Shown: piece by piece, positions 1 to 64,000 of the stretch
How the letters are laid out: each line of letters starts with the position of its first letter
Numbering within the stretch: the stretch's first letter is position 1
Origin: Dicyema japonicum
Taxonomy: Eukaryota > Dicyemida > Rhombozoa > Dicyemidae
Assembly: GCA_011109175.1 (NCBI GenBank)
Contig: RDEW01000084.1
Coordinates: 24,862 to 88,861 of the forward strand
Direction of reading: 5' to 3'
Length of the DNA: 64,000 nucleotides
The notes under the pieces: generated by a model
Database searches by the model: none
The model's input: only the letters and a program-made list of their open reading frames with translations
Told to the model about the DNA's origin: nothing
Position numbers and translations under genes: made by a program

Positions 1-1222
1 AAGATACCAAAGGTTAAGTTGTGTGTTTATAGAGCGGACAATTTCATCGATGGCCAGAGCGAAGAGTAGTGGACCAAGTGGGTCCCTTGTTGAACTCCGG
101 TCTCCGAACAGATAATCTTGTCCCCGAAAACCAGTGAAGAATTGTTCCGTAAGCGAGGAAGACAAGTGGAATAAGTTCCGGGGCTCGTTTTGCTTGTAGT
201 TTCGAAAATTTGATCCCTCCTCAATGAATTGAAGGCATTGCAGATGTCCAGCTTGACCCCAATGTGTGGGTTTTGTTCGTCATTCTGTCCAAAAAAACCT
301 CGCAGCATGCACTGCCGCCTCGCATCCGTTCCTTACACCAACCCCAGTTGGAGGGGGGAAAATTCTTCAGATATTCTCGGACAGACAATGCTGCATGCAT
401 TTTCGCTGTCAGTCTTCTGAAATAGTTGCCGACTGCGATGGGGCGGACCCTTCAGGTTTTTTGAAGGCCAATAGATGTGCACTGAAAAGAAGCTCCCTTG
501 CGTGGGGAGGAATAACTCCGTTCAAAATACGCATAACCAGTTTTGTAATTGATTTAACAAGGTTGCAGCCAGCTTCTGCAGTAGCCTCCGCCGTAAGATC
601 CTTGATGTGACCCGGCCGCGAGCCATCGATGCCTCCACTGCTACTCGCCGCAAAGACGAAATGCCGCGTCGCACTTCGCCTTCGGTGACGGTCATCCTTG
701 ACAAATTTCCCGGAAGCACGAATGGGCGGTAATCTGCCGGAGCATGGATGTTTTGTCTAGGTAATTCAAGCACCTCAGGCGTCGCAACCATGACAGTATC
801 GTCGCTGGCAACGACGCGCAACGCCGCTCGGAATAGTTTACGATTTACTCTCTCCAAGTTTTCCGGGCCATTCAAAAAAAACCGAAGGATTGAAAACAGG
901 ATGATTTCTGACTTCTGTCTGGTGAAGAATGCGCATAGAAAACCTGGATGTTCTTCTTCATTTTTGAGGAAAAAAAGTTCCAAGTGTCGTAGTTTTTCCT
1001 CCTGTGTTCCGTTGATCTCCTTTTGAGTCGATAAAAGGAATTCCAAGGCCATCGGGCAAAACTGAGGAGTTTTAGCCAGGTCTCCTGGTCGTCGGACGTG
1101 AGAGCATCGTCAATTGCAGAGGCCAGGCATGTAGCCGCGGGGATCCGGACGGGTCTTGGGATCCTGATTGGGATCTTCCTAGCTTTTCTTAGATCCGACA
1201 AGAAGAGGAATTGGTTGTCCAT
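1..1222 (-). mobile_element. R2-like (WYLDD-type) LINE remnant, N-terminal region to RT palm
   Basis: Minus-strand translation shows a LINE polyprotein in several frames. An N-terminal block with RIPRPVRIPAATCLASAIDD lies near 1100-1190, a linker follows at about 520-1050, and RT motifs lie at 27-308 (NAFNSLRRD, GVQQG). The end at base 1 reads into an LNLWYL motif, so the active site is just outside the window. Related blocks occur at 21.9 kb, 35.9 kb and 62.9 kb, which supports one element family. Frameshifts and stops make it a pseudogene. Assignment to the R2-like group rests on C-terminal fragments of the same family elsewhere in the window (24.5 kb, 30.5 kb) that carry a CxC...H...C knuckle and RPDG...WDA motifs. 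Confidence 0.75.
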
Positions 1223-1414
1223 ATCATTGAAGTCTAGAGGCTCATTCGGTTCGACGTTTTCTTTCTTGGTTAAATTTTCTTTATTCAGTAAATTTGCTAC
1301 TTTCCTGCAACAAAATCAACATGAAATAAAATTATTCCACGGATAAATCCAAACTAATTAATTCCTGACGTGTTCCAGCATAACCCCTACCCAAGAACAG
1401 TGATACAGAGGGCG

Positions 1415-1605
1415 TTGTCCGATTCCAGAACTTGTCGCCAGGGAATTAAATTGTCTCCCGTGGGAAGAATAGTTGGATACTTTTGAATGCCGGCCAGGCA
1501 TTAGGCATCTCTTGAGTGAGGTGGATCCAATGGCGCTATCAGCGGAAAGTTGAAGAAATTCTCAACCAATTAACCACATGGCGCCACATCGCACGCCTTA
1601 AATAT
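1415..1605. repeat. Dispersed repeat A, copy 1
   Basis: A block of about 190 bp shares ordered segments with 6880-7060 and 7139-7290: an opening like CCAGAACTTGTCGCCAGGG, a middle GAATAGTTGGAT, an inner TGAGTGAGGTGGAT, and an end like TAGCCACATGGCGCCAC. The three copies are in the same orientation. The family is not recognised. Because two copies sit close to LINE debris, it may be an untranslated or N-terminal part of one of the LINEs. Confidence 0.6.
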
Positions 1606-1724
1606 ACTTAATTTATGGTATTATTTTTAGTTTAAAAGTAAATACAAAATTAACAATTTCGTAAAATTGATTTATTTTTTATTTATCAATTTTTTGAAAT
1701 TTTATCTAAAATATTCCATGCGGC

Positions 1725-2275
1725 ATTACACAGGCTGAAAAACCTATGGCTAAAACGGAAAGGGAATAACATAAAACAAAGGATATTGTTATACGACACC
1801 TTTATCAAACCAATCCTCCTATACAACTCTGGGACCTGAGGCACCTCAAAAGAGGATTAGGAGAGGCTAGACTCGTTTCACAGGAATCATCTAAGAAACA
1901 TAACTGGAATGTCCTCGCCATCCAAGATCTCGCGGAAAGACTGTACAATATGTGACTGCACGCCAATAAGTCTCGAGATCATTAACTCTGGTTGGAGACT
2001 TTTTGGACACGTGCTGAGGTTAGACTTACACCCCCCAGAATATAACCATGGAAGACTCCTCCCATGTAAAACGCTCTCGTGGAGGACCGAGAACAACCCT
2101 CCCTGTCGTTTTACAAAACGATCTGAAAGCCGTAAAGAAAACATTTGCATTCTGGCGACGACCTGGACACACTGAGGGATCTGGCTAGGAACAGAAAAGC
2201 CTGGAATAAGTTAACTCTTAAAGATATAAGTACTCAAATGAAACGGAGAGTACAGAAAAGGCCTCATATTTTTGC
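1725..2275 (+). mobile_element. RTE-like LINE, RT C-terminal tail (subfamily 1)
   Basis: Frameshifted plus-strand translation gives LYDTFIKPILLYNSG, then LDSFHRNHLRNITG, then WRLFGHVLRLD, followed by RGGPRTTLPVVLQNDLK and LRDLARNRKAWNK. This is the usual carboxy-terminal tail of APE-type LINE reverse transcriptases. The nucleotide sequence is close to that at 8865-9330, so the two belong to one subfamily. Stops and indels (for example the stop in the RLFGHVLRLD region) show it is dead. Only the tail remains, as expected for 5' truncation. Confidence 0.75.
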
Positions 2276-2437
2276 TTAGAAACGATAATTTAATTCTGAT
2301 TTTATTTAGACTTTTCTTGAAAGGAAAGACAAAAAAGTTGAAATCTGGGTTGAAGTGGAACTAACTACACTAGTTGGTTAGAGGTGCGAAGGTGGGAGTC
2401 GTTAAGCTCCTGTGCGGCATAGATACTGTGGCTATTT

Positions 2438-2914
2438 TTGTCAAAGGAAGAGTTATTAAACGCGGGAGAATCCCACTTGTTACTAGGATTCAGGAAAGAG
2501 GACGACGCTTCAGCTTTCGAAGCTGAGGTCAATACAAAGGTACCTTTTGGGCCCGGGGCACATAACCTGTCACGGGTGATTCCTAAGGCTTCGGATTCAA
2601 TAGTGCTAGTCTTCGGAGTCCCTCTGGACTTTGTAGATGATAATGTAGTCGAAGACATCAAGAAGGACTCCAAAAGCTGGGGGAGGACTCCGGACCATGA
2701 AAGTCTTGCTTCGCTCTGGAGCAAAGGCAGAGAGGATCTGAATTGGGGAGGGGGGTCCAATTTGCGGAAAGCCTGCCAATCAAAAGTCTGGTCTCTCAAG
2801 TGCTTGAACTGTGGCGAGGAAACACAGGGCGAGTCATTTAAGATGCCCTGTATCAAAAGGCTACGGAGAAGGTACTACAGGGAGAAAACAGGCACCATCA
2901 TCTGGAATGGCTAG
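2438..2914 (+). pseudogene. Possible LINE ORF1 (gag-like) fragment
   Basis: An open frame of 158 codons contains LVFGVPLDFVDDNVVEDIKK, followed about 40 residues later by KVWSLKCLNCGEETQGESF. A short protein module of the form 'VxGVPxDxxxxxVxxDI' followed by a zinc-knuckle-like cysteine pair is typical of ORF1 proteins of Jockey-like LINEs. Here the knuckle keeps only CLNC clearly, so it is degenerate. The frame overlaps a further open stretch to 3071. No RT follows directly. It could be chance coding, and no host gene function is claimed. Confidence 0.4.
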
Positions 2915-3071
2915 TGATGTAAGCGCTATCCATCGTATGGTAAGTGGATACCCAAACGCGCTTAGGGAAATTGCGTTGTGCTACAGAAAGGAAAATGCGC
3001 CGAAGGTATTTTTCAAATTTATGTCTAGGTTGAATTTTTTGATGGAAGATCGGTCTAATGTCAAGACTTAA

Positions 3072-3817
3072 AAAATAATTGTTTTTTATTATTTTAAATA
3101 AATTATTTGTTAAATCTAGCAATTGTATCTTGTTACCATGAAAACACGTAAAAAACAGGTTGCCCATACGCATCAAGCCATTCATGTGACATAACAATAA
3201 TAAATATTCCATGTTGTGATACCGCTCATGCAGAAACAACTTAATCTCTTTAATCTACTATAAAATAATGAAGAATCTATTAATTTTTTACAAAAAGGGG
3301 GTTTTCCCGGTAAAAAAATATCGTAATCGTAATTTGTTTAATTACCGATGGGTGGTGATGGAATATCGTAGAAATAGACGAATGTATATATTCCAAACGA
3401 AATAATAATTGTGAACGATTATTCACCCAACAATGGTTTTTTGCGGAAATTAAAGAATGTTTCTTCATGGAAATTCAAGATCACACTTTGAAAACACTTA
3501 CAAAAGCGATAGTCTAGAATGTTACTGTTGGCTTAACACTTGTATCTATTGGCGATAATTTGACCAACTATTGATCCGAGTACTGGCCCATACACAGCAT
3601 AAAGAAAGTTTCTAACATCATTAAACTTTTGCAGATTGAGAGGTACTGCTAATTGCGAAACTATAAGGAGATGGGAACCACATGACACATTCTAAACAGC
3701 CATTTTTACCCTAACTCAACCTGTAAACCGAATCATGAATTCAGCGCAATATTAATGGGAATACGGAATCTTTGGTCCATTTTCCTTCTAACCATATGGG
3801 AATTTACATACGAGGAC
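3072..3817. other. No gene seen
   Basis: AT-rich sequence. Open frames here are short on both strands and show no recognisable motif. Confidence 0.5.
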
Positions 3818-4432
3818 TTATCCCGTAAGCAAGCCTTTGAGCAAAATTTCGCGTTTTCTCAAATTTATGAGGATAGAGTCTATCTTTTTCGAATCGTACC
3901 ATCCTTCTAAACTGCATAACATTGCAGGTAGTATCGCAGTGTTGAAGATATAAACAAAAGTCTCCGGCTCGAGCTTTAATTTTCTAACGCAGTAAAGAGC
4001 GTTAGTAGCTTTTTTCTTTCGTATTTTAGCATGTTCCATAAAATTACCTCCCTCGTCAATTAGGAGGCCAAGGTATTTCATAGTTTTTTTCCGAGGTATG
4101 TCTTTTAACAAGCTTTTTAAGTTAGCCATTCTCTTGCTTCCAGTTATCCTCAGCATACCAGACATCTCACGTGGTGCCGAAAGGAAGTTTTCATTGCACC
4201 ACTTTTGAATCTGATCCATGTATGTTTTCAAACGTTTCTCAGATACCAAAGGGTTTAAAGAAACATCATAAATTATGACGTCATCAGCGTATATCAAAAT
4301 TTCTGTACGTGGGTTTTCTGGAGAAGGCAATTCACTCAATTCAATGTTATAAATGACGGGAGGCCAAACAATTTCCAGGTTAGGATTTTCCTTAAGACAG
4401 AGTCGAAGGCCATTTGTAAATTGATCGAGCAA
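3818..4432 (-). mobile_element. Non-LTR RT fragment with intact YADD
   Basis: A 204-codon minus-strand frame carries ILIYADDVIIYD (RT active site, both aspartates present), then about 80 residues later KTMKYLGLLIDEGGNF, the usual thumb-proximal 'YLG...D' block. It ends with a segment (LKLEPETFVYIFNTAILP...GWYDSKK) that is also present at 31878-32141. The upstream palm and finger motifs are missing, so it is 5' truncated. It is among the least broken RT frames here. The clade is unresolved, either Jockey/CR1-like or a relative. Confidence 0.75.
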
Positions 4433-4439
4433 ACGACTG

Positions 4440-5025
4440 TTTTGAGATGGAGAGGATTGTGATCACTCATTAGTTCTGTGGATCACTCGGATGAATTGAT
4501 CAGAAAAGTAATCCATACAATTTGGTTAAATTGGATTATAAAAGTTCTTATTCCGTATGTGCTTTTTACTATACAGCAATATAATCTGGTTTGTGAAAAA
4601 ACAAGTTATAAAGTTTAATTAATACTATAATTTTCAGAATTTATGTTTTTTAAGAAAAAATTAAGTTCGTTAAGAAAAGGAATGATCCAAGTTGCTAAGA
4701 AAAAAATGAAGAAAATTGTAAAAGAGAATGCTCTTAATTCTCCCTGAATAATCCGAAACTTTTTTCAAAAATGTGTTGTTCCGATAAAAAAAAAGATAAT
4801 TCACAAATCTCGTATGGTGCTTTAATCCCTAAAAAAGTGCCAGAATCGTTAAGAAAGACCCTTGCTTTGATTTAAGAGATGAATCCATGATCCTTTATTC
4901 CACACAAAATTCAAAAATGAGTTTATTGATAGCAAGTTAGTTTGTCTGGAGAAAGGCCTTTATCTGAAACCTTTTCTCTTGATGAATTAAATCTATCAAT
5001 TGGAGGATGTGGCCATTTTGAATTG
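4440..5025. other. No gene seen
   Basis: AT-rich stretch with no convincing coding motif and no recognisable repeat boundary before the SINE. Confidence 0.45.
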
Positions 5026-5266
5026 AGCAGGGTGGCATAGTGGTTAGGTGTCGGGCTTAAGTGACTAAGGTTACGGGTTCGATTCTCGCTGCTGTTTACC
5101 TGGTGGAAAGTTCCACGCATCTACGATGCTAAAAGGTTTGACGAGTGACGCATCATCAGTGGATACTCACTGCCGAACTTGATTGTCTAGAAGGGACCCA
5201 CACACAAAAAAAAGAAAAAAAGAAGTCAAGATCATTCCTTGGTTCTAGATCATGAAAAAAGCAGTC
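5026..5266 (+). repeat. tRNA-derived SINE, copy 1 (3' truncated)
   Basis: The head resembles a tRNA gene: GGTGGCATAGTGGTTAGG fits the Pol III A box, and GGGTTCGATTC 35 bp later fits the B box. The body follows (ACCTGGTGGAAAGTTCC, GTTTGACGAGTGACGC, ATTGTCTAGAAGGGACCC, then an A-rich stretch and AGATCATTCCTTGGTTCTA). Copies at 19332, 31029, 32222 and 35535 share this order. The last roughly 80 bp found in the full copies are missing here. Confidence 0.85.
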
Positions 5267-6875
5267 TTTAATCTAATTACCAAAAAAAATTATGGAAGGT
5301 TAAGGCTGATGGCCCAAAGTTTGACTGTACCCACGTGTGCACAATACTTGGGTTTACCCTCATTCTAGTTGTTTTCTTGACTGTAATTAAGAACTCAGAC
5401 CTTACATCCTCCTATTTGACGAGTTTACCAGATTGGAGTGTTGCAGTTAAGCATTTTAATATCATTAAAAATGTTTATCGATAATATTCGATCATCTGAT
5501 ATCCCTAAACACCCTCTTCCATATTCACGATTAACTTTTCAATACGTTCACCTGGTGGCATTTAACAGAATTTTTTTACTTGTGGTGTCAAGCAGAAATG
5601 CAATTCAAGTAGCACACCAAAGATCCTTTTATATTTGTTAAAAATGATGTCGATCTAGTTTAGCTTCAATGTGACTGTCTTCCTTCCCGATTTTTTTTTA
5701 CGTAAAAAATGGACGTGGACGACCTTCTGCATTCACCATGAGCCGGTTTTCCATAATCCATGATCCGGTGCAGGTTAATTTGTATTGTTTCTTTGATTAT
5801 AAAAAATAAGAATGACTATGTTAATACGGGTCAATCAAGATAGATGCAATAACTAAAGAAAAGACATATCGAATCTCACATCGATTGACCCTTTAGTCAT
5901 ACTTCAAACTTAAAACTGGTTTCATTGCTTTTGATTTTCTCTCTACTTTAATTAGTGAGTTTGATGGTTAATAAATATTGATGGTTCATCAATGGTGTTG
6001 CTATATGTTGAAATGTTAGTTTTTGTTAACAATATATCGCTGTCAGTGGATATCGCATGTCCTCAAATTCATAGTTTAATGTCACGTCATTTCGGTTACA
6101 ATAAAAGTTACATTCTTGATCTCATTTTTTAAATTTATTGAGCCAATTGCGGACATTTACTCCAAGAGAGATGGAAGACCGTGATACCGGCAGAGCGCTT
6201 TCCAAGCCTACTAGTTCCAGAGCCTACGGTAATCTAGCCCCCTTAAAAGAGCGCTTCATGACCTAGTAATTGATGGCATTCCTAGAAAACCAGCAGCTGT
6301 TGTGTCAGGAGGTGAAGCCCTTTGCGGTCAACAACAGATCCACATCGGTAGAGGTGAAACTGACACTATTAAAATAATATTAACTCTCCCCTTCCGCTAA
6401 GAGTAGTAATGTTTCCATTACTCATCTCAGCTTAGGCAGAACTCACACTTTATTTAAAAAATAAAGAACAGCTACCCTAATTAATCCAATCCATTTATCA
6501 AAGACATCGAAGTTGTTTTTTTCTTTTTTTAGCGTTTGTGTCCCTGAGACAATCCGGTTCCACATTAATGAATCACTGATGAAAGAATCAGTCTTCACTC
6601 TCAGAAGCATCGTAAATGTTGACTCCATTATATTGTGCTATCCATAAAAATATAAAAAATACGACAACCACTCCACCAGATTCAATGTTCAGCCCGTTGT
6701 CGTATAGCGAGTCTTAGTGAGCAAGACGGTCTTTTTTCCAAGATCGCTTGGTTCCATAATATCGAAAGTGATTAATGAGCGTCGGGGAACCGAATGTCTG
6801 TTCCAAAGGATTACTCTGGTAGTCTCTCTTCACACAAGATCAGTCATCCAAATGACTCGTCTGGAGAGATGGGTC
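5267..6875. other. No gene seen
   Basis: AT-rich sequence with short open frames only. A GC-richer patch near 6150-6370 (gatggaagaccgtgataccg) may be worn element sequence, but I could not assign it. Confidence 0.4.
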
Positions 6876-6879
6876 GATT

Positions 6880-7060
6880 CCTGAACTAATCGCCAGGAAC
6901 GAAATTTCTCCCATTAGAATAAATAATTGGATCTTTTTGAATTCCAGTTAGGCATTGCCCGTCTCCTGAGTAAGGTAGACCTAATGACGCCATCAGAGGT
7001 ATGGAGGAGAAATTTTAAAACAATTAGCCACATATAAGCAAATGGCGCCACTTGGTTTGC
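6880..7060. repeat. Dispersed repeat A, copy 2
   Basis: Matches 1415-1605 in segment order: TCGCCAGGAACGAAATTTCTCCC, AATAATTGGATCTTTTTGAA, GTCTCCTGAGTAAGGTAGA, and the end AATGGCGCCACTTGG. Only about 80 bp separate it from copy 3, so these two may be a local duplication or a nested pair. Confidence 0.6.
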
Positions 7061-7138
7061 AATAATAAAAATTAGATTTAAATTATTCCAAAGACCAAGG
7101 GTAGTTAAACTACTAAATATTTCATCATGACTCGTTTT

Positions 7139-7290
7139 AGCATTCCAGAACTTGTCTCCAGGGGAAGAATAGTTGGATCCTCTTGATGCTGGCAATGCAT
7201 TTGGCGTCTCCTCAGTGAGGTGGATTAATGACGCCATCGGAAGAAAGGAAAATAATTTATGATCAAATAGCCACATAGCACCACATTTAT
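7139..7290. repeat. Dispersed repeat A, copy 3
   Basis: Begins CCAGAACTTGTCTCCAGGGG and continues GAATAGTTGGATCCTC, GGCGTCTCCTCAGTGAGGTG and AATAGCCACATAGCACCACA, matching copies 1 and 2. An overlapping minus-strand open frame (6914-7276) exists, but its reading is not conserved among copies. Confidence 0.6.
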
Positions 7291-7339
7291 TTTATTTATT
7301 TTTTTATAATAAAATAACTTTTTAACAAAGAAACAAATG

Positions 7340-7565
7340 TCAGTTGAGGAAACCGGCTGCGTGGATTGCGAACGAGTTTTTTCGGAGTGTGGCCATTCCA
7401 ATCTTTTGTCTCAGCCATAACTCTTCTCGTTGATCCCTATTCTTTCTGGCAAGCATTCCTCAGAGTTCTCGCAAGAACTCAGCCGTCATTGGACCAACAG
7501 CTCCCGATGATTCGGCCGCAACAGGAGTAAATCATAGCGGTTTCCGAGGCAAGAATATTTCTTGA
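7340..7565 (-). mobile_element. R2-like LINE, extreme C-terminus and 3' end
   Basis: The minus strand encodes a worn version of the segment seen at 24300-24530 and 55735-55960: KYFCLG, RYRFT..A, TEF, then SEECLPERKG, LAETK.WNGH, and a run to the 3' UTR (CCACGCAGCCGG on the minus strand). Only the last part of the element is present. It abuts a Jockey-like 3' end at 7566, also on the minus strand. Confidence 0.65.
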
Positions 7566-7800
7566 TTTTTAGGTTTATTTATCTAACCCCAAGACCACCA
7601 GGAAAAATAGGTCAAAACTAACTAATTAGGTGATTCCAACCTCCTGAAACATTTGAACTCTCTTCATTTAGTCTTCTGATGATCCAACCGCACTCGGAAG
7701 CGTCTTCTCTTCCTTCTGCAAAGGAATTCAATCGGCGTGCACTTTTTTATTACAGACCGAAATTCCTCTGCATGGGCCACCTTTTCCTTGAATGGGTTTC
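7566..7800 (-). mobile_element. Jockey-like LINE 3' end
   Basis: The minus strand matches 24030-24290 closely (codons for FSLNGF/LEAG, then the tail ATTAGTTAGTTTTGACC...CTGGTGGTCTTGGGGTTA). This is the C-terminus and 3' UTR of the Jockey-like family that is best preserved at 22496-24290. It is strongly 5' truncated. Confidence 0.7.
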
Positions 7801-7974
7801 CCCGCAGAAGGGACAGTCCAACATCCCCGGACCTGTCCCTCTGCTCTCCTTCTATGGCTGGATGTATTTTATGGAATTTTCGTTATGGTTTCTCAAGCGA
7901 CCATATTCGCCATTGTGCTGAGACTTAAAAGGCCTATTTGTTCGCAGTGTTGTTCTACAAAATTCAAAAATTAG

Positions 7975-8865
7975 TTGAAAGCCGACTGGCAAGGTTTAAG
8001 GACGTATGTGGACAATAGTCTCCTTGACCTTACTATGGTTAATTGCACAGTAGAGGAGGCGGCCAAGATTCTGTTCGCTATCATTCTGAAAGCTGATAAA
8101 CTATTTACATCTGTCGTCTCTTACAAGAAGTTCAATCCAAGATTATCATCACAAATTGCGTCACTCATCAAGAAACGAGATTCGCTGAAGAAGAATAGAA
8201 CAAAGACCAATAACTCCTTCTACTCCATACGTTCACCAATATGGGTACAAGCAATGGGTTCTCACTCATCCCGACAGCAGGACCATCTTCTTTGACGAGG
8301 ACAAGCGGCCCAGAAAATGCAAAGCCGACTTTTCTAATGTCCTCTCTGGGATGAAAAATACTGGAGACCTGTGTGTTCTTCTCCACCACACAATTTCAAA
8401 TATGAGGTCCCCACAGCTGAACTTTATAACGAGCGACAATAGTTCCCTCATTAATTATACTACCGCTATCAGTGACTACTTTATAGTTGCTGGATCCGTT
8501 ATGGAAGAATTCCTATGATTTTGACAAGTCGGAGATCTCGGAGAATATTTTTTATTTCAGTGGGGTTGACTCGGCCTACGACGCTGTGCGTAACACGCAA
8601 AACGACAGTATTTTAGTATTGAAGACTATCTGAATTTTAAATACGGCTCTTGGGTGTCTGTGACGTCACCTATTTTGGGAAAGTATTGAATAGGTATCAA
8701 CTGCACGTCCCCAGCTGGTATAAGTTAATCTCACTTTAGGGTCAAATGATGAGAATCATTCATGGGGGAAGTGTCCCTGGTTATTGGTTTTACATGGGAG
8801 TTATATATCTGATACCAAAATTTGAATACTCGTAATCGCCTAAGGAATTACGCCCAATATCCTCC
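7975..8865 (+). mobile_element. LINE endonuclease-RT linker, broken
   Basis: Open at 7975-8295 with KADWQGLRTYVDNSLLDLT, then VEEAAKILFA, then FNPRLSSQIASLIKKRDSLKKN, the linker that follows the endonuclease in Jockey-like LINEs. Frames then shift through to about 8860, where GSVPGYWFYMGVIYLIPKFE and LRPISS resemble the start of an RT domain. The rest of the RT core is absent: the sequence goes straight into an RTE-like C-terminal tail at 8865. Either an internal deletion or a chimera of two elements. Confidence 0.6.
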
Positions 8866-9400
8866 CCCCATAACATAAAACAAAGAATAATGTTATACGA
8901 CACCTTTATCTAACCAATCCTCCTATACAACTCTGGGAACTGGGCCACCTAAAAAGAGGAATTCGAGAGGCTAGACTCGTTTCACAGGAATCATCTAAGA
9001 AACATAACTGGAATATCCTGGCCATCCAAGATCTCGCTGAGTGGACTGTACAATAAGTATGACTTTACACCATTAAGTCACGAGATCATTCGTTGGAGAC
9101 TTTTCGGACACGTCCTGAGGTTGGACCCGATATCCCTTCCCCTCCTAATATCTCAATGGAGGATTACTACTCCTCCAATATAAAACGCTTTCGTGGAAGA
9201 CCGAGAACTACCCTCCCGGTCGTTTTACAAAACGATCTGAAAATCGTGAAGAAAACAGGTGACGATCTGGACTCACTGAGGGATTTAGCTAAGAACAGAA
9301 GAGCTTGGAGCAACCTAACTAATTTTCTTATATTTTTTGTTTCACATGCTATAAATATTTTGGCTCTCGTGAAAATGCTAATCATAATAATAACCTCCCC
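8865..9400 (+). mobile_element. RTE-like LINE C-terminal tail with SINE-matching 3' end
   Basis: Frames give MLYDTF, LLYNSGNW, LDSFHRNHLRNITGISWP, RWRLFGHVLRLD, then an open stretch (9093-9434) with RFRGRPRTTLPVVLQNDLK and DDLDSLRDLAKNRRAW. It is the same subfamily as 1725-2275. Immediately after the coding end, bases 9349-9390 read GCTATAAATATTTTGGCTCT, CGTGAAAATGCT and then ATCATAATAATAA. That is the 3' terminus of the SINE family described at 31029. Stops and indels are present. Confidence 0.75.
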
Positions 9401-9839
9401 CGTTGTAAAAGCTAATGACGAAGTGTATAAATAGAATCTTAGAGAATATGTTGACGTTTTGGCCTTTTCTCTGAAAACCAAATGGGAACAAAGAGAATGT
9501 GTCAATGGGCGGAGAAACAAAGTGGGACTTCAATGAGGCAATAACTACATTTGCATTGAGCTAAGTGACAAACTAAACAATTCGGTTAGAAATCTATTGC
9601 TTAGAGGCCTATTATAATACTTTTTGAAATTACAGAGAAAACGGCGAATATCAGTTAGTTCTTAAAATAAACAAAGAAATGAAGAACGGTAAAGATATTG
9701 TACAAATACTTGAATTTGAAAGAGATGTTGTACTTTTCCCTAGTGGATTTAGAAAAAAATCAAAAAATGACATTTCTAAATCTATCATCACCATAAAATA
9801 TAGCACCTTCGCTTCAACGGTCATTAAATTTTCGAGGTC

Positions 9840-11180
9840 TATCAAATTCATTTCAGTTAATATAAAGATTCAAAATTGAATTTAAAAAATATACAAAAAC
9901 ATTTTTCTTTGTCGTTGAAAACATTAAATTTGATTCCAAAGCAACTCTTAATACATTACTCATAAGACATTATTTACAAATTTTACAGTTTTGAATCAAA
10001 AATAACATTCGTTGTACCTCAAATCAAAACAACTTACATTCTAACGGATATGAGAAAGTTAATATTTCTCCAATTTATCGAATTCTGATATGAAACTCAA
10101 CAAAATCATTTTGATTAAAACTGTAAATTCACTGTAAAACATAAATTCAGTTAGCAACATATTTTTATTGTTCGAAATAATTATTGTCCTGTTTGATGCA
10201 ATTTCGACGATTCCATTTTATCGTAAATTCAGACTAGAATCATCATTTATGTATTAATTTTATTTTGCTATTGAACTTCCACAAGTCATCACTATTAATG
10301 GTTCTTATAATTCATGGACATTAAAGGAGCTACCAAATTCGACAAAAAATGGAAGACAAGTTTTTGTTCCCTATGACAAAATCATACATGCCCGATTGCA
10401 TATTAAAATTCTCAATTATCGACAGCAACATGAAATTTGATAATTTACGTGTCTTGACGTGCCAATATTATTTTCTAACACCCATCAGCTTCACCTTAAA
10501 ATTTTCCAGTGTTTTTCATTTCCGTTAATATATAAAAATCAAAATAAATGTAAAATATATATGTTGCAGTCAATTTGTGTAATCTGTCAATTCACGAAAT
10601 GCTTAGAAAATAATTCAGTCATTTCGAGAATTGTCTTGACAGTAACATACACGAAAACAATTTTCTTTGTCATTGAAAACATTAATTTTTAATTCCCTCG
10701 AAAGCACCTCTCAATAATTACATTACTCCTAAAACATTATTGACATGTACTACAGTTTTGAATCAAAAATAACATTTGATGTGCATCAAATCAAAACAAC
10801 ACATTCTAACGGATGTGAGAAAGTTAACATTTTTTCCATTTATCGAATATTGAAATGAAGCTCAGCAAAATCATTTTGATTATAAAATATAAATTCTCTG
10901 TTGTTCTACATCCTTATTGTCTTGTTTAATGCAAATACGATTTCGAAGAATCATTTGTTATCCTAAATTCATAGAATCCTCAACTGAAGTATTAATTGTA
11001 TTCCATTATTTCAATTTCCACAAGTAATCACTATTAAGTGTTCTTATGGAATCATAAAGATTATGTGGGATACCAAGTTCGACATAAAATTGGAATGCAT
11101 ATTTTTTTCATTGATACAATCATACATGCCCACTATTACTTTATTAATGTGATTTGATAATTTCATTTCTTCACGTGCCG
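9840..11180. repeat. Two-copy diverged direct repeat, period about 765 bp
   Basis: Unit 1 (about 9850-10455) and unit 2 (about 10510-11180) share, in order, TTTCTTTGTCATTGAAAACA, ACAGTTTTGAATCAAAAATA, CATTCTAACGGATGTGAGAA, CAAAATCATTTTGATT, and an end near ACGTGCC. The copies differ by many substitutions and small indels, so the duplication is old. No coding frame spans it. It could be a satellite seed or a duplicated element interior. Confidence 0.7.
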
Positions 11181-12227
11181 GGGCTAAACGACTTGGGAGA
11201 TCTTAATTTCATGACTCACCCTCTCAGTCAAATATCTTCTTTATCCACAATGGGTAGCCTTTAAATTTTACTTTTTTTGAATATTAAAGCTGACATTTTA
11301 GCCACCGGTTTTCTTGACATGTTAGCCATCCAGTCAAATCAATTTTCAAGATTTACAGAAATGCCATAAATGTTCAAACTTTGAGTAAAAGTCTATAAAA
11401 CTCATGCTCACTCGAAAAGAAGTGAATTACCTAGAACATCAGTGAGTTCCTGAGCTTTCAAAGGCGATTTTATTTTCGCTGTAACGTCTGCGGCTGGTAA
11501 AAAATGGTGCAACTGCTGTGGCTCGCGACATCCAGTAAGTTCCTTAGCTTTCGAAGATGATTGCTATTTTTGTTGAACACAAAATTTTGGATATAAAGCA
11601 TGTCTACGCGATCAAATCAAATTTGATATCCTTTAAGGAAATCTGTCTCATAACGAGACTAAAGAACCAAATGTATGGACATGGTCGTATTTAGTCTCAG
11701 ATTCAACATTTCGAAACTATGAATGAACACATTCCTTGCATAACTTTAAACCAAAAATCTATTAAATCTCGTACTCATTGATGAAGGATATACTGTTCTG
11801 TTAATGTTTCAATGTCAATCAGCTTCAACATAAAATTTCCTCATAGTACTAATTTTTCGTATTACTACTTCACAGGCGACATTTAATTTGAAATGTAAAT
11901 TTGTATTTTATTTATAATTAAAAATTTAATTATAAATTATTTTGGGTGGTTAGACAATTTTAATAAATATTTATCTTGTTTTGTTTTTTATTGTGATTGC
12001 TCATTACCTAAGAAATACGAATATCAACTTCTTTATAAAATCTTCTAATTTTAGGGAGTTGTGAAGAAGATGTAGAACTCGAGTTATGTATTTACCCTCG
12101 GTACCTTCAAGTGATAGAAACCGGTTCCTAAAGAGAATGTAACTGCCATATACTGACGTTCCTAAAATCCAAAAGGTTGATACCGCGCGGAGAAACCAAA
12201 GGCAGGACAGGACACAAGAAAAGTTAT
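11180..12227. other. No gene seen; small internal echo
   Basis: Two short similar segments occur here (CAGTGAGTTCCTGAGCTTTC at about 11440 and CCAGTAAGTTCCTTAGCTTT at about 11531). Otherwise AT-rich and not assigned. Confidence 0.4.
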
Positions 12228-12440
12228 TTGTCCTGTGGTCTTAAAGTGAACAGGAATAGAAAAGTGACGACTTTGTATGCCCAGTCTTATATAAGGTAGT
12301 GTGATACCCACGTGGTGACCGCAGCGGTAGGCGCCATGTTTACCTGAACTTCACGAGGTAAGGAAAATTCAATAGCATATATGCTCGGTAAAGGACGACC
12401 CAGAAACCCTACATCCAACCAGAAGACCCTCGGATTGATT
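12228..12440 (+). repeat. Dispersed repeat B, copy 1
   Basis: Shares with 37725-37930 the ordered segments GTGACGAC, CTTATATAAG/TTGTATAAG, GTGACC, GTTTACC..AATTTCACG and ACGAGGTAAGGAAAATTC. The second copy lies just upstream of the RTE-like LINE at 38 kb, so this may be a LINE 5' region. Confidence 0.55.
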
Positions 12441-12554
12441 AACTCTAAATTTATTTAGATGTTATTTTTAACTAAAAAACTACATTTTTGGAAATTTTTA
12501 GCAATTTTAAGAACATATAAATATTGACATTATTGACAAAAATCGCCTTAATGT

Positions 12555-12680
12555 TTATCATGTGTGGGGTCGAGGGAGGAGCATCGGGCCAAGTTGAGGT
12601 CTCTGCTAGAGCGTGCTTGGATCACGAGATTAGTTAGTTAGTGTTCCCGTGGTCTTTGGTATTATTATTATTTATTAAGA
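12555..12680 (+). repeat. Dispersed repeat C, copy 1 (LINE 3' end?)
   Basis: Shares with 55325-55440 the segment TTGAGGTCTCTGCTAGAGCG and GGATCACG followed by TAGTTAGTT and CTTTGGTATTATTATT. The 3' part is the recurrent 'TTAGTTAGTT...GTGGTCTTTGG' module, ending in a TTA-rich tail as expected for a retrotransposed 3' end. Confidence 0.6.
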
Positions 12681-12939
12681 CAATGGGACAAATTTATGAG
12701 CCAGGAAAGCAGTAAACTTTTTGAAGAATTAATATTCGACAAATACATGAAAGACCAAATACTCCTCGTATACAGGGGAGTATTGAACGTTTTAATAAAA
12801 CTTAGCGCGAAAATTATCTAAAATTGTCGATAAGGGTGAGTAAAAAGGCTTGATATATTGGAGAATGTTGTGTACAGTTATAACATTTTTGCCACTCATT
12901 TTCTAATCCGAGCTTTTTTAAAAGATATTTTATTTATTT

Positions 12940-13115
12940 AACACCCAAGACCACGGTAAAACCAAAACTTCCGCCAAAATCCTCATTCTTTCCCGGTGCT
13001 TCTCCCTCTTACCCACACAAGCTCGTACTGGGCGGCTGACTGTATTTGCAGGGCCACTTCCCGCATTCCGGAGTTTTGTTTAATGAGGGCCTCCAGAGTA
13101 GTCGGTTCTGTGAAA
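12940..13115 (-). mobile_element. LINE 3' end fragment
   Basis: On the minus strand a short frame (TEPTTLEALIKQNSGMREVA, then LQIQSAAQYELVWVRG) is followed by a tail (TTTTGGTTTTACCGTGGTCT, TGGGTGTTAAATAAA) of the kind that ends other LINE fragments here. Too short to place in a clade. Confidence 0.5.
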
Positions 13116-13796
13116 GATAATGTAGAATAGTTAGAATAAATTCAGTAATTTGTAGTTATAAATATTAAATAAGTCTTTAGATAATTCAAGTAATGCTTGT
13201 TTCACTCCAGAGAAAATAAAAATTCAAAAAATTTTTCGAGTCGGCAGCATTCAAAGAATTGTTCGAAATTAATAGATAAAATGTTCCAAAAGGAAATAGT
13301 CTGTGGGAATGGCAAACCTTAAAAAATAGTTAATTTAATAAAAAAATGTTCTTTGAACTTGATAATTAATTGGTAGATCAAAATCACAAAAATTTAACAA
13401 GTTACGCATGCGTAGGTGGTGATGTAACATAACGCAAAGTAAGAATTTGTAATAAGTTGGTATTTTTAGGTGAGGTGCAGTTTTTTATGTTTTTAAAAGT
13501 GGGTGAAAATACATTAGCATCAAAACTATTCTACTATTCAAATCAGACTGACCTTACTTCAATCAGCTCGGAAGAGATTTTTAGATTTTTCAACCAAAAC
13601 AGTGTTTCAATTCAAAATTCGACGTAATGCTTCATTTACGTTTAAAAGTCAATGTTCCTTTTCCAGAATTGAAAACGTTCAGAAAATAACTCTGGTTGTG
13701 TTCACTGCCGTGACAACAAAATAAAATGTTAGAATACCCCATATATAGAAGTCTTGTATTCTGCAAGGAATAGTCAGAATGAAGATCGCCTGCAAG

Positions 13797-13797
13797 N
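13797..13797. other. Single N, probable assembly join
   Basis: An isolated N lies directly before an A run. Similar single Ns occur at 17763, 33525, 59865, 62733 and 63497. Confidence 0.6.
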
Positions 13798-13819
13798 AAA
13801 AAAAAAATTATATAGTTTA

Positions 13820-14030
13820 AATTTATATTTTAATATGGTTAACCAAAACTAAATAAGTTTATGATACACGTTCTTATTACCTTTCTTGTGGTGCTGTGTT
13901 TTGTTTATTGCATTTTTCTAGTATATATTAATATTTCTTCATTGTAAGTGGAAGATTTATCAAACTTTTATCAAATAAATCTTTGATTTATCATTTCATC
14001 CTGCTACTTATAACTATGAAGAAATTGTTT
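13820..14030 (+). repeat. Dispersed repeat D, copy 1
   Basis: Shares with 19885-20130 TTTTAATATGGTTAACCA, then ATTTCTTCATTGTAAGTG, CAAACTTTTATCAAATAAAT, and CATC.TGCT.(C/T)TT.TAA.TATGAAGAAAT. A shorter echo is at 46565-46625. Non-coding, not assigned. Confidence 0.55.
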
Positions 14031-14767
14031 TTTTATTTGATTGAAGAAACACAGAGTCACAAGGGTCATATTGTATCCGCAATGCTATTCCATCTTAGGA
14101 TGGTTAGCGAGACTCATTGAAGAAATTATGATAACGTAAATTTTATATTTTATTCGTTTTGGATTTTTGTATTATTATTGATTATATTATTATGAATTCG
14201 TATATTTATATACACTTTACCTACGTCGTCCATCTTTGTACGATTACGAACGGTTTGTGAATTTCCTTAATTATATTCTCATATAAACGAGTTGGTAATT
14301 TAATTCTATATATTCACCAATTTGGAGATTTATACTGCATTGACTCTTTTAATCGATTCACTTTTTGGACAAAATATTCGTTAATTTTTTGAGAAATTGT
14401 ATCATTCGAGAGGAATATCTGAGTATTTACTTTGTATTATAAAAAGCATTGTGTCAAGAATGAGACGCTTGATTATTATTAATTCATTCTCAATATTTGA
14501 TGTTAAAAGACATAATATAATCTGATTATTAATTATATAACGAAAGTACATCTCTGTGACATTGTTAGCTTCATTCTCCAATTCGCATTATTATCAATTT
14601 CAATATTTGGCTAATCCAGTGGAGGTCAACATCAAAAATGAGCGTAAGAAATGTTCAGCAAAATCGATTGCGATGTATTTGATGAAACTACATTGTACAA
14701 AATCTCTTAATTTAAAAATTTGTTAACTGGTTGGTGGGAAAGTTTGGTTGTTTATACTATCATCATT

Positions 14768-15900
14768 CTAACAACGACTTTGAACAATAATATTTAATAC
14801 AATTCCAATACATTCCCATGACTGAAAAATATATATCACAGTAGTTGAAGAGACTATGTTCGCCTTTTCAATAACATTCAATACTGATTGTCCATGTTGG
14901 TCGTGAATAACAATATTCCCTGGTCGTTTCTTTTTGCTAATAATCCGAATGTCTTTGAACATTTTGGATCCGTTCTTATATTTCTTGATTTCATCGACCT
15001 GTTCCTCCACTTCCTTTCTTGCGTTTAGCTTTAAACCAAGCGTATCCAATTGGGTTTGTAATCTCTGTAGACAGTCATATACATTGTTAGGATGACCTCC
15101 CAGGGTGCAATCATCCAAATACCACACGTTCAGCGGAGTAGTAAGGCATCTCATGACACGGTCGACACCGAGGCAGAACAATGCCGGTCCTAGTGGGTCT
15201 CCTTGTTGAACCCCACACGACGAGGGAATGAATTATTTCCCATGTACAAGACTGGACGGTTTTCCATATGAACAATGAACATAATTATATATAGACGGGT
15301 AATGGGTAAGACAATCTTCCAAAATTACATCGCGCCGTATGGTATTGAAGGCGTTTTTTATGTCAATCTTGAGGACCACACAAGGCATGTTCGTTCTGTT
15401 TCCAGTAAACATCCGAACGGCATGAACCGCCGCCTCACATCCACCAGGAGTACCGACCCCTACTTGGGTTGGTCGCAGTTGTTTGACAAGCATCGGAAGG
15501 ATTGCTCTGCTAGCAAGTTTAGAAGCCAGTCGACGAAAAACAAACCCAACAGCAATAGGACGAATTCCTCCTCCACACTTATCAAAGGCAATTTACTTGG
15601 CGGAAAACATAATATGACGGATTGCTTCTGGTAATCTTCCGGAAAGCATTCTGTTGATTAACCTCGTTATAGCCGATAATAGCCGAACACCAGAGTTCCC
15701 CGTATTCTGATCAATTAAGTCTTTTAGGTGTCCTGGACGGAGTCCGTCGAGTCCGCCACTGCTGCTTGGAACGAATGAGAGGATCGCATCTTTCACGTCC
15801 CCCTCAGAAATAATCAGACTAGGTAATTCTCCAGAGCAAGTAGGGATCTGCTCGTCCACTGGCGGACCAGGATGTCGTTCAACCAGTGCATCGTAGGAGT
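14768..15900 (-). mobile_element. R2-like LINE reverse transcriptase domain, best preserved copy
   Basis: Reading the minus strand down from 15900 gives SSGGLDGLRPGHLKDL, then (after a frameshift) GGIRPIAVGFVFRRL, then GGCEAAVHAVRM and CVVLKIDIKNAFNTIRRDV. These are followed by CGVQQGDPLGPALFCLGVD and NVWYLDDCTLGG, the active-site block with both aspartates. RT blocks are in correct order and the domain is nearly complete, with only one or two frame changes. After LDTLGLKLNARK the similarity fades into an unassigned tail. The elements with this RT carry a C-terminal CxC...H...C knuckle and RPDG...WDA motif elsewhere in the window (24.5 kb), which I read as a restriction-like endonuclease. Confidence 0.85.
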
Positions 15901-15952
15901 GTTCAGTTGGTAGCCTAAATTATATACGATTTTATAATACTTCAGTAACTTT

Positions 15953-15988
15953 CAGCTTTAAAGTAATTTAGGCTCCTCAGTATTATTG
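15953..15988 (+). repeat. Direct repeat, left copy
   Basis: AGCTTTAAAGTAATTTAGGC continuing CTCCTCAGTATTA recurs at 16792-16825 with one change. The pair brackets about 800 bp that contains a minus-strand Jockey-like fragment. Confidence 0.7.
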
Positions 15989-16339
15989 AATATTAAAATA
16001 TATTAATTTATCTCACCTTAGTATATGAGGGTTTCACTCGATCTACAAGCTCACAAGTCTTCTGGTGTAAGTTATTCAGATCAACTCACTCCAATCACAA
16101 CCAGCTCTTTATGGTAGATCAGCGTATAATTAATGCCCATAGATAATAGATTGGGTCTTTTACAGGTCTCTTCAGTTTTAGTACTTACAAAATTGCTGGA
16201 TCCACGTGGATTTTAATTTTGCTAAATCACAGAAACTACACATTCGTGACCGGCCTATTGTGGGTTTTTTAGTTTAATTATTTCGCCACAATAACGGTTT
16301 GAAATGAAGGGTTGTCTCTTACTACTAAAACAGAATTCG

Positions 16340-16790
16340 AAAACAGCGTCATTCGTAACCTCCTCGTGTCCTATCAAGACGTCCATACTACAGACACTCC
16401 AAGTTTTGAACTTGGCGGCAATCATCCGAATATTTCGCCTTCATAATTGCCATTATGATGGGACCTGTTCAGCCACGGTCTTCTAAAGATCACTGGAAGA
16501 TGTCCAATCTTAATATTTTTGCTGCCATACAGTGGTCATATTGCCTAGGTCATTATTGAATCCCCTGCCTCACTAACCAGTAGGGGACCAGCAGATTTTA
16601 AACTTGGATGAGGGCACTTGCAAAATTCAATTTCTGTAGTCCTTTAGTGAAGACCTGTATGGCATGGTAGGTGAAATTAAGCAGCCTGTCGTATGTCACT
16701 CCCAGCATTGAGAGGTTCCTTGTGACAGGTATCCGAGTATGTCCGATAAAGATTTCTTGTTCTTCTTTGGACCGCCGGTCAGAGGTGAAT
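16340..16790 (-). mobile_element. Jockey-like RT fragment
   Basis: The minus strand encodes KLFTSDRRSKEEQEIFIGHT then RIPVTRNLSMLGVTYDRLLN and FTYHAIQVFTKGLQKLNFAS, the post-active-site block of Jockey-like RTs. The 23.6 kb copy has the equivalent LFTTDRRFKGGLEISIG and ILGVAFDSLLTFSSH. Only this block is recognisable, and it sits between the 36-bp direct repeats. Confidence 0.65.
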
Positions 16791-16791
16791 A

Positions 16792-16825
16792 GCTTTAAAG
16801 TAATTTAGGCTCCTCAGTACTACTC
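16792..16825 (+). repeat. Direct repeat, right copy
   Basis: Second copy of the 15953-15988 repeat, directly before a plus-strand RT fragment. Confidence 0.7.
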
Positions 16826-16829
16826 CAAT

Positions 16830-17400
16830 TTACTTCGGAATCATTCTGTTAATAGTCTGTTTTACGGGGATTTCATGGTTCCATCGTCCTCAGGTGTTCA
16901 TCAGGGCGACCCCCTCGGACTACTGCTGTTCTCCTCAGAATTGAAGATGATTACGAAGCTCTCTCGATGCCCGCTAACATCTGGTACCTCGATGACGCTG
17001 TTCTTAGACGGTCTTCCAGGAGTTAGAAGTACTCATCCCCGCGTTGTCCAAGATGGTTCTTGTGTTGAACACAACGAAATGTGAAATAACAAACTGTGGT
17101 CTTGCTGACGATGACTTCTATTCAATTGTTCCAAAATTTTACTCCTTGTTTCTTGGTGAGATTTCGACCCCTGAAAACGAATTGATTTTTCTTGGATCCC
17201 CATTACTAGGAATGCGATGAAGCATGTCTTCCTTCAGTGATTGAATATAATCGAGCTCATCTCTGAAAGAACTCGAAACACTTTCTTGGATTACAGAAAC
17301 ATTACTGGAAAAATTTTGAGCAATAGGCGGACATAAACTTTGCAGATTTCGATGCTGTCTTTCACTCAATAGTGCAGTTTCCTATGTTAACAGAAAGATT
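16830..17400 (+). mobile_element. R2-like LINE RT fragment
   Basis: Plus-strand frames give GDFMVPSSSGVHQGDPLGLL, then (shifted) NIWYLDDAVL, and later STPENELIFLGSPLLG, matching the order in the WYLDD-type family. The frame is open at 16875-17084 only. It is in opposite orientation to the 14768-15900 copy. Confidence 0.7.
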
Positions 17401-18162
17401 CAGTACATTCAATTCACTCAGAGCAATGAAGGTATTTACAACAGAAAGATAAATCAAATCATACATAAATGTTTGACAACAAAACGAGAATAAAAGAAAC
17501 GTAATAGTCTAAAAACATCCAAAGGTCATCCCCAAAAATTAGAGACCAAATCCGAATGCAGTATAGCGAAATATGAACTTTAAAATTAAAAAAGTGGACG
17601 AATGGAGAAAAATCAACTACGCGTTTAATAAACCAAGGTCCCTCTCTTGGAGCAAAAACCTTTAGAAGATAAACAGTAGTGATTTCAGCAAAAAAGGAAC
17701 TCGATTGAATAAAGCTCTAAACTCAAAACAGCACTTACATCATAAAAGTATGAAGGTCGACCNATATTTTCTGAAAACCTCTGGTCTATACTAATTAAAA
17801 TTCAGAAAAAGTAAGTGAACCAGATATGAAGAATTTGAGTTATGAAAAGTTCGATCAATATCATCCTGTCATGTGGCGTGAGAAAGGTGATAATGGGAGA
17901 CAGCCCATATTCAACTTTAATCATTTCTATGTATAAATACGAGATCCCAGAGATCCCGGAGATGGGGGACAATATGAGACAGCCATCCACTTGTCTAGGT
18001 GACGCCTAGTGCCAGGCCGGCACGAACAAATATCATTTGCTTTTTCCCACTTTACTGAAGGGGTTTCCACAACTGCATGTAATAGACGTTTTACCTTTTA
18101 TGTTGATTCCGGATGGACTCTGTTTCTGTAGAAGTGGAAACTGGATACTCTTAATTAGTTGT

Positions 18163-18492
18163 TTACTTTAACTTCTTTCTCGGAGTATCCGGTGTTAATA
18201 AATTAATATAATAATTATATAGAAAAGTCGCATGCTCATTAATTGGTTTAAAGAAGTTAACACTATTCAGTTTAGTCTTCGTAAGATTCACGATCCAATT
18301 CTCCATTTCTGCATAAATAGACTTCATATTAGTCTTCATGACGTTACTATATTTGTCTTCTAATCCGCCAAGATATCGATAACCTCCCAGACCGTCAAGT
18401 AACATATCTTTTTTCAACCAAACATTCAAAATTTGTCGTTTTTCAACCAAACATTCAACATTTGTCGTTTTCAACCAAACATTCAACAGCAT
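18163..18492 (-). mobile_element. RT C-terminal fragment with minisatellite start
   Basis: The frame contains GLGGYRYLGGLEDKYSNVMK and LTKTKLNSVNFFKPINEHAT, the 'YLG...MK...LN..N...AIN..A' pattern after the active site in some non-LTR RTs. The beginning of the frame is made by a roughly 29-bp tandem repeat at 18415-18486 (units start CAACCAAACATTCAA), not by conserved protein, so the true element boundary is probably near 18410. Confidence 0.6.
18415..18486. repeat. Minisatellite, about 29-bp unit
   Basis: Two full units and one partial unit of CAACCAAACATTCAA(A/C)ATTTG followed by TCGTTTT. Confidence 0.8.
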
Positions 18493-18607
18493 GATCAGTT
18501 GCTTTCATAAAATTATCTCATCATTGAGACAAACTTTAATTGATTCTATGTAATTCATCCAAGTTTCAGTATCAATTGATGAATATCTGAGTTTCGAAAA
18601 ACAGTAC

Positions 18608-19246
18608 TAGGACATTTTTTCGACAGATATTTGGCCGATAGGAGACTAGGCCGACAGACGTTTAGTATACATGTTACATTGTGTAAAACATGTTCGGTTT
18701 CATTAGTGTACGCTATTGCTCAAAAAAATCTCAATAAATGTATGAACAAATATTTTAAACACTGAAAGAGAAATTAACTCCACCATTATTTACCATAGAT
18801 TATGAGCGAGCAGCGATAAATGCTATCAACAGAATTTTGCAAATGTGTGTGGCTGCTACCTTCACTTTGGGCAGTGTTTATGGCGAAAAATACAAAATCT
18901 AGGACTGCAGACATAATCCCAGCAAATGCAAACTTAATTAAAAGTATTCAAGCACTGGCATTTGTTCCTGTACGTCATTGAAAGTTTCCGAGCGCTTCTT
19001 GAAACTATAAATGACAAGACTGGTGACGTTTCTGGAGATTTTCTTACTTATTTTGAGACATCGGTGCCTTGCAAGGAAAAGAAGGCCATTGTTTAGTTTA
19101 GAAATGTAGAATGTACATGACAGACAGGCAGAAGGCCTCCCAAGAACTATAAATTCACTTGAAGGATTGCACAGATCTTTTTAACAAAGAGTATCTGTCG
19201 GCCAAATGTCCTGTCGGCCTAATATCTATCGGCCAAATGTGGTTTC
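18608..19246 (+). mobile_element. MULE (Mutator-like) transposon remnant
   Basis: The ends are imperfect inverted repeats built from CGACAGATATTTGGCCGATA and AGGCCGACAG subunits (18608-18662, and 19193-19246 inverted). Inside, broken plus-strand frames give VCGCYLHFGQCLWRKIQNLG followed by GLQT, the 'GC.FHF.Q.LWRK' block of MULE transposases. AIV and a late PRTINSLEGLHRSF-like segment (shifted) match the 'TNS.E.WH..' block. About 640 bp remain, so most of the transposase is gone. No clean target duplication was found. Confidence 0.7.
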
Positions 19247-19331
19247 GTTTGGTTATTTCGATAACTATTGACAGAGAAAACACAATTTACATTCAAGCTT
19301 CCAAACTTTTAATATCTAAATGGTAATTCTT

Positions 19332-19657
19332 TTTTCTTTTTTTTAAAGCCTTTTCACGAGAGCCATAATATTTATAGCTCCGCATAGGCAGGACACTCAC
19401 TTTATTTAAGTAAAAGACAGTTAATTTTAACTAATCGTAGAACCAAGGATTGATCTTCACTTTTTTTTCTTTTTTTTGTGTGAGTGTCCTTTCTAGACAA
19501 TCCAGTTCCGCAGTGAGTATCCACTGATGACGGCGTCACTCGTCAAACCCTTTCTGCATCGTAGAAGCGTGGAACCTTCCACCAGGTAAACATCAGCGAG
19601 ATTCGAACCCGTAGCCTAAGCCACTTATGCCGACACCTAACCACTATGGCACCCGGC
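19332..19657 (-). repeat. tRNA-derived SINE, copy 2, full length with TSD
   Basis: On the minus strand this starts GCCGGGTGCCATAGTGGTTAG, has the B box GGTTCGAATC, then the shared body and 3' end TATGGCTCTCGTGAAAAGGC. It is flanked by the direct repeat TGGTAATTCTT at 19321-19331 and 19658-19668, which marks its exact ends as a retrotransposed insertion. Confidence 0.9.
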
Positions 19658-19884
19658 TGGTAATTCTTATTAATAATAAATTAATTTACTTGAATAAAAT
19701 ACATTCATATTAGCACGTTTATGTTAATCAGAAAATATCAAGTCGACGATGGTTGTTCAATTTAGTCAGAGACCCCTAACAACTCTTCAAACAATAAATG
19801 AATAATGTCCTTATCGGTATCGTGTAGGATCCCACAATAATAACTTAAATGAATAAAAAAGTTTATATAATTATATTAATAACT

Positions 19885-20130
19885 ATTAATATTTTAATAT
19901 GGTCAACCATAATCAATAACCTTATTATAATAAACCTCAACATTGACTCTTGTTGTCTTTCATCTTATTTGCTTTATATCTTTATTTTATTTTAAAACAA
20001 AGTAATATTTGCTTATAATATAATTTCTTCATTATTGAAAGTGCAAAATTAGTCAAACTTTTATCAAATAAATCTTTGATTCGTCACTTCATTCATCATG
20101 CTGCTTTTAATTATGAAGAAATCATGTGAT
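19885..20130 (+). repeat. Dispersed repeat D, copy 2
   Basis: Matches 13820-14030 in order over most of its length, with an extra AT-rich segment in the middle. Confidence 0.55.
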
Positions 20131-21588
20131 GTACATTTTATTTTGGTTCATGTTGAATTTTTTTATAATCGAATATATTATATTTTTGAAAACCAATTTT
20201 TGTATCAAAAATATAAATTTTTACATTTCTATATCGCTTTGATAAGCGTTTCCATTGTTGCAATCAGGAATATCTTGATGAAACATTCGTTAAATCTCTG
20301 AAACTTGTTGATGATTTGTTTAGTATTTTCTTCTTTTTTTGTCAAATTCACTTCTAAATCATAATTTTTATAGTGAGTATTTCTTGCCGGATAAAATATA
20401 TTCATTTCATTGTTTATATACATCTCGATAAATATATGAATGTTTTTTCGAGATCTACCTTTGTTCCTTAACACTTTCCATTTTGTCATTACTACACCAA
20501 ACCGCTTTTATTGGCGTAAACATGTCTGAAAAGTGGGTAGTCAAAAAGTTAACAAGTACATTCTATTCCCTGAAATACATTTAATCATTTTCGGATTTCA
20601 CAAAGTGTGTTCTTTATTATCTTAGTTATGTGGTTAATTTCCAAGTCTACATACCAGTGGTTTTCATTTCTTTTGTATCTCTAAAACACTTTTTTTTGCA
20701 TTGAGCCTCTCATTATATATAATAATCCCTTCTATAGTTGGGATGTAACTTTGCCACAAAACTCTTCACAGCTATCTCTATATGTAGTGATGTGCCAAAC
20801 TCTGTGAGGTATTCTTGATTTTTGGTCTTGCTGACAAGAAGGGGCATTTATCCCTCAGTGCTCGATATATTGGCCTTAATAACCTACAAGGTATTACTTT
20901 AAACTCTCCATTTTGGAATATTTCCCATTAAGTGTGTTAGTAATGGGGGCAAGATTGTAATCAGCAGAATGAATTATCTATTGTTCCTTTCTTGCTTATC
21001 ATCTTTTTGCCAAGCAGATGTGCTAATAGATACTTCTCCTGTTCCTCTATTATTGGATCCTTTGGTGGTTATCGATTGTTTCATCTTTATTTTTCCAAGT
21101 GCTTCATTGCAATGACACCACATTTTTGTAGAAGATTTTTATGTTGAAATTTGCCTGAGTAACAAAAATTTGATTTATGAATAATTGAAATACAAAATTT
21201 AGTTGTTTTTTTTAATTACTATTTACCATTGAACTATCACACCCTGTGTGAAAACTAGGTGGACCAGACGAAGTTAGCAAATAGTAACGGATTTTCCGAT
21301 AGGTCCTCCAGACGCTGAGGGTATAGATAACAGAAGACCCCATGCAGTGGAGATTCCTGCTATGTCGACATTGCAGAATCAACTCGTATATGACGACGAA
21401 AACAAATAAAAAAGCATTATCTTAACATGTTTCCATTGATGATATCACGTATTTGCTCAAAAAAACATTTTTTAGGTTAACCGCAAAAAATAAAAAATAG
21501 CATTTTTAATCCAAACTATTTTAGGAAGATATGAAGAGTAGTATTTTTATTAATTTAATTTTTGATTTAATATTAGAAGTGGTGTGGT
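20130..21588. other. No gene seen
   Basis: AT-rich sequence. Open frames at 20098-20489 overlap on opposite strands and carry no motif. Confidence 0.4.
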
Positions 21589-22188
21589 GTGATCAACAAA
21601 AATCTCATGGAAATTAAAGAACGAAAAGAAGACAAAGTACGAGGAACAAATCCAGTACGGACAAATCAGGTATGTTTTTTATGTGGACAATCGAACATCA
21701 GGAAATATTGGATTAACTGCACACAATGTGAATCATTCGCCCATCTGGGCTGCATAAAAATGAGTAAAGCTTGCGCCGAGACGCTGTCGAGTTGGCTGTT
21801 CCCCTCTTGTATTGGAATGGAGGCCCCCAGGCGGGGAAAAACAACTCAGTCAAACTTTACACTGCCACATACAGACCATACTCTCTTGAAGATCTCGAAC
21901 CTCACGATAGCCATGAAGATTCCAGTAAAAATCCCTAAAGGAGTACGAATTGCCGCAGCTACGTGTCTTTCAGATGCCATTGCTTACGCACTATCCTCTA
22001 ACAGTTGGGAATCCTGGCTAAAACTTATATGCTTTGCACCTGTCGCACTCGGAATACCTACAAAGGAATCTGATGACAATAATAAAGAAACAAACTCCCG
22101 ACTCAACTTATCCGGGAAACTGAAACGAAACATAATGAATTTTAGCTGTCATAACATACACGCAATACTTGAACATCCACTTAATGTC
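21589..22188 (+). mobile_element. R2-like LINE N-terminus with PHD-like zinc finger
   Basis: An open frame runs into the N gap. Residues about 29-70 read CFLCGQSNIRKYWINCTQC, then FAHLGC, then SWLFPSC: a C-x2-C...C-x2-C-x4-H-x2-C...W-x4-C pattern like a PHD finger. It is followed at about residues 105-160 by IPVKIPKGVRIAAATCLSDA and SWESWLKLICFAPVALG, the block that also opens the LINE copies at 1.1 kb and 62.9 kb. Therefore this is the start of the R2-like LINE. An animal chromatin gene is less likely. The downstream RT is lost in the gap or never present. Confidence 0.75.
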
Positions 22189-22495
22189 NNNNNNNNNNNN
22201 NNNNNNNNNNNNNNNNNNNNNNNNNNNNNNNNNNNNNNNNNNNNNNNNNNNNNNNNNNNNNNNNNNNNNNNNNNNNNNNNNNNNNNNNNNNNNNNNNNNN
22301 NNNNNNNNNNNNNNNNNNNNNNNNNNNNNNNNNNNNNNNNNNNNNNNNNNNNNNNNNNNNNNNNNNNNNNNNNNNNNNNNNNNNNNNNNNNNNNNNNNNN
22401 NNNNNNNNNNNNNNNNNNNNNNNNNNNNNNNNNNNNNNNNNNNNNNNNNNNNNNNNNNNNNNNNNNNNNNNNNNNNNNNNNNNNNNNNNNNNNNN
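22189..22495. other. Assembly gap (307 Ns)
   Basis: Run of N. The sequence on the left is R2-like LINE and on the right Jockey-like LINE, so the gap may hide an element boundary. Confidence 0.99.
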
Positions 22496-24290
22496 CTCCT
22501 ACTCCATACGTTCACTGAATACAAATGATCTGAGCTTATCCGAACTAACAACAGACTCAATGGAGCCGCCTAGTTGGACGACTATGTCACAAAAATTCTT
22601 GTGCCACATTTTGGAAAACGCTAAGAAGGATTAATAGCCTCATCAATGAGGAGGACCGCGGAACTGAGGCCGTTACCCGCAACGCTTCGGAACCCGCACG
22701 CAAACTCGCAAACAAGATTATGAAGTACTACGTATCGATCAGCCATAAATTTTTTCTCGTTCTACACTTGTTGAACGGCGCCGACCACAACAAGAACCAT
22801 ATTCCACATTCTTCACCCCCGATGATGTTGACAAGGCTATTAAATTGCTACATCCCACTCGTGCTTGTGGTCCCGACGGGATTTGCACTGTTCACCTCAA
22901 ACACTTTGGACTCAGGCACGGACCATACTATCAAGACTGTACAACGACTCTATCAACTACCATACGTTACCTAATATATGGAAAAGTCCCTGATTACGCA
23001 AATCCTAAAGCCCAGAAAACCAAAAGACTCTTCTTACCGCCCCGTCTCAATAACTTGTATTCTATCAAAACTACTGGAAAAGCTTGTATTAATGCGCATT
23101 TCTTCTGTTCTACATCTACCAGAGTTTCAACATGGTTTCAATGTAGACTGTTCTACAACGACTCATTTGGGTTCTATCTCCCAGTTTATTACTGACGGCT
23201 TCAACATGAGAACACACCTACAGACGGCCTTAGTATCCATCGACAAACAGAAGGCCTCTGATTCTGTTCCGAGGAAACTCCTAACGCAAAAGATTTTTAA
23301 TTCATGCATACACCCAAACATCAAGCTATGGCTGGAAACGACACGGAAGGGTCCGGATTGACAAAACCACTTCAAAATCAAGATTACTCCCCAATGGAGT
23401 CCCGCAAGGCTCCCCTTTATCTCCTCTCCTTTTCAACCTATTTCTACATGACCTACCTACTACCAATGACCAGGACACTATGTTTTTATCCTATGCGGAC
23501 GTCCTAATTATCGCTGCAAGAAATAAATCTCCTTCCATGCTGTAGCAACTGTTCAGACATACCTAAACCGAATTTGGACTGGCTATCTGCAAATACGTTA
23601 TGCGTATCAGCATCCAAGTCTCAGTTCACATTATTCACTACGGACAGAAGGTTTAAAGGTGGGCTTGAGATATCCATCGGAAACACTCCCATCCCTTCTA
23701 CGCGGACCAGAAGATCCTTGGTGTAGCTTTCGACTCTCTGTTGACGTTCTCGAGTCACGTGGAGGAGATGCTCGCCAAAGGTCTTCGGAAATGGAACATT
23801 ATGAATGCGATGATAAAGAAGAGCCCTTTCTTCCCGGCCGACTGCATCAGCAAGGTCTATCAACAAGTAATCATACCGATAATTGAATATGCCTGCTCCG
23901 CCTAGAGGTTTGCGATTCCCCTTTCGAGAGTGGACCGTTTGAACTCCCTCAGGCGGAGAATTATGCACCGCACGGACATCCCCATTGGCGACCTCGTTTT
24001 TGATGAGGCAACGTTGAAAAATGGCCAGGGTTTCCTACGTTTCTGCAAGGAACTGGGAAACCCATTCAAGGAAAAGGTGGCCCATGCAGAGGAATTTCGG
24101 TTTGTTAATAGAAAGTGCACGCCGATCTAATTCCTTTGCAGAAGTAAGAGAAGATGCTTCAGAAGACCAAGAAGCGGTTAGATCATCAGAAGACCAATTG
24201 AAGAGAGTTCGGATGTTGCTGGAAGCTGGGATCACCTAATTAGTTAGTTTTGGCCTATCTTTCCTGGTGGTCTTGGGGTTAAATAAATAA
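22496..24290 (+). mobile_element. Jockey-like LINE, RT domain to 3' end
   Basis: RT blocks appear in order across shifting frames: SSYRPVSITCILSKLLEKLV (22978-23361 frame), FQHGFNVDCSTTTHLGSIS, VSIDKQKASDSVPRKLL, NGVPQGSPLSPLLFNLFLHD, then FLSYADVLIIAARNKSPS in place of YADD. ILGVAFDSLLTFSSHVEEML and SLRRRIMHRTDIPIGDLVF follow. The 3' UTR ends ATTAGTTAGTTTTGGCC...TGGTGGTCTTGGGGTTAAAT. The second catalytic Asp is Val, and frames are broken, so it is inactive. Related 3' ends lie at 7566-7800 and 37190-37440. Confidence 0.85.
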
Positions 24291-24294
24291 AGAA

Positions 24295-25050
24295 GTTGAA
24301 GAAGCCGGCTGTGTGGATCGCGAACGAGTTTCCTTGAAGTATGGCCATTCCAATTTTTTGTCTCAGCCAGAACCCCTATCGTTGATCCCTTTTCTTTCTG
24401 GTAAGCATTCCTCCGAGTTCACAAAGAACTCAGTTGTTATTGGACCAACGGCTCATGATGACTCTACCGCAACAAGAGTAAATCGGTACCGGTCCCCGAG
24501 GCAAAAATACTTTTTGATGTTCAGGTTTTCCGCGGTCGAAGCAGCTGCTCCAGGTGTATGAACCGAATTGAAAAGATTCGTGCTTGAAAAAGTGTCATTA
24601 CAAGCTGCGTACCAGACCAAAGATCTTCCAGATGTATAGGGGAAAAGGGTCATCCCGTCAGGTCTCTTTCCATCTCCTCGATCGAGACCCACTGGTTCAA
24701 GCTGAGATAGGAAGCCTGTAGCCTTCAGAACTCTGACGATCACATCGTTTAAAGCAGCATGACGTGGTCCCTTTCCGGCGCTTCTTCTGCAGGACAGCGG
24801 GTGCAATCCCTTCGCATCGACTGTTTTCTCGCATCGGCATCTGTGCTCCTGGCAAACGTCTAGTCTAGCCTTTGTCAGATTCCAATCCTCAAAGAATCGT
24901 CGTCCAAAAAGGTCCCGAGGGTTGGACAAGGTATTGCACCAAGCAATGCTCCACTCCCTCCACTTGAAGCTGACACTAAACAAGCCAGACGATGTTGAGT
25001 TGGGTCTTTTTTGAGGTCTTCCAAAATTTTAGAGCAGACAATGTTATCCC
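24295..25050 (-). mobile_element. R2-like LINE C-terminal endonuclease-like domain
   Basis: A long minus-strand frame (24453-24983) carries CRCEKTVDAKGLHPLSC (C-x-C-x9-H-x3-C zinc knuckle), then RHAALNDVIVRVLKATG, LEPVGLDRGDGKRPDGMTLF, and GRSLVWYAACNDTFSSTNLF. The 'RPDG...W.A' pair matches the PD...D core expected of restriction-like endonucleases in R2-type LINEs, although the second Asp is replaced here by Tyr (WYA instead of WDA at 30.6 kb). Upstream, in another frame, TLGTFLDDDSLRIGI continues the domain. The C-terminus runs to about 24300 and meets the 3' end of the Jockey-like element tail to tail. Confidence 0.8.
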
Positions 25051-25399
25051 AATTACATTGCTTATTTGTGTCTTCGGGGATTTTGAGTCCGGACCCGTCT
25101 AATGTAGTTTCCTCATAATAATGTCAGCTCCACAACTTTGTTTCAAGAAAATGATAACTTCATCTTCAGGAACCTTCCCTGAGTATGTTCGATGATCACA
25201 ACTTCGAAAGTTTTTTAAGCAGTAATGACTGGGTGTATATCCTCATTGTCCTTTATGGATAATTTATTATTCTCTAAAAAATTTGAAATATTTCCCGCCC
25301 AAAATAATTGGAATATTTTGGATTAGATGACACAATTTTATATTTCAAATTGAATTAGATATCTCATCTTTACTTATTGATTATGAAAGTGGAATACTA

Positions 25400-25660
25400 A
25401 CACTACACAGCTAACAAAACCCTACAGAAGATTTTTGAGTCAGTGGCAAGACCACCATCCTTGGTCTTCCACGAAAGCGATTTACATGGAAAAAGTAATA
25501 TTCGGAGGGGATGTCGGATCCAACCTCAGGTAGCTTCCAATTCGCCCAAGTCACTTTATTCCCAATCTGTGTTGTTTGAGTAATTCTGTAGAGCTCGTCG
25601 TTTGTCATGAGGTTGTAATATCTCATTGGATTTATTGATTTGTTATTCATTTTAACGACA
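25400..25660 (-). mobile_element. RTE-like LINE C-terminal tail
   Basis: Frame 25411-25650 reads TNDELYRITQTTQIGNKVTW, then ANWKLPEVGSDIPSEYYFF, VNRFRGRPRM. It is close to the tail at 40540-40800 (NDELYRITQTIKIGNKAIS). The FGHVLR block is missing by a small deletion. Confidence 0.7.
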
Positions 25661-27515
25661 TATATTAAATAACTCTTATCATACCTTGCATCATTTCAAT
25701 ATCCCCTTTAAAGAAATAGACTGATATTTTCAAAATCTGCATAACTCTATTTGATTAAATACAGGAGTTTTGCAATTTTTCCAAATTAGATTTAAGCCAT
25801 TGATATTTGTTAATTTCCGATTTCATGAAACAAATTTTCATTTATGTTTTTCTCCAGAGGCAGGTGTGAAAAATCGAATGATGTTTCAACTGAGTTTTCT
25901 CATTTCCCACCTCCTCTTTGATAAATTAAATAATTGTGTAACTTGTCCATAATTCATCATTATCATCAAACCATTTGAAATATGTATGATAGAGCATCTG
26001 AACAAACTCAAAATTTTTTAATAATAATTTAACCTTTTTTAAGCCTACCTATTATCTTTTGTTGTTATAATAACTTTTGTAAATCAATTTTTAAATTTAA
26101 AAGCAATAAGGAATAGAATTAATATATTAGTCAAAATACGTAATAAAATTGAATAAGTAAATTAAATTGAATAAATTAACTAAATCTTATTTCTAACCAA
26201 AATCCTTATATTCCATAGTCATGTTATCATTAATTAATTACGCTTCCCACACATGCCAAACACGTTGTTTGGCTTTCCTATGGCATTGCAGACTGAAATA
26301 ATATTTATTATTACTCAATAGATTTGTTGATTCGAAGAATGTACTAAATATATTAATATCATACGAATACATTCTAGCATTTCTTAGATATGATGAACCT
26401 TCAGGGTCAGGTTTATATCTAAACTAATTATAATTATATACGCTTGTGGGTTGTTAAATGGATCAGTACACAATGCAAGAATACTAATTTAATATTAAAA
26501 ATACCCTGTTAATCGAACACCCTTTGAATGAGCTAGCGTAAAAGATTGTATAATAGAATCAGTAGGAAAATAACTATAAATTAATAATATAACTTACACA
26601 TTTTTGAGATTTATCAGGGTTACGGCGAAATCAATATGCATAAATATAAGTCCGTAACAAGTTTTGAAATCTCTATCAAATTAAAATATATAAAACAATC
26701 CTATAATTGTTATAGGAAAAACATTTGAATGAATAGTTGTAATATTACGATCTTTGTCGCATATACTATAAATGATTTATATTATAATACAAATCAAAAG
26801 ATTCATTTTCTCAAATGATAGAATATCTCCGCTAAGTAGAGTAATGTTTCCTGCATAAAGTTTTATTTCTGAATCGTAGATAAGTTCAGAATAATTGCCA
26901 AATTGACAGTTAATCCAATATCTGTGATAATAATGATTTTAAATATTACAATCTGTTACCAACGAGTCTTTGATCGTTACATTTCTTTATCATAGTCGTG
27001 TAATAAAACAATGCTGTAAAGATAACAGAATTGTACATTAGAATTATTACATCAATTTACGGATTTGATTTATAAACCTATTAATTAATTCATATTTTAC
27101 CGTCCATAGCGTCGACAATGCGCTGACACGACAACGCCTGACACATAAATTAAAAATATTTTTCCAATATAACTTTCCCAACAGCTTATCAGTTTTCCTA
27201 ATATCTTGTAATGTCTCATCTATAATCTCAAAGCATGTTTTGTGTAATTTTACATTTTCCTGGATTCAAATGAAATCGATGAATCTTATTAATGAGTTTG
27301 ACGAGACTACTAGGACATTTATATAAAAAAATTTCTTAGAAATCATGTGTGACCAACAATTTAAATTAACCCAATTTCACTTCAATATTGTTATGGTAAA
27401 TCGATGATCTTTCTGTTACAAATTAATTTTTAGTGGTGTTTATGATTTGATATTTGGGATATTTATATATCTTGGAAATTGACTCTTTTCCTTATCGTAA
27501 TATTTGATCCTATAT
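25660..27515. other. AT-rich region, no gene seen
   Basis: Long AT-rich stretch with only short open frames and no motif on either strand. It is the largest apparently element-poor block in the window. Confidence 0.5.
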
Positions 27516-27516
27516 T

Positions 27517-27660
27517 GATTCTCGTTGATCCCTTTTCTTTCTGACAAGCATTCCTCCGAGTTCGCGCAAGGACTACAAAATTCTAAGTAACTATCCGATA
27601 ATAAAGTAGTCAAATTCAGTTCCCTCCAAGACCTCAAAGACCCTCGTGAGCGGAGATGGA
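27517..27660 (-). mobile_element. R2-like LINE C-terminal scrap
   Basis: The minus strand encodes CANSEECLSERKGINEN, matching TNSEECLPERKGINE at 55.8 kb and SEECLPERKG at 7.4 and 24.4 kb. Only about 50-140 bp of the element remains. Confidence 0.6.
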
Positions 27661-27774
27661 ATTGCCATGGTCTGCAGCAATTCTCAGTGTCTCTTAGTAG
27701 GTGTCCCTGAGTTGTTATTATTTAATAAATTTACCACTAAGTTCAGAAAATATTTTAACAGTTTTCCGTTTATT

Positions 27775-28680
27775 CCAGAAAGTAGAAGTGCTCCTTCTTA
27801 AGAGAACTTTCGACACTTTAAGGAGAGATAATATTCTGCGTTTATGGATATGATCACCTAATATTTTCGAAATTGTGAATCAATCCTATAGTCTACCTTC
27901 ATCTTTACTTTTCGGGGACTACCTAATCTCTTCGTCTACCGGAATGCAACTAGGAGATCCCCTTGGACCCCCTGTTGTTCTGTCTTACAATCGAGAGCAT
28001 TATTCATCCTAAAGAATAGTCTCAACGTCAGAGGTTTGTGTATGTCGTAAGGACTCTCCCTCATATGCATGTATGAACCTTCCATATCTTTGACAAATAT
28101 GAGAAAGATTGAAGAAATGAAGGAGGGCATTCAAAGTTATGGAGCAGTGGATTTGTGGTGAATATCGATCCAACCCAATTCATCTGGAAGCTTTTATGTG
28201 AATGGACTCCGAGATGCGAGAATGGGCACATTTAATAAGGTTAGCTGTTCAGTGCTGTCATATGTGAGCATGAGAAGTTAACGATCTCATGAATGAGACT
28301 GGTTTGGACCCAAGACTTTGATCATTTTGACGACAACGGGAAATTTGCTAGAGAGGCTGTAGTATTCTCTTTTCTTAAAATTTTCAAATCGAACTTTATG
28401 CAAAGAACTCTGAGAAATGTCACGATTGAGTTATCCTTTTACTAATACTGATATCCAGCCTTATCTTAGCAGCAAATGAGAATGGTTCGTGGTCCATCTT
28501 CTTATAATCACTTAAGACACTCATAGACAATATCACAGATAAGTTTCTGTCCTCGGCTCGTGTTCATCGTATTCATAATGCAGAAGATTTTATGCCCTCT
28601 TCTGCCAAACGAATAAGCTTGAGAGAAAAGTCGATAAAAAACTTATAGCTGGAGGCCTCGAGACTGCTGGATAATTCTTA
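27775..28680 (+). mobile_element. R2-like LINE RT fragment, heavily decayed
   Basis: Shifting frames give LRRDNILR, SSTGMQLGDPLGPP, and downstream pieces (IDNITDKFLSSARVHRIHNA, SAKRISLREKSIKNL). The order matches the WYLDD-type family, but the active site is not readable and stops are frequent. Confidence 0.6.
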
Positions 28681-28734
28681 TGAAAATAAGCAATTGTTTC
28701 ACCATAACCTGATTTAATAGACTTCATATTGAAA

Positions 28735-28815
28735 ATTAACTTATTCCAAAAACCAACGGTAAAACCAAACTAACTAATTCCTTGATCCTGACGCCTTCCA
28801 GCAGAACCCTCACCC
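28735..28815 (-). repeat. LINE 3' tail module
   Basis: Minus strand: GGAATTAGTTAGTTTGGTTT, TACCGTTGGTTTTTGGAATA. It matches the module at 36185, 58690 and 12940, and the flanking GGGTTCTGCTGGAAGGCGTC resembles 1360-1400 on the minus strand. Confidence 0.55.
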
Positions 28816-28942
28816 AAGTGATCTACAATTGTTTGTCATAATTTATCTTACAAATCGAATTTAGTTATAAATAAATTAATATTTTTACATATTCGTTAAT
28901 AAAAAATTTAAAAATTAATAAAATAATTTATACTTTAGGTGG

Positions 28943-29696
28943 ATGCACAATTTTCACATTGATGAGTCTATTATGATAAAAGGTATAATTTACTAAACTC
29001 ATTATAAAGTTGTCTTAATTGGTGATTCTAATGTTGGGAAAAGTCAACTTTTGAACCGATACGTCCGCAACAAATTCAACCACGAGTCCAAATCCACAAT
29101 CGGAGTTGAATTCTCTACAAAGTACGTGTGTCTTTATACCAAAGGAGCATCCTAATTTCTGAAAAGTCACTTAGAGTTCAATTGTGGGACACAGCTGGGC
29201 AGGAACGATTCAAATCTGTCACTTCCTCGTAATTCATTCTCATCTCAGTTATTATCGAGGAGCCCACGGAGTCGTCCTAGTCTTTGATATCACTTCTGAG
29301 TCTTCTTTTGAGTCCTTGAGCACGTGGTTGAATGAAGTGAAGACTTACGTTGATTTTGATTCAGTGTCATCCCTATTAATAGGAAACAAGAATGATTTGG
29401 AGGAGGGGAGGGTAATCAGTTTGAAAAGGGGGAAAGAATTTGCTGGTAATGTAAATTTGTGATTGTAGTTGATAATAATATGCGTTTTATGGAGACTTCT
29501 GCACTTTCTGGGAATAATGTTGATTTGGCCTTTTATGACTTTTTTAGTGGTAGTTGATATGGTGAATTAAGATATTTATGGGGCTGTGGGACACACTTTG
29601 GAGGAGAAGGTGACAAGTAACCTCCCTCACTCTCATAAACTAGAGGGAATAAAATCATCAAATAAAGAAACCCTTAAGTGTTGTAAACTAAATTGA
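28943..29696 (+). CDS. rab11: Rab11-like small GTPase, six exons with 20-27-nt introns
   Basis: Joining 28943-28982, 29010-29121, 29145-29228, 29249-29445, 29469-29549 and 29572-29696 gives one frame of 212 codons. The introns are 27, 23, 20, 23 and 22 nt, all GT-AG. Motifs are GDSNVGKS (residues 18-25, phosphate-binding loop), KSTIGVEF (41-48, switch I), WDTAGQERF (65-73, switch II with Gln70), GNKNDL (124-129, guanine base) and ETSAL (153-157). The protein ends KCCKLN, a double-cysteine prenylation signal placed as in Rab11 (human ends CCQNI). Length (human Rab11A 216 aa), the [13 protein letters not shown] block and the tail all favour Rab11, which controls recycling-endosome traffic at membranes. 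Asn21 replaces the usual Gly. A TTTAG just before GTGGATG could be a splice acceptor. AATAAA lies at 29776-29781. The gene looks intact. Confidence 0.9.
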
Positions 29697-29775
29697 ATTT
29701 GTTATCCTTAGGTATTACTTTTGTGGTTTATAATATTGATTTTAAGATAAACTTGACTTATTTTATATAAGATTT

Positions 29776-29781
29776 AATAAA
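29776..29781 (+). promoter_or_regulatory. Candidate poly(A) signal for the Rab11-like gene
   Basis: AATAAA 80 bp after the stop codon, the nearest exact match downstream. Position only. Confidence 0.45.
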
Positions 29782-29880
29782 AACAAAGAACCACTAACAT
29801 AGACTCAATCACCCCTCCATCTTGGATGGACAACATACAACGTTTCATTAAATTTTCAATAAGGATGGCAAGACATTTGT

Positions 29881-30160
29881 ATGGCGTCAGAGGAGAGTGA
29901 AAGAGATTTGAAGTATAATATGGGGTACACATTATATGATACTGAAGTATATTTTAGTGGACATAATGACCAGAGAACTGAGGTCATGATTTATTTTCTT
30001 ATGAAGAAACTTGTTTTTTGGGATAACTTTTTTTGTAATCATTGGAAAAAATTGGCGGACCACATCGCACAAGAATACTTGACAGTGATTACACGAAAAA
30101 GCATAATGGTAAATATTGCTTTTTCTACGGAGCGAAGCATTGTCATTTGTAGATAGGAAT
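29881..30160 (+). mobile_element. hAT transposase C-terminal fragment
   Basis: A 91-codon frame ends NHWKKLADHIAQEYLTVITR then KSIMVNIAFSTERSIVICR. The 'W......A..YL.......AFSTERS' spacing fits the hAT dimerisation region (usual W...L...A..YL.....SVPSERLFS). Upstream catalytic parts are absent. It could be a remnant of a different family, since only about 45 residues match. Confidence 0.55.
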
Positions 30161-30309
30161 TTGTTTTCCACACAGACTTATGCAACCAAAACTGTCGATC
30201 GTGGTAATATCTCCGAAGACATAATCAAGTGGTAAAGTGTATCTATCTTTGTCAAGTTTATGGAATCGAAAGAAGCAGGAAATTGAAAGGACATTCGTTT
30301 CAGGCAATT

Positions 30310-31015
30310 TTCACGACTCAAAATGTCGAAATCAGTTGACACGTCGATTATGACAAAAGTCCAATTCACTAAACCTGATATTTTTGTTTATGACAAAATT
30401 CTGAGAGCCATTGACGAGAAGCTTAGGACTGCCGTTGAAGAAACGCTCAACATTTGTTTGATAAAACTGGCTGGTCCCAATGCAAACTACCTCTCGCGAA
30501 AGGTCTTGACGCTTTTCCTGCCGGAGGAGTGCTGGAAGGAGTCCTAGATGGAGTCATTGCTTGGGAAGTTGAGACTGCCGGATTTCCTGTCCATTTGGAG
30601 CCGCTTGGATTTGATCAAGCCCACCGAAGACCGGACGGAACCACTCTCTTCCCATGGGAGAGTGGTAAATACTTTGTCTGGGACGCCACCTGTCGATAGC
30701 CTTTTTCCCTCAGTCTTCAACGACAGCAACTGACACAGGCTCTGCTGTGGAGAAGGCTAGACCTAAAGATAAAAAAATACGCATGTCTTGGAGGACAATT
30801 CATATTCGAACCAGTGGCAGTCGTAACGACAGGAATAATTGGAAGCAGGTCACTGACCCTGCTAAACAGGATCGGCTCGTTCACCGCGAAGAAGAAAAAC
30901 GATAGGAGAGAAAGAAGCTGGCCCATTGAGTGCATTTCCTTGCAAATCGTCAGGAGAAATGTGTTTTCAATTATAAAGCAGCCAGCAGTTGCTAACTGTT
31001 AGTTTTTGCGTTTAA
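30310..31015 (+). mobile_element. R2-like LINE C-terminal domain
   Basis: The plus strand reads VEPLG-like LEPLGFDQAHRRPDGTTLFP, then WESGKYFVWDATCR (30454-30699). After a frameshift comes KYACLGGQFIFEPVAVVTTG and the last block QIVRRNVFSIIKQPAVANC, ending at a stop at 31001. RPDG...WDA is intact here, unlike at 24.6 kb. The zinc knuckle region (CKLPLAKGLDAF) is degenerate. The 3' end is immediately followed by a SINE at 31029. Confidence 0.75.
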
Positions 31016-31028
31016 ATAAAGGAGATAA

Positions 31029-31341
31029 GCCGGGTGGCTTAGTGGTTAGGTGTTGGGCTTAAGTGACTTAGGTTACGAGTTCGATTCTCGCTGCTGTTCA
31101 CCTGGTGGAAGGTTCCACGCATCTCCGATGCAAAAAGGGTTTGACGAGTGACGCCGTCATCAGTGGACTCTCACTGCGGAACTGGATTGTCTAAAAAGGA
31201 CCCACACACAAGAAAAATAGAAGTGAAGATCATTCCTTGGTTCTACGATTAGTTAAAATTAACTGTTCTTTACTTAAATAAAGTGTGTGTCCTGCCTATG
31301 TGAGCTAATACCACGGCTCCGTGAAAAAGGCTATTATTATT
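31029..31341 (+). repeat. tRNA-derived SINE, copy 3, full length with TSD
   Basis: Starts GCCGGGTGGCTTAGTGGTTA (A box TGGCTTAGTGG), B box GAGTTCGATTC at about 31079, then the shared body and TTAAAATTAACTGTTCTTTA, and an end of GTGAAAAAGGC followed by TATTATTAT. It is flanked by ATAAAGGAGATAA at 31016-31028 and 31342-31354, a 13-bp target duplication. Length is about 313 bp. This is the best reference copy of the family. Confidence 0.93.
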
Positions 31342-31354
31342 ATAAAGGAGATAA

Positions 31355-31877
31355 CCTGACAATATCGACTAAAGCAAGTTGAGAAACTTCACAAATATGA
31401 CTTGCTTGCAAATGAACTTTGGCTATCTATGAATGCCAAATGAAGGCTGCCAAATGAAGATTATTCCAGTGGTTTTAATATTGGATAGAGTTGTCTCAAG
31501 ATGCTTCAAGAATGATATGGATAAATTAGCTATTGAAGAATAAGACTTACATCCAATCGGTTGTGCTTAAGAGATCACTCAAAAGTATGCTCATTGAACA
31601 TAAGGATAGGATGAAGATATATGATTAAGAGTACGTCTCTGCCGGAGACCAACTTGTGGAACTGGCAGGTCGTGGAGACATTCGACTGAACGAAGATATA
31701 ATGACAGACATTATATGGAGACGAAGAAGAAAAGGAAATTAGCATATAATCGATTATAATTTCCACAATCTTGTAGACAGATGAAGCCAATGAGTTTGTC
31801 ATAGTTGATGGGGTCTGGTATAACGAGACACCATATGTCTCCTCTTGGAATTATTGACCCCTTGCACCAAAAAAGAT
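31355..31877. other. No gene seen
   Basis: Short open frames only; nothing assignable. Confidence 0.45.
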
Positions 31878-32141
31878 TTATTTTTTCAAGTCGTGCAATA
31901 TTTTTTTAATAGATCTTGCACGTTTCTCATAACTAGGCGGTAATTCGGATTTTAAATCCAGTCCATATGCCAGTTTAATAGCATATCTCCTCGATCTATC
32001 GAGAAGCTCTACAAGAATACTTCTCTCATCACTTTCAAACCATCCTTGGAAGCCATAAATCAAGAATAGGTCAATAAAAGCTGTATAAACATAGATAATA
32101 GTTTCCGGACTCAATTGAAAACTTAGAAGCAATTTCAACAT
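31878..32141 (-). mobile_element. RT C-terminal fragment
   Basis: The frame FQLSPETIIYVYTAFIDLFL then GFQGWFESDERSILVELLDR aligns with the end of the 3818-4432 element (LEPETFVYIFNTAILP, GWYDSKKIDSILINL). It continues further (ELPPSYEKRARSIKKIL), so it supplies the C-terminus that copy lacks. Confidence 0.65.
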
Positions 32142-32221
32142 CGCTGTAGCTTTTTTTCTTGATGTAATTTATAAAGGAACCCTTCGAGTTCACACAAACA
32201 CAAGATATTGCAACTGAAAGT

Positions 32222-32388
32222 CTAGAAAGGAAGATCACTCACACAAGAAAAAAAAAGAAGTAAGATCATTCCTTGGTTCTACGATTAGTTAAAATTAACT
32301 GTTCTTTACTTAAATAAAGTGTGTGTCCTGCCTATGCGGAGCTATAAATACTATGGCTCTCGTGAAAAGGCTTTATTATTATAAAAGC
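32222..32388 (+). repeat. tRNA-derived SINE, copy 4, 5' truncated
   Basis: Begins within the body (TCTAGAAAGGAAGATCACTC) and lacks the tRNA head. It continues ATTCCTTGGTTCTACGATTA and ends GGAGCTATAAATACTATGGC then TCTCGTGAAAAGGCTTTATT. This is the cleanest copy of the 3' end. Confidence 0.88.
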
Positions 32389-32389
32389 A

Positions 32390-33296
32390 AAACTCCCCTA
32401 CTACGGGAAATTCAGATGTGATCATAATAAGGCTATACAGCACTATATGAGTATAATCCGACAATTGGTTTCGTCACTGTGACTATCCTTCCATCTAGTA
32501 GATCTCAACTTGGGTCACCTCTTTTTTGTTCTCATTCTCTTTCAATTTTTTCCCCACATAGAGTGATTTCTTTTGGCTGTTACTTTTATTAACCAATTGT
32601 AACCACTTGAATGAATCTATATTAACGAAAGAGATAAAGTAAGGTAAAGGACAGTAAAAACACCACAAATCCTACTTGGTCCATCATCTACTTTTTTATT
32701 CATAGTTAGCTCTATAAATGATGACAGGTCACTGGTATTCTTGCAGAAGGACATAATCCATATCCATATTTTCCCTACCGTTTACAGTAGCGTCTCTGAA
32801 TCCACACTCAGTACCATATCGGTCTTAATTGGAATGCGAATTTAATTCACAATCTTTCTAAAAGCAGGATGATTTTTTTATTTAAAGAAAAAAAGCACGC
32901 TTTACATCAATAACAAGTGACAGTAGAAAGATTACCAGAAAATTAAAAGAAAGTGTTTTCACAAATTTAAGCATCCGGTGGCATAACCTGGAAGGCTTAT
33001 ATCCTCACTAAAATCTCACCTTCTCCTAAACTGGACCTCAAGTAACGGAGTTGTTAATTGTTATAACAAATATGATAATTAAATACTCTCCGAAAATTTT
33101 GCCCGCTTCAGCCTCGGACCCAGGCCGTAATTCTAAGAAAGCCGGCGATCATTTGTTTGTGTTGAAAATGAAAATTTTTACTCTTAAAAAATTTGTTTTT
33201 TACCCTGAAAATTATTAGTGACGCTATTGGTCGGAAGAGTTACGTTAATGGTTGGGAAACCCTATAAATATGATAATTTAAAAACAATTAAAATTT
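32390..33296. other. No gene seen
   Basis: No motif-bearing frame on either strand; not assigned. Confidence 0.45.
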
Positions 33297-33541
33297 TTAA
33301 AGGTAATAATACTCATGGTCATTCAAAAACATTTCACTATCATTCATCGAATTCGAGTCATAATCAAGATCTGTTAAAATAAATATTCTATCACAACCAT
33401 CATCCGAATTATCAAGAAGTTCAGCCCCAAATACATATTTATTGAGCTCCTCCGTGTTAGGGACAACTTTATCAAGTCTATCCATTGCCAATGGATCATC
33501 CACCATTTCAAGCCACTGAGAATTNGTGTCTAGGAGGGGAT
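33297..33541 (-). CDS. Acidic open frame, function unknown
   Basis: A minus-strand frame (methionine at 33506) contains MVDDPLAMDRLDKVVPNTEE and ends in an acidic run with DLDYDSNSMNDSEMFLND. It stays open upstream to the single N at 33525 (SQWLE). Acidic tails of this kind follow the catalytic domain in pogo/Tigger transposases, and a pogo/Tigger element lies 1.1 kb away, but no catalytic motif is present. It could equally be an exon of a host gene. Confidence 0.3.
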
Positions 33542-33551
33542 CATTTTTTAT

Positions 33552-33824
33552 ATGAATAGTACCAGGTTCATAGAAATATTGTGGCCAGAAATCATTAAAT
33601 TGGAGTCACGTGGAAACTGCTTTCTTTTATTATCAAGGAAGGAGTTGGAAGAAAATAAATATTACATTTTTGATCTAAAAAGCTCCACAGAAGCGAAATA
33701 TCTGTTAAAATATAGCACAGAATGCCACTGTTTTTTTCAGGTTTGTTTTCCCATAAGAAAGACTCGGTTTCTATCCAAGCAGCACTATAGCATCCTCCAA
33801 ACTAAAACGCTTTGTTCCTATTGA
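33552..33824 (+). CDS. Uncharacterised open frame with possible 21-nt intron
   Basis: A 90-codon frame: RFIEILWPEIIKLESRGNCF, NKYYIFDLKSSTEAKYLLKY, STECHCFFQ. A GT-AG stretch of 21 nt (33740-33760) lies after the CFFQ codons. Removing it keeps the frame, so it could be a micro-intron or simply coding. A loose resemblance of NKYYI...Y......C.C to phospholipid scramblases was seen but is too weak to name it. The frame diverges from the acidic frame at 33297-33541 on the other strand. Confidence 0.3.
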   Translation: MNSTRFIEILWPEIIKLESRGNCFLLLSRKELEENKYYIFDLKSSTEAKYLLKYSTECHCFFQVCFPIRKTRFLSKQHYSILQTKTLCSY

Positions 33825-34169
33825 GAATGACTCTCAAGGTGCTAACAAAGTTAGAAATTAGTCTACATTTGTAGAAATCCATAGACAATGAAGCTTCTAA
33901 TACTAGAAACTCTGTGAGTCTATTCTGAAAGTTATAAACTTTTTTCAATTCTGTTTTTCTATCGAATTATCTACTATCGTTGATTCTGTAGCCAATTAGT
34001 TTTACTTTTTTTATTTGTGATTAAGCAGTATTTAAAGTTGTTACTCAATGAATGTCGAGTAAGTAAACGATTCGGTTAATAAACCTCTTTTCCTGACACC
34101 CCCTACGCGATGATTCAGAATCAAACCCTCGATGGAGATTTCAGAAGAATTATTATTAGCACTTATTGC

Positions 34170-34470
34170 TATGTCATAGGACTTTACAAAGCATGTGCAA
34201 CACGAGTTTAGCAAATCACTGGTTTTTCGTCCACTTCCTCCTATTCAAAGCCGCAGTGCGTAACCAGTCAAGATCCGTCCCATTATTTGAGGTCCTGTCG
34301 AGAACGACTGGCAGTGTCATCCTTGGGCGACCACGGAAACGGGGGGCTTCCAACATGAAGTATTCTCCATGGCTACGTTTCGCGGGGGTATCTAGGTACA
34401 GTCGCAGAATGTGGCCGAAAAGCCTCCTCGTACAACTGTATGTACAATTGTTTTTCATTCATATCTGAAG
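34170..34470 (-). mobile_element. RTE-like LINE C-terminal tail
   Basis: Minus-strand frame RLFGHILRLYLDTPAKRSHG, then FRGRPRMTLPVVLDRTSN and LDWLRTAALNRRKW, the common APE-type LINE tail. It is a distinct variant from the 1725/8865 subfamily (different spacing after FGHILR). Confidence 0.75.
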
Positions 34471-34632
34471 GATGAAGAAACCAAATGTTGCAAGCGTGGC
34501 GAGGATTATAGAATAATCTTGACTGCTGATCAGAAAAATTTAATACGGCAGGGTTGATGAAGATGCAACAATGACTTTGAAGGCGTTGGAAAATAAAACT
34601 GTGCAAGGAGATGGAGATATTTGTAAGGACAA

Positions 34633-35522
34633 GTACAGTGCGACCTCGAATTGGGGAAACCCAAATAGCGGAAAACCCTCTTTTTTTTAGGAAAACCTTG
34701 CTTTTGGGGAAATATTTCTCAATCCCTAAAAATAAGATGATTTTTTAAAGAAATAAACCCCCTACTGGGGAAAATTTTATATTATCATAAACGATTCATT
34801 AAAAAATATTTCTATAATTTTTGATTTGTTATTATTTTATTTATTCTAACTTGTTTTACCAAATTTAATCATCAATAATTTTAAAATTTATTTAACCTGG
34901 CAAGTTACCTACTTAACCAATTAACCTGGTAAGGAATTGTAATTATCAATTTTTAAAGTTATTCTATAAATTTTAGAAAGCGAATACCTAGAAACTATAT
35001 CAAAGTGAAAAGATCAGAATTTGCAAGAATATACAGTCAGGTCTCTATAAGGATAAATTGATTTGTGAAAGATTTAACATCTCTAAAGAAATGCTATACC
35101 GACAAAAAAAGGAAGGAATCTTAGCTCAAGGCTTCTCAACATCCGAAGGGACAACTGGATACGAATTGAATGCCCAAGTTTACGAGATTTTTCGTAATCT
35201 CAGGTCGAAAGGTTTTTCAATCAATGGGCCAACCTTAAGCTAATTGCACGTAAAATTGCATGTAGAAATTCAAAATCAAGATTTCACTGTTTTCAATGGA
35301 TAGCTTTACAGATTTAAAAAGCAATTCGAAATAAAATTCAAAATATTACATGGCGAATCACAATCAGCTGATAAAGGAGGTCCGGAAACTTCCGATCGAC
35401 TTTCAATGATTTTGAGAAATAAAAAACATTTTCAATTGTGATGAAACTGCATTATTTTATAAAACCGTTTTTAAAAAAAGTTTTATTAAAAGAAATGAGT
35501 CACAAAGCGGATATAAAATAAG
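34633..35522 (+). mobile_element. pogo/Tigger-like DNA transposon, 5' part
   Basis: Begins CAGTGCGACCTCGAATTGGG, a pogo/Tigger-type terminus. At 35058-35243 a frame reads ICERFNISKEMLYRQKKEG and VYEIFRNLRSKGFSINGPTL, the CENP-B-like DNA-binding half of pogo transposases. Further worn frames give a FNCDETALFYKT-like block (35430-35465) and GYKIRKER up to the SINE insertion. The catalytic domain continues after the SINE at 35765. Frameshifts are present. The right terminus was not found. Confidence 0.7.
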
Positions 35523-35534
35523 AAAAGAACGTAT
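35523..35534 (+). repeat. Target-site duplication, left
   Basis: AAAAGAACGTAT, repeated at 35753-35764 on the other side of the SINE. Confidence 0.85.
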
Positions 35535-35752
35535 CTTTTTCTTCTGTGAGTGTCCTTTTTAGACAATCAGTTTCGCAGTGAGTATCCACTGATGACGGCG
35601 TCACTCGTCAAACCCTTTCTGCATCGTAGATGTGTGGAACCTTCCACAGGTGAGATTCGAACCCGTAGCCAAAGCCACTTATGCCCGACACCTAACCAAT
35701 ATGCCACCTGCCTATGCGGAGCTATAAATACTATTATATTATAAAAGAACGT
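35535..35752 (-). repeat. tRNA-derived SINE, copy 5, with 5' inversion
   Basis: Bases 35535-35706 are the SINE head and body in minus orientation (TCACTCGTCAAACCCTTTCT, B box GAGATTCGAACCC). Bases 35707-35752 are the SINE 3' end in plus orientation (TGCCTATGCGGAGCTATAAA). The whole is bounded by the 12-bp duplication AAAAGAACGTAT. An inverted 5' part joined to a sense 3' tail within one pair of target duplications is the product expected of twin priming. Confidence 0.85.
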
Positions 35753-35764
35753 ATGACACTTTTT

Positions 35765-35830
35765 TGTGTTGCAGTTACACAGGAGAAAAATATAAACCGC
35801 TTATAATTGGACGTGCGAAGTCAGTTTCGC
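35765..35830 (+). mobile_element. pogo/Tigger-like transposase, continuation after SINE
   Basis: The frame resumes with FCVAVT..EKNI and PLIIGRAKSV, close to the 'LLCCNADGSEKLPPLVIGKSK' type block of pogo transposases. It then runs out into R2-like LINE sequence at 35845. Confidence 0.6.
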
Positions 35831-35844
35831 CCCAATAGCACAAG

Positions 35845-36140
35845 GAATTCCATTTACCGACTCAAAAGGAGATCAACGGCACACAGGAGAAAGTACGAGA
35901 CTTGGTAACTCCCTTTCCTCAAAAATGAAGAAGAAGAACATTCAGGTTTTCTATGTGCATTCTTTCACCAAGACAAAAGTCATGAAACCAAAACATCCTG
36001 ATTCCAATCCTCGTTTTCTTTGAATGGCCCGGACAAATTTGGAGAGATAGTAAATTGTAAACTATTTGAAGAGCGGCGTTGCGCGTCGTTGCCAGCGACG
36101 ATACTGTCATGGCTGCGACGCCTGAGGCATGTGCCCTGTG
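35845..36140 (+). mobile_element. R2-like LINE, N-terminal linker copy
   Basis: Close to the minus strand of 770-1045 (STQKEINGTQE, PEN.ER, RAALRVVASDDTVM and MAATPEA). Frames shift. It ends abruptly soon after and is followed at 36185 by a LINE 3' tail module, so it may be an internally deleted copy. Confidence 0.65.
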
Positions 36141-36184
36141 ATATTGTTTCCCTAATCTAAATTTTACAACTTTTTAATCAACAG

Positions 36185-36240
36185 GATCACTTAGTTAGTT
36201 TTTTCGGTTTAACAGTGGTTTTTGGAATTAATTTTTAATT
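36185..36240 (+). repeat. LINE 3' tail module
   Basis: ACTTAGTTAGTTTTTTCGGT then TTAACAGTGGTTTTTGGAAT followed by AT-rich sequence. It is nearly the same as the minus strand of 58690-58738. Confidence 0.6.
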
Positions 36241-36554
36241 TAATAATTCTGGCATTCTATTAAAGATATTGTAGGAACAACAACTTCCATTTGAGAAAAC
36301 GGGGGAATTGGTAGGCCACCATTCTGAAGGTCATAGAAGGTTAGAGAATGTTCTCTTCCACGCAGAACTTTCACTGAGCGCCATCACAATAACAGGTGAA
36401 CCACATGACACCACGTTGTTTCTCTCAGCTCAGATATTAATCCTGTAAGCCGACAGAATGTTACCCCGATCGTATAACAAAACATTCAATCCGAAACTAT
36501 CTTGAAGAATCCTGGCACTTAACAAGAAAAGGGATGCCTTGAAAAAAAACCGGA

Positions 36555-37440
36555 ATGCAATCAGATGACTCTATATTCTTTATACGTTCTTTCAATTACA
36601 GAATTTTCCAACTAATTCGCGCTAAACTCAGACACAAGTGGAACCGCCTTGTTGGTCAACTATGCCACAAAAACTCGTGTGGCACCTTCTGGAAGATACT
36701 GAAAAGTATCAAAAGTCTTATAAACGAAGATGGCGGCGGAGTGGAAACCGTTACCCCTATTTGCCTCAGAACATGAACGGAAACATGCAAATAATCTTAT
36801 GAAATATCATGTGTCGATCAGTCATAAGAATTTCTCTTGCTCTTTGTATGTCAAGCGATGAGGTCCATATAAGACAACTTATATTGCCTTCTTCACTCCC
36901 TATGATGTGCCTTCTTCAATCCTTATCTCCATAACTAGCCCCTTTTTCAAAAGTGTTGGATAAGTTTGCATTAATGCTAATTTCCCCTGTTCTACAATTG
37001 CCCAATTTTCAATATGGCTTCAGAGCAGGCCGTTCTACAACGACTCATTTGGAATTTGTCTCCTAGATCATCACAGACAGGTTTAACATGAAGACGCATT
37101 TACAGACGGCTCTGGTGTTTATCCATATACCTTCGACTCTGTTTAGAGGACACTCCATAAGGCATATGCAATCGGAATTCATATCCATCCCCAGTTTTCT
37201 TTCAGAAAGGGCGACGTTGAGAAATGGCATTTTACGTATCTGCAAGGAAACCCATTCAGAGATGCGAGGAATGCGGAGGAATTCAGATCGAAAATAAAAA
37301 AGTGCATTCCGATAGAACACTCCCGGAGTGCAGTTGGATCGCGGGTGGAGTATTCGATAAGAATTTGAGAGATGTTGGAAGCTGGGATCATCTAATTAGT
37401 GATTTTCTTTCTTGGTGGTCTTGGGGTTTTAAAAATAAAA
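36555..37440 (+). mobile_element. Jockey-like LINE, internally deleted
   Basis: Frame 36555-36776 reads HKWNRLVGQLCHKNSCGTFW then KILKSIKSLINEDGGGVE, matching 22560-22680. After 36900, frames give QFSIWLQSRPF.. with STTTHLEFVS, then jump to the C-terminus (FRISARN, ATLRNGILRICKETH) and the 3' UTR ending GGTGGTCTTGGGG at 37430. The RT palm between them is missing. Confidence 0.7.
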
Positions 37441-37724
37441 AATAAAACTTCCATTTGAGTGGGGATTTATAAAATGGACTAATAATGATTATTTTCATAC
37501 CATTTTACAACACATTTGCAAAGGATCAATTCTTGTGTTTTCAGATTCCTGAACGAGATATTTGCGTTTCCTTTGAGTTCATAATTTAATGCGCAAACTG
37601 TCTGTTTTTCGTTATAGACTACTCACCAGAAGTCGAATCCACCTTTAAAAATGAAGAAATTTATTGTGTTAGAACTATGACATAGTACACCATAATTACG
37701 TCACCACCTCAACATTCAGATCAG

Positions 37725-37930
37725 TCAGTCTTCAAAGGTGAACACGAAGGGCAAGGTGACGACTGCCTGCCAGGCCTTGTATAAGTACTGAGACCCATTT
37801 GTGACCACAGGTTTACCCGAATTTCACGAGGTAAGGAAAATTCGCGACCAAGTAACCTTTGAATCCAAGGCTTCTGATCACGTTCGTTGATACCTTGTCG
37901 TGGATATTTTGATGCAGTATTGAGTATCCT
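37725..37930 (+). repeat. Dispersed repeat B, copy 2
   Basis: Matches 12228-12440 (GGTGACGACTGC, CTTGTATAAGTACTGAGACC, GTTTACCCGAATTTCACGAG, GTAAGGAAAATTC). It lies directly upstream of the endonuclease region of the RTE-like LINE and may be its 5' UTR. Confidence 0.55.
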
Positions 37931-38089
37931 CAATTTAGATCTATTATAAAGTAATGAAGAAATTATAGCTCTAAAATGATGTCAGATAGGATTACTTTAT
38001 TTTAAAATGTCTTAATAGAATCCTATCAGTTCTATTATAATCTCTAAAATCACATACTAAGGATCCAAGGACAATAAACAAATATTCCG

Positions 38090-41000
38090 TTAGTTATCGG
38101 TGCTGTTATGTGCGGACATCCAACGATATTGAATATATGTATGCTGTCTCCAGGAAACTAAAGTCCCAATGGCCTGGATGTAAAAATGAACGGGTATTGA
38201 CTGCTCTTTTGCCATCAGACTGCTGATATTATGAGATGGGTACGCTATATGCGTGGACGCAGCTGTTGTGGCTCATAGAGCATGGAGTATCAACGACAGG
38301 ATTGCCATCCTCCAATTATGCCTTGGAAACAACCGTAATACTACTCTATCGATTATCAATGTATATGCACCACCACAGTGAGGGTATCCGCCAACGCAGA
38401 GGAACTTGACAATTTCTACTCGTCCTTATCATCGGCTTACTCATCCCTGTCAAGCTCCACATGCTTTATAACGGGAGACTGGAATTCAAAAGTGGGGAAA
38501 AAGCAGGACGAATCAAATTGTTCGGGCAGCCACGCTCGAGGGATCAGAAATCTGTCTGGGGAAGCACTCATACACTTCTGTGAGTCATTCGGTCTGTTTC
38601 TCTGTAACACGGCATTCCGACATGCACTCGACATATTACGACGTGGACGAGGCAGAGGAGAGATTCCTGTAGAAATCGAGTCCATATATTTAACCAAATC
38701 GACTACATACTATGCAGGCAAACACAGAGGGGCTACTCGAACGTACAGTGGCATGATGACTTCGAGTGATCACAGACTAATAGCAGCACTTCTCATTCTA
38801 AAGCGATGCTTTGGAATCTCTGGAGCACTGGCAGTACGCGGAGCAGGACCTTGCCGTGAGGCTCTATGTGCTTACGACAATACCCGTAAAAGTACGGCGT
38901 GAAAATATCGAAACTGTTGGAAAATGTCGACAAGAATGTCACCGGGCAGCTATAAATATTTCTATCATAATCAGGCAGGCTGCTGTGATGGTAGTGGGAA
39001 ATAGCCTAAGGAGGTTCAAGTGAACTCTTGACAAAGAAATATAAGAACTGTCAAAATTCCAAAGGAAACTCTTAATCGAATCGTCAGCTTGACAAGCCAA
39101 ACTGACTATCTTGAAATAGAACTTAACAGAATCAAATACAAAATCAAGAGAGGAGTGAGGGAACTAGTCCAATATACAGTGGATTACTTGGCAAAAGACC
39201 CTAACGGTACAAACATGGTGCAAAAATGTTTGCTGCTGTTAAACAATTATTACTCAATACCAGACCGGAAAGAATCCAATTCTTGATAATACAGGAAAAG
39301 TATTAATAAACAGCCAGGAATCATCAAACAAAATTGCTGTTTTCTACAAAAAACGACTAAATCTCAATGAACACATGGAACTGTTCGAAGGAATTCCCAG
39401 AGACTTGAATCAAAGCATCAGGCATTACGAAGTCGTTTCAGCCTTGGGTAACTCAAAATGGCAGAGCCTTGGACCGACGGACGTGAATGCAGAATTATTG
39501 AAATACGCGCCAGGCTGAGTTAATCTGTACAGTCCTGAACAGGAACGTTCAAATGTCACAGTCTATTTGATGCGGGGAATGGAACCTTGATCCCAATTCA
39601 GAAACCTGGAAAGGAAAGAGGATCTAAACAGCCTACGCCCGATTACAATAATGAATACGATAAGGAAAATACTCTCCCTTGTTGTGATGGATCGTATTTC
39701 AATCCCTGTAAATGAGTTCCTGAACCAAGGTCAAAGTGGATTCAGACCTGGAAGGTCGACGGCAGACGTTGTATGGAGCCACAAGTGGATGTGTGCAATG
39801 TGCCAGAAACACAAGAAGAAATCTCAATCCTTAGAATTGACTTATCCGTGCCTTCGACACTATCAACCGCAATAAGCTAATGCACGTAATGGAGAGTATT
39901 CTAGACGAGGATGCATCACGTAGGATCATATTTTTATTCTCCAACATATCGCTATCAGTGCGCGTGGGGAATTACAACTCAACAAGAGTCAAAACCAAAA
40001 CTTGCACATTTCAGGGCGACTTGTTATCCCCGTCCTATTCATAATTTACCTGGAGGCTGCCCTAAGACCTCTTCGGAAAAAGAATTGTTTCTTTAACGTG
40101 ATGGAAGATAATTTTCGTCTGCCGGGATAAAGATACGCTGGAAACTATACTAAAAGAGATCCCTCAAGGCTTGGAGGGACTGGTCCCTGGTAATAAACCC
40201 GGACAAAACGGAAAGAACTACCATATCCCGCCTGGGGACGAGAAACGAGGAGAAGTGGAGAACATGCAAGAAAGTTGGATCTCTCCTTGGGGACTCGGAG
40301 GACGTTATCCGAAGGAAAGTGCTGGCTGTTGCCTCCTTCAAAAAAATGTGGACGATCTGGATGAGGCGAAAGTACATAGGAACCCGTCTTCGAATTCGAC
40401 TGTACAACTCATTTGTCGAACCAATCTTGCTCTACAACGCGGGACCTGGGGCCTAACCGCCAAAGAACTAGAGCAGCTCAATTCCTTCCACAGAAAACAA
40501 CTGCGACTACTCCTGGGAGTTTACTGGCCAAACAGATAACCAACGACGAGCTATATAGAATTACTCAAACAATAAAGATTGGGAATAAAGCTATTTCTGC
40601 GAAGTGTCAGCTCTTTGGACATATCCTAGGAACTTCGGAAATGGCACCGGCCAATCAGGCCATGAAATCATACTTTTTTGTAAACAAAACAACGTATCGA
40701 GATCGACAAAGAACAACTTTGCCGTCGACGCTCGATAATGAACTCATTTGCATAGGAAGAAAACTGAAAACAGGAGAGGATCTGGATGATTTGAGGGCGG
40801 ATGCGAGAACAGGGGAGGATGGAAACGACTCACAGCGCGTGTCCAGAGATGCATGGCAAAAGTGGAATCTCAAATTAGATAACTTTTCTAGTTCCACGGA
40901 CATTGCTATTAATAATTATAATATCGTTGTTGTTAGTTTTAAAGTACTGAAAATCAAAATTGTAGATCAAACATACTCTAAGAAAACGATAACAACTCAA

Positions 41001-41130
41001 TCAGCACTAAAGTACTACTTATTTGACTATGAGCTTTATTATAATGAACATGTTCAATCAGGTCGTAGTTTCAGGATATTCTGCAAATACTGCTAATATA
41101 AAATATAATTACTCTGTCCATGGCTACGCT
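38090..41130 (+). mobile_element. RTE-like LINE with endonuclease, RT and tail
   Basis: The longest LINE in the window. Endonuclease blocks: ISIINVYAPP (about 38350), ITGDWNSKVGKKQDES and FCESFGLFLCNTAFRHALDI (38378-38640), NQIDYI (about 38690). RT blocks: LRPITIMNTIRKILSLVVMD (39650), NQGQSGFRPGRSTADVV, a CAFDTINRNKLM-like block (39850), and FQGDLLSP (40010). The YADD region is unreadable. Tail: LNSFHRKQLRLLLGVYWPNR, NDELYRITQTIKIGNK and QLFGHIL (40440-40640), with the last open frame to 41096. Many frameshifts and stops occur, for example at 39518 and 40045. Order and content fit an APE-type RTE-like LINE. Confidence 0.8.
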
Positions 41131-41559
41131 GGAAATGGTCTCTAAGAAAATTAAACCTTTTGTTACTTGGTGATGACTTCCTTCCCTCTCTTACGTTGAT
41201 TTATTATATTTTCACCCCCAATTGAATATCCACACATTGAAAGCACCCACCAGCCCCAATAGATTTACGTAAGAAACAAATCGAAACGGACACTTCACAT
41301 TAGTTAGTTACTGTCAATGATGTATGACCGACATTCATCCCGTAGCCACTACCAAGCAAACTATTTGGTAGTTGCTTGGTAAGGGAAATAAGTCGGATCT
41401 GTTGCTACAAATGTAGGCAGTTTGTGATCCACATGAAAACTACTGTACAGGATTGGACAATCGTCCTCGCCACTATGCCCACCATGCTTTCTTAACGACC
41501 AGGGATATCTCTTCACTTGTCCGGATCCACTTACTAGTTTTCTTCAGATTCAAATATAC

Positions 41560-42230
41560 ACGTAGGATTTTTCGGAGCGTCCGCTCTTGGCTGTAAAGTT
41601 TTGTTAGCCACCGGTTTCTTTCACTTGAAAGGACTGGGAACAGCAGTGAGATACTTGATGGCCTACGTCCAAGACATACAAATGACCTTATTTATGTAAA
41701 TATTGTCGATGTTGGAAACACTCTAATGGACTCAATAAAAGCTCGAGATTTTGACTTTTCACTTGAACTCTTGTTCACTTCCAGGCTGATTACTTTCAGG
41801 AAGCATGGCAGGACCATCGCTATTGGGAATATCCTGAGGCGCATGACAACTAAAATTGCTGCTAGAGTCCACTTTGACCACTGATCTTTGCCCGGGAATC
41901 GATACCACTGCCTCGTTAATTAGAGCTCAAATAAATGTATGGTACGTCGACGATGCCACAATTTGAGGGGATTGGAAAACAATGGCGGCAGAGGTTAAGT
42001 CCACCATTTCTGATCTTGCATGCTACGGACTATACCAAATCCTTCAAAATGCAAAATTATCAATGTGTGCACTGACAAATAATTCTCTTAAATTCTCGAT
42101 ACAGTTTCTGTTTTCCTCCGGGAGATATCAGTTACAAAGAGAGAAGATGTTATTTTCCTATGATCCCCTCTATTGCCATAGAAAAGTCCATCCTATATGA
42201 AAAAAAAGTCTGCAAGAACTTTTCTCCACA
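41560..42230 (+). mobile_element. R2-like LINE RT fragment
   Basis: Broken frames give ELLFTSRLITFRKHGRTIAI then GNILRRMTTKIAAR, the 'RPIAVG..LRRL..K' block. Later comes NVWYVDDATI followed by a stop codon and GDWKTMAAEVKSTISDL. The segment between these is shortened. Same family as 14768-15900. Confidence 0.7.
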
Positions 42231-42879
42231 ACCTAATGATGATTAAATCTCATGCATAACTTTTTCTCCACAACCTAATGATGATTACGTATCTATTGGA
42301 AAGGATTGATAAGGACTTCAAATTAGAAGGTACTAAATATTTCCCTCGATGACTGGGTGGTTGCAATGTAAGCTTTCACATCAAATTCATAAAAGTAACT
42401 CGTGCATGCAGGAATTGCGTCGGATCTCGGGGCGAGCACAGAGTAAAGGTGAAATGGCTTCCTAAGGAGGCCTGGATTACCTAACAGTAACGTGTTCCCT
42501 CCTATTTTTGGTTTTAAATAAATTATGATATAACCTTACGATATAAATAATCCTGCCATAATTTATATTCAGCCGCGTGATTCAATGTTTTCCCTTTCAA
42601 ATATATTTTTCCAGATCTTCAAACTATTCCTTTCCCTTAACCCTAACCTCAAGAGTCTGATTCAGCTTTTCTTCACTCTCCACTCTTATCCTCACCTCAC
42701 CAACCATTGTATCGGTAAGTTTTCCAATCAGAGTTAATTTCTTACATCATCCCTGTCAACTTTCGTCAGAGACTTTTCTTCGGCTTATTTAATGTTGAAG
42801 ACGACCGTAAAAAGATGGCGGCACAATCTAAGAATTCTTCCAGTCCCTAAATCTATCACGTATCCCTTTGTCTCAGAAA

Positions 42880-43145
42880 ATGGTGAATCGTTTGTATATG
42901 CGAAACCGTGCGAAAACGACTTTAATCAGCTCAGACACTCCTACGTCGATTTATATATACTTTCTCCTTAATTTCAAATATAAAGTGATCACTTTCCGAG
43001 TATGTGATATTTATTAGCTCCGATTTCTTTATATTTATCTCAAGTCCGAGGTTTCGTAGTGCCGGCACGGCATGCGACAGAACGTCGTGTACTTTTCTCC
43101 ACGACCCTCCAATTGTGGCGTCATGGAGATACCAAAGGTTTACCT
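42880..43145 (-). mobile_element. R2-like LINE RT fragment with mutated active site
   Basis: The minus strand reads LWYLHDATIGGSWRKVHDVL and LRNLGLEINIKKSELI, the active-site block and the following helix. The first catalytic Asp is His (LHD in place of LDD). Ends near 43142, matching the sequence at base 1-30 of the window (the same CCAAAGGTT junction region). Confidence 0.7.
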
Positions 43146-43149
43146 ATTT

Positions 43150-45485
43150 TTAAATAATACAGTATTTACGTTTATTTTAATGGAGATGCTGGTTATCCGA
43201 GGGACAAAAAACACTCGTTTTTTAAACTAACTATTAGCTGGAGATGTATATTATTATTTATTAATGTGTAGATTTTTAAAATTAGACAATTTAGTTGTAT
43301 TTTGTAAGTGACGATTTATCAGACTGTGACATAGTATTAACAAAAATTATTAAAAAAAACGAAATCAATTATTTCCTAAATTTTTATCAAAATCCGAGAT
43401 CTCCCTTCGAACTTTATTAAAGAAATATTGTCCCACGGCCTCTGGAATCCAATCCTGGTAGTAAAACTCTGAGTGCCTTTCATTTTCCACATTCCTCTCA
43501 GAACCAGAGACAACCTACAACACCCTTATCCGCACCTCAAAATCATTAGACTGCGAGGACAGCCACTTGAACATAAATATGACTGGATTCTCAGAAAATT
43601 GGTTGAAAACTCATAACTGATTCTCTAAATGCCGATCTCCTCTATCAGATTGTGGATCTATGATTCAGACCACGTGATACAGTGTCATCATATTCTCCAA
43701 CTGTCTTTGAAGGTCCCGAGTCATCAAGAAAGTATTTGTTGTCTCGACGTCCTCGCAGTTCTAGAATAATCAACCTCACTAACAAATTTAACGAGAATAT
43801 CGAAATACGAGCGATTCACAAGAGTTCGTAGATCAGTCATACAAAATCCACCAAAATCCTATATTATTACAATGTTGAGGACAAATGGGTCCGCTGGAGT
43901 CAGTGATTTCTAAATATCGCTGGAAAGATCGTTAAACGGCATTCATTTGACTCCAAAGACCTATAAGAGTCAAAGGAGTAAACATTGCGAAATTTATCAT
44001 CAGAGAAGATGTGGTATCGGTCTGAATGATCCTGAAGTTTGTTGGTTTTTATTAATGCCACAGCGCTGCAATTATCACTGTGCGTGTGCTGGAAGAAGAA
44101 ATTCCAATTAGGTAGGCGGTCCTTATTTGAAGTTTGAATTTAGGCGGCTAAAAAATTAGTTTGAGGTGGTAACCTAGTTGTAGTGAGAAATTTAGATTTT
44201 ACAGGCTACATCACAGTTTCCTGGCCGACTAATCTGAAATCCTTCAGTTTCTTCACAATTTTGAACTCTGTTCCATTCAAAGAGGTGGTTTTCTGGACCA
44301 TATTGCTCTCGGTCTAGCTCCACGACCAAACTCTTTATAAAAGTCGACATTTTTAGTTTATTTGGAACCTCTTGGGTTATATTTTTGACCTAGAACTTTA
44401 ATTCGTAAAAGAAAACGTCCACTAGCTGACCTTCAATCTTCAAAACCCAGCTGGGTAGAAACTACCCCATACTCTCTCGAATTCATCGCGGCGTGAAAAT
44501 TGAGGTCAAAAATACTCGCAAAGTGGAATTTTTCCAAATAAAATTACAAATTACTGTATTAGTCCTCTTTACGGCTTCGCTTATTTCGAGTTTTTTCCGT
44601 TTTATAAGCCTTTCCAATTTCCTCTCCAATTGAAGAGATTTGTAGAACGAATCTCTGCATTCCATCATCTCCATTATATACTGCGGAGAATATTTTCGTT
44701 TAGACGATTTTGATGCCTGTTTATGAAAATTAGCTCTGTTACTTTTTAGAGTACATGAGACAAAACAAAATTTTTATTTAAAATATTTATTCACTAATTT
44801 ATTTTTAAATTTAATTTTGAATATTTAACTTTTTCAAACTATTTGGTTTCCTGTAGGTTTGGATAGATTTTAGTTAGGATGTCATCTTATAATTATTCTC
44901 CCGCTTCCCTTTCCTCTGTATCTTTCTCGATCGATTAGCGTGACGTCATGTGATCCTTTTCTTGGGAGGTGATCAATGGCGAGTTGTCATTGTAAAGATC
45001 ATTTGTTCTTCTTCCTCCACTCATCATTTCTTGTGGGAGTTCACACAGCTGTGTTTTTGGATGAACTTATGCTTGCCTGGAATGACCAGCATTTCTGCGA
45101 TTGTGAGAACTTGATACACTTGATTTGTTTTAACTTTAATCTCTATGCATCATAGGTAATGAAAACTGCACTTTAAGTAGGACTTTGATATTCTAAAGTT
45201 TATGAATCTCATGTTGGCGGTTCATCTAAAAACTGAGGATGAGGTTTTCGAGTCTTGAGGTGGCACATGGATAATTACTAACGCTATTAATTCTGAATTT
45301 TGCATTTACTTCCACGTGGGATACAATTTTTTAATTGATCGTATTTCAATCGAATATCCACTTATATTTATTATTCGCGAAGTTGATGTTGAAAGAAGAA
45401 ACTTTTATTTTACCCATTTACGCTGGAAAAGTATAAGCAGTTGTACTAAAATCATTTTTATGCTACGTGCATCTCACATTTGCTA
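43150..45485. other. No gene assigned
   Basis: Mixed sequence with short frames. A lysine/glutamate-rich minus-strand frame at 44483-44674 (LQLERKLERLIKRKKLEISE) could be a LINE linker or chance. GC-richer patches near 43490-43900 look like worn element DNA. Confidence 0.35.
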
Positions 45486-45489
45486 CAGA

Positions 45490-45955
45490 ATTGTGGTTTC
45501 CGGATTAAATTTCATTATCCTGAGCTCCCTTGTGCACTATTCCGAATCATCCTCTCCGTCAGCCTCGACCATGGTCCTCTGTTGCGCGCTAGTTCTCTTA
45601 GGTCGTCCGTCGAAGTTAGTCTCATACCAACCGCCGCTAGGTCTTCATTCAAATTTGTCGGAAGTGTCGATCTTTTACTTGCATGGAATTTGGTTCCGGT
45701 GTGTGCGAAGTAGTTGCCCATTGCGACATTTGCGGGGACTTGGTCATTTAGACGTAACACGTGGCCAAAGCGATTCCATCTTGATTTGAAGATATCATCT
45801 GACAGCACGCCGGATTTGCATTTAGTATAAAGGTTAGTATTAGATATCTTCATTGGCCAGTAGATCTTGATTACCGATTTGAGCTGAGCTCTGTGGAAAG
45901 AGTCAAGAAGGTCCATTTCCCTTTTAGGGATTCCCCAAGTTCTTGAGTTGTAGGT
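45490..45955 (-). mobile_element. RTE-like LINE C-terminal tail, intact frame
   Basis: A 133-codon frame, open further upstream (YNSRTWGIPKREMDLLDSFH). Blocks: AQLKSVIKIYWPMKISNTNL, SRWNRFGHVLRLNDQVPANV, AMGNYF, RSTLPTNLNEDLAAVGMRLT, and DDLRELARNRGPWSRL. It is the least damaged tail of this kind in the window and represents a third subfamily. Confidence 0.8.
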
Positions 45956-46084
45956 TAACCCTCATTAATCCAAACATAAAAATTGGATGCCTTTCGGGTT
46001 GTGAAAAGAATAAATATACTTATTTCATTGTCAAATTTTTTCTATGAAATTTAATGACAATTAAAAATATTTAACGCAAAATCT

Positions 46085-46490
46085 AACAGTTAACAACTGC
46101 TGGCTGCTCTCATAATTAAACGAATTTCCTTGCCAATCGTCAGGGGAATTGCGCTTAATGATCCAGCTCTTTTCTCTCCTATCATTTTTTCATGAGGGAG
46201 ATGATTCTGTTTAGTATGACCTGTTTCCTATGATTCCTGACGTTTCCACCGTGACTTGTTCAAAAATGAACTGTCAACCAAGAAATACGTATTCTTTAAC
46301 TTTAGGGTTTCAACCTTCTCCGAAGCAGAGCCTGGGTTAGTTGCTGTCATAAAAAGGTTGGAGGGAGAGAGGCTATCGACACAGATAGCGTCCCAGGCAA
46401 GGTATTTACTATTTTCCATGGGAAGAGAGTAGTTCCGCCCGGTCTCAGTTGGCTTGACCAAGTCCAAGCGGCTCCAACTGGACATAATTG
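46085..46490 (-). mobile_element. R2-like LINE C-terminal domain
   Basis: The minus strand encodes WSRLDLVKPTETGRNYSLPM, KYLAWDAICVDSLSPSNLF and then the C-terminus (KNTYFLVDSSF, with SCLLLTV near 46100). It matches 30550-31010 in opposite orientation. The RPDG block is frameshifted; WDA is kept. Confidence 0.7.
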
Positions 46491-46619
46491 ATTTTTTAAT
46501 TTATTGATTTTTTATAGAAAGATCGAAAGTATTAATGTAAAGTAAAAATAGATTTAAATTTATTTAATAATTTTTATATGGCTAACATAAATTAAAAAGC
46601 GTGAAATAAATTTCTTCAT

Positions 46620-46920
46620 GATGAGTTCAGTCCTGGAAACCTATAGAAAATCTGAATTGGTTTTGAAAGAAAGCTGTTCCCATACGATTGAAGTCAGTGA
46701 TTGCTCCATCACTGAAGTTGATATTATTGGATGTTTTGGATCTCCTCGAAAATTATGAAAAAAATCCAATGATTCCATCCTTCGAAGAAATAGGAAAAAT
46801 ATTGAATGTGATTAATGAACTGTTTCCAAATTTGTGGAACTTGATCTCTCAGATAATCTTACACTTTCCAACTTCATTTCTTGTTGAAAGAGGATATCAC
46901 AAAGGATAGAAATTTCCTTC
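46620..46920 (+). mobile_element. hAT (ZBED-like) transposase C-terminal fragment
   Basis: Frame 46688-46909 ends LFPNLWNLISQIILHFPTSF then LVERGYHKG. This matches the 'FPTSYLVERGFS' dimerisation segment of hAT transposases related to ZBED5/FAM200. About 75 residues remain. Confidence 0.65.
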
Positions 46921-47074
46921 CCGTAAATGTAAAATATTATCTAGCTTTGTGTGTAAAAAATAAAAAACTAAACCAACTTTTCAATTTTAGGTCAACTTTT
47001 TGCAATTATTTGGTCAACAATTACAATTTTGGGGAAATTTAATTGACTTTTTGTCAATTTTATTTTGTTTTAAG

Positions 47075-47680
47075 GGCAACTTTTCAGCTGATTACAGAGT
47101 CGGTCAAAAATATCCCTGTTGTTCTGAATTACAACCGAGAGAATCACCAAACTTCTGTGGTTGCCCTCAACCTATGGTATTTGGATGATGCGGTCTCCCC
47201 CAGATACTGTTTTCCAGGATTTGTAGGTGGTAATTTTAGCACTGTCTGAAGCTGGACTTTATTTAAATTACATTAAATGCGAAATTAACAATTTTGGACT
47301 TTTAGAAAAGAAGTATTCAAAAGATTTGTCATCTATCGACTGTTTTGGTAGACACATTATTGTAGGAAGAGTGCAAACAAATATCCCAGACACATAGCAC
47401 GCGTTAGGTGTTCTCGTATGGACATCGGGGTCATTCGAAAAGACCAGGTTCTCGAGGACGCTTACAATGTGCTCCTCCCGGTTATCGGATGGTTAGCCAG
47501 AATAGATGCTTTCCACTTAGGTCGCAGCATTTCACTACGTTTTTCCAATTCAGAGATGGGAGATATTTGCGGGTTGTAGGCAGGGGACAGAATCCAAGAG
47601 GAGTTATATATAAGTTATCCAAAATTGAGAAGAGTCGCAATTTGATTATTATCAGTAATAGAGTACTGCTTCAAAAGCTC
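47075..47680 (+). mobile_element. R2-like LINE RT fragment
   Basis: VALNLWYLDDAVSP (47150-47195) keeps both catalytic aspartates. After a frame change the downstream part gives EDAYNVLLPVIGWLARIDAF then HLGRSISLRFSNSEM, the post-palm region of this family. The upstream fingers are missing. Confidence 0.65.
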
Positions 47681-47716
47681 TGAAATCCAATAACTAACGT
47701 CCGTGAAGGATAGGCG

Positions 47717-48034
47717 TTAATGGTAAATAAACGGCATCTGGTGGTCCCTGTGAATCACACTGTCGCCGGTGAAATTAGGTGTCAGTACGATGGAAGAAGG
47801 CTTAGACTTTTTGATAAGTGCAAGATTAACGTGTTTTTTGTGCGAGAAGAGTCTAAGTTCGAGAATTTTCCTTCTGATTTCATTAACATTTAGTTGTAGG
47901 ACCAGGTCACCACGAGGACCAGGTTTGGATTCGATGTCTCTACATATCATAAGTAGAATAATCATCATAAGTAACGAACAACGATGAATGGGAAAATGGT
48001 TCTCCCTTTTAATGTTCGGTTCATGTTGATGCAA
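47717..48034 (-). mobile_element. LINE ORF2 N-terminus with 2A-like motif
   Basis: The minus-strand frame opens with a hydrophobic run (SLLMMIILLMIC), then DIESKPGP at about residues 34-41. The start of the endonuclease domain follows: LVLQLNVNEIRRKILELRLF, LALIKKSKPSSIVLTPNFTG, SVIHRD. DxExNPGP immediately before the endonuclease is the known 2A-type ribosome-skipping signal found at the N-terminus of some non-LTR retrotransposons. Here Lys replaces the Asn. The frame stops at 47717, so only the first fifth of the endonuclease is present. Confidence 0.65.
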
Positions 48035-48477
48035 CTTTGTTTTATGTGAATCACTCTTTCTATATTAAATTTTCAAACATCTTGGGGACATTTTCCCCAG
48101 TCTCCATTGGCCTGTATCTACAAGTCTCGTCTAGCTTCTGTGAATATGCAACTGATGGCTATATCTGCATAATGGTCACTGAATTTATTCTATAAATTCA
48201 CATTGACCTATTTATACTCATTGATCACCACCAATTTAGCATCAACTTAATATTGATTGCATGAGTAATAGGGATGTCAAAATGAGATAACCTAAGCACT
48301 TGGATGGGGGTTAACAAGATAAGAAGGAAGCCAAATGAATATTGGCAATATAGCATAAACGGTATTGTGTCTTTGTTGAGGATTCAATAAGGCCAAAGTT
48401 GTCCTAGAGATTTCACTGTCGGGAATCGAAAGAGATAATAAAAAATTCTATTTTTTTAAATGCCAAGAAATTAAATT

Positions 48478-48828
48478 ATGAGACTATGGAGGACACAAAA
48501 CAGCTCTAATATCCTCACTAGAGACATCCGTGACAAACTCATAGTCCTTCCTCTGTTCATATCCAGCGTCAGACAGCTTCCTTGCGATAAATTGCATTCC
48601 ACGGTCGGGGTCATCGAAGAACTGGCTATGGATGAGCTCACCAGTCTAAAGATATCAAAAATCACACATCACCGGAATCCGATCACTGACAACTTGAATA
48701 AGGTTCATATTTCGGCAAACAGTCACTCGACCATCCATTTTCTGGTTATGGCGCAAATTTTCATTATAAGCTTATTATCGTTATGGAATTTTCCAACTAT
48801 GGATGGAATATTCAAAATTATCGTATAG
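48478..48828 (+). CDS. Uncharacterised open frame
   Basis: A 116-codon frame with SNILTRDIRDKLIVLPLFIS, KLHSTVGVIEELAMDELTSL. GC content is higher than the flanks over the first 60 codons, and a shorter open frame lies on the opposite strand, so coding is uncertain. It abuts the left end of the hAT-like element at 48836, which may cut it. No function is proposed. Confidence 0.25.
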   Translation: MRLWRTQNSSNILTRDIRDKLIVLPLFISSVRQLPCDKLHSTVGVIEELAMDELTSLKISKITHHRNPITDNLNKVHISANSHSTIHFLVMAQIFIISLLSLWNFPTMDGIFKIIV

Positions 48829-48835
48829 AATAGAC

Positions 48836-49888
48836 CAGGGGTTGGCAACCTTTTAAGCCAAAGAGCCATTTTTTGGTTTTTTTAGTTATAGAGTTATGTC
48901 TGGGTCGTAACTTTCCAAATTTGCATCAGTAAGACAAGATTCCAAATTTGCATAAGTAATTTGAATTTTTGATTTGATCAAATTCATACATGTATTTTTA
49001 TTCGATTTAAAATTTTTGTGCATCGCCAATTGGATATTTTCTTGAAAAATCACCATGCTTCGAATTAAAGTCTCTACAGATTTGATTTTTGTTCTGGTTG
49101 AAATGTTTCGTGGCGAAGGGGACATTTTGGAAAGTGATGTGATCTGATGGCGAAAGTCTCACTCCATTTAGGATAAAAAAGACGTTTTCTATCCGTTTTT
49201 TACTTTGAATTCTTTTTAATAAAAGGCAAGTTTAAATATCTTCCATATTTAACTTTGTATAAACTTGTCATTGTCTTTGTAAAATTTTTTAATTGAATTT
49301 TTGTTACTGGAATTCCTTTCACCAGAATTTATTTTAAAAGATAGTATATGACGCTTCTTAAAACGGCTGAGCCATCCATTTGAGCCTTTGAATTTTTACA
49401 AATTTATTCGAGTCGCAATTGTTCTGGCAATGTTTTTAATTAAATATCCGGAGACCTGAATCAAATCCTTGTCTAGTCTCCATTTTTATTCTAAATGATG
49501 GTCCTTTCACGAACTTTATACATCCTAGATATTTCCAATTCGGACATAGAGTTCCTTGCTAGGCTTAATTTTTTGCTTCAAGGCACAAGAAAGCTTTTTT
49601 GCCATGGTTTAAAAATGGCAGGCTATAATTAGAATATTAAATATAATTTTTATTTAATAAAAATGCCCAATAAGCGGGGTATTTTTATTTATTATTTTAT
49701 TGGTCAGAAATTAAATAAACTATAATAAAATTAACTTTATAAAAAGTGCCCCATATATAGAGGGTGCCCCAAGCCGGGGTTTTATTGGGATGGGGTTGTA
49801 CTGTATTTTTATTGGATGTGTAAGTAATCATTTGCGATAATTGAAAGAACCATATAAAAAACTCTAAGAGCCACGGTTTCCGACCCTG
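48836..49888. mobile_element. hAT-like element with TIRs and 8-bp target duplication
   Basis: The left end CAGGGGTTGGCAACC and the right end (inverted) CAGGGTCGGAAACC are imperfect terminal inverted repeats of the widespread hAT type, each with AGAGCC about 15 bp further in. Flanks are GAATAGAC (48828-48835) and GATTAGAC (49889-49896), an 8-bp duplication with one mismatch, as hAT transposases make. No transposase is readable, so it is non-autonomous or decayed. A pogo-like terminus (TACAGTACAACCCC on the minus strand at about 49806) is nested inside. Confidence 0.8.
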
Positions 49889-49894
49889 GATTAG

Positions 49895-51400
49895 ACGATT
49901 CGATTATACTTGAAAGTCATAGTCAAAGTGTATTCTCTAAGATGATTTTGATTAAAAAAATCTATTTTCCTCTCCTATCCAACAGGTTTTCATATAAATC
50001 TCGTTCGAGTTTCTAAAGTTTCAAATTTCAACTATAACAGAATTTCTGTCAGCAAAAGTCACTTAAGCTTACAAACATATTATATAAACTGAATAGTCCC
50101 AGGAAAGCTAAGTAATCTCAATTTATTAGATATAATGATCATTTTTATAGAAAATAATTCAATCTTAGAGATAGCACATATCCTCAACACACAAAACGTA
50201 AACTATAACCAATAGCACATCCTCAAAGGCGGATTTACTGTGTAACTAAATTTAATTTATTACACAGGAACCTCAAGAAGAGGATAAGATTAGAATCTGA
50301 TTGAGTGATCTCAGTGTCTATAGCAAGCTTCTTCCTGCGGTTGGTCTCAGAATACTGGATTAATCCCTAAAGAGGAATCCTTCCTTTTATATATTGGACA
50401 GTCTTCCAGATATAATCGAATGTTAGTCTACAATTCCAAGACTGACCGATCTATAGGAGCGACCAGTATTTGCTGCGTCCTACTTAATAGCCGCTGGTCT
50501 TCTACATGTTAGTGAGGCCTGGTTTAAAACTTCATATTTTTTTCTTAAAATCACAAAAACAAAGGTTACATTTAAGTGTGTATTCTAAATTTAATAAAAA
50601 AACGAAAAATTTTTAAAAATGGTCAATCATAAATTATACTCGGAATCATAATCCCTGTCTGGTTTAGACTTGTCTTTTGAATTATTAGATTCTTAGATCA
50701 TCTTGTTGCTATCACAGGGCTCATTCACTATGCAGGAGTCTCCGGGCTTATCTGGTTTTGTCTCCACATCTGGTGAGATGTCATCAGCGATGTCAATAAG
50801 TCGTTTCATTGCCACCTTATAGTATCCCCCATAATCATTCCACTTTATGATCAAATCTTTATGTTCGAGAATGCGAAACATTTCTGAAACATCTATCCCT
50901 CCATTCACTTTCCCTCACATCACAGGATAATTTCTTTGTTCTAGATGGAATTGTGTCTTTGAAGTCGACCATTAGGAAAGGCGTTACTAAGACAGATCAC
51001 TCAGAGATATTCCACTTTCACTTATAGTCCTGATGGCCTAGGACAAGTAAGAAGATCTCGAATATCTCTTCCATCCTGTACTCGTAAGCAGTGATTTAGA
51101 AAAGGTTATCTCAGGAGGTCTGTGGTCAAGTATTCAGTTGTCTTTACGGACCACATGGTGTTGCCCAACAAGATTCATCAACTTTAAAGCAAAAAGTGAC
51201 CAAAATATAATAATAATATAAAAAAGTAGAGAGTACGTTTCTGTTGCAATCTAAATAGGAGTAACACGAGCGAGTTGTAAGAAAGGTCCATTGTTCTACA
51301 CGTTTTTATCGCTCATTATGATGTGACCATACATTTCGTATTCAATCAAACTCAAGAGACGTTGTATATAAATTAAATAACCACTAATATTCACGAATCC
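49895..51400. other. No gene assigned
   Basis: A 71-codon acidic minus-strand frame at 50693-50908 has no recognisable motif. Bases 50450-50505 (GAGCGACCAGTATTTGCTGC) recur at 53170-53215, a small dispersed repeat. Confidence 0.4.
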
Positions 51401-51416
51401 GATAAAACTTTCGGAA

Positions 51417-51960
51417 GTGGTTACTGATTTCCTATTAACCCCTAATTTCCTATTTAAAAATTTTTACGATCTGCTTGTGTCATCTAACCAACACCGCCGT
51501 GCCACTACGACTGGGATTAAAAGTCTGTGTTCCATGTCAGTGCCGACGGGGAGACCAGATCGACTGATTTGGCCCACACCCTCTATCCTGCAGGAAGAGT
51601 GCAGGCAGATTTCTCAGACACATGACCTTAAACGAAATCGCTAGACGAGCTCTGGACGCCACCGACACGTTTGCCCCTTGCAACCTACTCCAGAGTGCCT
51701 CTAGAGCTGTTCTGCTATTGAGAAGACCGAGAGGTTGTAACAGTCCTACCAAATGATTTTTTGTTCATCCACTCTCCGTTAGACGTCTGGTTCCTTGCGC
51801 CTGCAACGCTGGAATTCTTGAGTCGTCTAGGGAATCCGATTTCTACACGATCAGGAGACCCCCGTTGGCGCTGCTAGTTATTTGAGCGAATCTCGCTCGC
51901 CATCCTGACTAGCCACGCAGTCAGGGCGGCAGATATTGACCATTTGCTCACTTTTTCAAA
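51417..51960 (+). mobile_element. R2-like LINE C-terminus
   Basis: Frames across 51540-51930 give ARTLLPAGRVQ-like worn sequence, then VLPNDFLFIHSPLDVWFLAP and ATLEFLSRLGNPISTRSGDP, RWRCYLFERISLAI. The 'FL..LG..I....G......LF.RISLAIQ' pattern is the end of WYLDD-type LINE proteins. A copy of its 3' end in opposite orientation is at about 52965-53010 (GTGAGCATATGGTCATATAG). Confidence 0.6.
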
Positions 51961-52019
51961 ACAAATTGTTTTATTGTTTCCATAGGAATTTTTTTATCGT
52001 TTATTAATAATTGTAAAAA

Positions 52020-53300
52020 TTATGTTAATTTCACTTTTAAATCAAATAGATATTTTTAATCTAAAAAATTATTTATATATTTCTTTAAATTTTAAAATTA
52101 ATTTTTCTTAAGTTGTTGTGTTCGTAAAATTCCGAACAATTACTTGAGTATAAAATATTGCTTTTTATTTTAAAGATTGGCTATTATTTTGGACTTTGTA
52201 TGCATAAAAGCTGGATTCATGTCTTCCTTGCTAATACCTTTATTTTCATGACAAGCTATCAGAAGACATAAAGGACTTCTGAAGTTGAGTGTACAGAAGA
52301 TCATTGTAAACAAGTCCCTTCCCCTCCCACAGCATGTATCTTCAGGTTGTACCACGAGATCATTGCTTCCATTACTGAGTATGGGTTGGAGGATTCCTTT
52401 TCTTGTTGGATGATACAGTAACCAATTTCTTTATTTTTAGAGTAAGTTGACATTACTTTTGACTTCTACGGACTCTCGAAAGTTACTACCTTTATTATGT
52501 GGAGGTTGTGTAGAGAATTTTAAGTAACAATAAAGTTGAGTATCAAAACCTCAATCATCATATATTGCAGATATCGGTATGAAGAGTTATCGGGGGATAT
52601 AACCATCATGGAGGTGGTTGTCGATAAAATTGTAGAGGAAACATGATCTCTTCTTGAAATGAATGGAAGTAATATACGTTAAGGATGAAATTTATAAAAT
52701 AAAAAACATAACAAATTCATGACGAAAATAATTGAGTTTCTTTTAAATCTTCGACTAAAATTAAGATGAGTCTTAGATTATTATGTCCCATTCACTATCT
52801 TTTGGTGAGATGGTTACGTGCCTCGTTTCTCGGTTGGACAACTGTTTAGAAAAATGTCTAGAAAGCACAAGACACAAGAGGCTCAGCACCTCACTTTCTG
52901 AAGATGAAACTGACACGCTTTTGTAATCAAACAAATTAAAATTTATTATAATAATATGATTATAAAATTATTTAAGAAAAAAAGTGAGCATATGGTCATA
53001 TAGCGGCCTGACTCTTAAACTTATCTAGTCCACCATTTTCTCATACATCCATCTAACCAATTTTCGACGTGGTTCACCTTCAACTAAAAAACCACAATTA
53101 TTCCCATGTCAACCTTTGGAAAGTCGGACTAAATGATGACGACTATTGATTGAGCGGGCGCATAGCTTTGAGCGACCGGTATTTGCTGCGACCTATTTAA
53201 TGGCTACTGAACTCCCCTGGCCTCCATTGACATTTTTAAGATCTTCGACGGGATTTCCTGGCACGTTGTCTCCAATAATATAACCGCATCAAGTATTCCT
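52020..53300. other. No gene assigned
   Basis: Worn sequence. The 53160-53215 segment repeats 50450-50505. Frames near 52330-52620 were examined for micro-introns without a convincing result. Confidence 0.35.
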
Positions 53301-53339
53301 CCATACATACAGAGATGACTGAAATCATTTCTCTGGCAG

Positions 53340-54175
53340 GCTGGGACGTACCTTGATTAAGTCAAATAAATTTTATAAACGTTACTTCCCAAACGGAGTT
53401 CCCACAAGGCTTTGTCCTCTCTCTGAATTTGTTCAACCTCTACCTGAGTTGCATACCCGACCTGGAAAATACGGTGGTCTTGTCTTATGCGAACAACTTG
53501 ATCCTCGTGGCCTGGGATAAAAACATTACTTTACCTGTGATTGCCTCCAAACACACTTGGATTCTCTAGAGTCCTGGTTTAAACCAACCATCTCTCCGCA
53601 TCCCCTCCAAGTCCAGCGTCACAGTTTTCACTTCCGTGACATAAAACCGAACCAAAAATCTTCGGAGATGTCCTTCTGGAGTAATCTACGACCAATGCCT
53701 TGCATTCTCCTTCCACTTTCACCACGTGGTTGCAAAGGCTAACAAGAAAAGAAACACCCTCCAAGCGGTAGCCGAATCCATCTTTAGACATGACAATTCC
53801 TAACCACCTCCTGATTAAACCAAGTCAAAGTCAATGCATGACCACATCTCTACCAAAGCCATCCAAAGACTGATTTGAACGACCTGCTGGATGGTCCTCC
53901 CAACATTGGTGGATGATTCAGAGATTTCCCTCGATAGAGAAACAATGAGGACCCTTGCAAAACTACATTCTGGGCACTTACTCCTTAGGCTCTTGGCCTC
54001 AACCACAGGACCAATTATCATTAATTCTACAGGAAGATCTCTCCTGCCCGGGACCTCCTGTGAACACCAAAAACTTGTGGAACCGTCCAGCACAGCTGCT
54101 AGATGGCTGAAAGCGATCGGACTCATACAAGATAGTGAGGTTGGGGCTAATAAGGAACTAACTTATAACTAGGGC
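53340..54175 (+). mobile_element. Jockey-like LINE, RT to C-terminus, dead active site
   Basis: Shifting frames: NGVPQGFVL (with an indel), LNLFNLYLSCIPDLENTVVL, SYANNLILVAWDKNIT where YADD is YANN, then CLQTHLDSLESW and HHVVAKANKKRNTLQAVA. The last open frame, 53891-54172, has RETMRTLAKLHSGHLLLRLL and AARWLKAIGL, the usual C-terminal 'L..LRSGH...L' block. Both aspartates of the active site are lost. Confidence 0.75.
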
Positions 54176-54432
54176 AACCGGAAGGTTGCTCTTACAAATG
54201 TAAAAAAATGACCTTAAAAGTCAACTAAATTGCTTAAAACACAACATTAAATAATATTTAACATTTTCAGGTCGGAAATTTCTATCTTTCGTTAAAATTT
54301 TATGAAAAATTAATAATGATCTCTCTACTTCACACGATGTTGCTAGGCAATCCAGTAATAATGAGTGATCAAATGGAAAAATTGGTAATTTAGATGTCTC
54401 CATTATTTCTAAAATTTCGTTTCTTAACATCC
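54167..54432 (-). mobile_element. hAT transposase C-terminus and 3' terminus
   Basis: Frame 54221-54430 reads SLLLDCLATSCEVERSLLIF then HKILTKDRNFRPENVKYYLM, the hAT dimerisation region (CEVERSFS...L...R....VE...). The terminus at 54167-54177 is CTAGGGCAAC, the inverse of GTTGCCCTAG at 58045-58054, so both are ends of one hAT family. GTCAA-rich subterminal sequence lies between. Confidence 0.75.
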
Positions 54433-54439
54433 GTTTGCT

Positions 54440-55320
54440 TATGTAGTCTCCAATTTTACAGGAATCTTCTTTAAAATCTGTATTTTTTTAAAAATGATAT
54501 GCTTTTGAAATAGTAAATTTATTTGATTCAATTTCCTTTAAAATATCTGTTAATAAATGATATTCTCGCTTATGTCTTTTAAATTTGAAGTAATTGATTC
54601 ATCACGGATTCCTTTTGTATTAATAAAGATTCCCTTCCATACCATTGCGAATATTGATGATTTCTGTTAAATTTTTTGAGTAATAGTTAGCGCCATTTAA
54701 CCAACCAACGCCACTTCCAATCTCTCGAACACCTCTGGTAACAGGCCTAGCCAATTGGGGGAAACGGTCTTTGAACCAAACATTACAATAGAGGATTTCA
54801 AATTAGTCGTAAAAGTATTTATTTTAGCTGAAAACCTAAACAAGCAATATTACGAAGATGTCGAAGAGTAACATTCAATCAGGATTTTTGCGAGTATTTT
54901 CTGTGCGATTCACCATTGGGATCAGCTTAGTCCATATTTATGCACTCTAGGTCACCTCCCAAAAGTACAAGATTTACCTGAAAATCTAAGAAACAGAATG
55001 CCATTGCAAACATCAAGAGATTTTGCTGAGTGTTTTGGGAAAGTTTAAAAGAGTAAGGGCAGCCTCACTGCTGAGTCTGTGTGGTCAATGACGAGTGAAA
55101 GGACGTTTGTTAAGAAATTATATGAAGATGAAGTCTCTGATTCTTCCTCATCTATCCACAAATTGACTACATCAATTTTGCTTTTAATTTTTTGTACATA
55201 AATTATTTATTTAACAAACTACCCCCAATTAAATACTTGAATGCTTCCAGAATCCATGATACGCATAAACAGTGGAATGTGGCTGTCGTGACTTGAAGAA
55301 TCTGACATTCTGCCGATACA
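54440..55320. other. No gene assigned
   Basis: A possible weak frame at 54800-55200 (LSPYLCTLGHLPKVQDLPEN, VWSMTSERTFVKKLYEDEVS) was seen but matches nothing I know. Confidence 0.35.
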
Positions 55321-55324
55321 TGCT

Positions 55325-55445
55325 TGTGTGGGGTTAAGGAAGGATCTTAAGACGTGTTGAGGTCTCTGCTAGAGCGTGCTGGGATCACGTGAATAGTTAG
55401 TTCTGTCTAATCGTAGTCCTTGGTATTATTAAATTTTCCAAATTA
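55325..55445 (+). repeat. Dispersed repeat C, copy 2
   Basis: Same ordered segments as 12555-12680 (TGTTGAGGTCTCTGCTAGAG, GCTGGGATCACG, TAGTTAGTT, CTTGGTATTATT). Confidence 0.6.
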
Positions 55446-55734
55446 ATAAAATTTCAAGAAAAATTCAAGAAATGTTAATGAGCCCAGTTAATACTATAAT
55501 TGAGACAGTTGACTTATATTTCGTTTTGGTTCGTTTCTATTCATGATTATAATCAGGGTCACTTATTTGAGTTTCATGACAACCAGATAATACGGAATAG
55601 CTCCTCCAAGATTGAATCCAAATATGACATCACATATGACTTTCAACAAACACGTTAGCAACGTCATCCCCTCTTCCAAATTGTACATATTTTTTTAAAT
55701 GACAATTATTTAACAAAAAACAAATGTTAGTTGA

Positions 55735-55990
55735 AGAAGCCGGCTGCGTGGATCGAGAACGAGTTTCTCTCTGTGTATGGCCATTCCAATCTTTTGTCTC
55801 AGCCATAACCCTTCTCGTTGATCCCTTTTCTTTCGGGCAAGCATTCCTCCGAGTTCGTGCAAGAACTCAGCTTCATTGGACCAACGGCTCCCGATAACTT
55901 GGCCGCAACAGGAGTAAATCGGTAACGGTCCCTCGAGGCATGAAATATTTCTTGATTTTTAGGTTTTTTTCTAAAAATAAAATTTGTTAT
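55735..55990 (-). mobile_element. R2-like LINE C-terminus and 3' end
   Basis: Minus-strand frame: DRYRFTPVAAKLSGAVGP, then NSEECLPERKGINEKGYG. It matches 24300-24530 and 7340-7565, including the 3' end CCACGCAGCCGGCTTCTTCA. Confidence 0.7.
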
Positions 55991-55999
55991 GTTGTCCAA

Positions 56000-56260
56000 T
56001 TAAGTCACGTCCGACCCTTGGAGATCTCATGAACAAGTTTCCCTCCACTTCCCCGATCCGTTGCAATTTGGAGTAGCCTTGATATAGGCATCCCCGTGAC
56101 GTCTCCCACCTTGAATAGCCACCGAGTCCTCGGTCGGCCAGGTCTTCTCTTCCCAGTAATATTGCTCAGCATAATGGTTCTTTCCAGTGAATCAGAGCGG
56201 ACAATATGCCCAAAGAACGCCAATCTGTGTTTTACGATTCTTCCTTCTAGCGAATGTCCG
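56000..56260 (-). mobile_element. RTE/BovB-type LINE tail, intact frame
   Basis: The 72-codon frame reads MAFFGHIVRSDSLERTIMLS, NITGKRRPGRPRTRWLFKVG, DVTGMPISRLLQIATDRGSG, the very common 'FFGHI.R...LE..I..G...GKR.RGRPR..W' LINE tail. It is clearly a different subfamily from the other tails here. Confidence 0.75.
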
Positions 56261-56372
56261 TCTCACCCGTTGAGTAATCGATGTTTGTTATTTTGGAAGT
56301 CCAAGGGATTCTTAGTAACCTCAAAAAATAATGTTTAATTTAAAAAAAATGTCAAAAAAAGGTTTCTATAAA

Positions 56373-58054
56373 AAAGTTTTTTAGCTCAATTCAACTTTTT
56401 AGATTTTTAGGTCAGTTTTTAATGGTCAATTTGTAAATAAAATTTAAATAATATAATTTTATCATAATTTTAAAGAATCAAAATAAATTTAAAATAATCG
56501 CGTCATTTCTGTCTTATTGTACAAATCTTTAACTAAATTACAGTACATATGTCTAAAATAAACCTTCCGATTTTAAAAAAGCTAAAAATATTGTGAAAGT
56601 GAAAGAGTTTTCAATTACACCGAATGGAATGCTTTTTTGTAAATTATGTGAGTTACCCGTAACTTGCAAGAAACAATTTTTTGTCAACAAACACAGGGAA
56701 ACACAGAAGCACTCTTCACGAATAAATATATTCACAAACAAAAATCAATTGAATATTGTTCCAAATGATTTCTTCAGAAATTTGCAACAGACGTAACGGA
56801 GCATTTGTATCCGCAAACATTCCACTCTATAAATTGAGGAATCGAGCAATTATCAACTTATTCGAATATTGGGCATCCACTTCTTCAGTTTGCTTATTCA
56901 TATAGTAGAAATTTTAGCTCAACGAAAGATATCCAAAATAATTAATTTAATTTCAAATAAGAAAGTTTGTTTGAATAATTTAATTGTTAAGGTTTTATGA
57001 TTGTGGACGAAACTGATGTTGGGAGAAACAAATTTGATAAATGTCTACTTGGAACGTTGGCAAATCTGCAAAGCTAATAGATTGTGTAAAAATTGATTCC
57101 TCCGAATTCGTCTATCATCAGTCAAATTATTGATGACACTATTCGGAAAATTAATGTTGAAAGAAACAATTTTTCTCTCCTTATAACCGATGCTGCTCCA
57201 CATATGGTTTCTGCAGGAAATACTCTCAAGTTATTATATTCTACACCATATTACATGTTTTACTCATTTAGTGCATAATTGTGCACTTAAATCAAAGTAT
57301 ATTATCCCAAAGTCGACAAATTGATTGCTTGTATTAAAGCATTGTAAAGAACAATTATCGAAGACAATTGTTTAAAGAAATTGGGTACCCACCATAACCA
57401 ATAGTTACGAGATGGGGAGCTGGCTTAAGGCTGTTTTTTACTATGCTACAAACCTGCCAAATGTTATTCAAATATGCACTTCCATAGAAGGAGATTCTTT
57501 GTTTATTAAAGAGCGAAAGAATGTTTATTTAATGGACAACTTCATGAAGATCTAACGACGATAATATCACAATATTCACATTTATTTACATTTGCTTGAT
57601 GATTTAGAATCTACAATTTCACTATAAAGCATACAATTATTTGAAAAAATTGGATTTTAAAAAGAAGACGTATGTGGAATAAAAAATTATATTAACAAAA
57701 GGATGAATTTTAATATCACAAAAATAATGAATTTCGATGATCATTCCATTTCACTTTATTCTTTGTTGATTGAATGTCAGGCTACATCGTGCGCAGTGGA
57801 ACGATCATTTTCGATTATTAACTAAATCTTATCCAAGGATAGGAATTTTAAATCGATAATGTAAAATATACTTAATTGTGAATAACTCGATAAACGATGA
57901 ATAAAATTAGTTTACATTTTCATAAGCGTAGTTTATACATGAAATAAAATTGTAAGTCAATTTTTCGGTCAATTTTTAAAATTTTAAGATCAATTAAATT
58001 GACTTTTAAAGGCAATTTTAATTTTTTTAAGTCAATAAAAATGTTGCCCTAGTG
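56373..58054 (+). mobile_element. hAT transposon with BED zinc finger, decayed
   Basis: Frame 56593-56796 has FCKLCELPVTCKKQFFVNKH then RETQKH, a BED-type C-x2-C...H-x5-H finger. Further frames: MIVDETDVGRNKF (about 57000), ERNNFSLLITDAAPHMVSAG (57140-57200), and CQATSCAVERSFSIIN then LSKDRNFK (57775-57855), the hAT dimerisation region. The right end is GTTGCCCTAG (58045-58054). Numerous stops. The left terminus is not clear; GGTCA-rich sequence starts at about 56373. Confidence 0.75.
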
Positions 58055-58688
58055 ATCAGTAACCGAACATTATGATCCATATTCAGTTGAACTACTTAGT
58101 AATATGGGACCATTCAATTAGTTGGCATTTAATTGTCTGCATTATTTAAAAAATAGAGACTCCAACACTTCATGATAATTTTAGCATAAATATATTTTTT
58201 GGTAATCAAAAGAATAGTTTTGGGCAAAAATTAGAGTCCAAATTGACAAATTTACCAAAATTTTTCATTAAAACATGTTGGATTAAGGCTCGGAGTCAAT
58301 GGATACAAGTTTGAGAGAAAGTATTCATTTCTCTGTAAATTTAAGTTAAGAATAAAGGTAGATAAAAAATCTATCAGAAGATAGCAATATACTTGTATCG
58401 AGGTATATAATTATCAAATAAAAATATAAATTTTTGAAAATAAGCAAAAAATCTGAAAGACTGAAACCAATTATCACAGAAAATTCAAATAGTGGAGAAC
58501 AATCCATATTGTAGTTACCAAAATATATATATTTAAACACTTTGACAACAGCCTTCAACACTATTTGATAATCCAATATGTATAATTTTGAAGAAAATAT
58601 ATTATAATTCCTAGAAAAAACGATAGAACGTATACCAAAATAGTCGACTACTAAAATGTGATGAATGCATGTCAAATAGTGTATTAAT

Positions 58689-59203
58689 TTAAATTAAATC
58701 AATTCCAAAGACCACTGTTAAACCGAAAAAACTAAACTTAAACTTTCCCTTGAGAAGCTTGTTGCTTCCAGTTTCTATTAGATATTTCGCGACTTCTCTC
58801 AATTCATACTTTAGTGCCATATGTAAAATATTTTCTTTTTTGTCAGATTTCATTACTTCAAGTTGTACACCTGGATTATCTTTCATAAACTAAACTAGTA
58901 AAAATAGTTATTGCTTTTTTAATCAAATTTAAAGAATTCTGTTTATCTTGATTTTGAAAATGTTCAATCAAGGTTTTGTAGACATCAATAAACTCGTCAG
59001 GATTTAACTCGGCCACCGTGAAGCTTTTACGAATACAGGTTATGTCTAGCTTTTCGATTTCTCGAAACAGGGCTGATTTGTTTTCAACCTTGTTTAATGT
59101 GTTAGATTAAATCACTAACTTGATTTCTTTCATTTATTTGTTTTTGTAACTCGCGAATATCACCGTCAACGTTATAATCTTTTCTATGCAAATCAAACTC
59201 CAT
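58689..59203 (-). CDS. Ankyrin-like gene fragment with micro-introns
   Basis: Joining 59203-59120, 59088-58896 and 58870-58689 (minus) gives one open frame. The introns are 31 nt (59119-59089) and 25 nt (58895-58871), both GT-AG. Exon 2 encodes LFREIEKLDITCIRKSFTVA and NPDEFIDVYKTLIEHFQNQD. Exon 3 has KKENILHMALKYELREVAKY then LIETGSNKLL, an ankyrin-repeat-like helix pair (LHMA...G...YLIE.G). The last roughly 16 codons are a retroelement tail (see 58690-58738). The methionine at 59203 is the first available, but more upstream exons may exist. Function unknown. I chose splice sites because they restore the frame, so the second intron is inference. Confidence 0.55.
58690..58738 (-). repeat. LINE 3' tail module within gene end
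   Basis: Minus strand TTTAGTTTTTTCGGTTTAAC then AGTGGTCTTTGGAATTGATT, nearly identical to 36190-36240. It supplies the final codons and stop of the ankyrin-like frame. Confidence 0.7.
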
Positions 59204-59424
59204 GAGTGATATTAGTACGTGTAGTTATGTTTATATCGTTATAAATATCGTATCCATGACGAATTAATAATAGTAATCTTGAATCGATCTATCCTCATTT
59301 GAGTAATAAAGAAATAAGAAAAATTTCCATCAATTTTGAAACCAGTCGGACTCGACAACAGTGATAGGGAAAGATCGGATTGGGTACCATCTGAAAAAAC
59401 GTTTTTTTTCTGGGCATTATTAAA

Positions 59425-59760
59425 ATGTTCAAAGTTCATTTTAATAGACACAAATTGGAGTATCTTACTGGATTATTGGAAAAAGTAAACAGATGAATCA
59501 TATAAAGATTTGAACCCTAAAGACACTGTTCTATTTATAAAAATAGCTAAGGAAGATGTATCTCCTGAAACGATCGAAATGTTCAAAGTCCATTTTAATA
59601 GACAAAAATTGGAGTAACTTACTGGATTATTGGAAAAAGAAAACAAATGAATCATATAAACATTTGACCCATAGAGAAATTGTTCTATTTATAAAAATAG
59701 TTTGGGAAGATGTATCCCCTAAAACGATCGAAAATTATTTTAAACTTCTAAAATAATCCG
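59425..59760 (+). mobile_element. pogo/Tigger transposase end, tandemly duplicated
   Basis: Two units of about 154 bp (59425-59578 and 59579-59732) differ at a few sites. The second ends an open frame LLDYWKKKTNESYKHLTHRE and WEDVSPKTIENYFKLLK, close to the 'AW..VSPETI.NCFRKAGF' block that closes pogo/Tigger DDE domains. The first unit has in-frame stops. Confidence 0.65.
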
Positions 59761-60064
59761 ATACAACCACACCGTTAGTAATTTTGAACCTAGTTTAAGA
59801 AATATTATCCAAGGCGGATATTTACAATTCGATTGAAATCAAAAATTTATGTCGATAAATTATTNGATAATATTTAATCTGTTGAATCTCTTACGGGGCA
59901 GCAGTCTAAAAAATGAAATATAGGTGAATTAAATGAACCCAAATTTATTATGTTAAGACTCTAATAACAAAAAATCATTTAATTAAATTTAATGCGCAAC
60001 TTCATTTTGCTTTTGTTTTAACAGTATTTTTTCAAAAAAGGAGTAAGATTGGTCGACGCAGTAC

Positions 60065-60700
60065 ATAATAGTTAGGTGAGATCCTCATCAGTTAGACGGT
60101 TACGAAATTTTGTTATGATAGATACCAATTTACTAAAGAGCGATTCACATGCATATGTTGACGCAAATACTGAAGAAATTTTTTGAACATGACATATTAA
60201 ATTAGGATATTTCCCATATAAAATTTGACATAAAAATTCAAGTATTGTACACTTATTAAATAAAGATATCAAATTTATATCCGACTGTAATTCTAACAGT
60301 TCCATTTGAAATTCGTCAGGAGCGAAGGCCGAATCAATATGAATGGGTACTGAGAATACTTTTGATGAGACTGCATTGATTGAATGATGCATTGTCTTTA
60401 TTCTCAGAAAGTGAAATAAATTATGTTGTATCGCAAGATGAAATTTGATTTCTCCAAAGGTGAAGGTTTGCAATAAAGGCAGAGACTTTTCACTACAATT
60501 CGTGACATAGCTCGTTCCAAAATTCTCTGAGTATTTCAATCTCTTTCGTAGAGCCATGTATGAACCTCAATGTTAGAATTTCCTCATAAATCTGGAAATA
60601 TGACAATAGTTTGTTTCATCATTTCACCATCTGGCCTAAATTCACTATATAAATTTAATTTGAAAAAAGTAGCTAAGGGGCCGGAAATAAAATTCATCGG
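60065..60700 (-). mobile_element. hAT (GTF2IRD2/ZBED-like) transposase C-terminal half
   Basis: A 161-codon frame (60072-60557): VPIHIDSAFAPDEFQMELLE, LQSDINLISLF, then YGKYPNLICHVQKISSVFAS, TYACESLFSKLVSIITKFRN, RLTDEDL. 'FQ.EL..LQ.D...' and 'FGSTY.CE.LFS..K..KT..R..LTDE.L' are the C-terminal blocks of hAT-derived GTF2IRD2/ZBED/EPM2AIP1 proteins. It is one of the better kept DNA-transposon frames in the window. Further coding similarity (FFKLNLYSEFRPDGEMMKQT) extends up to about 60700 in other frames. Confidence 0.75.
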
Positions 60701-60741
60701 CCCGCTATTGAGGAACGTCGACCCAAACTAACTGCAATTTC

Positions 60742-60979
60742 AAATACATTTTGAAAACTTAAAGTATTGTCAACATCGAATTATTTCCTCAGATAAATCA
60801 ATATGATTCTACATTTTATTGTTAAAAACTAGCGTAATTTTTTGAGAATCTCTAAAATTTAAATACATTTTGAAAACTTAAAGTATTGTCAACATCGAAT
60901 TATTTCCTCAGATAAATCAATATGATTCTACATTTTATTGTTAAAAACTAGCGTAATTTTTTGAGAATCTCTAAAATTT
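60742..60979. repeat. Perfect tandem duplication, 119 bp x 2
   Basis: Units 60742-60860 and 60861-60979 look identical (start AAATACATTTTGAAAACTTA). No coding. An exact copy suggests a very recent event or an assembly error. Confidence 0.9.
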
Positions 60980-61009
60980 AATACGACATGGTTTTATGTC
61001 AATATTTAT

Positions 61010-61425
61010 TATTATTATTACCCCCAGGATCACTGGGTCAAAGAGAAAGAAATAAAAGTTCTCATCTAACTAAGTGATCCCAGACCGACAAAGGTGAGGA
61101 CGAGTCCGGCGGGGTCGAGAATCCTGAACAGCTCTTCTCATTGGACATGGCATCGGCTCAAAATTTCTGTATGATTGTAGATAATTCGATAGTATTTGGA
61201 ATAGAGGGCAGCTCGGTAGGATAGCCTCCTTTAATAGTTTTCGTTGTAGTTCGATTAAAAAGTTTTCAATAGGTTGGATATTGTGATCTGGTCCAATTAA
61301 CTTTATTGCAGTCTCCTCGATTGCAGATAATTTCAATGTGGAAGATCGTGACATTTGCATTGCCCATGAAGGGCTTGCATACGTCATCGTTGGTCTGATA
61401 AATGTCAATATTTGTTTCATCGTAA
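61010..61425 (-). mobile_element. Jockey-like LINE C-terminus
   Basis: The 116-codon frame reads MKQILTFIRPTMTYASPSWA, MQMSRSSTLKLSAIEETAIK, then LIELQRKLLKEA and PMRRAVQDSRPRRTRPHLCR. 'F(I)RP.(M)TYASP.W' and the following 'L..(I/L)Q..A(I)' are the usual post-RT region. The 3' UTR ends in GGGGGTAATAATAATAATAA on the minus strand (61007-61025), a simple-repeat tail. Confidence 0.75.
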
Positions 61426-61787
61426 AATTCTTTCAACTTTTCAAATTATTCTATTATATCATAATGAATTTTATGAATGTTCGTCATTTCAAAAATGTTC
61501 ATTAATACATTTTATTTATATAAAATGAAAATAAATCATAGAAATTTGATGTTTGGCCTAAGTTAAATTGTTTATCTTTGTTTTATTTTATTCCTATCTG
61601 AAGAGCTGCAGTCTATGATTACGATTTTTACTATTTCGATGGTTTTTAAATTTGTGAGATAACTTTTTAAATTTAAAGCCTCTGGACCAATCAATTGTCA
61701 TCTTTTGGTATTTTTTAAAAATAGTATTTAGCTAAATTAACTCTAATTTAATTCATATTTATAAATAAGAATCTAAGCTACAAATTT
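61426..61787. other. No gene seen
   Basis: AT-rich spacer downstream of the riboflavin kinase gene. Confidence 0.45.
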
Positions 61788-62413
61788 TTATAAAAATGAA
61801 TCGTTTTTTAGTTTAGTCCTTGAAAATTCAATGTCAGAATTAATCATTTTAATCAAATTTTCTAATAATAAAATAATTAAGACTACCAATGGAAGAAAAC
61901 GACATCTCCTTTCGTATGAATCCAACAATGACTACTTTAATTGTACTTCCATAGAACGAATGTTCAAATTTTGAATCAATGTGTACTTCCTTGAACGTTA
62001 AATCATAAAATTACTATTGATCTCGTGGAATTAGAATAAAATGGATTCCATCCAATACTGCAAACCATGATGTTGTAATTTCCATCATCGACTGAGCAAT
62101 ATCCATAATAGATCCCACCGGATAGTTCATCTGGGATACCATTGACAGTATCTTGATTTAGATTTGCTGTATTTATTATGGAATTTTCTTTAAACCAGTT
62201 GAACCATGATGTTGTAATTTCCATCATCGACTGAGCAATATCCATAATAGATCCCACCGGATAGTTCATCTGGGATACCATTGACAGTATCTTGATTTAG
62301 ATTTGCTGTATTTATTATGGAATTTTCTTTAAACCAGTTGGAATCCCCAATTCTTTAGAACCGCGACCAAATCCATGAACAACTGTACCACTAAACAAAT
62401 ATGGGAAATTCAT
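61788..62413 (-). CDS. rfk: Riboflavin kinase, four exons with 25-29-nt introns, exon 2 region duplicated
   Basis: Joining 62413-62335, 62166-62015, 61989-61887 and 61861-61788 (minus) gives 135 codons. The enzyme phosphorylates riboflavin to FMN using ATP in the cytosol. Motifs: [15 protein letters not shown] (residues 14-28, the PTAN nucleotide/Mg site, split by intron 1 between T26 and A27), [10 protein letters not shown] (44-53), [12 protein letters not shown] (61-72), RSIEVHI (75-81, catalytic Glu78 as first codon of exon 3), [15 protein letters not shown], and FSSIENLI near the end. Introns are 29, 25 and 25 nt (GT-AG); human RFK is 155 aa. A perfect 139-bp tandem duplication (62063-62340) holds intron 1 and 110 nt of exon 2 twice. 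Splicing every intron gives a frameshift and early stop; splicing from exon 1 straight to the second copy gives the intact protein. Confidence 0.9.
62063..62340. repeat. Perfect tandem duplication, 139 bp x 2, inside riboflavin kinase
   Basis: Units 62063-62201 and 62202-62340 appear identical base for base. The unit length is not a multiple of 3. Confidence 0.92.
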
Positions 62414-62419
62414 AACGTT

Positions 62420-62755
62420 AATTTAATTTATTATTAAAAAAATCATTTTTTATTAAATAATTAAAATTAAGTTTATTCTTTAATCCGATTCTAAAGGATA
62501 ACTTTCTCATTAATCAATAACGAAGACTCATCTTTGGGATCCAATATAGACTAGCAAGTCTAGGAAACAACTAAAAACTTGAAACTAAAATTAGTTTTTG
62601 AAAATAAAATCAGATTCCCGGTTACGACCTATTCCAAAATAACAAATTGAAAATATTTAATATATTTTGCGAACATCAGAGAAAAGACATAGGCACTAGG
62701 TAAAAAATAATCTGGTAATGTATCTGAGCAATNACAAAAGGAAGAAAACCATCCG
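62420..62755. other. No gene seen; probable join at 62733
   Basis: AT-rich upstream region of riboflavin kinase. A single N at 62733 comes 24 bases before LINE coding sequence starts abruptly, so the two sides may not be adjacent in the genome. Confidence 0.5.
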
Positions 62756-62756
62756 T

Positions 62757-64000
62757 TGCGACTGCTGTGACGCCAGTTTGCATCGTTCTTGCATCAAGTT
62801 GTCCAAGAAGTCTGCTTCATCTCTTACTCGTTGGGTTTGTTCTACTTGCTCCTTTTTCCCTCTACCATACATTCCTCCTGTCATCAGTTCTGAGTCCTCT
62901 GTTTTTATTAATCCTGTCCGCTCCGCGGACCCCTTCCTGCTTAATCCAGAATCTGTCTTAAGACTCGTTCGCAATTATCGAGCTTCCTATCGTATTCACA
63001 TCAGAATTCCTAGATCTGCCCGTCTTTCTGCGGCGAAGGCTTTGTCGGCTTTAATAGAGTCGGTCATTCGTGACCAGACCATTCCGAATTGGAACCGATT
63101 GTTCTGCTTTGCAATATTTGCCCTCGCCGCCCCAGTTCAAGGTTCTTGCTCGAACAAATCCCTTTCCTCTTCCATCAAAGAAAAGATAAATGAGTTCATG
63201 AAGGAATCCTTCATCCTGCTTCCTCTTTTGGACAAGTCAAACAAATCAACTCCAACCATTCCTAAAGACAATCCAATTCGGTTACGCAAACGTATCAACT
63301 CCTGTTTAATGGCGCACGACGTCGGTTCTGCGGTCCGCATTCTTTCATCTTCATATTTCGCCCGCACGATTACTCCGGATGTAGTCAAAATTCTCAGTTC
63401 TAAGCACCCGACTGGCAATGTGCCTAACTTTTGCGCCCAAACATCTGAGGGGGTCTCGATTGCTTCTTCGTCTGTCCAACAACTACTGTCTGCTCTNAAA
63501 CGTATCAACTCCTGTTTAATGGCGCACGACGTCGGTTCTGCGGTCCGTATTCTTTCATCTACATATTTTGTCCGCACGATTACTCCGGATGTAGTCAAGA
63601 TTCTCAGTTCTAAGCACCCGACTGGCAATGTGCCTAACTTTTGCTCCCGAACATCTGAGGGGGTCTCGATTGCTTCTTCGTCTGTCCAACAACTACTGTC
63701 TGTTCTGAAATCTTTTAGGGGCAATAGTAGTGGTGGTGTCGACGGTCTCCGTCCCATTCACTTAATCGACCTCACTTCCGATACTGCCGAGGCTGGAAAC
63801 TGTCTTTCACAATCCATTACCAAGCTTTGTAACTTATTTCTCTGTGGGGATATATCTGAGCATGATAGATTGCTTTTCTTCTCTGCGAACCTGACAGCAT
63901 TGGAGAAAAAAGACGGCGGCATTAGGCCTATTGCCGTCGGGAACGTTTTCCGTCGTTTGTTTGCTAAAGTCGGATGCAAGCTGGTAATTCCATCTATTAG
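62757..64000 (+). mobile_element. R2-like LINE, 5' half, open to window end
   Basis: A long plus-strand frame opens in a PHD-like finger half (CDCCDASLHRSC..., W-V-C-S-T-C). It continues SYRIHIRIPRSARLSAAKAL and IPNWNRLFCFAIFALAAPVQ (the block also seen at 1.1 and 21.9 kb), then INSCLMAHDVGSAVRILSS. That stretch occurs twice because of a 210-bp direct repeat around N63497. After it come GGVDGLRPIHLIDL and KKDGGIRPIAVGNVFRRL, the first RT blocks. The 210-bp repeat keeps the frame. Apart from the N this is the least damaged N-terminal half in the window and may belong to a recently active copy. The first cysteine pair of the finger is lost at the 62733 join. Confidence 0.85.
63288..63706 (+). 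repeat. 210-bp near-identical direct repeat around a single N
   Basis: Units 63288-63496 and 63498-63706 differ at about eight positions and are separated by N63497. Probably two alleles or two element copies joined by the assembler. Confidence 0.8.

Follow-up and report, generated by a model that had tools for sequence, protein, structure and literature searches.

Micro-introns of 20 to 27 nucleotides in a Rab11-related gene of a dicyemid genome and the short signals that may direct their splicing

A Rab GTPase gene with five short introns

The window, by which we mean the whole stretch of 64,000 nucleotides analysed, carries at 28943-29696 (+) a gene modelled with six exons and five introns with GT-AG ends (Table 1). 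Joining the exons gives a coding sequence of 639 nt and 212 residues with its sole stop at the end; the five intron positions proposed in an earlier note on this DNA are exact to the base. That note had also held the introns to be needed for an unbroken Rab, and this is borne out: the unspliced segment has stops in each of the three forward frames, introns 2 to 5 each break the frame if kept, and intron 1 contains an in-frame TAA. The features that characterize a Rab GTPase, namely five G boxes, an IGVEF switch and a C-terminal double cysteine, are all found in the spliced protein, whose boxes were presumptively named G1 to G5. The five predicted G boxes are all present. The predicted CC prenylation tail is there as far as the double cysteine is concerned, but it is not terminal, as KLN follows.

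Table 1. Exons and introns of the Rab gene in the window
Feature	Coordinates	Strand	Description
Exon 1	28943..28982	+	13 residues and first base of V
Intron 1	28983..29009	+	27 nt, phase 1; in-frame TAA; A at -9; outside profile-alignment recovery
Exon 2	29010..29121	+	G1 GDSNVGKS, G2 TIGVEF
Intron 2	29122..29144	+	23 nt, phase 2; A at -7 and -9; recovered by profile alignment
Exon 3	29145..29228	+	G3 WDTAGQE
Intron 3	29229..29248	+	20 nt, phase 2, shortest of the gene; A at -7, T two bases upstream of A; recovered by profile alignment
Exon 4	29249..29445	+	G4 NKND
Intron 4	29446..29468	+	23 nt, phase 1; A at -7; recovered by profile alignment
Exon 5	29469..29549	+	G5 ETSALSG
Intron 5	29550..29571	+	22 nt, phase 1; A at -7; recovered by profile alignment
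Exon 6	29572..29696	+	variable tail ending CCKLN, TGA stop

Two further regions of the window have matches to mobile elements, of which they appear to be remnants: a weak reverse-transcriptase match at 3821-4462 (-) (E 5e-4, below cut-off) and a hAT dimerisation match at 60075-60566 (-) (E 1e-7). Eight other long open reading frames of the window were tested and gave no Pfam match.

A spliced profile aligner was written for this work, in which any intron of at least 8 nt carries an equal penalty and no length is preferred. This splice-aware alignment, of a kind suggested earlier as a check, placed introns 2 to 5 at identical coordinates, and the window gene scored 485 with GT-AG ends compared to 289-440 with nine control dinucleotide pairs. 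Intron 1 was missed because the N-terminus of the window Rab is divergent. It is supported by its in-frame stop, by the absence of a start codon between this stop and the G1 box, and by a phase 1 intron that interrupts the corresponding codon of a Rab11 gene on another contig (L028).

The window protein matches the Pfam Ras family with an E-value of 1.9e-57. The solved chain that it matches best is 5ub8, a Rab-family protein without a name of its own (E 4.5e-54); Rab11A, Rab11B and Ypt31 come next, with E-values of about 1e-51 to 3e-52. A protein database search gave 7858 matches among 7987 scored candidates; many of the best 120 of these 7858 are unnamed, and those with a name are for the most part Rab11 or Ypt31. 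The second of the matches listed is Rab-10 of a nematode, and the orthonectid Intoshia linei is represented by its Rab11A. L028 is a better Rab11 than the window gene (profile score 688 versus 485) and sits among the Rab11s in the Rab tree with modest support (81/82; 91/80 one fork out). The window Rab, by comparison, lies on a long branch without firm placement, the nearest rows by path being Rab11s. The earlier description as a Rab11-like gene holds in so far as solved chains and tree paths relate the protein to Rab11, but probably not in the sense of a Rab11 orthologue, for which L028 is the better candidate. By sequence comparison, the window gene would be a divergent paralogue, and "Rab11-related paralogue" is the safe name for it.

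Introns 1 to 3 of the window gene match the first three introns of L028 (44, 22 and 23 nt), interrupting the same codons in the same phases (columns 13, 50 and 78; phases 1, 2 and 2). The position of intron 2 recurs in L026, where the intron measures 24 nt, and that of intron 3 in a third Rab, L036, where it measures 21 nt. Because its position is common to L028 (23 nt) and L036 (21 nt), the 20-nt intron 3 is in all likelihood of old origin, with a length that varies between genes, and not a recent insertion. A position of intron 5 common to the window gene and L028 was dropped when the last L028 intron was re-read. This 3'-most intron can be read as 18 or as 30 nt, and either reading stays in frame and leaves the CC tail intact; at 18 nt, it would be shorter than all other introns kept. 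A 23-nt reading is wrong, as it yields a stop.

These positions bear on the possibility of a pseudogene in decay, or of a retro-copy, whose segments of 20-27 nt would be insertions or assembly errors, an alternative that the earlier note had itself raised in the form of a retro-copy with sequencing insertions. The nearby mobile-element remnants, that is the hAT match and the sub-threshold reverse-transcriptase match, and the long branch of the window Rab would suit such an origin. A retro-copy would be intronless, however, while five of five segments are GT-AG and belong to one size class, three of the five lie at positions common to the L028 paralogue on another contig, and all G boxes as well as the CC tail are intact; we regard this explanation as very improbable. 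With high confidence, we read the window gene instead as an intact protein-coding dicyemid gene for a Rab GTPase related to Rab11, in which five ordinary U2-type spliceosomal introns have shrunk to the ~23 nt usual in this genome. This confidence applies to what sequence can establish, namely the size class, the GT-AG ends, the restored frame, the shared positions and the canonical U1, U2 and U6 guide sequences described below.

Micro-introns as a size class of the genome

Dicyemids are minute animal parasites of octopus and squid. The earlier guess that the DNA is of dicyemid origin agrees with the Pax6 gene of this genome, which was used as a query across one frame break: in the best 120 of 7711 matches, the first is Dicyema acuticephalum Pax6 (E 1.2e-108, 69% identity over 85% of the query), the second has 49% identity over 83% (E 1.9e-94), and some lower listed ones reach up to 73% over less than half of the query. 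Its paired box and homeobox are interrupted by introns of phases 0, 1 and 0, as reported likewise for Dicyema Pax6 (PMC2222250). Since its Pax6 is closest to that of D. acuticephalum, the genome is evidently that of a dicyemid, and of one other than D. acuticephalum. The assembly (64.67 Mb in 191 contigs) and the GC content of the window (28-45% per 2 kb) are consistent with, but not diagnostic of, D. japonicum, whose genome is given as 67.5 Mb with 36.7% GC (PMC6736024). In the Pax6-type gene L009 (G000:C13), the frame of the paired box breaks after HETGCFE and before TIGGSKPRV, a point at which D. acuticephalum Pax6 runs on without interruption; this break is either an assembly error or real.

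Introns this small might also point to a protist, be it a Paramecium-like ciliate or a member of another lineage, as those of Paramecium bursaria, with a reported median of 24 nt, fall in the same size class (PMC12862383). Against this, Pax-type genes were found in the genome, one of them, with paired box and homeobox, being nearest to D. acuticephalum; there is a match to U12 snRNA, which is reported as not found in the ciliate Stentor (PMC9505925); and the gene models were translated with the standard code. A protist source is hardly credible, and the introns are discussed below as those of a dicyemid.

The Ras-family sample comprised 30 loci, the window gene and 29 others, with 29 further places left out. 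Aligned with GT-AG ends, these loci yielded 85 introns. Lengths of 20-28 nt were found in 55 of them, versus 3-18 introns in this range for 14 control dinucleotide pairs, and GT-AG outscored each control pair in 24-29 of the 30 loci. The size class is therefore a property of the genome and not an artefact of the method. A length of 20 nt had been described as near the lower limit for animals: such tiny introns are real, but in this genome they are the norm (55/85) and not a rarity.

A strict flank test was passed by 36 of the 85 Ras introns, of which 26 measure 31 nt or less, six 44-87 nt and four 376-922 nt, so that 10 of the 36 exceed 31 nt. We take the four longest to be false joins, which is unproved, and the 44-nt one, intron 1 of L028, as real. 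Adding to the 26 short ones intron 1 of the window gene and 14 introns of U2AF, SF1, SPF45 and two Pax6-type genes, these last 15 standing outside the flank test, gave a set of 41 introns with a mean length of 23.5 nt (sd 1.7, median 23, range 20-28). In genes unrelated to the Ras family, introns measure 22, 23, 22 and 23 nt in U2AF, 23, 23 and 23 nt in SF1, 24, 23, 25 and 21 nt in Pax6, and 26 nt in SPF45. Longer or doubtful gaps were left out of the micro-intron counts; these are gaps of 68 and 1269 nt in U2AF, 40 nt in SF1, and 20, 31 and 47 nt in Pax6, the 20-nt one being a product of the frame break. Gaps of 46 and 366 nt in the Pax6-like L010 and of 23, 80 and 277 nt in L012 were likewise not counted. 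The joined models of U2AF, SF1 and SPF45 thus hold eight gaps of 22-26 nt and three longer ones (40, 68 and 1269 nt).

A looser set of 73 rows contains one row later judged wrong, the 23-nt reading of the last L028 intron. Apparent introns shorter than 20 nt were mostly alignment artefacts: a 16-nt one in L008 and one of 19 nt in L034 can be read through as normal Ras/Rab sequence and were kept out of the 73 rows. One possible intron of 19 nt, in L044, did not pass the strict flank test. A gene finder relying on codon usage, applied to obtain introns free of homology, produced implausible chains and, once its introns were limited to 100 nt, showed no advantage of GT-AG over five control pairs. 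All intron counts consequently rest on protein-guided models. The minimum intron length in splice aligners is usually 20-50 nt, a setting at which many dicyemid introns would be missed.

Splicing signals, machinery and a possible route of assembly

Of the 41 introns, 40 have an adenosine at -7 to -9 relative to their 3' end, compared to 25.5 (sd 2.9) in shuffled sequences, and 0 of 2000 shuffles reached this number. A T two bases before an adenosine at -9 to -6 occurs in 32/41 (17.4 expected, sd 3.1). Farther upstream in the same 41 introns, neither test gave an excess (24 versus 25.5 and 19 versus 17.5), nor was the classical branch motif YTRAY enriched in them (9 versus 8.9 expected). The adenosine excess at -7/-8 was first noticed in the Ras introns alone, and the interval -7 to -9 was set after position tables had been inspected, the second of which already included the 14 non-Ras introns. 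These 14 taken alone have the adenosine in 14/14 (8.6 expected, fraction 0.0012) and are a separate subset, but no true hold-out. In the 73-row set the excess is smaller than in the strict set (65/73 versus 48.0), and the window gene, with 5/5 versus 3.2, is by itself not significant (fraction 0.085).

On the donor side, the base after GT is T in 19 and A in 19 of the 41 introns, +5 is G in 8/41, and exon position -1 is G in 25/41. In the 73-row set, the base composition at +4 to +6 differs little from that of the interior, pyrimidines are slightly raised at -6 to -3 (0.66 versus 0.55 inside) and TTTT runs are not enriched (19/73 versus 25.2). Within 26 gene spans, 1083 GT..AG pairs lie 15-35 nt apart, 59 of which are modelled introns, amounting to 18 pairs per intron. 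Site profiles combined with length, trained without the gene under test, reached an AUC of 0.945 and a precision of 58% at the true number, with one row later judged wrong. Short signals and length go far in picking introns but are insufficient alone.

U2 snRNA gave 25 matches, 22 of them above cut-off, with GUAGUA in all six copies examined. U1 gave 11 matches, none above the Rfam cut-off of 69.5 bits (best 69.0), and five of the six copies examined have the guide ACUUACC / ACUUACCUG at the 5' end; ACAGAGA is present in both U6 copies examined. With regard to the U2 type, the introns of the window gene have GT-AG ends and restore the frame on removal, canonical guide sequences of U1, U2 and U6 occur in the same genome, and a putative branch adenosine at a constrained distance is found, by position only and without a motif, in 40/41 introns of the strict set. 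U12 snRNA has one match, at G000:C68:163471-163599 (-), with 85.4 bits against a cut-off of 53. Compact as it is, the genome may have kept a minor spliceosome.

Two deviations were seen in these snRNAs. All six U2 copies examined (L019-L024) have one extra A relative to the Rfam consensus, between GAUCAA and GUGUAGUA and adjoining the branch-recognition region. The sixth U1 copy, L047:1501-1660 (-) on G000:C126, begins with ACUUACUUG instead of ACUUACCUG. The changed base would presumably pair with an A at exon position -1, where A is the second commonest base (21/73), and the copy could be a functional variant or a pseudogene.

Among protein factors, the U2AF large subunit was matched exon by exon, with no single exon above the family cut-off. 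Measured against human protein sequences, the joined U2AF model has 180/340 identities, the SF1 model 120/201 and the SPF45 model 36/78; RED is represented by one matching exon. The conservation of U2AF and SF1 does not suggest that either might be dispensable. Since SPF45 and RED are expected in most animals, their presence is no proof of a special use.

The finding raises the question of how the splicing machine fits on such short pieces. For the human B complex, a minimum of ~52 nt between donor and branch has been derived, made up of a 17-nt U6/donor helix, a 14-nt U2/branch helix and ~21 nt between them, and Smu1 and its partner RED are reported to turn essential as this distance shrinks (PMC6692369); SPF45 is reported to substitute for U2AF on truncated pyrimidine tracts (PMC8363638). 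On the introns described here, U1 would meet a donor offering little beyond an exonic purine and GTW, and the branch point chosen by U2 would be the adenosine at -7 to -9, a step that we consider probable. The AG would come directly after the branch region, leaving no space for a polypyrimidine tract. If this adenosine is the branch, the donor-branch distance is ~12-20 nt and therefore below the sum of the two helices, so that the two long helices known from the human B complex could not both form over their full length. Assembly would proceed with shortened helices. As U6 would pair at donor positions +4 to +6, the weakness of the donor there fits this shortening. SPF45, replacing tract-bound U2AF, would be routinely employed together with RED, as on the shortest human introns; as the standard route in dicyemids, this last step is a tentative analogy that we consider rather doubtful.

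U2AF and SF1 alone might also accomplish splicing, as in other animals, with U2AF gripping exonic or very short pyrimidine runs and no special role for SPF45 and RED. The presence and good conservation of the U2AF large subunit and SF1 speak for such a mode, as does the slight rise in pyrimidines at -6 to -3, but about four to six bases are left between the inferred branch site and the AG, and TTTT runs show no enrichment; on balance it seems unlikely. Returning to assembly with shortened helices, the wider picture would be that of an animal with conventional-looking U1, U2, U6, U12, SF1, U2AF, SPF45 and RED that routinely splices introns with a donor-branch distance of ~12-20 nt, the signals being almost only GTW, an exonic purine, an adenosine at -7 to -9 and length. 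Its spliceosome would have to form without U6/donor and U2/branch helices as extended as those of the human B complex, and the one-base-longer U2 linker and the U1 variant pairing with A at -1 may belong to the adaptation. We put this picture forward as a conceivable one about which some doubt prevails.

Comparison with known short-intron systems

Very short and weakly marked dicyemid introns are already known, those of ~26-27 nt since 2007 and their weak 5' signals since 2008. Dicyemid micro-introns were reportedly also treated by Ogino et al. in 2010, a work cited in later dicyemid literature. Published values are a mean of 26.2 nt (sd 1.9, n=16) for D. acuticephalum (PMC2222250), a median of 27 nt with about two thirds below 30 nt for Dicyema sp. 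(PMC6543705), and a mean over all introns of 38.2 nt for D. japonicum (PMC6736024). The introns in these reports resemble those studied here in phylum, size class and conserved intron positions. Our sampled micro-introns, a set cut at 31 nt with mean 23.5 and median 23, are somewhat shorter than the 26.2 nt of D. acuticephalum, to whose Pax6 ours is only 69% identical; this difference (Welch p 4e-5) is suggestive only, being drawn from different genes and from a set so cut.

According to Irimia and Roy, dicyemid 5' intron boundaries are the weakest known, at 0.5 bits, and short-intron lineages including dicyemids are without a branch-point signature (PMC2483917). Donors are weak here too, with +4 to +6 near the interior composition and G at +5 in 8/41, although the scores were computed differently. 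In contrast with that report, a positional excess of adenosine at -7 to -9 is seen here with more introns, still without a motif. Among the matches listed in a search of the dicyemid literature on introns, genome assembly or chromosome, and splice sites, whose scope leaves out most subscription papers, no title or abstract opening dealt with branch points except that of PMC2483917. The present genome adds the positional adenosine and the argument from donor-branch geometry, which deserve further attention.

Paramecium, Stentor, Mikrocytos and the Bigelowiella nucleomorph have introns of comparable or smaller size, but they are protists (PMC12862383, PMC9505925, PMC10245619). The guide sequences of U1, U2 and U6 are reported to be canonical in Stentor as they are here, whereas U12, not found there (PMC9505925), has one match in the present genome. 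Mikrocytid introns, of 16-17 nt, are described as highly conserved in sequence, unlike those studied here. Dicyemids being animals, their spliceosome is presumably nearer to the human one than those of ciliates or nucleomorphs are.

Human introns that depend on SPF45 and on Smu1/RED share with the present ones a short donor-branch distance and a truncated pyrimidine tract (PMC8363638, PMC6692369), but the human test introns measure 56 nt (HNRNPH1) and 70-150 nt (MINX series) as against a total of 20-28 nt here. Whole dicyemid introns are about half as long as the ~50 nt that human spliceosomes reportedly need between donor and branch (PMC6692369). Because dicyemids are animals and yet have introns of about half that distance, they offer a natural test of what the early assembly of a spliceosome truly requires, and of whether SPF45 and Smu1/RED fix the lower limit of intron size.
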